Assembly (NCBI GenBank): GCA_022641375.1
Contig: JALCDF010000016.1
Span: forward strand, 1-32,080
Source: Megasphaera sp.
GTDB lineage: Bacteria; Bacillota; Negativicutes; Veillonellales; Megasphaeraceae
Direction: 5' to 3'
Length of the DNA: 32,080 nt
The first letter of the stretch is position 1; each line of letters starts with the position of its first letter. Shown here piece by piece: positions 1 through 32,080 of this stretch. A program made the position numbers and the translations under genes. The notes beneath the pieces are model-generated. The model ran no database searches, had not been told where the DNA came from, and was given only the letters and a program-made list of their open reading frames with translations.

Positions 1-420
1 GTCGACATCCAATACCATTTCCATCATGCTGATCTGTTCTTCATATACGGCCGGATCCACTTCTTCTTTGATTTCCGGTTCGCAGATATGAAATACTGTA
101 AGTCCTAACTGGACTCCTGTCAACGGACCTGCAAAAGTCGGGTCTCCTGCTGTTACGGTTTCTGCTGCAAGACCTGCAGCTTCTCCTTCAGCAGCACCTA
201 CTAATACGACCAGGTTTTCCGGGCCATACTGTTCAGCGAAATCTTTAACCCTCTTTTGATTTTCCAAGTCCATTGCACCAGCACTCGTTCAGACAAAGCA
301 TTCTGTCGATGCAAATACTACATCGGCACCAGCCGTCTTCGCGCATTCTGCTATTGCTGGGCCCGGAATACCGTCGCGGTCGCCGATGATGACGACTTTT
401 TTCCCTTTTAGAATGCTCAT
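1..420 (-). CDS. grdA: Glycine reductase selenoprotein A (GrdA), partial at 3' end, Sec44
   Basis: GrdA is the small shuttle selenoprotein of glycine reductase. Its selenol takes the carboxymethyl group from substrate protein B and passes it to protein C, where acetyl phosphate is formed. The translation starts at ATG 418-420 after an AAAGGAGG site and begins [17 protein letters not shown]. The active site reads [14 protein letters not shown], with U encoded by an in-frame TGA at 289-291 (codon 44, the family's known Sec position). The reading frame stays open to base 1, giving 140 codons; the family is usually close to 160 residues, so roughly 20 C-terminal residues lie outside the window. 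It is the last visible gene of the minus-strand grd operon, 62 bases after trxA. An annotation that treats TGA as stop would lose or split this gene. Confidence 0.96.
289..291 (-). other. In-frame UGA selenocysteine codon (Sec44 of GrdA)
   Basis: TGA on the minus strand, codon 44 of grdA, inside the conserved context CFV-U-TSAGA. Both sides of the codon keep strong GrdA similarity in the same frame, so it is read through. I could not pick out a convincing SECIS hairpin just downstream: only a 3-bp TGC/GCA stem with a TGGT loop is evident by eye. Confidence 0.95.
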
Positions 421-482
421 AACGCGATTCCTCCTTTATGAAATTTGCTTTTATAACAGAGATTTACATCTCATATAAAGCC

Positions 483-803
483 TTATTTATAATATTCCAG
501 AATCATCTTTTCGATGTTTTCCGGTGTAGCATCATCTTTTACGCATTCCGCTACTTTTTGTCCGCCCTGATAGATTGCCATGACCGGCAACCCTAATATT
601 TTCTGGCTGATAGCCATACGACGGGCTTTAGATGTGTTGAGTGCGCAGAATTTAATTTTGTCACCATATTTTTCGGCATAGGCATGTACTGTCGGCATGA
701 GAGCTGCACAAGGAACACAGCCATCCCCGTAAAAATCTACAAATACAGTACCTTCTGCCTGTAATACTTCTGGTTCAAAGGTTTTCTTATCAACTTCCAA
801 CAT
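483..803 (-). CDS. trxA: Thioredoxin of the glycine reductase system, GCVPC active site
   Basis: A 106-residue thioredoxin. The redox motif is G-C-V-P-C (Cys29, Cys32), not the usual WCGPC; a GCVPC variant is what I recall for thioredoxins encoded in grd operons of amino-acid-fermenting clostridia. It should reduce the selenenylsulfide/disulfide left on protein A after each turnover, taking electrons from the TrxB next door. The start is chosen as ATG 801-803 (MLEVDKK): the ribosome site AAGGAG lies 9 bases upstream, whereas the ATG nine bases earlier directly abuts that site. The ribosome site overlaps the trxB stop codon, so the two are translationally close. Length is normal for the family. 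Confidence 0.95.
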   Translation of the reverse strand: MLEVDKKTFEPEVLQAEGTVFVDFYGDGCVPCAALMPTVHAYAEKYGDKIKFCALNTSKARRMAISQKILGLPVMAIYQGGQKVAECVKDDATPENIEKMILEYYK

Positions 804-816
804 GAGAGACATCTCC

Positions 817-1776
817 TTATCCGTAGTATTTTTCGTTATTCATTTCCGTCAGATATTTATTGACCTGCATTGCTGCAATGGCCCCATCGGCAGCTGCCGT
901 AACAACCTGGCGTAAAAACTTCTTGCGCATATCGCCGACAGCAAAAACACCGGGAATATTGGTATTCATATCTTCATCTGTCAGGATATATCCATCTTCC
1001 ATATCGATTTGTCCTTCGAACAGCTGTGTCGTCGGTACTAAACCGATAAACCCGAATATACCGAACAGCCCGTCTTCCGGATCTGCTTCTATTTTTCTGG
1101 TTTCACCCGTTTTTTTATTGCGTACGATCATCCACTGAACAACATCTTCGCCACCGATTTCATCGACGACGGAATCCCAGAAGAAATCAACTTTAGGATT
1201 GGCAAATGCTTTTTCCTGTAACGAAGGTACAGCACGCAATTTGTCACGACGATGAATAATCGTAACCTTGCGGGCAAATTTAGTCAGATACAATGCTTCC
1301 TGTACCGCACTGTTCCCGCCGCCTACAACGTACACATCCAGATCTTCAAAGAAGTCTGCGTCGCACGTTGCGCAATAGGAAACACCGCGTCCCTGGAATT
1401 GTTGTTCCCCTTTGCATCCAATAGGACGATGAGAAGCACCTGTAGCTAAAATAACTGTTTTTGCTTTATACGTCTGTTTGACCCCGACGATTTCTTTTAC
1501 GTCACCGGACAAACGAACTTCTTTGATTGTATCGGACACTCGTTCGACACCAAATTTTTCTGCCTGTTTAGTCATACGGGCAATGAGTGTCGGCCCAGAT
1601 TCGCCTTCGAGCATCTGCCCCGGATAGTTTTCAATAATATCCGTAATAGCGATTTGACCGCCATCCTGTGCTTTTTCAATAAGCAGGGTCGGGATACGGC
1701 TTCGGCCTGTATATATTCCTGCCGCGAGACCAGCGGGACCAGCGCCTAAAATAATGACATCATATACGTCTTTCAC
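817..1776 (-). CDS. trxB: Thioredoxin reductase
   Basis: A 319-residue NAD(P)H- and FAD-dependent thioredoxin reductase. Visible motifs are the N-terminal FAD-binding GAGPAGLAAG (residues 11-20), the redox-active CATCD (Cys135, Cys138), the second Rossmann motif GGGNSAVQEA, and the C-terminal FAD motif beginning GVFAVGD. It keeps the neighbouring thioredoxin reduced so that glycine reductase can turn over. The start is a GTG at 1774-1776, supported by AAAGGTGG seven bases upstream. It lies between grdB and trxA in the operon; the stop codon TAA is part of the trxA ribosome site. Confidence 0.97.
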   Translation of the reverse strand: MKDVYDVIILGAGPAGLAAGIYTGRSRIPTLLIEKAQDGGQIAITDIIENYPGQMLEGESGPTLIARMTKQAEKFGVERVSDTIKEVRLSGDVKEIVGVKQTYKAKTVILATGASHRPIGCKGEQQFQGRGVSYCATCDADFFEDLDVYVVGGGNSAVQEALYLTKFARKVTIIHRRDKLRAVPSLQEKAFANPKVDFFWDSVVDEIGGEDVVQWMIVRNKKTGETRKIEADPEDGLFGIFGFIGLVPTTQLFEGQIDMEDGYILTDEDMNTNIPGVFAVGDMRKKFLRQVVTAAADGAIAAMQVNKYLTEMNNEKYYG

Positions 1777-1854
1777 GATGCAGCCACCTTTCTATACATG
1801 GTTTTGATTAACCGGTTGTTTTTATAATCATTACGTACTGATAAAACATGCCTG

Positions 1855-3165
1855 TCAGTCATCAAAGACCGTTTGGCCATCTACTTCTGTCGTGAGCGCT
1901 TTCAATGCCTTTTCTACTAAATGTCTGCGCAGCTTCTTTTCTTCTTCATGAGTGAGTGCCGGATTTCCCAACGGATGGGGAATGGCAACGGTAGGCACAA
2001 TTCTATTTGCGCCTACGGTCAGGGATATCGGAGTAATGGTACACATATGAACTACCGGGAATCCTGCCCGTTCTATTTCTTTTACCATCGTTGCACCGCA
2101 ACGAGTACAAGTGCCTCACGTAGAGGTGAGAATAACTGCGTCAACGCCGCCATTCTTCAGTTTTGTTGCAATTTCAGCTGCGAATTTCTTGGCAGATGCA
2201 ACGGCTGTGCCATTGCCTGTCGTCGTGTAGAATGTATTGTAAAGCGATCCGATAAGACCTTCCTTTTCCATATCCCGCAGTACATCAACGGGCAGGACCC
2301 GGTCGGAATCTTCATTGGCATAGGTCGGATCATAGCCGCCATGTGCCGTTTCATAACCGTCCGCTGTCAAATCCATGACACCGGTAATATCATATTCCCC
2401 ATAACGGGATGCATTGGATGCTTCAATATGATCCGGATTTCCTTTAGGAACAATACCACCGGATGTAACCAATGCGATTTTTGCTTTGGTGATATCCTTT
2501 ATAGCCGGACTGGGGGCTACCCGGTCAAATACCGGCATCGGATATTCTGTCGTAAACGGTTTTCCTGCCAATTTTTTAATAAGCATCTTGACCGCCCGTT
2601 TGGATCCCCGTTCTTTTTCAAAGAAATTGACGCGGATGCCATTCGGCATATACCCGTCTTCACAAGAAGCTCCGATAGGTTCGCCTTTAGCTAATTTCAA
2701 AGCCATAGGTGCCATCACCGCAACGGCTTTACGCATGCCGGCTGCATTATTCTTGGTAGGTATAATATATACTTTGTCTTTAAACATATCGGCGCCGGGG
2801 TTTTCTTCATACATCCCGGTCAGGACCGGTACGCCGAGTTCTTCTTTTACAGCATCACAAATCGTACCACAGGCAACGCCGTAACGGCCGGCGTTAAAAG
2901 CCGGACCGGCAACGAATAAATCTGCCTGCTGGTCTTTTACCATCTGGATGATCTGTTCCTGCGCTTCTTTCATATGTTCATTGAAATACGTATCGCCGCA
3001 AATAATGGTAGCGACTATTTCCGCTTCTTCGCCAAAGGCTTTCTGAAATGCCAGACCAGGACCTACAATGCCCTGCCGGATTTCCGGTGGATAATCCGCT
3101 TTTTCTTCGCCGCCGATCTGCGCAAAGAACTGATTAATATAATGAACTACTTTGAGCTTTGTCAT
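1855..3165 (-). CDS. grdB: Glycine reductase substrate-binding protein B, selenoprotein subunit (GrdB), Sec350
   Basis: GrdB is the selenoprotein subunit of substrate protein B. Together with the pyruvoyl subunit from GrdE it binds glycine as a Schiff base and attacks it with selenocysteine. The gene is a single 436-residue frame interrupted by TGA at 2116-2118, codon 350, in the motif TST-U-GTCTRCG. Similarity continues on both sides: residues 1-349 begin MTKLKVVHYINQFFAQIGGE, and the tail after Sec carries GTCTRCGATMVKEIERAGF. The start ATG 3163-3165 follows an AAAGGAGG site. It is 19 bases downstream of grdE. A good SECIS candidate hairpin lies 11 bases after the UGA. A naive call would give two separate genes (2116-3165 and 1855-2088). 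Confidence 0.97.
2088..2104 (-). promoter_or_regulatory. Candidate bacterial SECIS hairpin of grdB
   Basis: On the minus strand, TCGTTGC-GGT-GCAACGA forms a perfect 7-bp stem with a GGT apical loop. It begins 11 bases after the Sec UGA. Bacterial SelB-recognised SECIS hairpins sit inside the coding sequence directly 3' of the UGA and typically expose a GU in the loop, so both position and loop fit. The codons involved encode RCGAT. Confidence 0.7.
2116..2118 (-). other. In-frame UGA selenocysteine codon (Sec350 of GrdB)
   Basis: TGA at codon 350 of grdB in the context TST-U-GTC. Position 350 is the established Sec position of the family. The 77-residue continuation is clearly GrdB-like and is not preceded by its own ribosome site. 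Confidence 0.96.
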
Positions 3166-3184
3166 TGAATATCTGCCTCCTTTC

Positions 3185-4465
3185 CTATCGGGCGCTCATG
3201 GTATTAAACCCAAGCTCGTTCGTCGCACCCGTAAATACCTGCAATTCTACTTCGATACTGCCGTCTTCATGAAGGCTGTGTTCATTGCCGCCGGCAATCT
3301 TGGTTACATAATCCAGTGTTCCGATAACTTTGTCCATCTTAGGAACCCGGACAAGCTGGTTTGCATTCCCGCCGGTAACAACAGCTGTTGCTGCCGGATC
3401 GGCATCGGCCAACGATTGGGATTTGCCGTCACGTCCTGCATATTCATCCGTAATAATGACGGTTTTAATTCCTTCAGCTTCGATTTTCTTGCAATTCATG
3501 ATCAAGTCCGTATCCGGATTGCCAAACCCTTCCTGCGAAACAACGGCACCATCCAGATCAAGCATACGGCATATTTTGGCTGTCCAATCCGATGAACGAT
3601 GTTTATCTGCCAAATACACTGTTTCGTTCGTTATGATCACGCAGACAAAATTCAATGTTTTGCCATGAGCTTCATATAAATCTTCTACAACAGGGTTATT
3701 TAAATGGTGATACGTCGTATTTTTATCGCAGGCTGATACACAGTTGCCTGAAATAATAGCTCCATCCATCAACTCTGTCGGATAGAGGATCGTCGGCACG
3801 AGTTTCTTGGCATCCGCACCATATACATACGTATCATGAAGCAGCCCCTGGCTCTGGAGCATTTGTACATACGCTACGCGGGGAAGATCCGGATACGTAT
3901 TTTTCCCTTCCAGGATCGTCGGGGTTTCAAATACTTTTGTTTCTTCCGGTACCAGTTCTTTAGCTAAATCACCGATATACGAAGCAATTTTAAGACCTGC
4001 AAGGCGTACCGATTTTTCATACGTATGACGTTCCGTTCCTTCTGCCGGTTCGCAGACGAGGCACAGATTGATAAGCTTGGAGAACGGTGTATATTGCGCT
4101 CCCGGACCGGTCATATCAATGATACCTTCCTGGAAACCAACGATTTTTCCTGCCGTAACGACCGCCATTCCTTTTAATGCATAGGTTTTGCCACAGCCTA
4201 CGGTATCCATCGGCGAAATGATGCCGGGGAATATACCATTCTTACCGCCTACTTTTGTCCGCGGTTCGATAACGTCTTTGACCGGTGTAATACGAACACT
4301 TTCTCCCGGTTTGGCAATGTCTACATGAACAGTAGCTATGTTTTCATCTTCCAGGACCATGCCTTCTATCACTGCTTTATCCACAGTCAGCACACTGCCG
4401 GAAAAATTCATGGTATCGCCAAACACAACATCCGTTACATGAAAATATCCCATTTCTAACTTCAC
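3185..4465 (-). CDS. grdE: Glycine reductase protein B proprotein (GrdE), pyruvoyl precursor
   Basis: A 426-residue proprotein that is self-cleaved between Asn241 and Cys242 in the visible motif SGN-CVSACDKNTTYHH. The cysteine becomes the pyruvoyl group that binds the amino group of glycine; the two fragments become the small subunits of substrate protein B. The cleavage residue number agrees with known clostridial GrdE. The start is GTG 4463-4465 with AAAGGAGG eight bases upstream, giving MKLEMGYFHVTDVVFG. It is the first catalytic gene after grdX and is followed after 19 bases by grdB. Length is as expected. Confidence 0.97.
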   Translation of the reverse strand: MKLEMGYFHVTDVVFGDTMNFSGSVLTVDKAVIEGMVLEDENIATVHVDIAKPGESVRITPVKDVIEPRTKVGGKNGIFPGIISPMDTVGCGKTYALKGMAVVTAGKIVGFQEGIIDMTGPGAQYTPFSKLINLCLVCEPAEGTERHTYEKSVRLAGLKIASYIGDLAKELVPEETKVFETPTILEGKNTYPDLPRVAYVQMLQSQGLLHDTYVYGADAKKLVPTILYPTELMDGAIISGNCVSACDKNTTYHHLNNPVVEDLYEAHGKTLNFVCVIITNETVYLADKHRSSDWTAKICRMLDLDGAVVSQEGFGNPDTDLIMNCKKIEAEGIKTVIITDEYAGRDGKSQSLADADPAATAVVTGGNANQLVRVPKMDKVIGTLDYVTKIAGGNEHSLHEDGSIEVELQVFTGATNELGFNTMSAR

Positions 4466-4535
4466 TGCAATTACCTCCTTTGAAAATCATTATCTATATG
4501 AACCCAAAGGTTCACAGGGAAGTACTGCACTGTGA

Positions 4536-4919
4536 TCAGTCCATCGCCCTTGCCGAAGCAACTGCACTGGAAATAAGGGAGTAATCGATGTACTGGAAAT
4601 CACCTAACACACTGTCATTCCATTTTTTATGCAGATCAGCAAATTTTCGACATGCTAAAATGCATTCTTCAATAATACATTCCGACTCTTTGTCTACTGC
4701 CGGTCCTGCTTTTACTGATACCATCACTGATTTATACGGTGTCTCATTCGGCTTCACGCTTCCTGATAGCGGATGAGTCAACAACCGGCATCCTTGTTGC
4801 ACCAGATTACGTACCCGTACCAACACGTCCATATACGAATCTGTCTGGAATTCAACAGGATATTGGGCATCATATGCTTGTCTGACAGCAGGATTATTGG
4901 TGATGATCCGAAAATCCAT
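4536..4919 (-). CDS. grdX: GrdX family protein
   Basis: A 127-residue protein matching the small GrdX family that opens many glycine reductase operons; its biochemical role is not established. Recognisable stretches are MDFRIITNNPAV at the start and GCRLLTHPLSGSVKPNETPY in the middle (residues about 45-64). The start is ATG 4917-4919, with AAGGGAGG six bases upstream; an in-frame extension to 4958 is possible but would bury that site in the coding region. It is the first gene after the glycine-riboswitch leader and is followed by grdE 70 bases later. No signal peptide or membrane segment is visible. Confidence 0.9.
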   Translation of the reverse strand: MDFRIITNNPAVRQAYDAQYPVEFQTDSYMDVLVRVRNLVQQGCRLLTHPLSGSVKPNETPYKSVMVSVKAGPAVDKESECIIEECILACRKFADLHKKWNDSVLGDFQYIDYSLISSAVASARAMD

Positions 4920-5092
4920 GACACGCCTCCCTTCTGATTGCATTGAGTACCTCTGCACGTCGCCTGCTGATCCGGGCTATCGACCACTACCCGATTCGCA
5001 CGCTGAACCGCCGTAAATACCGGCGGAAGATGCCGTACGGTCATCTTTTTATGTCCACGTCTCTGTCAGCTGTCCTCGTAACCAACAAAAAA
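4920..5092 (-). other. Leader between the riboswitch terminator and grdX
   Basis: About 170 transcribed bases with no gene. It holds a small GC-rich hairpin (CCGCCG 5008-5013 with CGGCGG 5021-5026) and the grdX ribosome site. An 88-codon open frame crosses it from 5044 but has no ribosome site and runs out of frame into grdX, so I do not treat it as a gene. Confidence 0.5.
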
Positions 5093-5141
5093 GAGGAAAC
5101 GGCATTTGTCCAATGTAATTGGACATCGTTGTCGTTTCCTC
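5087..5141 (-). terminator. Riboswitch expression platform: intrinsic terminator upstream of grdX
   Basis: On the minus strand GAGGAAACG (5133-5141) pairs perfectly with CGTTTCCTC (5093-5101) and is followed by six T (5087-5092). The loop contains a second perfect hairpin, TGTCCAAT-TAC-ATTGGACA. The 5' arm touches the CAGAG arm of the upstream helix (base 5141 is shared), so the two structures are likely to compete or to be coupled. It lies between the aptamer and the first gene, as expected for transcription attenuation. Confidence 0.88.
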
Positions 5142-5287
5142 TCTGTCAGTAACCTTTGTTATGTTACTATCTTCACTTTCAGAGTGCAGATTTTCTGCGA
5201 TCCTTTTGCTTGAAAGTTTCAAATACGAAGGATTCCTTCATATCTTTGCCTCTTCAGCGGTCGCTTCGGGCTCTCTCGCGCAGAAAA
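5141..5287 (-). ncRNA. Glycine riboswitch: one aptamer plus a ghost second aptamer helix
   Basis: The aptamer (5191-5287) is closed by a perfect 9-bp stem, TTTTCTGCG (5279-5287) with CGCAGAAAA (5191-5199). Inside are glycine-aptamer core motifs: GAGAG after the closing stem, CCGCTGAAGAGGCAAA near 5245-5260, and CTTTCAAGCAAAAGGAT near 5200-5216, plus a small hairpin GAAGG-AAT-CCTTC. These align by eye with the B. subtilis gcvT leader (GCCGAAGGAGCAA, CTCTCAGGCAAAAG). Downstream, CTCTG (5180-5184) pairs with CAGAG (5141-5145), with AGTAAC/GTTACT inside; these correspond to the ends of a second aptamer whose core is missing, as in singlet riboswitches with a ghost aptamer. The likely role is to permit grd transcription when glycine is abundant; the direction is inference from the operon's function. 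Confidence 0.86.
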
Positions 5288-5338
5288 TTCAGACTGCAAG
5301 TCGCTATTTTTTATTGTCAAATTCGTTTCTGTAAATTC

Positions 5339-5367
5339 ATTATATCAATCCCTAAAATAAAAGTAAA
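5339..5367 (-). promoter_or_regulatory. Promoter of the grd operon
   Basis: On the minus strand TTTACT (5362-5367), a 17-base spacer, then TATAAT (5339-5344): a near-consensus housekeeping promoter. Transcription would begin near 5332, about 45 bases before the aptamer stem. Confidence 0.8.
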
Positions 5368-5471
5368 GGATTATTTTCACGTATGATTATATGGCATAAA
5401 AAAAGAGTTTTTTTAATTTGTCCATGTCCAGTAGGCATATAGCAGATACGTCCGGCTATATTATCCATGCA

Positions 5472-6467
5472 TCAACCGTTTTTTTCCGGCAAATCATAGC
5501 AGCGAACGGCCCCCTCCGTATGCCGCACCAGCCGTCCGGCATGAATCAGGTATTCCAGATGAGCCAGCGTTTCTCCCAAGGCAAACCACTTTTGTGTCGG
5601 CGGAAACTCATTCCATACTTTGCCCCGCATGGACCAGGTCATTTGCTGCGCAATTTCATAGGCCGTACGGTGCGGCTGCCGTTTGACAATGGCCTCGGCC
5701 TCAGCCAGACGGCGCCGATGATGTTCTTTGATGGCATCTATCCGGCTGACAATAGACGTATCCCCATGGCGATGGCCGGGTAACGCCAATTTCACCGGTA
5801 AGTCCCTGACCTTATCAAGACTACGAAGATACTGTTCCAGTGCATCACGCATATGGTACCAGATTTGGATATTGGGCGTAATATCAAATAAAATATGATC
5901 GCTGGTGAAGAAGATTTCCTGCTGCGGCAAATACAAACAGCACAACCCTTTCGTATGTCCCGGTACATGGATTACACGGATATCCATATCTGCCAGATGA
6001 AGGATATCTCCATCCGCCACGGTATGACAGGGGAAATCCGGATCCGGCGAGTAGGCCCGGGCATGGTTGGAAAACTGCCGATGGATTTCTTCGGCAGGCA
6101 TCCCTTCCTTCATAAAATTCTCTTCGGCAAAACGCCATGTCGAACCATCCTTTGAATCAAGGAGATACTGGTAATCTATGCCGTTCATATAGATACGACA
6201 TCCCTGTTGGTTGAAAAGCTGTACCAGACCGCTGTGGTCCGCGTGCAGATGGGTAATGAATAAATCCGTATTGCTCCAGGCAATCCCCAGCTCATGCAGG
6301 CCATCACATAAAGCCTGACGGCATTCCGGCCGGTTGAACCCCGTATCAATGACAAGATTCCGCGTCGGCCCTTTGATGACATAGGAATTCAGATAACGCA
6401 GCGGATTATCCGGCAGATCTACCTGGATACGGTATATATCCGGATGATGATACAGTTGATCTATCAT
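5472..6467 (-). CDS. Metallo-beta-lactamase-fold hydrolase
   Basis: A 331-residue protein of the metallo-beta-lactamase superfamily (glyoxalase II/Zn-hydrolase-like). The metal-binding motif H-L-H-A-D-H is at residues 73-78 (THLHADHSG), with a further DTGFN motif at 41-45 and VPGHTKG (about 170) and LPGH (about 235) as the later metal-binding histidine motifs. The C-terminal ~90 residues look like a winged-helix-type tail seen in several MBL hydrolases. The start is ATG 6465-6467, preceded by GAAAGGTGA; an upstream in-frame start lacks a site. The substrate cannot be told. It follows the pth terminator and precedes the grd promoter, so it is probably transcribed alone. No strong terminator is visible after it, only an AT-only hairpin near 5396-5415. 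Confidence 0.85.
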   Translation of the reverse strand: MIDQLYHHPDIYRIQVDLPDNPLRYLNSYVIKGPTRNLVIDTGFNRPECRQALCDGLHELGIAWSNTDLFITHLHADHSGLVQLFNQQGCRIYMNGIDYQYLLDSKDGSTWRFAEENFMKEGMPAEEIHRQFSNHARAYSPDPDFPCHTVADGDILHLADMDIRVIHVPGHTKGLCCLYLPQQEIFFTSDHILFDITPNIQIWYHMRDALEQYLRSLDKVRDLPVKLALPGHRHGDTSIVSRIDAIKEHHRRRLAEAEAIVKRQPHRTAYEIAQQMTWSMRGKVWNEFPPTQKWFALGETLAHLEYLIHAGRLVRHTEGAVRCYDLPEKNG

Positions 6468-6505
6468 ATCAATCACCTTTCTAAAAAACACAATTATATC
6501 AAGAG

Positions 6506-6529
6506 AAAACCCCCGCCTTGCGACGGGGG
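6506..6529 (-). terminator. Intrinsic terminator after pth
   Basis: On the minus strand CCCCCG (6524-6529) pairs with CGGGGG (6510-6515), followed by TTTT. It lies seven bases downstream of the pth stop codon and closes the glmU-prs-pth unit. Confidence 0.85.
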
Positions 6530-6536
6530 TCGAATA

Positions 6537-7148
6537 TTATTCTGATTTAGCAGGTTCAGCCGGAGCTTCTGCTGCTTTTTTCTTTTTTTTCTTGGGATTA
6601 TACCGATTCATTCCAGTGTCGACACCCAAAACAAGACATCCTTCAATGGCTTTTGCTGCTGCTTTCAAGCCGTCTTCATACGGTTTCCGGAGTTCTTCGG
6701 GAAACGGCGTAAGAACATGGTCAACGACATCATGATGTGGCAGCGGACGACCGATACCGATGCGAAAACGGGTAAATTGACTGCAGCCGTTGGCAAAAAG
6801 ACTCTTGATGCCATTATGGCCTCCGTCACTACCGGTCTTGCGGATACGGATACGGCCTACAGCCAGATCCAAGTCATCATAAATCACATAGACATCCGGT
6901 TCATCGATCTTATACCAGCGCATGAGAGGTCCCACAGCCTGGCCGCTGTTGTTCATAAATGTCTGCGGCTTTACTAAAATGATTTTTTCACCATTCACCA
7001 TGGTCTGCGCAACCAGCGCATCCATTTTATGCTGCCACAGCGTTACATCCCAGCATGCTGCCAGTTCGTCAATAACGCGGAAACCGGTATTATGTTTTGA
7101 ATTTTCATATTCCCGGCCGGGATTTCCCAGCCCTACAATCATATGCAC
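6537..7148 (-). CDS. pth: Peptidyl-tRNA hydrolase
   Basis: Cytoplasmic enzyme that releases peptides from prematurely dropped peptidyl-tRNA. It carries the signatures IVGLGNPGREYENSKHNTGF (residues 4-23, catalytic His19) and GHNGIKSL. The product of 203 residues ends in a lysine- and alanine-rich tail (KKKKKKAAEAPAEPAKSE) that extends beyond the folded domain. The start is the GTG at 7146-7148: AAGGAC lies 7 bases upstream and overlaps the prs stop codon, while the ATG at 7140-7142 would be 13 bases away. The gene order glmU-prs-pth is common in Firmicutes. Confidence 0.95.
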   Translation of the reverse strand: MHMIVGLGNPGREYENSKHNTGFRVIDELAACWDVTLWQHKMDALVAQTMVNGEKIILVKPQTFMNNSGQAVGPLMRWYKIDEPDVYVIYDDLDLAVGRIRIRKTGSDGGHNGIKSLFANGCSQFTRFRIGIGRPLPHHDVVDHVLTPFPEELRKPYEDGLKAAAKAIEGCLVLGVDTGMNRYNPKKKKKKAAEAPAEPAKSE

Positions 7149-7159
7149 AATAAAAGTCC

Positions 7160-8125
7160 TTATTTATCAAAGAGGCTGCTGACCGAAACATCATGGAAAA
7201 TACGCATGATAGCTTCACCCAAAAGGGGTGCAACAGACAATTGTTTAATCTTGTCGATTCTTTTTTCTTCCGGAAGAGGAATTGTATTCGTAATAATCAA
7301 TTCAGAAATAACCGACTTCTGAATGCGTTCCACGGCGGGATCCGTAAGGACAGCATGCGCACAAGCCGCATATACACGGGCAGCACCCATATCCTTCAGC
7401 GCTTTTGCACCGCCACAGAGAGAACCGGCGGTATCAACGATGTCATCTACCATGAGACAAGTTTTGCCCTGGATATCACCGATAATATTCATGACTTCTG
7501 CAACGCCCGGACGGGGACGACGTTTTTCAATGATAGCAATCGGCGCATTGACACGATCTGCCAAATCACGGGCCCGCGTTACACCGCCAAGATCCGGAGA
7601 TACGACGACGAGATCGCCCATATCAGATTCTTCTTTTTTCTGATTAATGTATTTAGCGATAATGGAGGCCGAACCCAGATGATCTACAGGGATATCGAAG
7701 AAGCCCTGGATTTGACCGGCATGCAGATCCATCGTAACTACCCGGGTAATACCGGCAGTCGTCATCAAATCAGCAACCAATTTTGATGTAATCGGTTCAC
7801 GTCCTCTGGTCTTGCGGTCCTGACGGGCATATCCATAATACGGAACGACAGCAGTGATATGACGTGCAGATGCTCGTTTAAACGCATCGGCCATAATTAA
7901 CAATTCCATCAGCGTATCATTAGCCGGCTGGCATGTCGGCTGGATTACAAATACATCTTTACCGCGGACGCTTTCATCTATCATGACCTGGATTTCGCCA
8001 TTATTAAATTTGCCGACAAAGGCTTTCCCTAACGACAATCCTAAATAATCAGCGATTTCTTTGGCCAACTGTGGATTGGCATTTCCTGTAAAAATCTTTA
8101 ATTTTCTCCCGTCTTCGTAACTCAT
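7160..8125 (-). CDS. prs: Ribose-phosphate pyrophosphokinase (PRPP synthetase)
   Basis: A 321-residue enzyme making PRPP from ribose 5-phosphate and ATP for nucleotide, histidine and tryptophan synthesis. It shows the ATP/metal signature [18 protein letters not shown] and the PRPP-binding loop [11 protein letters not shown], as well as the flexible-loop KTRGREPI segment. The start is ATG 8123-8125 (MSYEDGRK), with AGGGAGG a few bases upstream; a longer frame to 8176 has no ribosome site. It lies 73 bases after glmU and its stop overlaps the pth ribosome site. Confidence 0.97.
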
Positions 8126-8198
8126 ATTAAGCCTCCCTGTATGAATTCTATAATCATTTATAGTAGATAAAAGCAAACTAAGGTGCGGTTAATGCAAA

Positions 8199-9569
8199 TT
8201 ATTTTTTATAGGTATCGTCTTTGACCCAGCCTTCAATATTACGTTGTCTGGCCCTTGCTACAGATAATGCCTTATCCGGAACATTTTTGGTAATCGTAGA
8301 CCCGGCTCCTACATATGCGTATTCACCGATGGAAACGGGCGCAACCAGATTGCTGTTGCAACCGACAAACGCATGATTCCCAATGGTCGTACGGTGTTTG
8401 ATCTTACCGTCATAATTCACGGTAATAGTACCGCAGCCAATATTTACGCCGCCGCCGACATCACTGTCTCCGATATAACTGAGATGCGGTAATTTTGTAC
8501 CATCACCAACAGAAGAGTTCTTGACTTCCATATAATTGCCGACTTTAACATTATTGCCAATAACGGTATTCGGCCGAAAGTGAACAAATGGACCGATTTC
8601 GCAGCCATTCTTGATTTCGCAGTCATGGGCATATGTGAACTGGAGATGATCCTGATTTCCCATTTTCACATTGGTCATACGAACGTACGGCCCAATCTGG
8701 CAATCTTCGCCAATAGTTGTATGTCCTTCCAGTACTGTCCCCGGATATAATACGGTATCCCGGCCAACAGTTACATCCGCATCCACATATGTATTACCCG
8801 GATCGATAACGGATACCCCTTCAGCCATGAGCTGGTTCAGCTTACGCAGGCGCAATACGCCTTCCGCTTCCGCCATTTGAGCCCTGGAATTGACACCCAG
8901 TGTTTCTTTATAGTCCGGAGCCGCAAACGCGCTAACGATTTTGCCTTCTGATACAAGCATACCGATGATATCGGTGAGATAATATTCTCCCTGGGCATTA
9001 TCATTGGTAATACCATGAAGCATCTGCCACAACAAGGACATATCAAAACAGTAAATACCGGCATTGACTTCATGGACTGCCAATTCATCAGCCGTACCAT
9101 CTTTCTGTTCCACAATTTTGACCACCTGGCCTGCCGCATTGCGGATTACCCGGCCATACCCGGTCGGATCCGGCAGGATTGCCGTCAAAATAGTCGCTGC
9201 TGCACCACTTTTTTGATGGCAGTCTAACAACGCCTTAAATGTATCGGCAGTTACCAGCGGCGTATCACCACAAGTCACCAGCAGCGTTCCTTGCGCGCCT
9301 TGCAAAAGCGGTTCTGCCTGAAGTACAGCATGACCGGTTCCCAGCTGTTCCTGCTGCATCACCGTTTCTGCCTGGTTTCCCACATACGCCTGTACAGTTT
9401 CACCACCATATCCCACAACGATGATCTGACGTTGTGTTCCTGCTGTCTTAACAGCCCTGAGGACCTGTTCCACCATGGGAACGCCGCCCACTTTATGGAG
9501 GACTTTAGGAAATTTGGACTTCATCCGCGTTCCTTTGCCCGCAGCTAAAATAAGTGCAATCGTGTTCAT
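8199..9569 (-). CDS. glmU: Bifunctional UDP-N-acetylglucosamine pyrophosphorylase / glucosamine-1-phosphate N-acetyltransferase
   Basis: A 456-residue two-domain enzyme that makes UDP-GlcNAc for peptidoglycan and lipopolysaccharide. The N-terminal uridylyltransferase domain begins MNTIALILAAGKGTRMKS (signature LAAGxGTRM). From about residue 250 the left-handed beta-helix acetyltransferase domain runs to the end, with hexapeptide-repeat stretches such as VGNYMEVKNSSVGDGTKL and IGDSDVGGGVNIGCGTITVNYDG. AGGGAGG lies upstream of ATG 9567-9569. It is the first gene of glmU-prs-pth. Its promoter is not clear by eye in 9570-9700. Confidence 0.97.
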   Translation of the reverse strand: MNTIALILAAGKGTRMKSKFPKVLHKVGGVPMVEQVLRAVKTAGTQRQIIVVGYGGETVQAYVGNQAETVMQQEQLGTGHAVLQAEPLLQGAQGTLLVTCGDTPLVTADTFKALLDCHQKSGAAATILTAILPDPTGYGRVIRNAAGQVVKIVEQKDGTADELAVHEVNAGIYCFDMSLLWQMLHGITNDNAQGEYYLTDIIGMLVSEGKIVSAFAAPDYKETLGVNSRAQMAEAEGVLRLRKLNQLMAEGVSVIDPGNTYVDADVTVGRDTVLYPGTVLEGHTTIGEDCQIGPYVRMTNVKMGNQDHLQFTYAHDCEIKNGCEIGPFVHFRPNTVIGNNVKVGNYMEVKNSSVGDGTKLPHLSYIGDSDVGGGVNIGCGTITVNYDGKIKHRTTIGNHAFVGCNSNLVAPVSIGEYAYVGAGSTITKNVPDKALSVARARQRNIEGWVKDDTYKK

Positions 9570-9708
9570 TTAATCATGAACCTCCCTGAAATAAATAACT
9601 CTATAACATCTTATTAGGATAACACAAAAAGTTCAGAAAATACATAGCTTTTTTGCAGTCTTTTTACAAAAAAGTGATAAAAATAGCGGTCTGCCCCGTA
9701 AGCGTAAC

Positions 9709-9738
9709 AAAAAGAGAGGCACCATCGGCCTCTCTTTT
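9709..9738. terminator. Intrinsic terminator after the 3D-domain gene
   Basis: GAGAGGC (9714-9720) pairs with GCCTCTC (9728-9734), with A-run and T-run on either side so it can work in both directions. On the minus strand it lies 25 bases downstream of the 3D-domain gene and before glmU. Confidence 0.85.
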
Positions 9739-9762
9739 CATTATAATTTTTCATTATCCATC

Positions 9763-10350
9763 TTACAACACGTATACAACAACATCACGTCTGCCAAAAT
9801 CAAGAGCTTCACTTGTCGTGTCCATTGCCAAATCGATACGGTTGCCTACAATGGCTCCACCGGTATCATCGGCAACAGCATAGCCGTAGCCTTCTACATA
9901 CAACTGAGTTCCTAAAGGAATTACATCCGGGTCAACGGAAACCATCCCATGCTGCAGGCGATGACCGTTCGCAGTATAGCCGCTGTTACCAGGATCATCT
10001 GCCGTATATGCAGTTGCTTCCATTACAATACGACGCTGATACCCTTCGGCATTTTCCGCTTCATTCGGAATTTCCCGGCCACTGGCTTCTGAAAGAGCCG
10101 CCATGGTCTGTGAACCTACGACGCCATCAGCGTCCAGTCCATGATCTGTCTGAAAACGTTCCACGGCATTTGCGGTCGCATTTCCAAACACACCATCTGC
10201 TCCATCAGACAAATAGCCTGTATCTTGAAGCATATATTGCACGCTCTGTACAACAGAGCCGCTCATTCCCATTTCGACTTTTGCACAAACTAGTGAACAG
10301 CACGCAAAAACAAACAATGCTGTCAATAAAATCAGTATACGGTTCCTCAA
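9763..10350 (-). CDS. Secreted peptidoglycan-binding and 3D-domain protein
   Basis: About 195 residues. A hydrophobic N-terminal signal segment (RNRILILLTALFVFACC) is followed by a PG_binding_1 domain (about 30-85; motif DGVFGNATANAVERFQ) and a C-terminal 3D domain (about 110-195) with the three conserved aspartates Asp140, Asp162 and Asp173 (SVDPDVIPLGT and DDTGGAIVGNRID). The 3D fold is a double-psi beta-barrel related to lytic transglycosylase MltA; such proteins remodel the cell wall. The start is set at TTG 10348-10350 because GAGGTGG lies four bases upstream; a GTG at 10372-10374 would add eight residues but has a poorer site. It is transcribed alone from the promoter at 10456-10484. 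Confidence 0.88.
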   Translation of the reverse strand: MRNRILILLTALFVFACCSLVCAKVEMGMSGSVVQSVQYMLQDTGYLSDGADGVFGNATANAVERFQTDHGLDADGVVGSQTMAALSEASGREIPNEAENAEGYQRRIVMEATAYTADDPGNSGYTANGHRLQHGMVSVDPDVIPLGTQLYVEGYGYAVADDTGGAIVGNRIDLAMDTTSEALDFGRRDVVVYVL

Positions 10351-10389
10351 AAAACCACCTCTTTGAAAAAACACATCCCTAAAAAATTA

Positions 10390-10444
10390 TTTTTGTAATC
10401 GTATTATTACAAAAATTTGAACTGCAAGAAATATCACAGTTCAA
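10390..10444 (-). repeat. Two adjacent hairpins in the 5' leader of the 3D-domain gene
   Basis: TTTTTGTAAT (10390-10399) and ATTACAAAAA (10406-10415) form a 10-bp inverted repeat; TTGAACTG (10417-10424) and CAGTTCAA (10437-10444) form an 8-bp one. Both would be transcribed from the promoter just upstream. On the minus strand the AT-rich hairpin is followed by AATAATTTTTT-like sequence, so it could be a weak attenuator. Confidence 0.5.
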
Positions 10445-10455
10445 TCACAAGGATG

Positions 10456-10484
10456 ATTATACCAAACCTGACCGCATAAGTCAA
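10456..10484 (-). promoter_or_regulatory. Promoter of the 3D-domain gene
   Basis: On the minus strand TTGACT (10479-10484), 17-base spacer, TATAAT (10456-10461). One mismatch from the housekeeping consensus. The expected start near 10449 gives a leader of roughly 100 bases. Confidence 0.87.
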
Positions 10485-10586
10485 AAAAATAATTGATTAT
10501 GCACCAGTTTTGATAGTTTTATTCTGTATTCTATTCCATATCGTCACCTATGATATAGTTAACAGCCGGGTTTTTTAATATATTTT

Positions 10587-10601
10587 TATGACCTGGTCAT
10601 A
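10587..10601. repeat. Short palindrome TATGACC-T-GGTCATA after the CLC gene
   Basis: A 7-bp-arm palindrome flanked by A/T runs, 14 bases downstream of the CLC stop. Its loop is too tight for an ideal terminator and the minus-strand side has A-rich rather than T-rich sequence, so it may be a weak terminator or nothing. Confidence 0.3.
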
Positions 10602-10614
10602 TTTTTTATAATTA

Positions 10615-12189
10615 TTATACAGTTGGTGCCTGTTCCTTTTCCACCAGATTGCGTGCTTTTTCTGCCCCTTCGACGGAATCCGTCAGGATGTATATGTAGT
10701 CTCCTGCATGGAGACGCGTATCAGAATCCGGGATGATTTCGCTGCTTCCACGTTTGATATCAACCAATGCGACATGGGCCGGCCAATGCAGTCTGCCTAT
10801 GTATTTCCCGTCAGCGGCACTGCCGCTGGCTACCGTCAATTCAATGATATTGCGTCGTTCCGACGGTGAAATTACCGGCCGTTTCTTGGCCAGTGTCCTC
10901 TTCAGCAGGGCTTCGTATATGGGCTGCCCATGACAGATTTGGGCTACAGCCAACGCCACCATGGACGCCGTACATAACACTAACAGATGTTCGTATGAAC
11001 CGGTCATTTCCATAATCAAAATGGTTCCTGTCACCGGCGACTGTACGGAAGCCGCAAAAAATGCGGCCATGGATACCACGACTATATTGGATAGATAATA
11101 AGAGGAAATAATACCGGCCTTAATCAGGACGATGCCAAAGACACTGCCCGTCAGCGCTCCCAAGACTAACATGGGCAGGAAAAAACCACCGGGAACGCCG
11201 CACCCATAGCTCAGCAGCGTAAATAAAAATTTTCCTATGAGTAATGCTCCAAATATCTTCAACGATAACGGCAGCATGTATAAGCTATTGATCAAATCAT
11301 TGCCGCCGCCCAGGATCTGCGGAAAAACGTAACCGAGCACACCTGCCAGGAGCAAAGGAAATGCAATACGCATATATCCGTTCCGGAATACAGGCAGGTC
11401 ATAGAATTTTGAAATACCTAAAAGCCCCTTATTGAAGACGATACCGGCCAGTCCAATGACTACTCCCAACAGAACGGCAATCCACATATATCGCAAGGGA
11501 AACGGCGGCAGTATCCCGAAATGAAAAATAGGCGCCCGGCCAAAAACAACCCGGCTTACCATAGTCGCCAGCAATGCCGCTGCCATCGCCGGTGCCAGGA
11601 CGACCCCGGAAAAATTACGGTGCAGTTCTTCCAATGCAAAGATAACGCCGGCTAAGGGAGCATTAAATGCCGCTGCCAATCCGGCGCTGGCACCGGCCGT
11701 AATGAGATACCGTTCTTCCATCCGTGTCCGACCCAATCCCCGGCTGAATCCTTCTGCCGTAACAGCACCGATCTGAATCGAAGGACCTTCCCGTCCCAGG
11801 GATAATCCCAGGCCGATACCCACGATACCGCCGATAAGTTTGACCCACAAAATACGGAACCAGCGCATGCGGATCGCACCTAAAATGACGCCTTTTACCT
11901 GAGGAATGCCGCTGCCGCCGGCATCAGGTTCATATACCGTCAGCCGCCACAGCAAATAGGCGGCTGCCAAAAGGAGCGTGAACCATAACAGATTCTCTAA
12001 AATCCCGCCTGTCACGAGCACATGATCATATATATATAATCTATAGTATGTGCCGGCATCCAGGGCCCAGCGAAAAAAACTGATTACGATTCCCGATAAC
12101 ACACCGACAATGGCTCCCTCCACAAACAATCGTAACCGAAAATCCGGCCAGTTACTCAAATTTTCTATCGTAGAAAAAAGCTGTTTCAT
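10615..12189 (-). CDS. CLC family chloride channel/H+ antiporter with C-terminal TrkA-C domain
   Basis: A 524-residue membrane protein of the voltage-gated chloride channel family. The three anion-pathway motifs are visible: GSGIPQVK (about 92-99), GREGP (132-136, gating Glu134) and GGFFLP (about 335). FALEELHRNF (about 184-193) carries a glutamate at the inner proton-gate position of bacterial CLC antiporters, which argues for 2Cl-/H+ exchange instead of a pure channel (inference). After the membrane part, residues about 440-520 resemble a TrkA-C (RCK_C) ligand-binding domain (KYIGRLHWP, DYIYILTDS). The start ATG follows GGGGAGTG. It is transcribed alone and divergent from the RND operon. 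Confidence 0.93.
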   Translation of the reverse strand: MKQLFSTIENLSNWPDFRLRLFVEGAIVGVLSGIVISFFRWALDAGTYYRLYIYDHVLVTGGILENLLWFTLLLAAAYLLWRLTVYEPDAGGSGIPQVKGVILGAIRMRWFRILWVKLIGGIVGIGLGLSLGREGPSIQIGAVTAEGFSRGLGRTRMEERYLITAGASAGLAAAFNAPLAGVIFALEELHRNFSGVVLAPAMAAALLATMVSRVVFGRAPIFHFGILPPFPLRYMWIAVLLGVVIGLAGIVFNKGLLGISKFYDLPVFRNGYMRIAFPLLLAGVLGYVFPQILGGGNDLINSLYMLPLSLKIFGALLIGKFLFTLLSYGCGVPGGFFLPMLVLGALTGSVFGIVLIKAGIISSYYLSNIVVVSMAAFFAASVQSPVTGTILIMEMTGSYEHLLVLCTASMVALAVAQICHGQPIYEALLKRTLAKKRPVISPSERRNIIELTVASGSAADGKYIGRLHWPAHVALVDIKRGSSEIIPDSDTRLHAGDYIYILTDSVEGAEKARNLVEKEQAPTV

Positions 12190-12230
12190 CTATATTCACT
12201 CCCCAAATGATGTGTCATTATTATTTCATT

Positions 12231-12239
12231 ATTATATCA
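12231..12239 (-). promoter_or_regulatory. Extended -10 element upstream of the CLC gene
   Basis: On the minus strand TGATATAAT (TG-n-TATAAT) lies about 40 bases before the CLC start codon. The -35 region is poor, as is usual for extended -10 promoters. Confidence 0.6.
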
Positions 12240-12581
12240 CACTCAATCCTTGTAATCCTACCGCATACTATTTTTTAGCCATCATTTCGCGTTTGTTAAT
12301 GAATTATTTAAATATACCTTATATACTTTATATATATATTCTTACGGAATCTTGCCTGGAAATCCATCCTCCTATATCACCATAGAACATATTATGTGTT
12401 TCCATAAATAACAATATTACAGAGTATTTTTACATATCTTCGCAAAAAATCAAAAGAATAATTGCTCATAAATCATTTATAATACTACACATAAACATAT
12501 GAATATAAAAATTCTTTATAAACATATATACTCATAAAACCGATACCCAGCATCTAATGAATAGCATAATTTCTATCAGTC

Positions 12582-12590
12582 TGATATAAT
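12582..12590 (+). promoter_or_regulatory. Extended -10 element upstream of the RND operon
   Basis: TGATATAAT (TG-n-TATAAT) about 105 bases before the adaptor start. No good -35 is present 17 bases upstream. Confidence 0.6.
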
Positions 12591-12695
12591 TGAATCGAAA
12601 AAAATAGTAAGAATACGATAACACACCCTGCATTTTCGTGTGCGAAGTTTGGATACTCAAACATAATTTATCAACGCATCCGGGGAGATATACTC

Positions 12696-13949
12696 ATGAA
12701 TTATCATTCGTTTTCAAGAAACATACTACATAGCAACCGCAATAAATGCATTGCCTTCGGTCTTATATTCCTGCTCGCCTGCATATCTATTTATGTTTTC
12801 AGCCACATGGATACGATAAAAAAGACAAAGGACACGGCAGTCCACGCCACTGTACAGTCATACCGGCTCGAGCGGCAGGATATGCTGCGCCGCATCGCCC
12901 TTTCCGGCCAGACCGTACCGTTGGCTCAGGTCGATATATCGACAAAATACGGTGGGAGAATCAATTCTGTATATGCTGAATTAGGCGATACGGTAGAACC
13001 CGGGCAAATCCTGCTCATCCAAGATACGGAAGATACCAGCCTGACACTGCAGCAGGACCAGGCAGCATTGCAACAGGCAACAGCTGACACGACAGCTGCC
13101 CAATCTCAATTCGGAGCGGATTTACAAAAAGCATTGATTGAATATGCAACCGCCAAGATGAATTACAACCGCTATGTCATTTTGAATAATGAAGGTGCCA
13201 TATCCCAAAAAGAATTGGACACCATGTATCAGGCACTCATCGTCGCACAATCGGCGTTAGATAATCTGCAGTCTCAGAACGTAGGAGATACGCCGGCAGT
13301 CATCGCTGCCAAACAAGCGGCCCAGGCCAAAGCCGGTTATACCGTAGACAGTCTGACCAGGCAGCTCGACGATATGACCCTGCGGGCTCCCCGGCACGGC
13401 GTAATCACCTACCGCAATGCCGAAGCCGGTTCGATGGCGCCGGCCAATACGAAAGTACTGACCATTACGGATACGAGCGGCATATACATCGATTGTTCCT
13501 TATCGGAAGCAGATGTCGCCGCTATCCAGACCGGCATGCCCGTCTCCGTATCCATCGAATCACTGGCTTCCGATTATGATGGTACCATTACCTATGTCAG
13601 TCCTTCCATGGATAGTACTGCCAAGACGTATGTCATCCGTATTACCCTATCAAATCCTGACTCGTCCCTGCGCGGCGGCATGTTCGCCCAATCCTCGGTT
13701 CAGGTTTTACAGCGTCCCAACACGTTGTTTGTCCCTAAAGATGCCATTTTGGAACAAAACGGCTCCAGTCAGGTATATCTCATTCACAAGGATAATACGA
13801 TTGAACTGCGTACTGTCAAAACAGGGCTGCGAAACGATGACAATGTAGAAATTCTCGACGGTCTCCAGGAAGGCGACGTCATTGCTACGACAAACCTGGC
13901 TCGTCTGAAAGACGGCTCTGCGGTCACTATCGAAAAAGAAACCAGGTGA
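12696..13949 (+). CDS. RND efflux pump periplasmic adaptor (membrane fusion protein)
   Basis: A 417-residue HlyD/AcrA-type adaptor that would link an inner-membrane RND pump to an outer-membrane channel. One N-terminal membrane anchor is visible (about 18-36). It is followed by a biotinyl-lipoyl-like half ([20 protein letters not shown], about 87-106), an alpha-helical hairpin rich in Gln and Ala (about 110-215), the second lipoyl half ([19 protein letters not shown]) and beta-barrel and membrane-proximal domains. The ATG follows CCGGGGAG. The pump gene starts four bases after the stop, so the two form an operon. The substrate is unknown. Confidence 0.92.
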
Positions 13950-13953
13950 ACTC

Positions 13954-16900
13954 ATGAATCTGACTAAATTTTCTATTGATCGCCCGATTGGCATCTGTAT
14001 GGTTGTCGCTTTTTTCGTCGTATTAGGCCTGTTCAGTTTTTACCGTATCGGGGTAGAACTCCTGCCGGCTCTGAACACTCCGTATGTTACCGTATCCGTT
14101 ACCTATTCCGGTGCAAATGCCGATTCGGTGGAACAGCAGGTCGTCAAACCTGTCGAAGATGCACTATCTTCTGTGTCCAATGTCAAACACATGACCTCGA
14201 CCGCTTCATACGGCAAGGCCCAGGTTACGCTGGAACTTGATTTCTCAGCGAATGCCGACGCCGCCGCTATCGATGCGACAAAAAAAATCAATGCCATCCG
14301 CAGCAAGCTCCCGGATGGTATCGATGAACCGGTAGTCATCAAGCGTGACATCAATGCCACTCCTGTTATGTATATTGCCGTTCAGTCCGATGCCTCTTTA
14401 GATGATATATATTCCAAAGCAGACAATGATTTCCAGGACAAAATCCAACAGGCTGACGGCGTATCCGAAATCGAACTGCACGGCGGCCGTGATAAGGAAA
14501 TTGCCGTAGAAATCGATAAAGACAAACTGGTTCATTATGACATGACGCTGACCGAAGTCGTCAATGCCCTGAAAAAAGAAAATGTTCTCATGCCATCAGG
14601 CACCATTTACTCCAATAGCACGACAACGGATGTGCGGGTCAAAGCCCAGTATACCAATGAATCAGACTTGTCAAAGATACAGGTAACCAATCTAAAAGGT
14701 ACCAAAATCCCTCTGACCGCCATCGCTTCTATTACCCGCAAAGACCAACGCGTCAACCGCTACGCCCGGGTCAACGGGGAAGATTCTGTGGTCATGGCAG
14801 TCTACAAAAACAGTGATGCCAATGTCGTCTCCACGGTGGACAATGTCAGCAAAAAACTAGAAGAACTGCGCCAGGATAATCCGAACTATACATTTACCGT
14901 CACCGGCGAATCGGCATCCTACGTCCGTAATTCCCTGCATAACACGTTACAGACACTGTTAGAAGGATTATGTACGACCGGTCTGGTCTTGTTTTTCTTC
15001 CTGCGGGGCTGGCGCTCCACACTGGCCGTCATGATTGCTATCCCGACCTCTCTCATTTCTACTTTTTTTGTCATGTATGCCGCCGGTTTTACTTTCAATA
15101 TGATGTCCCTCATGGGCATGGCCTTATGCGTCGGTATCCTTGTCGATGACTCTATCGTCGTCCTGGAAAACATCCATCGCCACCTCATGCTGGGCGAAAA
15201 GCCGAAGGAGGCCGCTCTCCATGGGCGGATGGAAATCGGCATGGCAGCCATTGCCATCACGTTATGTGATGTCGTCGTCTTCCTGCCTATCGCCTTTATG
15301 ACCGGCATGGTCGGTCAATATTTCAAACAATTCGGCCTTACGATTGTTTTTGCCACCTTGTTCTCTTTATTTGTGTCGTTTACGCTGACCCCGATGCTGG
15401 CGTCACGCCTGTTCCGGGAAGGGCTGAAAATCCCCGACCGCCCGTTATGGCATAAAATGGATGCATTGGAAGACCATGCCCGTAACGGCTATACAAAAAT
15501 ATTGCATTGGAGCTTTGCCCACAGCAAACGGCTCATCATTCCCGTAGCCATTTGTTTTATCGGTGCTGTCGGTCTGATCCCGACGAATCTGGTGGGATCG
15601 GAATTCATGCCTCAAACCGATGAAAGCGGCTTTCGTATTACTATACAATTACCGACAAACGCCAATCTGGCCCGAACCGATAAGGTAACCAAGGAAATAG
15701 AAACATTTCTCGACTCCATTCCCGAAGTAACTTACTACACGTCTATGGTCGGCGGCCGTAACTTAAATAAAGCCGATATCCAGGTTTCGCTGAAAAACCG
15801 CCAGGACCGTTCCCGCACCATTTGGCAGGTAACCAATGATGTCCGCAAATTTGCATCCCAATACGTCTTTGACGGTGACGTCCGCGTCAAGGAAAATCAG
15901 GCTTCGGTCTCCGGTACTTCCGGCGGCTTCGGCGGTGGTTCCGGCAATCTGCGCCTGGAATTACGTGGCAAGGATACGGATGCGCTCGTCGCCAAAGCCA
16001 GCGAAATCGAAACCATGATGAAAACGGACATCAGCGGTGTCCGTGATGTATCCAGCTCCTATGAAGAAGGCATGCCGGAATATCAGCTTGATTTAGACCG
16101 CAATAAATTGAAACAATACGGCACATCTCTGGAAGACTTGACCAATACATTTTCCAATGCCATCAGCGGACAAAAAGCCGGCGTACTGGCAAACGATAAG
16201 AAAAATGATAATAATGATACGGATATCTACGTACGGCTCAAAGGCTCCGACGGGTACAGCTTGTCTGATTTGGACACGATTCCCCTCAATGCATCGGGCC
16301 ATATCATCTATGTCTCTGACGTAGGTAAAGTTACCGCCGGTACCGGTCCGGTCACGATCCGCCGTACGGACAAAGAACGCAGCATCACCCTGGGCAGCTC
16401 CCTGCAAAACCGGCCGCTGAATGATGTTATCCAGGATATATCCGCCCGCTTGAATCAAACGGATATGAATGGCATCACCTATCGATTTACCGGACAAGCC
16501 GACCAGATGGTGACCACGTTCAAAGACCTGGGCGAAGCCTTACTGCTGTCTTTGATCCTGATCTATATGATCCTGGCTATCCTGTATGAATCGGTAAAAA
16601 CACCTTTTATTCGGATGTTCTCGCTGCCGTTGGGTCTCATCGGTGCTCTCTTCTTACTCTTCCTGACCAATAATTCCCTGAATCTTTATTCTCTCATCGG
16701 GATATTAGTCATGGATGGTCTCGTCGCTAAAAACGGTACCCTCTTGCTGGATTATACCCTGACACTGGAAGGACAGGGGCTGGATCCAAAAAGTGCCGTC
16801 ATCGAAGCCGGGCGGGTCCGTCTGCGGCCTATCTTCATGACTACGCTCACCATGGTCGTCGGCATGCTGCCTACGGCACTGTCCATGACTGCCGGCTCAG

Positions 16901-17049
16901 AAACGCGGGCCAGCATGGCTGTCGTCGTCATCGGCGGATTGCTGAGTTCTACTGTATTTACCCTGCTTGTATTACCCCTTCTTTTCGTTTTTCTGGAAAC
17001 CCACAAAATCAGCCTGCCCTTCCGGCACGCTGCCAAAAAAACAGATTAA
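13954..17049 (+). CDS. RND family efflux transporter, AcrB-type
   Basis: A 1031-residue proton-driven RND permease with 12 membrane segments in two halves and two large periplasmic loops. It begins MNLTKFSIDRPIGICMVVAF with the first membrane helix. The proton-relay aspartate pair is at residues 398-399 in GILVDDSIVVLENIHRH, and a glycine-rich stretch (GGFGGGSGN) lies near residue 660. The C-terminal half shows GILVMDGLVAKNGTLLLDYT and RPIFMTTLTMVVGMLPTA. It is translated with the adaptor and ends at an intrinsic terminator. No TolC-like outer-membrane gene lies next to it. Organisation is closer to the AcrB/CusA-like pumps of diderm Firmicutes; the substrate (drug, solvent, fatty acid) is not told by sequence. 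Confidence 0.95.
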   Translation: MNLTKFSIDRPIGICMVVAFFVVLGLFSFYRIGVELLPALNTPYVTVSVTYSGANADSVEQQVVKPVEDALSSVSNVKHMTSTASYGKAQVTLELDFSANADAAAIDATKKINAIRSKLPDGIDEPVVIKRDINATPVMYIAVQSDASLDDIYSKADNDFQDKIQQADGVSEIELHGGRDKEIAVEIDKDKLVHYDMTLTEVVNALKKENVLMPSGTIYSNSTTTDVRVKAQYTNESDLSKIQVTNLKGTKIPLTAIASITRKDQRVNRYARVNGEDSVVMAVYKNSDANVVSTVDNVSKKLEELRQDNPNYTFTVTGESASYVRNSLHNTLQTLLEGLCTTGLVLFFFLRGWRSTLAVMIAIPTSLISTFFVMYAAGFTFNMMSLMGMALCVGILVDDSIVVLENIHRHLMLGEKPKEAALHGRMEIGMAAIAITLCDVVVFLPIAFMTGMVGQYFKQFGLTIVFATLFSLFVSFTLTPMLASRLFREGLKIPDRPLWHKMDALEDHARNGYTKILHWSFAHSKRLIIPVAICFIGAVGLIPTNLVGSEFMPQTDESGFRITIQLPTNANLARTDKVTKEIETFLDSIPEVTYYTSMVGGRNLNKADIQVSLKNRQDRSRTIWQVTNDVRKFASQYVFDGDVRVKENQASVSGTSGGFGGGSGNLRLELRGKDTDALVAKASEIETMMKTDISGVRDVSSSYEEGMPEYQLDLDRNKLKQYGTSLEDLTNTFSNAISGQKAGVLANDKKNDNNDTDIYVRLKGSDGYSLSDLDTIPLNASGHIIYVSDVGKVTAGTGPVTIRRTDKERSITLGSSLQNRPLNDVIQDISARLNQTDMNGITYRFTGQADQMVTTFKDLGEALLLSLILIYMILAILYESVKTPFIRMFSLPLGLIGALFLLFLTNNSLNLYSLIGILVMDGLVAKNGTLLLDYTLTLEGQGLDPKSAVIEAGRVRLRPIFMTTLTMVVGMLPTALSMTAGSETRASMAVVVIGGLLSSTVFTLLVLPLLFVFLETHKISLPFRHAAKKTD

Positions 17050-17073
17050 TCCTGCTTTTTAGCAGGATTTTTT
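17049..17073 (+). terminator. Intrinsic terminator of the RND operon
   Basis: ATCCTGCT (17049-17056) pairs with AGCAGGAT (17061-17068), followed by a T run to 17073. The hairpin begins on the last base of the stop codon. Confidence 0.9.
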
Positions 17074-17185
17074 ATATGCCGTATCGAATTATTTTATGTA
17101 ATGGATTATGAAGAGCAGGCCGAATCCTTGTCTTATTGACTGCTCTCCCCTTATTCACCAGTTATTTCACGGGAGGTGTCCCTCT

Positions 17186-18382
17186 ATGAATGATACATTC
17201 AAACCTTCATTCAATATTCGCGAAGCCGTGCGCAAAACATTGCCTTATATGATGGAAATGCGGGAATATTTCCATGCCCATCCGGAATTGAGTGAGAAAG
17301 AATTTGATACATGCAAAACAATTTTCCAGGAACTGTCCCTTATGGGAATCGAAGATGTAAAGATCATCGCCGGGACCGGCGTCACCGGTCTGATCAAGGG
17401 AAAGCTTCCCGGACCGGTTCTTTTATTGCGGGCTGATATCGACGCGCTGCCCTTAGAAGAAAAATACGACTGCCCCTATTCGTCTCTTGTCGACGGCGTC
17501 ATGCACGCCTGCGGTCATGACGGCCATGCTGCCAATCTGCTCGGCGTCGCCCGGATACTGAACAAACACAAAGACTGTCTCCATGGCACGATACGCCTGG
17601 CATTCCAGCCTGCTGAAGAAGGCAACGGCGGTGCCGCCCGTATGATTGATGCCGGCATCCTCAATAATCCCCATGTGGATTATGCTCTGGGGCTCCATGT
17701 AGCCGGCGGCATCCCCAAGGGAGTAGTCGGCATCCGCCCCGGTGAAATTTCTGCCTCGTGTGATGATTTTACGATTACCCTGCACGGGAAAGGCGGCCAC
17801 GGGGCCCAGCCTTCTCAGTGCATCAGCCCCATTCAGATGGGAATCGATGTCATCCAGTCCGTAACAAATTACGTCTATAACCGCAAATCTGACGGCGATG
17901 GCGTCGTCCTCACATTTGGCCAGTTCCAGGCCGGCCATAATCCCAACGTTATTCCTGACACGGCAGAACTGAAAGGAACGCTGCGTACATATAACGAAGC
18001 CAAACGGCGTGAAATCCTCGAGGCGCTCCATCACATCCTCTCTTCCGTTACTTCTACGTACGGCGGCAGCTATGATATCGATGTCGTCCCCTTCGCACCG
18101 GTATGTATCAATGATGAAAAAATGGCCGGGGAAGTCGAAACGATCCTGAAAGACCATTGCGGTGACCGGGTCACCGTGCTGCCTATGCAGCGCGGCAACG
18201 GTTCTGAAGATTTTGCCTATTTCAGCGTCGCCGTTCCCAGTACCTTCTATTATGTCGGCGTCTTCAGCGACCAGCCGGTTACGGGACACTCCCCCTTGTT
18301 CCATTGGGATAGCAATGCCCTGAAATATATGGCAGAAACGATGGTCACTATTATATACTATTTTATGGATGCTAAATCATAA
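17186..18382 (+). CDS. M20 family metal-dependent amidohydrolase
   Basis: A 398-residue peptidase-M20D-type amidohydrolase, the group that includes N-acyl-amino-acid, hippurate and indole-acetyl-amino-acid hydrolases. It shows LRADIDALPLEE (81-92), the metal motif HACGHDGHAA (107-116, with Cys109 and His111) and QPAEEGNGGA (141-150, Glu144/145). A dimerisation domain follows (KGGHGAQPSQCI). It probably releases amino acids from N-acylated or amidated forms in the cytoplasm; the exact substrate is not known. ATG 17184-area start: the codon begins at 17186 after GGGAGGTG; an in-frame extension to 17108 has no ribosome site. Upstream, AGAGCAG (17112-17118) and CTGCTCT (17140-17146) form a weak inverted repeat. 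Confidence 0.9.
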   Translation: MNDTFKPSFNIREAVRKTLPYMMEMREYFHAHPELSEKEFDTCKTIFQELSLMGIEDVKIIAGTGVTGLIKGKLPGPVLLLRADIDALPLEEKYDCPYSSLVDGVMHACGHDGHAANLLGVARILNKHKDCLHGTIRLAFQPAEEGNGGAARMIDAGILNNPHVDYALGLHVAGGIPKGVVGIRPGEISASCDDFTITLHGKGGHGAQPSQCISPIQMGIDVIQSVTNYVYNRKSDGDGVVLTFGQFQAGHNPNVIPDTAELKGTLRTYNEAKRREILEALHHILSSVTSTYGGSYDIDVVPFAPVCINDEKMAGEVETILKDHCGDRVTVLPMQRGNGSEDFAYFSVAVPSTFYYVGVFSDQPVTGHSPLFHWDSNALKYMAETMVTIIYYFMDAKS

Positions 18383-18403
18383 AAACACTGAATCGGCCTG
18401 TTA

Positions 18404-18443
18404 ATACACACCCTGTTGATTATGTAATCAACAGGGTGTGTAT
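18404..18443. terminator. Long perfect inverted repeat after the amidohydrolase gene
   Basis: ATACACACCCTGTTGATTA (18404-18422) and its exact complement (18425-18443) give about 17 usable base pairs around a short loop. It lies 21 bases after the stop codon, as a terminator would, but the T run after it is weak (CGTTTAT). It is a terminator or another stable RNA end. Confidence 0.65.
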
Positions 18444-18491
18444 CGTTTATGGCATTCCTCACGGATTGTTAAAAAGAAAATACGGATTGCC

Positions 18492-18520
18492 TTGCTTTTT
18501 TCTCTCTATAATTCTATAAT
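18492..18520 (+). promoter_or_regulatory. Promoter of the AEC transporter gene
   Basis: TTGCTT (18492-18497), 17-base spacer, TATAAT (18515-18520). The leader is about 100 bases and contains a small hairpin CGTTTT-AGT-AAAACG (18545-18559) followed by a short T run. Confidence 0.7.
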
Positions 18521-18627
18521 GTCATAGTATTTGCATTTAGTATGCGTTTTAGTAAAACGTTTTTGTTGAGAAATAATTTTCTTGTATCTCCCCTTTTTAT
18601 GATTTTTAATCGCAAAGTGAGGTTTCT

Positions 18628-19602
18628 ATGGTATTCTGGTTCATTATCGAAAATACAATGCTGCCGATTTTTCTGCTCGTCCTTATCGGCTATGGCCTGG
18701 ATAAAAAATTTGGTCTCGATATCAAGACCTTATCCAAATTTATGTTTTACGTTGTCATCCCGTCTTTTATTTTTACTACCGTCTATGAAACGGAATTTCC
18801 CGCCGGCAGCACCCGTATTATCATCAGTATCGCTGTTTTTATGGTTATCTCCTGCTTTATCGCCGATATCGTCGGAAAAATCCGTCACTATGATCCGGGA
18901 ATGCTGGAATCATGCCGTAACGCCCTTATGTTCAATAATACCGGCAACCTCGGTGTCGCTTTGATCATCCTGGTCTTTTCCCATGAACCGTTTATCGTAA
19001 ACGGCCAGACCCCTTACCTGGCAGAAGCGTTGGTAATCCAGATTATCATCTTCCTCGTCCAAAGTATTTCCCTGAATTCCCTCGGTTTATACCAATCGGC
19101 CCGCGGCCGCATGTCCGTCCATGATGCATTTCGGATTATGATGGGCATGCCGATGATTTACGTTCTCATCGCCGCCCTGCTGGCCCGCTACGTCGGCTTT
19201 GACGCTAAAGATTTCTTTTTCTGGCCCATCATGGAAATGTCCGGAAAAGCACTCCTGCCAGTTGCCATGATCAGCATTGGCGCACAATTGTCGCAAACGC
19301 AAATCAAATGGCTCGACAACGACGTCTGGATTGTCAGCGGCCTTAAGCTATTCATCCTGCCGGTCATCGGCCTGGCCTTGATTTATGCCGCTAACATGTT
19401 ATTCCCCGGCACGTTTACCCCCGTCGGCGCTATGGTCTTCCTCATTTATTGTGCCATACCTACAGCTGTCAATACGGCGCTTTTCGCCATGGAATTCGGC
19501 AATAACCCCAACTATGCCACACAGATTGTCATGAATACGACCGCCCTCAGTGCTATTTCCCTGACCGTATATATTTTTATCGGCCATCTGCTTTTTGTAT
19601 AG
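18628..19602 (+). CDS. AEC family transporter (auxin-efflux-carrier fold)
   Basis: A 324-residue membrane protein with about ten hydrophobic helices, of the AEC family, whose bacterial members move dicarboxylates such as malate or malonate. Typical family stretches are LPIFLLVLIGYGLDKKF near the N-terminus, NALMFNNTGNLGVALIILVF (about 96-115) with the conserved N-x-G-N-x-G motif, and CAIPTAVNTALFAMEFG near the C-terminus. The ATG follows GTGAGG. It is monocistronic, from the promoter above. The substrate is unknown; an organic acid would fit an amino-acid fermenter (inference). Confidence 0.88.
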   Translation: MVFWFIIENTMLPIFLLVLIGYGLDKKFGLDIKTLSKFMFYVVIPSFIFTTVYETEFPAGSTRIIISIAVFMVISCFIADIVGKIRHYDPGMLESCRNALMFNNTGNLGVALIILVFSHEPFIVNGQTPYLAEALVIQIIIFLVQSISLNSLGLYQSARGRMSVHDAFRIMMGMPMIYVLIAALLARYVGFDAKDFFFWPIMEMSGKALLPVAMISIGAQLSQTQIKWLDNDVWIVSGLKLFILPVIGLALIYAANMLFPGTFTPVGAMVFLIYCAIPTAVNTALFAMEFGNNPNYATQIVMNTTALSAISLTVYIFIGHLLFV

Positions 19603-19704
19603 GGCATACCCAGGAGCCGAAATGACCGTTTCTTTATCATTTAATACACGAATCCCTATATTTCCTCTATTTTTTATCTTTTGTTATTTATTTTATAAAA
19701 TATA

Positions 19705-19733
19705 TTGACATTTGTTATATTTTTCTTTATACT
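19705..19733 (+). promoter_or_regulatory. Promoter of the amt-PII operon
   Basis: TTGACA (19705-19710), exactly 17 bases, TATACT (19728-19733): one mismatch from the housekeeping consensus. Start expected near 19740, leaving a leader of about 180 bases before amt. Confidence 0.9.
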
Positions 19734-19756
19734 ATTTTGTATCAACAGAATACCAG

Positions 19757-19812
19757 GCAATGAAGCCATGAATTTCCTTTATCAGGATAATCCATGGCTT
19801 TTTATATGCCTT
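19757..19812 (+). promoter_or_regulatory. Terminator-like attenuator hairpin in the amt leader
   Basis: AAGCCATG (19763-19770) pairs with CATGGCTT (19793-19800) with CCT/AGG paired inside, followed by TTTTATAT. This is a terminator placed about 25 bases after the transcription start and 110 bases before the gene, as in transcription attenuation. The upstream arm overlaps an alternative small hairpin, GGC-AATGAA-GCC (19757-19768), whose six-base loop has A first and G fourth, the pattern described for ANTAR-protein antitermination sites. The repeated sequence ATCAGGATA/ATCAGGACA occurs at 19781, 19831 and 19850. The regulatory role is inference. Confidence 0.55.
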
Positions 19813-19917
19813 TCTGGTTTTATACCGGAAATCAGGACAATGATGTCTTATCAGGATACCGCCGATAAAAGGGCGCTCCTATAAGGCATTTTTTTAGTTT
19901 CTAAGGGGGAAAATCTT

Positions 19918-21324
19918 ATGAAAAAGTTAAATCGTATAGCACGGCTGTTGCTACCCTGTCTGGCCATAACCGGTTCAACAGCTTGGGCTGCCGGTACTAC
20001 CGGGCAAATCGACACCGGGGATACCGCATGGGTCCTCATCAGCGCGGCCCTCGTCTTTATTATGACACCGGGGCTGGGATTCTTTTATGGCGGCATGGTC
20101 CGTGGTAAAAACGTCCTGACAACAATCATGCAAAGTTTCTTCATCGTCGCTATGATTTCTGTGGAATGGTTCATCCTTGGCTATGCCATGGTCTTCGGTA
20201 CTGATGTGAATGGTTTTTTCGCCTCGCTCGACAAAATAGGGCTGGCCGGTGTCGGTATGAACTGCCTGGAAGGCGGTACGATTCCTGAGCTGGCATTCGT
20301 TGCCTTCCAATGTATGTTCGCCGTCATTACGCCGGCACTCATTACCGGTGCCTTCGCAGAACGTATGAAATTCCGCGCCTTTACCATATTCATCTTGCTG
20401 TGGGCTATCTTCATCTATAATCCCATGGCCCATTGGGTATGGGGCGGCGGTTTCCTGGCACAGCTGGGGGCGCTCGACTTCGCCGGCGGTCTGGTTATCC
20501 ATATTTTATCCGGTGTCTCGGGGCTGACATTGTGTCTGCTGTTAGGCAAACGCAGCGGTTACGGAAAATATCCTATGATACCGCACAATCTTCCCATGAC
20601 GGTCCTCGGCGCTACCCTGTTATGGTTCGGCTGGTTTGGATTCAATGCCGGCAGCGCCCTCGGTGCTAACGCCCTAGCTGCCAATGCTTTTGTTACCTCC
20701 CAGGGTGCCGCAGCCGCCGCTACCGTTACCTGGGTATTGGCCGAATGGATCCTCAACGGCAAACCGACCATCCTCGGTGCCGCTTCCGGCTGCATTGCCG
20801 GCCTCGTCGCGATCACGCCGGCCGCTGGTTTTGTCGCTCCTATGCCGGCTATTCTCATCGGCGCTATCTCCGGTATCGTCTGCTACGGTGCTGTCGCTGT
20901 TGTCAAAGTAAAATTAGGTTATGATGACTCTCTCGACGCTTTTGGCATCCATGGTATCGGCGGTACCTGGGGTTCTATCGCTACCGGCCTTTGGGCTTCA
21001 ACAGAAGTCAATCCCGCCGGTGCCAATGGCTTGTTCTATGGTGAAACGCATCTATTATTCGCTCAGGTTGTTTCTACTATCGTTGCCTATGCCCTGGCTA
21101 TCATCGGCACCATCGTCCTTTACAAGATAGTCAGTGCCTTCATGAAGGTCCGTGCTGACAAGAACGAAGAAATTGCCGGTCTGGATATTACAGAACATGA
21201 TGAACGGGCATATAACCAAGCTGTCATGTCTACCGGCAGTCCCTTTGAATCTATCTCCGACTCCCCACTCTCAGCACCGGTTTCCACCATCAGTGATATG
21301 GGAACAAACAGTCATAATTTATAG
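19918..21324 (+). CDS. amt: Ammonium transporter (Amt family)
   Basis: A 468-residue ammonium channel/transporter. A short N-terminal signal-like segment (residues 1-25) is followed by eleven membrane helices. Family motifs include GFFYGGMVRGKNVL (54-67), PMAHWVWGGG (169-178, pore His172) and DAFGIHGIGGTWGSIATG (340-357, pore His345), the twin-histidine pair that conducts ammonia. It has a polar cytoplasmic tail of about 60 residues. The start follows AAGGGGGAAAATCTT. The stop is 12 bases from the PII gene, which should gate the channel when nitrogen is sufficient. Confidence 0.97.
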   Translation: MKKLNRIARLLLPCLAITGSTAWAAGTTGQIDTGDTAWVLISAALVFIMTPGLGFFYGGMVRGKNVLTTIMQSFFIVAMISVEWFILGYAMVFGTDVNGFFASLDKIGLAGVGMNCLEGGTIPELAFVAFQCMFAVITPALITGAFAERMKFRAFTIFILLWAIFIYNPMAHWVWGGGFLAQLGALDFAGGLVIHILSGVSGLTLCLLLGKRSGYGKYPMIPHNLPMTVLGATLLWFGWFGFNAGSALGANALAANAFVTSQGAAAAATVTWVLAEWILNGKPTILGAASGCIAGLVAITPAAGFVAPMPAILIGAISGIVCYGAVAVVKVKLGYDDSLDAFGIHGIGGTWGSIATGLWASTEVNPAGANGLFYGETHLLFAQVVSTIVAYALAIIGTIVLYKIVSAFMKVRADKNEEIAGLDITEHDERAYNQAVMSTGSPFESISDSPLSAPVSTISDMGTNSHNL

Positions 21325-21336
21325 GAGGGATATATC

Positions 21337-21708
21337 ATGGATGAACAACATAAAATAACTAAAATAGATATTATTACACGTCCCAATAAATTAGAAGAAC
21401 TGAAAGAAGCCTTAAATGCCATCGGCGTATTAGGCATGACCGTCAGCCAGACCTTCGGCTGCGGCCTGCAAAAAGGTTACGTAGAAGTCTACCGCGGGCA
21501 GAAGTATAACATCAATCTCCTGCCGGGCATCAAAGTAGAAACCGTAGTCTGCGAAATTCCTGTCGAAAAAGTATTGGAAACGGCAGAACGGGTCTGCAAG
21601 ACCGGCAAGGTCGGAGACGGGAAGATCTTCGTTTTCGATGTGACGGATGCCATCCGCATCCGAACCGGCGACCGGGGCCCGGCTGCTATCATGGATGAAA
21701 AAGAATAG
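21337..21708 (+). CDS. Nitrogen regulatory protein PII (GlnB/GlnK type)
   Basis: A 123-residue trimeric signal protein that binds ATP/ADP and 2-oxoglutarate and controls the ammonium channel encoded just upstream. The T-loop is RGQKYNINLLPG with Tyr57 at the position uridylylated in many PII proteins; the C-terminal PII signature TGKVGDGKIFVFDV is at about 91-104. An AGGAGG site precedes the ATG. Its pairing with amt favours a GlnK role. A perfect hairpin terminator follows 17 bases after the stop. Confidence 0.95.
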   Translation: MDEQHKITKIDIITRPNKLEELKEALNAIGVLGMTVSQTFGCGLQKGYVEVYRGQKYNINLLPGIKVETVVCEIPVEKVLETAERVCKTGKVGDGKIFVFDVTDAIRIRTGDRGPAAIMDEKE

Positions 21709-21724
21709 ACCGCGAATGGATATT

Positions 21725-21767
21725 AAAAGGCCGGTAATTGCCATATTCACGCAATTACCGGCCTTTT
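21725..21767 (+). terminator. Intrinsic terminator of amt-PII
   Basis: AAAAGGCCGGTAATTG (21725-21740) pairs perfectly with CAATTACCGGCCTTTT (21752-21767), loop of 11 bases, 16-bp stem. Confidence 0.93.
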
Positions 21768-21806
21768 CCGCACAAAAACGTCCTCCTGGCTCATACCCGC
21801 AAAACT

Positions 21807-21826
21807 TGTTATAATAAAAATATAAT
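21807..21826 (+). promoter_or_regulatory. Extended -10 promoter element(s) before the first desulfurase gene
   Basis: TGTTATAAT (21807-21815; TG-n-TATAAT) and a second TATAAT (21821-21826), about 30-45 bases before the start codon. No convincing -35 is present. Confidence 0.55.
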
Positions 21827-21852
21827 CCAATGAAGAAACGGAGGGATACTCA

Positions 21853-22998
21853 ATGTACTATTTTGATAATGCAGCTACCACAGCACAAAAGCCGGAAGCT
21901 GTCGCCCAGGCGGTCTATGAAGGGCTCCATTCCGGCCTGTACGGCAATCCGTCCCGCGGCGCCCATGGATATTCTCTGCGGGCTTTCCACGCCGTATTAG
22001 ACGCAAAAGAAAAATTGAAAAAATTATTTCACTGCAGTGATGCCTATGATGTCGCCTTCACCCACAATTCGACGCTGGCTCTGAATATGGTCCTCAAAGG
22101 ACTGATCCACAAAGGGGATCACGTACTGACGACGACATGGGAACACAATGCGGTCCTGCGCCCGCTATATCAATTAAAAGCCGCCGGCGCCTCTGTCGAC
22201 TTTATCAGCAGCGATGCCTCAACCGGAGCTCTTCATTATAACGAATTTGAAATGAAATTACGGCCAACCACAAAACTGGTTGTTTGTAACCACGCGTCCA
22301 ATGTAACGGGTAATGTCATTGACCTGGACCGCATCAAAACATTCTGTCGTACCCATGGCCTGATGCTCGTCGTCGATGTATCCCAAACAGCCGGTGCGTA
22401 TCCTGTCGATGTATCGGACGGCATCATTACTGCCGCATGTTTCACCGGACACAAATCCCTGTACGGACCGGGCGGCACCGGCGGCATCTGTATCCGTAAA
22501 GATAGTTCCATCACGCCATATATTACCGGCGGTGACGGAATCCATTCTTTTGAACATAAACAGCCGGCTGTCATTCCCGGCGTTTTTGAAGCCGGAACAG
22601 CCAACGTAGCCGGCATCATGGGCCTATCCGCCGGCATCCAATTACTTCTGGAACATGGCGTCGACGCCGCAGCTGCCCATCAGCAGGACCTGGCAGCTAT
22701 TTTTGTCCCGGCAGTCCGCGCTATTCCCGGCATCATCTGTTACGGTGATTATACCGGTCCCCGGGTCGGTGTCTACGCCCTCAATATAGGCAGCGCCGAA
22801 TCCGCTGTCGTCAGTGATATCCTATGGAATGAATTCGGCATGGCTACCCGTCCGGGGTTCCACTGCGCCCCATTGATACATCAGCAGCTCCATACGGAAA
22901 CGCAGGGAATCGTGCGTTTTTCCTTCTCCCAATTCACAACGGCAGACGACGTTGCTGCCGCTATCGAAGCGCTGAAATCTATTGCTGCACGGGCATAG
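21853..22998 (+). CDS. Cysteine desulfurase family aminotransferase (class V), paralogue 1
   Basis: A 381-residue PLP enzyme of the NifS/CsdB fold. The PLP lysine is Lys201 in CFTGHKSLYGPGGTGG, with VDVSQTAG (174-181) and WEHNAVLRP (96-104); the candidate catalytic cysteine is Cys338 in RPGFHCAP. Its best fit by eye is the EF2568-like subfamily of cysteine desulfurases, which is often found near selD in selenium-using bacteria (family knowledge, not checked). It may free sulfur or selenium from (seleno)cysteine. It lies 145 bases after the PII gene and converges on purB. A similar enzyme lies at 27379-28527, and the selenium operon is between them. Confidence 0.88.
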   Translation: MYYFDNAATTAQKPEAVAQAVYEGLHSGLYGNPSRGAHGYSLRAFHAVLDAKEKLKKLFHCSDAYDVAFTHNSTLALNMVLKGLIHKGDHVLTTTWEHNAVLRPLYQLKAAGASVDFISSDASTGALHYNEFEMKLRPTTKLVVCNHASNVTGNVIDLDRIKTFCRTHGLMLVVDVSQTAGAYPVDVSDGIITAACFTGHKSLYGPGGTGGICIRKDSSITPYITGGDGIHSFEHKQPAVIPGVFEAGTANVAGIMGLSAGIQLLLEHGVDAAAAHQQDLAAIFVPAVRAIPGIICYGDYTGPRVGVYALNIGSAESAVVSDILWNEFGMATRPGFHCAPLIHQQLHTETQGIVRFSFSQFTTADDVAAAIEALKSIAARA

Positions 22999-23039
22999 TG
23001 ATTCGTTGTTGGTTAACTATTTCTTTATTTTCGTTATTC

Positions 23040-23081
23040 AAAAAGAAGTTCCCGGCATCTGACGGCCAGGAACTTCTTTTT
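23040..23081. terminator. Bidirectional terminator between desulfurase 1 and purB
   Basis: AAAAAGAAGTTCC (23040-23052) pairs with GGAACTTCTTTTT (23069-23081), so each direction ends in a T run. It serves the two converging genes. Confidence 0.9.
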
Positions 23082-23114
23082 ATTTAATACCTATTGTTAC
23101 CCTGCTATATCCTT

Positions 23115-24407
23115 TTAGATTCCGAAACGGGCAAAAATAGTATCTACATGACTGAGCATTTTTTTGACATTGAAGCAGCCTTCAATTTCTTTTGCACTCA
23201 TATATTTTGCGATATCTTCATCCTTTTTAAGGTTTTCCAAAAAGTCTTCGCCCTGGAGCCAGCGTTTCATCGCATTGCGCTGTACCCAACGGTATGCTTG
23301 TTCACGGACGGCACCTTTTTCTACCAGTGTATTCAAAAGGATTGGGCTGTAAATCAAGCCGCCGGTAAGATTCAAGTCCTTCATCATCTTATCAGGATAT
23401 ACGATCAGACGGTCAATGACGCGGGTAAAGGTCTGCAACATATAATCAAGGGCAATCGTAGTGTCCGGCAAAATAACCCGTTCGACGGAAGAATGGGAGA
23501 TATCCCGTTCATGCCATAATGCTACATCTTCCAAAGCAGCCTGCGAATTGCCACGGATTACACGGGCAAGGCCGCACATGCGTTCGCACGTAATCGGATT
23601 CCGTTTATGCGGCATAATGGAAGAACCTTTTTGTTTGGGGCTGAAATATTCTTCTGCTTCACGTACTTCTGTACGCTGGAGATGACGAATTTCCGTCGCC
23701 ATTTTATCAATGGAGCTGGCAATAACCGCCAGCGTCGTAATAAAAGCGGCATGACGGTCGCGCTGTAATGTCTGAGAAGAAATCGGTGACGCTTCAATAC
23801 CAAGGTGTTCACAAACGTATTTTTCGACAAAGGGGTCAATATCGGCATATGTACCGACAGCACCGGAAATTTTGCCGACAGCAATCGTTTTCCTGGCTTG
23901 TTCCATCCGTTCGATATCCCGTTCGATTTCAGCCATCCAGTTACACAGCTTCAACCCAAAAGTCGTTGCTTCGGCATGAATACCATGAGTACGGCCGATG
24001 CACGGCGTATATTTGAATTCAACAGCCCGACGGCGCAAAACATCATGGAAATCATGAAGGTCTTTCAACAAGATATCGGAAGCCTGTTTGAGCATATATC
24101 CCAATGCGGTATCCTTTACGTCTGTCGAGGTCAGTCCTAAATGCACATATTTACCTGCTTCACCGATATTTTCGGAAAGCGTGGACACAAATGCCGCAAT
24201 ATCATGATGTGTTTCTGCTTCGATTTCATGAATACGTTCGACAGAGAATGCCGCTTTTTCGCGAATCGCTTTAGCTGCTTCTTTAGGGACATTACCTAAT
24301 TCACATTGGGCTTCACTGGACAGGATTTCGACCTGTTTCATCGTATCCCATTCATTATATTCCGTCCAAATATGACCCATTTCTTTTTTTGTATAGCGTT
24401 CGATCAC
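23115..24407 (-). CDS. purB: Adenylosuccinate lyase
   Basis: A 430-residue fumarase-superfamily enzyme of purine synthesis acting on both SAICAR and adenylosuccinate. It has the superfamily signature GSSIMPHKRNP and the histidine-bearing stretch GRTHGIHAE (138-146). The start is GTG 24405-24407 (MIERYTKKE), with AAAGGAGAG seven bases upstream; the longer frame to 24434 has its own ribosome site embedded. Length matches the B. subtilis enzyme (about 431). A TATAAT box lies at 24461-24466 with a poor -35. The gene is next to selD but separated from it by a terminator. Confidence 0.96.
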   Translation of the reverse strand: MIERYTKKEMGHIWTEYNEWDTMKQVEILSSEAQCELGNVPKEAAKAIREKAAFSVERIHEIEAETHHDIAAFVSTLSENIGEAGKYVHLGLTSTDVKDTALGYMLKQASDILLKDLHDFHDVLRRRAVEFKYTPCIGRTHGIHAEATTFGLKLCNWMAEIERDIERMEQARKTIAVGKISGAVGTYADIDPFVEKYVCEHLGIEASPISSQTLQRDRHAAFITTLAVIASSIDKMATEIRHLQRTEVREAEEYFSPKQKGSSIMPHKRNPITCERMCGLARVIRGNSQAALEDVALWHERDISHSSVERVILPDTTIALDYMLQTFTRVIDRLIVYPDKMMKDLNLTGGLIYSPILLNTLVEKGAVREQAYRWVQRNAMKRWLQGEDFLENLKKDEDIAKYMSAKEIEGCFNVKKMLSHVDTIFARFGI

Positions 24408-24503
24408 GTTGAATCTCTCCTTTATCACATACATATAGTAAAAAACTTACATACGTGTTTATTATACACCATAAGTGCAGACGAAGGTAGGTTATTTCTA
24501 TAC

Positions 24504-24538
24504 AAAAAAACCGCAGATTTCGTATGTACCTGCGGTTT
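24504..24538 (-). terminator. Intrinsic terminator after selD
   Basis: On the minus strand AAACCGCAG (24530-24538) pairs with CTGCGGTTT (24508-24516), followed by a T run. It closes the selenium operon and lies 57 bases after the selD stop. Confidence 0.9.
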
Positions 24539-24594
24539 CAGCTGTGTCGCTGCCTATATTGTTTTGTCCCCCAACCTGGTGTACAAAGGTCAGG

Positions 24595-25632
24595 TCATTC
24601 TACGATAATCGGCATTTCTTCTTTCGCTGTGACATAACCGATGATTTCTGCACAGGGAATACATCCCTGCAGCTCTTTGAGAAGAGCTGTTCCGTCTTTT
24701 TCCGACACGGCAATCAACAAGCCCCCTGAGGTCTGCGGATCATAGAGTATATCCATCATTGCCTCAGTCATATGGCCTTTTATGGCAATATTGTCTTTTG
24801 TATACTCGCGATTCCGATATGCACCGGCCGGGATAAACCCCATCGCCGCCATTTCCAAGGCCTGCTGATGATACGGTATGGCATCCATCATAAAATGCAA
24901 TGTCAGCCCGCTGCCCTGGGCCATTTCAAACGCATGCCCCAACAGCGCAAAACCGGTCACATCGGTGCAGCCGTGAACATCGTATTTTACCATGCAATCC
25001 CGCGCTGTCTTATTGAGCTGGGCCATTTCCTGATATACCTGGCTCATCAATGCCGCATCCACCATATCTCCCTGCGCTGCCGTCGTCAAAATGCCGCTGC
25101 CTAACGGCTTGGTCAGGATGAGCATATCTCCTTCTGAAGCAGATGAATTGCGCAGCAGTTTCTGCGGATGGACAAATCCGGTCACGGACAAACCGTATTT
25201 CGGTTCCTTGTCTTCAATCGTATGTCCGCCTGTAATAAGCGCCCCGGCTTCATAGACTTTGTCATAGCCGCCCTCCAGGATAGCCCGGACCGCATCTGTA
25301 CCCATACGGGAATTAATGCACATTACATTCATCGCCAGCTTCGGTTCTGCCCCCATAGCATAGACATCACTCAACGCATTCGCTGCCGCAATCTGTCCGA
25401 ACAGGAATGGATCATCCACGATAGGCGGAAAGAAATCGACGGTCTGTACAAGTGCCAGCTCATCATTGATGACATATACAGAAGCATCATCACTTTTATC
25501 ATAGCCGACAATCAGACGATCATCATGTCTCGTTGGAATACCTTCCAACAATTGTGCCAGTACACCGGCACCTATTTTAGCGCCTCAGCCGGAGCAAGAC
25601 GCCATTTCTGTCAAGCGAAGTTTGTGTTCCAT
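24595..25632 (-). CDS. selD: Selenide, water dikinase (selenophosphate synthetase), Sec16
   Basis: Makes selenophosphate from selenide and ATP, the donor for Sec-tRNA and for selenouridine or labile selenium cofactors. The full protein is 345 residues: the frame starts at ATG 25630-25632 after GAAAGAGGA and reads MEHKLRLTEMASCSG-U-GAKIGAGVLAQLL, with an in-frame TGA as codon 16 at the place of the catalytic Cys17 of E. coli SelD. Downstream motifs include LALVQTVDFFPPIVDDPF, GGHTIEDKEPKYG and TSGGLLIAV. An annotation that starts after the TGA (25551) would lose the catalytic residue and the P-loop-like N-terminus. Other Sec-containing SelD proteins are known, for example in Haemophilus. It is the last gene of the yedE-tusA-DUF3343-selD operon. 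Confidence 0.96.
25554..25571 (-). promoter_or_regulatory. Candidate SECIS hairpin of selD
   Basis: On the minus strand GTGCC (25567-25571) pairs with GGCAC (25554-25558), with a G-T wobble extending it and a loop containing GGTGT. It begins 13 bases after the Sec UGA. Position and a GU-bearing loop fit a bacterial SECIS, but the stem is short. Confidence 0.5.
25585..25587 (-). other. In-frame UGA selenocysteine codon (Sec16 of SelD)
   Basis: TGA at codon 16 of selD in the context SCSG-U-GAKIG. The upstream 15 codons are in frame with a ribosome site and match the SelD N-terminus, so readthrough is required for a full enzyme. Confidence 0.94.
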
Positions 25633-25658
25633 ATGTATTCCTCTTTCCCGGCAAAATA

Positions 25659-25898
25659 TTAATCTGCCGCTTTGTATATTACCTCATATCCCTTAGCTGT
25701 TTCCTTCACGATTTGCTCGATTTCATCCATATCTTCCGGTATGGACCAATCATCCGATCCAATGAACCGGACACAGGTACCACAAGATGAACTCAGATTA
25801 CGCGGTACCGGCATAAGCCGCGGTGAGGTAATGCCCCTGGTTTCTTTTTTGAAACGGATAGCTCCAAAATGAGAATAAAATGTAGCAATATACTGCAT
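25659..25898 (-). CDS. DUF3343 protein, putative selenium/sulfur carrier
   Basis: A 79-residue soluble protein of the DUF3343 family (described as putative Se/S carrier-like). The core is RLMPVPRNLSSSCGTCVRF with two cysteines, Cys39 and Cys42. It lies directly between the TusA/YedF-like gene (8 bases upstream) and selD (26 bases downstream), so a role in carrying selenium or sulfur to SelD is plausible but unproven. AGGATGAATT precedes the ATG; the site lies on the stop codon of the preceding gene. No membrane segment. Confidence 0.82.
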   Translation of the reverse strand: MQYIATFYSHFGAIRFKKETRGITSPRLMPVPRNLSSSCGTCVRFIGSDDWSIPEDMDEIEQIVKETAKGYEVIYKAAD

Positions 25899-25906
25899 AA
25901 TTCATC

Positions 25907-26110
25907 CTACTTTCTGTATATATGCAAGGTATATCCTTCTCCCTGCGCAGTCACATCTACTTCATATCCCTGATGACGGGCGTAACGGCTGACATTTTCC
26001 TTTGACGTCGGATTGTCAACCATCATATCATATTCCGTATCTCCCGATTCCATCGCTTTTTTAATCATGATAACCGGTTCCGGGCACGAATATCCTCTGG
26101 CATCTATCAT
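25907..26110 (-). CDS. TusA/SirA-family single-domain carrier, YedF-like
   Basis: A 67-residue protein with the CPxP motif RGYSCPEPVIM (Cys9) at its N-terminus, typical of TusA/SirA persulfide carriers. YedF of selenium-using bacteria begins with the same domain and usually continues with a second, DsrE-like domain, which is absent here. The start is ATG 26108-26110 after GAGAGGAGA; a longer frame lacks a site. Between yedE and DUF3343 it fits a relay for selenium or sulfur. Function is inference from context. Confidence 0.85.
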   Translation of the reverse strand: MIDARGYSCPEPVIMIKKAMESGDTEYDMMVDNPTSKENVSRYARHQGYEVDVTAQGEGYTLHIYRK

Positions 26111-26129
26111 AGTGATTCTCCTCTCTCCG

Positions 26130-27200
26130 TTATGCCTTCTGCCCACGGAATGTATTGGCAGCAGCAATAATAAATACGATGACTATCCCAATACTGACCG
26201 CAATCTGACCAGCCGCCGTAGGTCCGGCCCCAGAAGCAGCCAGGCCGAAATTATGCGCAAACGCTGCCCCAACAGCTAATCCAATAATCGCAATCGCCGA
26301 ATCCGTATTCCCTTCACCGGCTAATACCAGCTGCCGCAACGGGCAGCCGCCAAGAAGCACGCAGCCGAATCCGGCAAGTACCATGCCCAACAGATTCCAC
26401 AATCCGTCAGTATGTGCCACCGGCTGTCCGGCAAATCCCGGTGTGAAATTGCCAACTGCCAGATTGACCGCAAAACAGGCAACAAAAATTGCGATGAACC
26501 CCAGCAGCAATCTTGTTTCATGGAATAAAATAAGATCACGGATACCGCCGACCATGCACAACCGGGTCCGTTGTGCCAGGGCACCGACAACCAGTCCGGC
26601 CACAAGAGATATCCAGACAGCCGCATGACTGGCTCCGGGTCCGCCACCGGCTTTGGTAAACAGGATGAATGCCGGTGCTGCCAACAGGAGCACTAACAAA
26701 ACGACCTGTATCGACGGCATAGCCAGCCCTTCGAATGCCGGCAGACTGTACGTCCGTTTCAGGGAATAGCCGCGATTCAGGAAAAATACGCCTATACCGA
26801 TGCCGGCCGCAAAACCGACAAACCCGAATAGTGCATTCCAATCCCCGCCGGCAAGGCGGAGTATCATCCGAAACGGGCAGCCGAGAAACATGAGGCAGCC
26901 AATCATGACAAAGAATCCCAATACGAACCGCGTAAGCGGGGATGAGCCCCCTTTAGGCGCATGTTCATGCCGTATCAGGGATAAAACGCAAGAACCTAAT
27001 AAGAGACCAATAATTTCCGGGCGGATATATTGGACGGCACCGGCGCGATGCATACCCAAGCCACCCACCGTATCCCGGATAAAACAAGCAATGCAGAACC
27101 CCATATTCTTAGGGTTGCCGGCAATGACTAATAAACCTGCAATAGCGCCAATGATCAATCCTGCGATAATAATTGACCATTTTTCACGTGTCATTTCCAT
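26130..27200 (-). CDS. YedE-like selenium/sulfur transport membrane protein
   Basis: A 356-residue membrane protein of the YeeE/YedE family with about ten helices in two repeated halves. Conserved cysteine motifs are GFCIACFIRDT (Cys36, Cys39), FLGCPFRM (about 103-110), RLCMVGGIRD and GGCPLRQLVLAGEGNTDS. It best fits the selenium-metabolism YedE/FdhT branch, thought to bring selenium (or thiosulfate-like) compounds into the cell. The start is ATG 27198-27200 with AGGAGG upstream; the spacing is long and the second Met (27194) is a possible alternative. It is the first gene of the selenium operon and diverges from desulfurase 2 across a shared palindrome. Confidence 0.87.
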   Translation of the reverse strand: MEMTREKWSIIIAGLIIGAIAGLLVIAGNPKNMGFCIACFIRDTVGGLGMHRAGAVQYIRPEIIGLLLGSCVLSLIRHEHAPKGGSSPLTRFVLGFFVMIGCLMFLGCPFRMILRLAGGDWNALFGFVGFAAGIGIGVFFLNRGYSLKRTYSLPAFEGLAMPSIQVVLLVLLLAAPAFILFTKAGGGPGASHAAVWISLVAGLVVGALAQRTRLCMVGGIRDLILFHETRLLLGFIAIFVACFAVNLAVGNFTPGFAGQPVAHTDGLWNLLGMVLAGFGCVLLGGCPLRQLVLAGEGNTDSAIAIIGLAVGAAFAHNFGLAASGAGPTAAGQIAVSIGIVIVFIIAAANTFRGQKA

Positions 27201-27264
27201 CGTGTCATAGTCCTCCTTTTAAATAAAAAACGCATAGGCAATATGCAGGCAACGACACAATTCG

Positions 27265-27293
27265 ATTATACCGTATATTCTCATAAAGGTAAA
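27265..27293 (-). promoter_or_regulatory. Promoter of the selenium operon (yedE)
   Basis: On the minus strand TTTACC (27288-27293), 17-base spacer, TATAAT (27265-27270), 65 bases before the start. Its -35 lies inside the palindrome at 27288-27310. Confidence 0.72.
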
Positions 27294-27310
27294 TGGACAT
27301 TTCATTTACC
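27288..27310. promoter_or_regulatory. Palindromic operator candidate shared by two divergent promoters
   Basis: GGTAAATG (27288-27295), 7-base centre, CATTTACC (27303-27310). It covers the -35 of the yedE promoter and ends two bases before the -35 of the desulfurase 2 promoter (27313). Size and placement are those of a dimeric regulator site; no regulator gene is in the window. Confidence 0.6.
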
Positions 27311-27312
27311 GG

Positions 27313-27342
27313 TTGGCAAGCATGCGGTCTATGAGATATACT
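27313..27342 (+). promoter_or_regulatory. Promoter of desulfurase 2
   Basis: TTGGCA (27313-27318), 18-base spacer, TATACT (27337-27342). Leader of about 30 bases before the ATG. Confidence 0.72.
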
Positions 27343-27378
27343 GTAATCAACAATCAGAAACAAAAGGAGGCTCCCGCC

Positions 27379-28527
27379 ATGAACCGTATCTATGCAGACA
27401 ATGCCTGCACAACATTTCCCAAACCTTCAACCGTTCCCGATGCCATGAGTGATTTTATCAAAAACCACGGTGTCAATATCAACCGAGGCTCTTATTCGCC
27501 CGCCTACGATATGGAAGAGCTGGTCTACAATACCCGGCTGTGGCTTTGCGAACTATTCCATTTTCCCGACTGCAAAAACGCTATTTTTACACAAAACGTT
27601 ACGATGAGCCTGAACATGGTCATCAAGGGGCTTTTCGGCCCCGGCAGTCATATTCTCGTATCTTCTATGGAACACAATGCCGTAATGCGCCCCTTAGTAC
27701 AGTTGCAGCACAAGGGATTGGAATTCGACCGCATCCCCTGTAGTCATGACGGCAGCCTCATTCCCGGTGAAGCTGAAAAACTGCTGCGACCCAATACCAA
27801 AGCAGTCATCATGACCCATGCATCCAATGTCTGCGGTACCGTCATGGATCTGACAGCCGTCGGCGCATTCTGCCGCAAACATGGCCTGCTGTTCATCGTC
27901 GATGCCGCACAGACCGCGGGCGTACTGCCTATCGATATGGAAGCGATGTCTATCGATGCGCTGTGCTTTACGGGACATAAGGGACTGCTGGGTCCGCAGG
28001 GCATCGGCGGCTGCATCCTCACCGACGCCGTAGCCGCTAACATGGAACCACTCATCAGCGGCGGTACCGGCAGCGTTTCCCATTTAGAGGAAATGCCCGA
28101 TTTTCTTCCCGACCGTTTCGAAGCCGGCACGATGAATCTGCCCGGCATCGTCGGCCTCCACGCCGCATTGGAATATCTCCGCCATATCGGTATCGATGAA
28201 ATCCGTCATAAAGAAATGGCCCTCACCAAACAATTTTTGGCCGGTATTGCCGATATGGACACCATCGATATCGCCGGCAAAACAGGCTTGGACAACCGTA
28301 CTGCCGTCGTATCTATTGCCTCAAAAACAATGGATAACTCGGAAGTCGCCGTGCGCCTGGAAGAAGAATACGGTATCCTCACCCGCGTAGGGCTGCACTG
28401 CGCCCCCTCGGCCCATAAAACGTTAGGTACCTATCCCGCTGGTACCGTACGATTTTCCTTTGGCCACTATAATACACCAGAAGAAATCGACACCATCATA
28501 CAAGCCCTGCACCATATCTGCAAATAA
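27379..28527 (+). CDS. Cysteine desulfurase family aminotransferase (class V), paralogue 2
   Basis: A 382-residue PLP enzyme similar to the one at 21853. The PLP lysine is Lys201 in [16 protein letters not shown]; the candidate active-site cysteine is Cys341 in RVGLHCAP, and MEHNAVMRP and VDAAQTAG are conserved. The N-terminus reads [16 protein letters not shown], with Cys10 instead of the alanine of the usual DNAATT. The start is ATG 27379 with AAAGGAGG eight bases upstream; a longer frame begins inside the promoter. It diverges from the selenium operon, so supply of selenium or sulfur to SelD or to a labile-selenium enzyme is likely (inference). A hairpin follows. Confidence 0.88.
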
Positions 28528-28532
28528 ATAAA

Positions 28533-28579
28533 AACGGCTGTTTGTCGTTGATTATACATCAACGACAAACAGTCGTTTC
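28533..28579. terminator. Long hairpin terminator between converging genes
   Basis: AACGGCTGTTTGTCGTTGAT-like and its near-complement (about 28534-28551 and 28559-28576), one mismatch in the outer part, around a TTATACA-type loop. It lies between desulfurase 2 and the converging membrane-protein gene, with A-rich and TTTCCTCTT flanks. Confidence 0.75.
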
Positions 28580-28591
28580 CTCTTCTGTAAA

Positions 28592-29032
28592 TCATGATTT
28601 ATGGATCCGCTGCCGTTTGTTTCCTACGACCATAGTAGGACTCAGCGTACGATACACCATGTAGACAAAGAACATGTATCCGAAGAGAAATACCAATGCA
28701 TATTCTTCCGTCAGCGTTGCGTCCAGCATAAAATAATATGCGCACCCCAACGTCAGGATCAGGCTGCTGTACATCGATACGATAACGCACCATGTACGCT
28801 GTCCCCGGTCACGAAGTTTATAAAAAGCCTTGTACTTTATATATAATACAACCGTCGAAATAACCAGGATGGCGGCAATACCACCACTCAAAATCAAATT
28901 AATCCGGATATACAAGGATACCAGCAATACGATCATCAGCATAAACGTCCCAAGGAATATGCATTCCTGCCGGCGCAGATCTTTCTTTTCTTCCGCTGCA
29001 TCAGAAGATATATACTTACGATTTCGGGCCAT
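28592..29032 (-). CDS. Uncharacterised small membrane protein
   Basis: I do not recognise this family. It is 146 residues. A charged N-terminal ~30 residues (MARNRKYISSDAAEEKKDLR) precede four hydrophobic segments at about 28-45, 48-67, 85-105 and 110-130; the tail is basic (NKRQRIHKS). The start is ATG 29030-29032 with GGGAGGAG upstream; a longer frame starts inside the promoter. It is transcribed alone and diverges from the FAD-dehydrogenase gene. An extended -10 (TG-C-TATAAT) lies at 29067-29075. Confidence 0.75.
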   Translation of the reverse strand: MARNRKYISSDAAEEKKDLRRQECIFLGTFMLMIVLLVSLYIRINLILSGGIAAILVISTVVLYIKYKAFYKLRDRGQRTWCVIVSMYSSLILTLGCAYYFMLDATLTEEYALVFLFGYMFFVYMVYRTLSPTMVVGNKRQRIHKS

Positions 29033-29066
29033 AAGGCACTCTCCTCCCATTATTACAATCCTATTT

Positions 29067-29075
29067 ATTATAGCA
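29067..29075 (-). promoter_or_regulatory. Extended -10 element before the small membrane protein gene
   Basis: On the minus strand TGCTATAAT (TG-n-TATAAT) about 35 bases before the start codon; -35 is weak. Confidence 0.55.
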
Positions 29076-29094
29076 TACATCTGCAGTATCTTCA

Positions 29095-29123
29095 TTGACA
29101 AAGGGATATTTCCGTGTTACATT
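29095..29123 (+). promoter_or_regulatory. Promoter of the FAD-dehydrogenase gene
   Basis: TTGACA (29095-29100), 17 bases, TACATT (29118-29123). Perfect -35, weaker -10. Confidence 0.7.
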
Positions 29124-29166
29124 GAATGAGGATACATAAAATGATAATAATGCAGTAAACATATAT

Positions 29167-29205
29167 GCCCCGGATGGAATCCCCGTTTGGGGGTATTTTT
29201 ATGTT
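29167..29205 (+). promoter_or_regulatory. Terminator-like hairpin in the FAD-dehydrogenase leader
   Basis: ATCCCC-GTTT-GGGGGT (about 29178-29193) followed by ATTTTTAT, about 50 bases after the expected transcription start and 25 before the gene. A second CCCC run (29168-29171) could pair with the same GGGG instead, which would disrupt it. A possible attenuator; also explained by chance in a short leader. Confidence 0.45.
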
Positions 29206-29226
29206 CTTTTGGAAGGAGCGGATACG

Positions 29227-30612
29227 ATGAAAGCAGTAAAAACATACGATGTCATCATTATTGGTGCCGGCCCCGCCGGGATTTTTACGGCATTGGAATT
29301 AGCCGACAAAGGCTTTCATATTCTGATGATCGAAAAGGGACAGGATATACGGGAACGGATTGCTACCAGCCGGAACCCGCATGCGCTAGTCAAAGATAAA
29401 GTTCGTAACGTCGTTTGCGGCTGGGGCGGCGCAGGGGCGTTCAGTGACGGAAAATTGACCCTGACCACTGAATTCGGCGGTAACCTGGATGACTATATGT
29501 CTAAAGCGGATCTCGCAGATAAAACACAATATGTGGACAGCGTATACTGTAAATTCGGCGGTGCTGACCGTAAAGTATATGGCGATGAAAGCCGTGACAG
29601 CATCCATCAGCTGCAACGCAAAGCGGCAGCAGCTGATTTACGGTTTATCCCGGCCCGGATCCGTCATTTGGGAACTGACGTGAATGCGCAGATATTGACA
29701 AACATGCGGGATTTCCTGGAAGGCAAAGTAGACATCATGGCCGATACGATGGCCGAACACATCGTCATCGAAGATAATACAGTCCAGGGTGTCATGATCC
29801 ACGGCCAGTTATACCGCTGCCACTATCTGGTAAGTGCACCGGGGCGGGAAGGCTCAGAATGGTTCGTGCAGGAAGTAGAAAAATTGGGATTACAGCTCAC
29901 TTCGAATGCCGTCGATATCGGCGTCCGCGTAGAAATGCCCGCAGAAATCCTGGAAACCATTACGGATGTCGTCTATGAATCCAAACTCATTTATTTCAGC
30001 AAGTCTTTTGATGACCGGATCCGTACATTTTGTATGAACCCCTATGGCTTTGTCGTCGAAGAAAACAATGACAGCCTGCTGACCGTAAACGGTCACAGTT
30101 ATGCCCACAAACGCAGTGAAAATACAAACTTTGCCATCCTGGTCTCAAAAAAGTTCACGCAGCCGTTCCATGAACCGATAAAATACGGCAAATACATTGC
30201 TAATCTGGCCAATATCCTCGGCGGCGGCATCATCGTCCAACGCCTGGGCGATTTTCTTGACGGCCGCCGTTCCACACCGGAACGAATCAAACGAGGACTG
30301 GTACGACCGACATTTCCAGAAGCTACACCGGGGGATCTGTCTTTGGTATTACCGTACCGACATATGATGGATATCAAAGAAATGCTGGAAGCACTGGATA
30401 AAATAGCTCCCGGAGCAAATTCCCGCCATACGCTGCTCTATGGCGTAGAAGTAAAGTTTTATTCCAACCGCTTAGAATTAAGTCCTCACCTGGAAACAAA
30501 AATCCCCAACTTCTTTGCTATCGGAGACGGCGCCGGCATTACCCGGGGCCTCGTCCAGTCTTCAGCAACCGGAGCTATCGTAGGCCAGGAAATCCTGTCC
30601 CGGGAATCATAA
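29227..30612 (+). CDS. FAD-dependent dehydrogenase (COG2509-like)
   Basis: A 461-residue flavoprotein with an N-terminal Rossmann motif DVIIIGAGPAGIFTALEL (residues 8-25) and a GWGGAGAFSDGKL stretch (near 65) typical of the uncharacterised FAD-dependent dehydrogenase group; the tail has the second FAD motif FFAIGDGAGITRGLVQSSATG. No known partner is next to it, so the substrate is unknown. The start is ATG 29227 with GGAAGGAG upstream; a TTG at 29209 would lie over that site. A terminator shared with pta follows. Confidence 0.86.
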   Translation: MKAVKTYDVIIIGAGPAGIFTALELADKGFHILMIEKGQDIRERIATSRNPHALVKDKVRNVVCGWGGAGAFSDGKLTLTTEFGGNLDDYMSKADLADKTQYVDSVYCKFGGADRKVYGDESRDSIHQLQRKAAAADLRFIPARIRHLGTDVNAQILTNMRDFLEGKVDIMADTMAEHIVIEDNTVQGVMIHGQLYRCHYLVSAPGREGSEWFVQEVEKLGLQLTSNAVDIGVRVEMPAEILETITDVVYESKLIYFSKSFDDRIRTFCMNPYGFVVEENNDSLLTVNGHSYAHKRSENTNFAILVSKKFTQPFHEPIKYGKYIANLANILGGGIIVQRLGDFLDGRRSTPERIKRGLVRPTFPEATPGDLSLVLPYRHMMDIKEMLEALDKIAPGANSRHTLLYGVEVKFYSNRLELSPHLETKIPNFFAIGDGAGITRGLVQSSATGAIVGQEILSRES

Positions 30613-30619
30613 TACATAC

Positions 30620-30653
30620 AAAAGCCCCGTTGCCATTTCGACAACGGGGTTTT
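30620..30653. terminator. Bidirectional terminator between FAD-dehydrogenase and pta
   Basis: CCCCGTTG (30625-30632) pairs with CAACGGGG (30642-30649), with A4 before and T4 after, and an outer ATACAT/ATGTAT pairing. Works for both converging genes. Confidence 0.88.
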
Positions 30654-30672
30654 ATGTATCCGTGAAACTGTT

Positions 30673-31710
30673 TTATTGCTGTTCAGCCAAATTCTGTTTG
30701 TAAATATCTGCTGTAATCGCATCGGAGCAGCAGACAGCAACAACGTCAGCAACATCTTCAGAAGAGCAGCCACGAGACAAGTCAAGGATAGGTTTATCCA
30801 AGCCCTGTACTAATGGGCCGAGAGCCGTCGCATTTGCAAAGCGTTGTACCATCTTGTAACCGATATTAGCAGCATCCAAATTCGGGAAAATAAGTACATT
30901 GGCATGGCCTGCCACCTTGGAACCCGGAGCTTTACGTTCGCCGACTTCCGGTACCAATGCGGCATCAGCCTGCATTTCACCATCGAATTCGAAATCAACT
31001 TTACGTTCTTTCAAAATATCAATAGCACCGCGAACGATATCTACGGATTCGCCGGAGCCGCTTCCTTTGGTAGAATAGGAAAGGAACGCTACTTTCGGGT
31101 TCAGCATCTGAACTGTACGCTGTGCACGTTCTACACAAATGCAGGCAATATCTGCCAGCTGTTCGGACGTCGGAACGGGGATAACACCGCAGTCGCCGAG
31201 GACAAGGATGCCATGATCACCATACTGCGGGGTATTGGTCAGCAAAATAAATGCACTGGATACCGTCTTGTTGCCCTGACGGGGTCCGATAACCTGAAGA
31301 CCTGCACGAATAACATCGGCAGATGTCGTATCAGCACCAGAAACACAACCATCTGCTTCGCCCAATGCAACGAGACCGGCAGCGAAAAAGGTGTTATTGG
31401 ACATCATGATTTCACGAGCTTGTTCAACAGTCATGCCTTTTTTCTTACGGCGTTCAGCAAAATATTCGCACAATTCATCCATACGATAGTATGTTTCCGG
31501 ATCAACCACTTCCACACCAGTCAAATCGATCTGGTATTTAGCAGCATCTTTTTTAATCTTATCTAATTTACCAACAAGAATAATCTTAGCAAAACCTTCT
31601 GCTAAAACACGTTCAGCAGCTTTAAGTACACGGCGGCTGTTCGTTTCTGGAAGAACGATCTTCTTCTGTGCTTTTGATACACGGGCTTTTAAATCTTCAG
31701 TAAATCTCAT
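30673..31710 (-). CDS. pta: Phosphate acetyltransferase
   Basis: Interconverts acetyl-CoA and acetyl phosphate in the cytoplasm. It is 345 residues, the short Firmicute form. Motifs are GEADGCVSGADTTSADVIRA, LVLGDCGVIPVPTSEQLA, SYSTKGSGSG and the C-terminal KPILDLSRGCS; the last three are typical of Pta. A phosphate butyryltransferase would lack this exact C-terminus. The start ATG 31708-31710 follows AAGGAG. Upstream TTTAAA, 16 bases, TATAAT (-10 at 31767-31772, minus strand) is a probable promoter. In this organism it would connect acetyl phosphate from glycine reductase to acetyl-CoA (inference). No ack gene is next to it. Confidence 0.93.
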   Translation of the reverse strand: MRFTEDLKARVSKAQKKIVLPETNSRRVLKAAERVLAEGFAKIILVGKLDKIKKDAAKYQIDLTGVEVVDPETYYRMDELCEYFAERRKKKGMTVEQAREIMMSNNTFFAAGLVALGEADGCVSGADTTSADVIRAGLQVIGPRQGNKTVSSAFILLTNTPQYGDHGILVLGDCGVIPVPTSEQLADIACICVERAQRTVQMLNPKVAFLSYSTKGSGSGESVDIVRGAIDILKERKVDFEFDGEMQADAALVPEVGERKAPGSKVAGHANVLIFPNLDAANIGYKMVQRFANATALGPLVQGLDKPILDLSRGCSSEDVADVVAVCCSDAITADIYKQNLAEQQ

Positions 31711-31766
31711 CTTAGGACCACTCCTTATGTAAATTAGAATTTATAAAATTCTTTTGTATACGAATC

Positions 31767-31794
31767 ATTATAATACAAATCGAGACCGTTTAAA
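31767..31794 (-). promoter_or_regulatory. Promoter of pta
   Basis: On the minus strand TTTAAA, a 16-base spacer, then TATAAT (31767-31772). The -10 is consensus, the -35 partial. The region 31795-31875 upstream is AT-rich, with palindrome TATATCGATATA (31800-31811). Confidence 0.6.
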
Positions 31795-31875
31795 AGACAT
31801 ATATCGATATAAATAATAAATATACTACATCACTATTTGTTGTATGTTGTATACTATTTTAAAATAAGTGTATCT

Positions 31876-31908
31876 TCAAAAAAAAAGAATACGCAACAGC
31901 GTATTCTT
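31876..31908 (-). terminator. Intrinsic terminator of the tRNA operon
   Basis: On the minus strand AAGAATACGC (31899-31908) pairs with GCGTATTCTT (31885-31894), followed by a run of about nine T. It lies ten bases after the CCA end of tRNA-Val. Confidence 0.95.
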
Positions 31909-31918
31909 GAAAAAAGAT

Positions 31919-31994
<76 letters not shown>

Positions 31995-31999
31995 ATATG

Positions 32000-32075
32000 T
32001 GGTGACCCCTACGGGATTTGAACCCATGTTCTCGCCGTGAAAGGGCGATGTCTTAGACCGCTTGACCAAGGGGCC
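32000..32075 (-). tRNA. tRNA-Glu (anticodon UUC)
   Basis: A 76-base tRNA with encoded CCA. It has acceptor GGCCCCT with AGGGGTC, anticodon loop CTTTCAC (anticodon TTC) and GGTTCAAATCC T-arm. Its upstream promoter lies beyond the window edge. Confidence 0.96.
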
Positions 32076-32080
32076 ACATA

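Follow-up and report, generated by a model that had tools for sequence, protein, structure and literature searches.

A putative singlet glycine riboswitch with a ghost-aptamer arm precedes a glycine reductase operon in Megasphaera

The leader of the glycine reductase operon in the window (the whole 32,080-nucleotide stretch of Megasphaera sp. DNA analyzed here, contig JALCDF010000016.1) is very probably a glycine-sensing RNA switch that turns on glycine fermentation genes. In all likelihood, it is a type-1 singlet glycine riboswitch that would serve the operon as an ON switch at the level of transcription. As shown in Table 1, reading of the DNA and comparison with related leaders identify a leader-linker helix (P0), the aptamer closing stem (P1), a ghost-aptamer arm, and an intrinsic terminator, the 5' arm of which uses part of the ghost 3' strand; from these features we infer glycine binding, docking, and the direction of control.

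Table 1. Features of the leader and of the operon downstream (minus-strand features run from the higher to the lower coordinate)
Feature	Coordinates	Strand	Basis
Sigma-70-type promoter TTTACT-17-TATAAT, extended TG	5339..5367	-	10 of 12 matches in pattern scan
P0 5' strand TGCAG, pairs with linker	5294..5298	-	Reading and covariation
Glycine riboswitch aptamer RF00504, including 10-bp P1	5188..5290	-	45.2 bits; gathering score 32
P0 3' strand CTGCA	5185..5189	-	Reading and covariation
Ghost arm CTCTG (5184-5180)/CAGAG (5145-5141), inner hairpin	5141..5184	-	Reading, fold, tandem relatives
Intrinsic terminator AGAGGAAACG/CGTTTCCTCT (5142-5133/5101-5092) and T tract	5087..5142	-	Fold; genus compensatory changes
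grdX	4536..4919	-	NF038093 128.4 bits, cut-off 40
grdE, glycine reductase component B alpha	3185..4465	-	PF09338 681.9 bits; GrdG 629.5 bits, cut-off 780
grdB, selenoprotein B	1855..3165	-	TIGR01917 723.3 bits, cut-off 602.2; one TGA read as selenocysteine
trxB, thioredoxin reductase	817..1776	-	TIGR01292 364.9 bits, cut-off 343.45
trxA, thioredoxin	483..812	-	NF047697 154 bits, cut-off 140
grdA, selenoprotein A	1..411	-	PF04723 253.8 bits; one in-frame TGA; cut by contig end

The leader contains a single glycine aptamer and covarying helices

The original prediction placed a promoter, an aptamer, a ghost helix, a terminator, and grdX in this order on the minus strand, and both the order and the positions were confirmed. 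A covariance-model search of the window with the Rfam glycine model RF00504, posed beforehand as a test of positions 5191-5287, returned a match that spans this interval with a score above the gathering threshold (E 2.6e-6), in agreement with the proposed identity of the aptamer. It is the single RF00504 match in the leader, as expected of a singlet, and the paralogous leader on contig 36 of the same genome likewise has one. The predicted closing stem is present; by direct reading, P1 comprises 10 bp (5288-5279/5199-5190) and not 9. The region between 5335 and 5085 folds with a z score of -5.1, and none of 200 shuffled sequences was equally stable. The predicted promoter, with its extended TG, was also found, and its hexamers and spacing are, by eye, identical in the contig-36 leader. 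By itself, the promoter pattern would lend weak support, as four promoter-like sites were found in 801 bases compared with 1.8 (S.D. 1.4) in shuffled sequences. The grdX gene begins about 170 bases past the terminator.

P0, which was absent from the original prediction, pairs a leader strand 5' of the aptamer with the linker between the aptamer and the ghost arm. Across 43 leaders, the mean P0 pairing score was 9.98, compared with 8.77 (S.D. 0.27) when the strands were re-dealt among leaders, and none of 2000 shuffles reached this value. In a thinned set of 32 leaders, the score was 9.97 compared with 8.73, and again none of 2000 shuffles matched it, the kinship between leaders being a component that shuffling leaves in place. 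The two strands change in step (GTGG/CCAC, GCGG/CCGC, GTAG/CTAC, TATGG/CCATA, TGCAG/CTGCA, and others), and it would be hard to obtain several distinct pairs across several lineages otherwise than by covariation. A convincing P0 was not found in the leaders of G008, L094, L124, and some others. Between P0 and P1 lies a five-base bulge, TCTGA, which, as judged by eye, is a possible kink-turn site. A different helix considered as a candidate anti-ghost switch, a hairpin between the linker and the bases after CTCTGAA (CAC/GTG in the genus leaders, where the consensus fold also contains it), was rejected: 14 of 2000 shuffles reached its score with 43 leaders and 284 of 2000 did so after thinning to 32.

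It could be argued that the leader is a decayed relic, in which the fold persists and the glycine response has been lost, so that grd would be constitutive or otherwise regulated. The top pair of P1, which lies beside the binding pocket, is G-C in the consensus; in the window and in G001 it sets C against U, in the paralogue C against A, and in G008 U against G; by eye, it is non-standard in three of the four distinct genus leaders. Moreover, the score of 45.2 bits is modest compared with the 62.1 bits of the better of the two agcS aptamers in the same genome. However, the base following the GGA motif varies in other leaders also, and P1, P3, and the terminator are kept by compensatory changes among the four genus leaders (both sides changed at 13 of 43 predicted pairs, with the structure predicted on the same four-leader alignment as was used for counting). 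Because the leader is, in addition, retained in both paralogous operons (84.9%), we consider decay to a relic improbable.

The ghost arm resembles the second aptamer of tandem relatives

Consistent with the predicted CTCTG/CAGAG remnant, an arm sits 3' of the aptamer, as in type-1 singlets. Its strands and position match the P1 strands of the second aptamer in tandem relatives (e.g. L131) and, because the second aptamers of these relatives show the same strands, we read the arm as a putative remnant of a second aptamer. Among 63 leaders with a single RF00504 match, 45 have the ghost 5' strand motif (which itself defines the ghost class in this count), 16 have a second-aptamer core, and two have neither. 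The 45 ghost leaders are those of 40 of the best 80 of 581 loci together with those of the window, contig 36, G001, G008, and G012; this set, and the set of 46 used below, include copies, as the G012 leader is a copy of the contig-36 leader and the G001 leader is a copy of that of L085 (Megasphaera cerevisiae DSM 20462), with which it is identical in the stretch compared. The first strand is CTCTG or TTCTG throughout the 45 leaders, and the first second strand found downstream is CAGAA in 20, CAGAG in 11, CAGGA in five, CAGAC in four, CAGGG in three, and CAGGC in one; in the one leader left, no second strand was matched by the pattern. When this first downstream copy, which is not always the likely partner, is taken, the outer ghost pair is mismatched in nine of the 45 leaders. 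The ghost helix provides little covariation because its core, UCUG/CAGA, hardly varies.

The arm might be regarded as a chance match next to a plain one-aptamer switch: a complement of 5 bp is weak when considered alone, the core hardly differs between leaders, and the ghost helix is missing from the genus consensus fold described below. Against this, the 5' strand motif occurs at the same place in the 45 leaders, 41 of 46 leaders have the arm next to the terminator, and the strands correspond to those of the second-aptamer P1 in tandem relatives. A coincidental match is therefore very unlikely.

A second TGACAGAG, which resembles the ghost 3' strand, is located at 5061-5068 of the minus strand, just past the terminator, and is also found in the contig-36 leader; the matches listed from the 150 bases scanned include no copy of this type after the terminator in M. 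cerevisiae or in G008. This extra copy is possibly a spare partner for CTCTG, or it is there by chance.

The ghost helix and the terminator compete for the same bases

The terminator was missed by a pattern scan that allowed loops of 3-8 bases; here, 31 bases are enclosed. The original prediction of a sequence overlap between terminator and ghost helix was borne out, with the correction that the shared bases are 5142-5141 and not 5141 alone; if U-tract pairing is included, four bases (5144-5141) are shared. The two structures were thus found to overlap, and their exchange was predicted by folding: because of the shared bases, the full terminator cannot coexist with the ghost helix, and a shortened terminator stem can persist. 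The 5' arm of the terminator starts within the ghost 3' strand (defined for this count as the CAGR nearest to the terminator) in 41 of a set of 46 leaders that includes near-copies; this arrangement supports a glycine ON switch.

When the RNA was folded up to the 3' arm of the terminator, the unconstrained optimum contained P0, P1 (nine of 10 pairs), and the ghost helix, with the aptamer interior not folded as in Rfam. In the complete transcript, the terminator formed, and P0, P1, and the ghost helix were gone. The state with P0, P1, and the ghost helix forced has an energy of -66.8 kcal/mol, the state with P0, P1, and the terminator has -68.0 kcal/mol, and the free optimum has -70.4 kcal/mol; hence, the ghost state is less stable than the free optimum by 3.6 kcal/mol and less stable than the P0-P1-terminator state by 1.2 kcal/mol. 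Gaps of a few kcal/mol are of a size that ligand binding and docking could reverse, and secondary-structure folds are blind to tertiary contacts. Forcing the ghost helix in the full RNA left an 8-bp terminator stem, with the base alone lost. Folding predicted the exchange in 25 of the 45 ghost leaders, the criterion being a ghost core that exceeds 0.5 when the RNA is truncated and falls below 0.5 when it is complete; in 17, M. cerevisiae included, the ghost core did not exceed 0.5 even in the truncated RNA, and in three it did not fall below 0.5 in the full RNA. An RNAalifold consensus of the four genus leaders contained P1, P3, and the terminator, and neither P0 nor the ghost helix; it placed a small CACT/AGTG hairpin at the ghost position, in an alignment in which two of the four leaders have the ghost 3' strand out of register. 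We hold the ON-switch reading slightly less firmly because this consensus fold lacks P0 and the ghost helix and because the forced ghost state keeps a shortened terminator.

On the ON-switch reading, the glycine-bound aptamer would dock on the ghost arm and keep the ghost helix closed. The terminator would then be unable to form its base, and RNA polymerase would read through into grdX-grdE-grdB-trxB-trxA-grdA; without glycine, the terminator would win. The opposite arrangement, an OFF switch in which glycine binding favors termination, has precedents in the glycine family, members of which are reported to switch off AGCS-type transporters, with Vibrio cholerae and Streptococcus pyogenes as examples (PMC11477304), and a tandem glycine riboswitch precedes agcS in the genome studied here. 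In the window, however, the P0-P1-ghost state competes with the full terminator for bases, and catabolic targets are reported as being under ON control (PMC6944388, PMC11477304, PMC5666159). As repression of a catabolic operon by its own substrate would also make little sense, we give an OFF switch very little credence.

The downstream genes are assigned to glycine reductase

The expected grd operon lies downstream, with grdE and the selenocysteine-containing grdB and grdA all present. The likely start of grdX is the ATG at 4919, which is preceded by what appears by eye to be a ribosome-binding site; a longer frame from a GTG extends to 4958. A match to SECIS_4 (RF01990) is located at 2078-2115, in grdB. 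The contig ends within grdA; grdC and grdD are present in the paralogous operon on contig 36. An 88-amino acid frame at 4778-5044 was rejected as a gene, having no family match and, by eye, an early stop in the corresponding frame of the paralogue.

By the NCBIfam cut-offs, the downstream genes read as those of glycine reductase rather than sarcosine reductase. GrdB passes the glycine model (723.3 bits; cut-off 602.2) and falls below the cut-off of the sarcosine (GrdF) model (722.2 bits; cut-off 800), and GrdE falls below that of the sarcosine GrdG model (629.5 bits; cut-off 780). It is most unlikely that the operon encodes a sarcosine reductase, or that the aptamer senses another glycine derivative: sarcosine GrdG is the best-scoring NCBIfam model for GrdE (no GrdE-specific model being among the families listed) and GrdB scores nearly equally with the glycine and sarcosine models, but the cut-off is passed with the glycine GrdB model and with neither sarcosine model, the riboswitch-bearing GrdE proteins of L085, L113, L156, and L137 also score below the GrdG cut-off (634.8, 650.7, 657.2, and 719.9 bits, respectively), and no riboswitch was found upstream of the low-scoring PF09338 protein that does pass it (L165, 828.7 bits).

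Glycine riboswitches are common upstream of grdE, and ghosts prevail in one clade

In an even sample of the phylum, PF09338 was matched with an E value of at most 1e-100 in 106 of 398 genomes (this genome included). With the genome of the window left out, the sample for counting riboswitches comprised 142 PF09338 places in 105 genomes, 127 of them at 600 bits or more and 15 below. Of the 103 genomes with a GrdE-like gene scoring at least 600 bits, 68 have a glycine riboswitch on the strand of that gene and no more than 6 kb upstream of it. Counted by gene, 60 of the 127 have a tandem, eight have a single aptamer, and 59 have none, the last class including genes near contig ends. The single or tandem call rests on RF00504 matches under stricter filters, and eight is an upper estimate because 16 of 58 one-match loci in the named genomes keep a second-aptamer core. 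A riboswitch lies upstream of 68 of 95 genes scoring at least 675 bits compared with none of 32 scoring 600-675 bits. Among the 15 matches below 600 bits, one, a 518.8-bit fragment at a contig end (G342), has a single riboswitch match. The split by score fits a glycine-specific switch, with the score band serving as a stand-in for substrate; 14 of the 32 genes in the lower band were scanned, and one of them passes the sarcosine cut-off.

In the named genomes, the best 80 of 581 confirmed GrdE loci comprise 41 with a ghost (one of them, L139, assigned by eye), 26 with a second aptamer, and 13 without a match. Of the tandems, nine have a second aptamer at the gathering score, 16 have one below gathering with the core present, and L158, in which the first aptamer is weak, was assigned by eye. 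The second aptamers of grd tandems are often below the RF00504 gathering score (L126, L131, L134, L135, L141, L145, L149, and others), and surveys based on scores may count some tandems as singlets, as would apply to 16 of the 58 single-match loci here. No RF00504 match was found in the 3.6 to 4.5 kb upstream of grdE at L122, L127, L129, L106, L116, L128, L136, L142, L148, and L154; two further no-match loci, L109 and L125, have too little upstream DNA. Several of the ten, which are close grdE relatives, sit among the ghost loci on the GrdE tree, and loss or replacement of the switch is therefore possible.

On this tree, which is quick and unrooted and has 26 of 78 inner branches open, the distinction between ghost and tandem requires two changes when the no-match loci are left out; with these included, the ghost label requires eight changes compared with a mean of 27.9 after shuffling. 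The pattern is consistent with the second aptamer having been lost mainly once.

Relation to known glycine riboswitches

The original prediction implied that a glycine riboswitch controlling the reductase route would be rare, which does not hold given the frequency in the sampled genomes and the precedent in Clostridioides difficile (PMC11477304). As described in PMC11477304 and PMC10880999, the C. difficile grd operon (CD2357-48) has a glycine riboswitch upstream that is taken to be an ON switch. According to PMC11477304, which cites another paper, the transcription of grd increased with glycine. The C. difficile leader resembles that of the window in ligand family and in its target operon, which includes trxA and trxB. 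The grd leaders in the phylum sample are mostly tandem, whereas the window leader is a singlet.

Type-1 singlets are described in PMC6944388 as having one aptamer and a 3' ghost arm, the stem of which resembles P1 of the second aptamer in tandems. They are viewed there as decayed tandems and are reported to have the glycine cleavage system as their target in 93% of cases. The window leader has the same layout of aptamer and ghost, but its target is glycine reductase; the main text of that 2019 survey, supplements aside, does not name a grd or reductase context. The tandem upstream of Bacillus subtilis gcvT is reported to be an ON switch that operates through a terminator, requires a P0/kink-turn between leader and linker, and is helped by contact between its aptamers (PMC5666159). 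It differs from the window leader in having two full aptamers and the cleavage system as its target, in place of one aptamer and a ghost upstream of the reductase genes. Our literature search, which covered few subscription papers, found no paper on a glycine riboswitch in Megasphaera.

Both glycine riboswitches on grd genes and ghost singlets are thus already in print and are not unusual. What is modestly new is that, in one GrdE clade, the grd leaders mostly carry ghosts instead of second aptamers, which extends the model of decay from tandem to singlet to the glycine reductase context. The window leader would also provide a compact example, with covariation in P0 and in the aptamer, of what is likely an ON switch of the singlet glycine type that controls glycine fermentation genes in a gut-type anaerobe.

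Glycine riboswitches and glycine catabolism in the same genome and genus

The source draft genome (1.69 Mb; 79% complete) contains four RF00504 matches: one in the window, one on contig 36, and an adjacent pair on contig 3. Contig 36 (L009) carries, at 248-8444, a second operon, grdX-grdE-grdB-trxB-trxA-grdA-grdC-grdD, with its own singlet leader. The two grd regions are 83.5% identical over 5462 bases, and their GrdE proteins are 90.8% identical. The pair on contig 3 (28607-28774) is a tandem preceding agcS (L010, 5088-6476), the usual transporter context.

The P protein of the glycine cleavage system (PF02347) was not found in any of six genus genomes searched (G000, G001, G008, G012, G002, and G006), three of which are at least 90% complete with low contamination; a control was positive in 10 of 14 known genomes. 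All six genomes carry glycine riboswitches. As the P protein was not found in these genomes, glycine reductase may be the main route of glycine breakdown there. Across 17 genomes of the family, five grdE genes score above 678 bits (two in this genome and one each in G001, G008, and G012), and each has a single RF00504 match upstream.

We see roughly even chances for a broader scenario, in which a GrdE clade now distributed across Megasphaera, Lachnospiraceae, and other Clostridia would have lost the second aptamer of its grd leaders, the ghost persisting mainly as a competitor of the terminator, and in which, in hosts that lack glycine cleavage, the grd switch and the agcS tandem may make up the whole riboswitch-controlled glycine regulon. 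If true, glycine reductase would be a third genomic context, besides the cleavage system and the transporter, that decides which aptamer survives.

The promoter, P0, the ghost arm, and the terminator are kept in both paralogous leaders, which offer a natural pair within one genome for dose-response comparison. The GrdE encoded on contig 36 is identical to that of G012.
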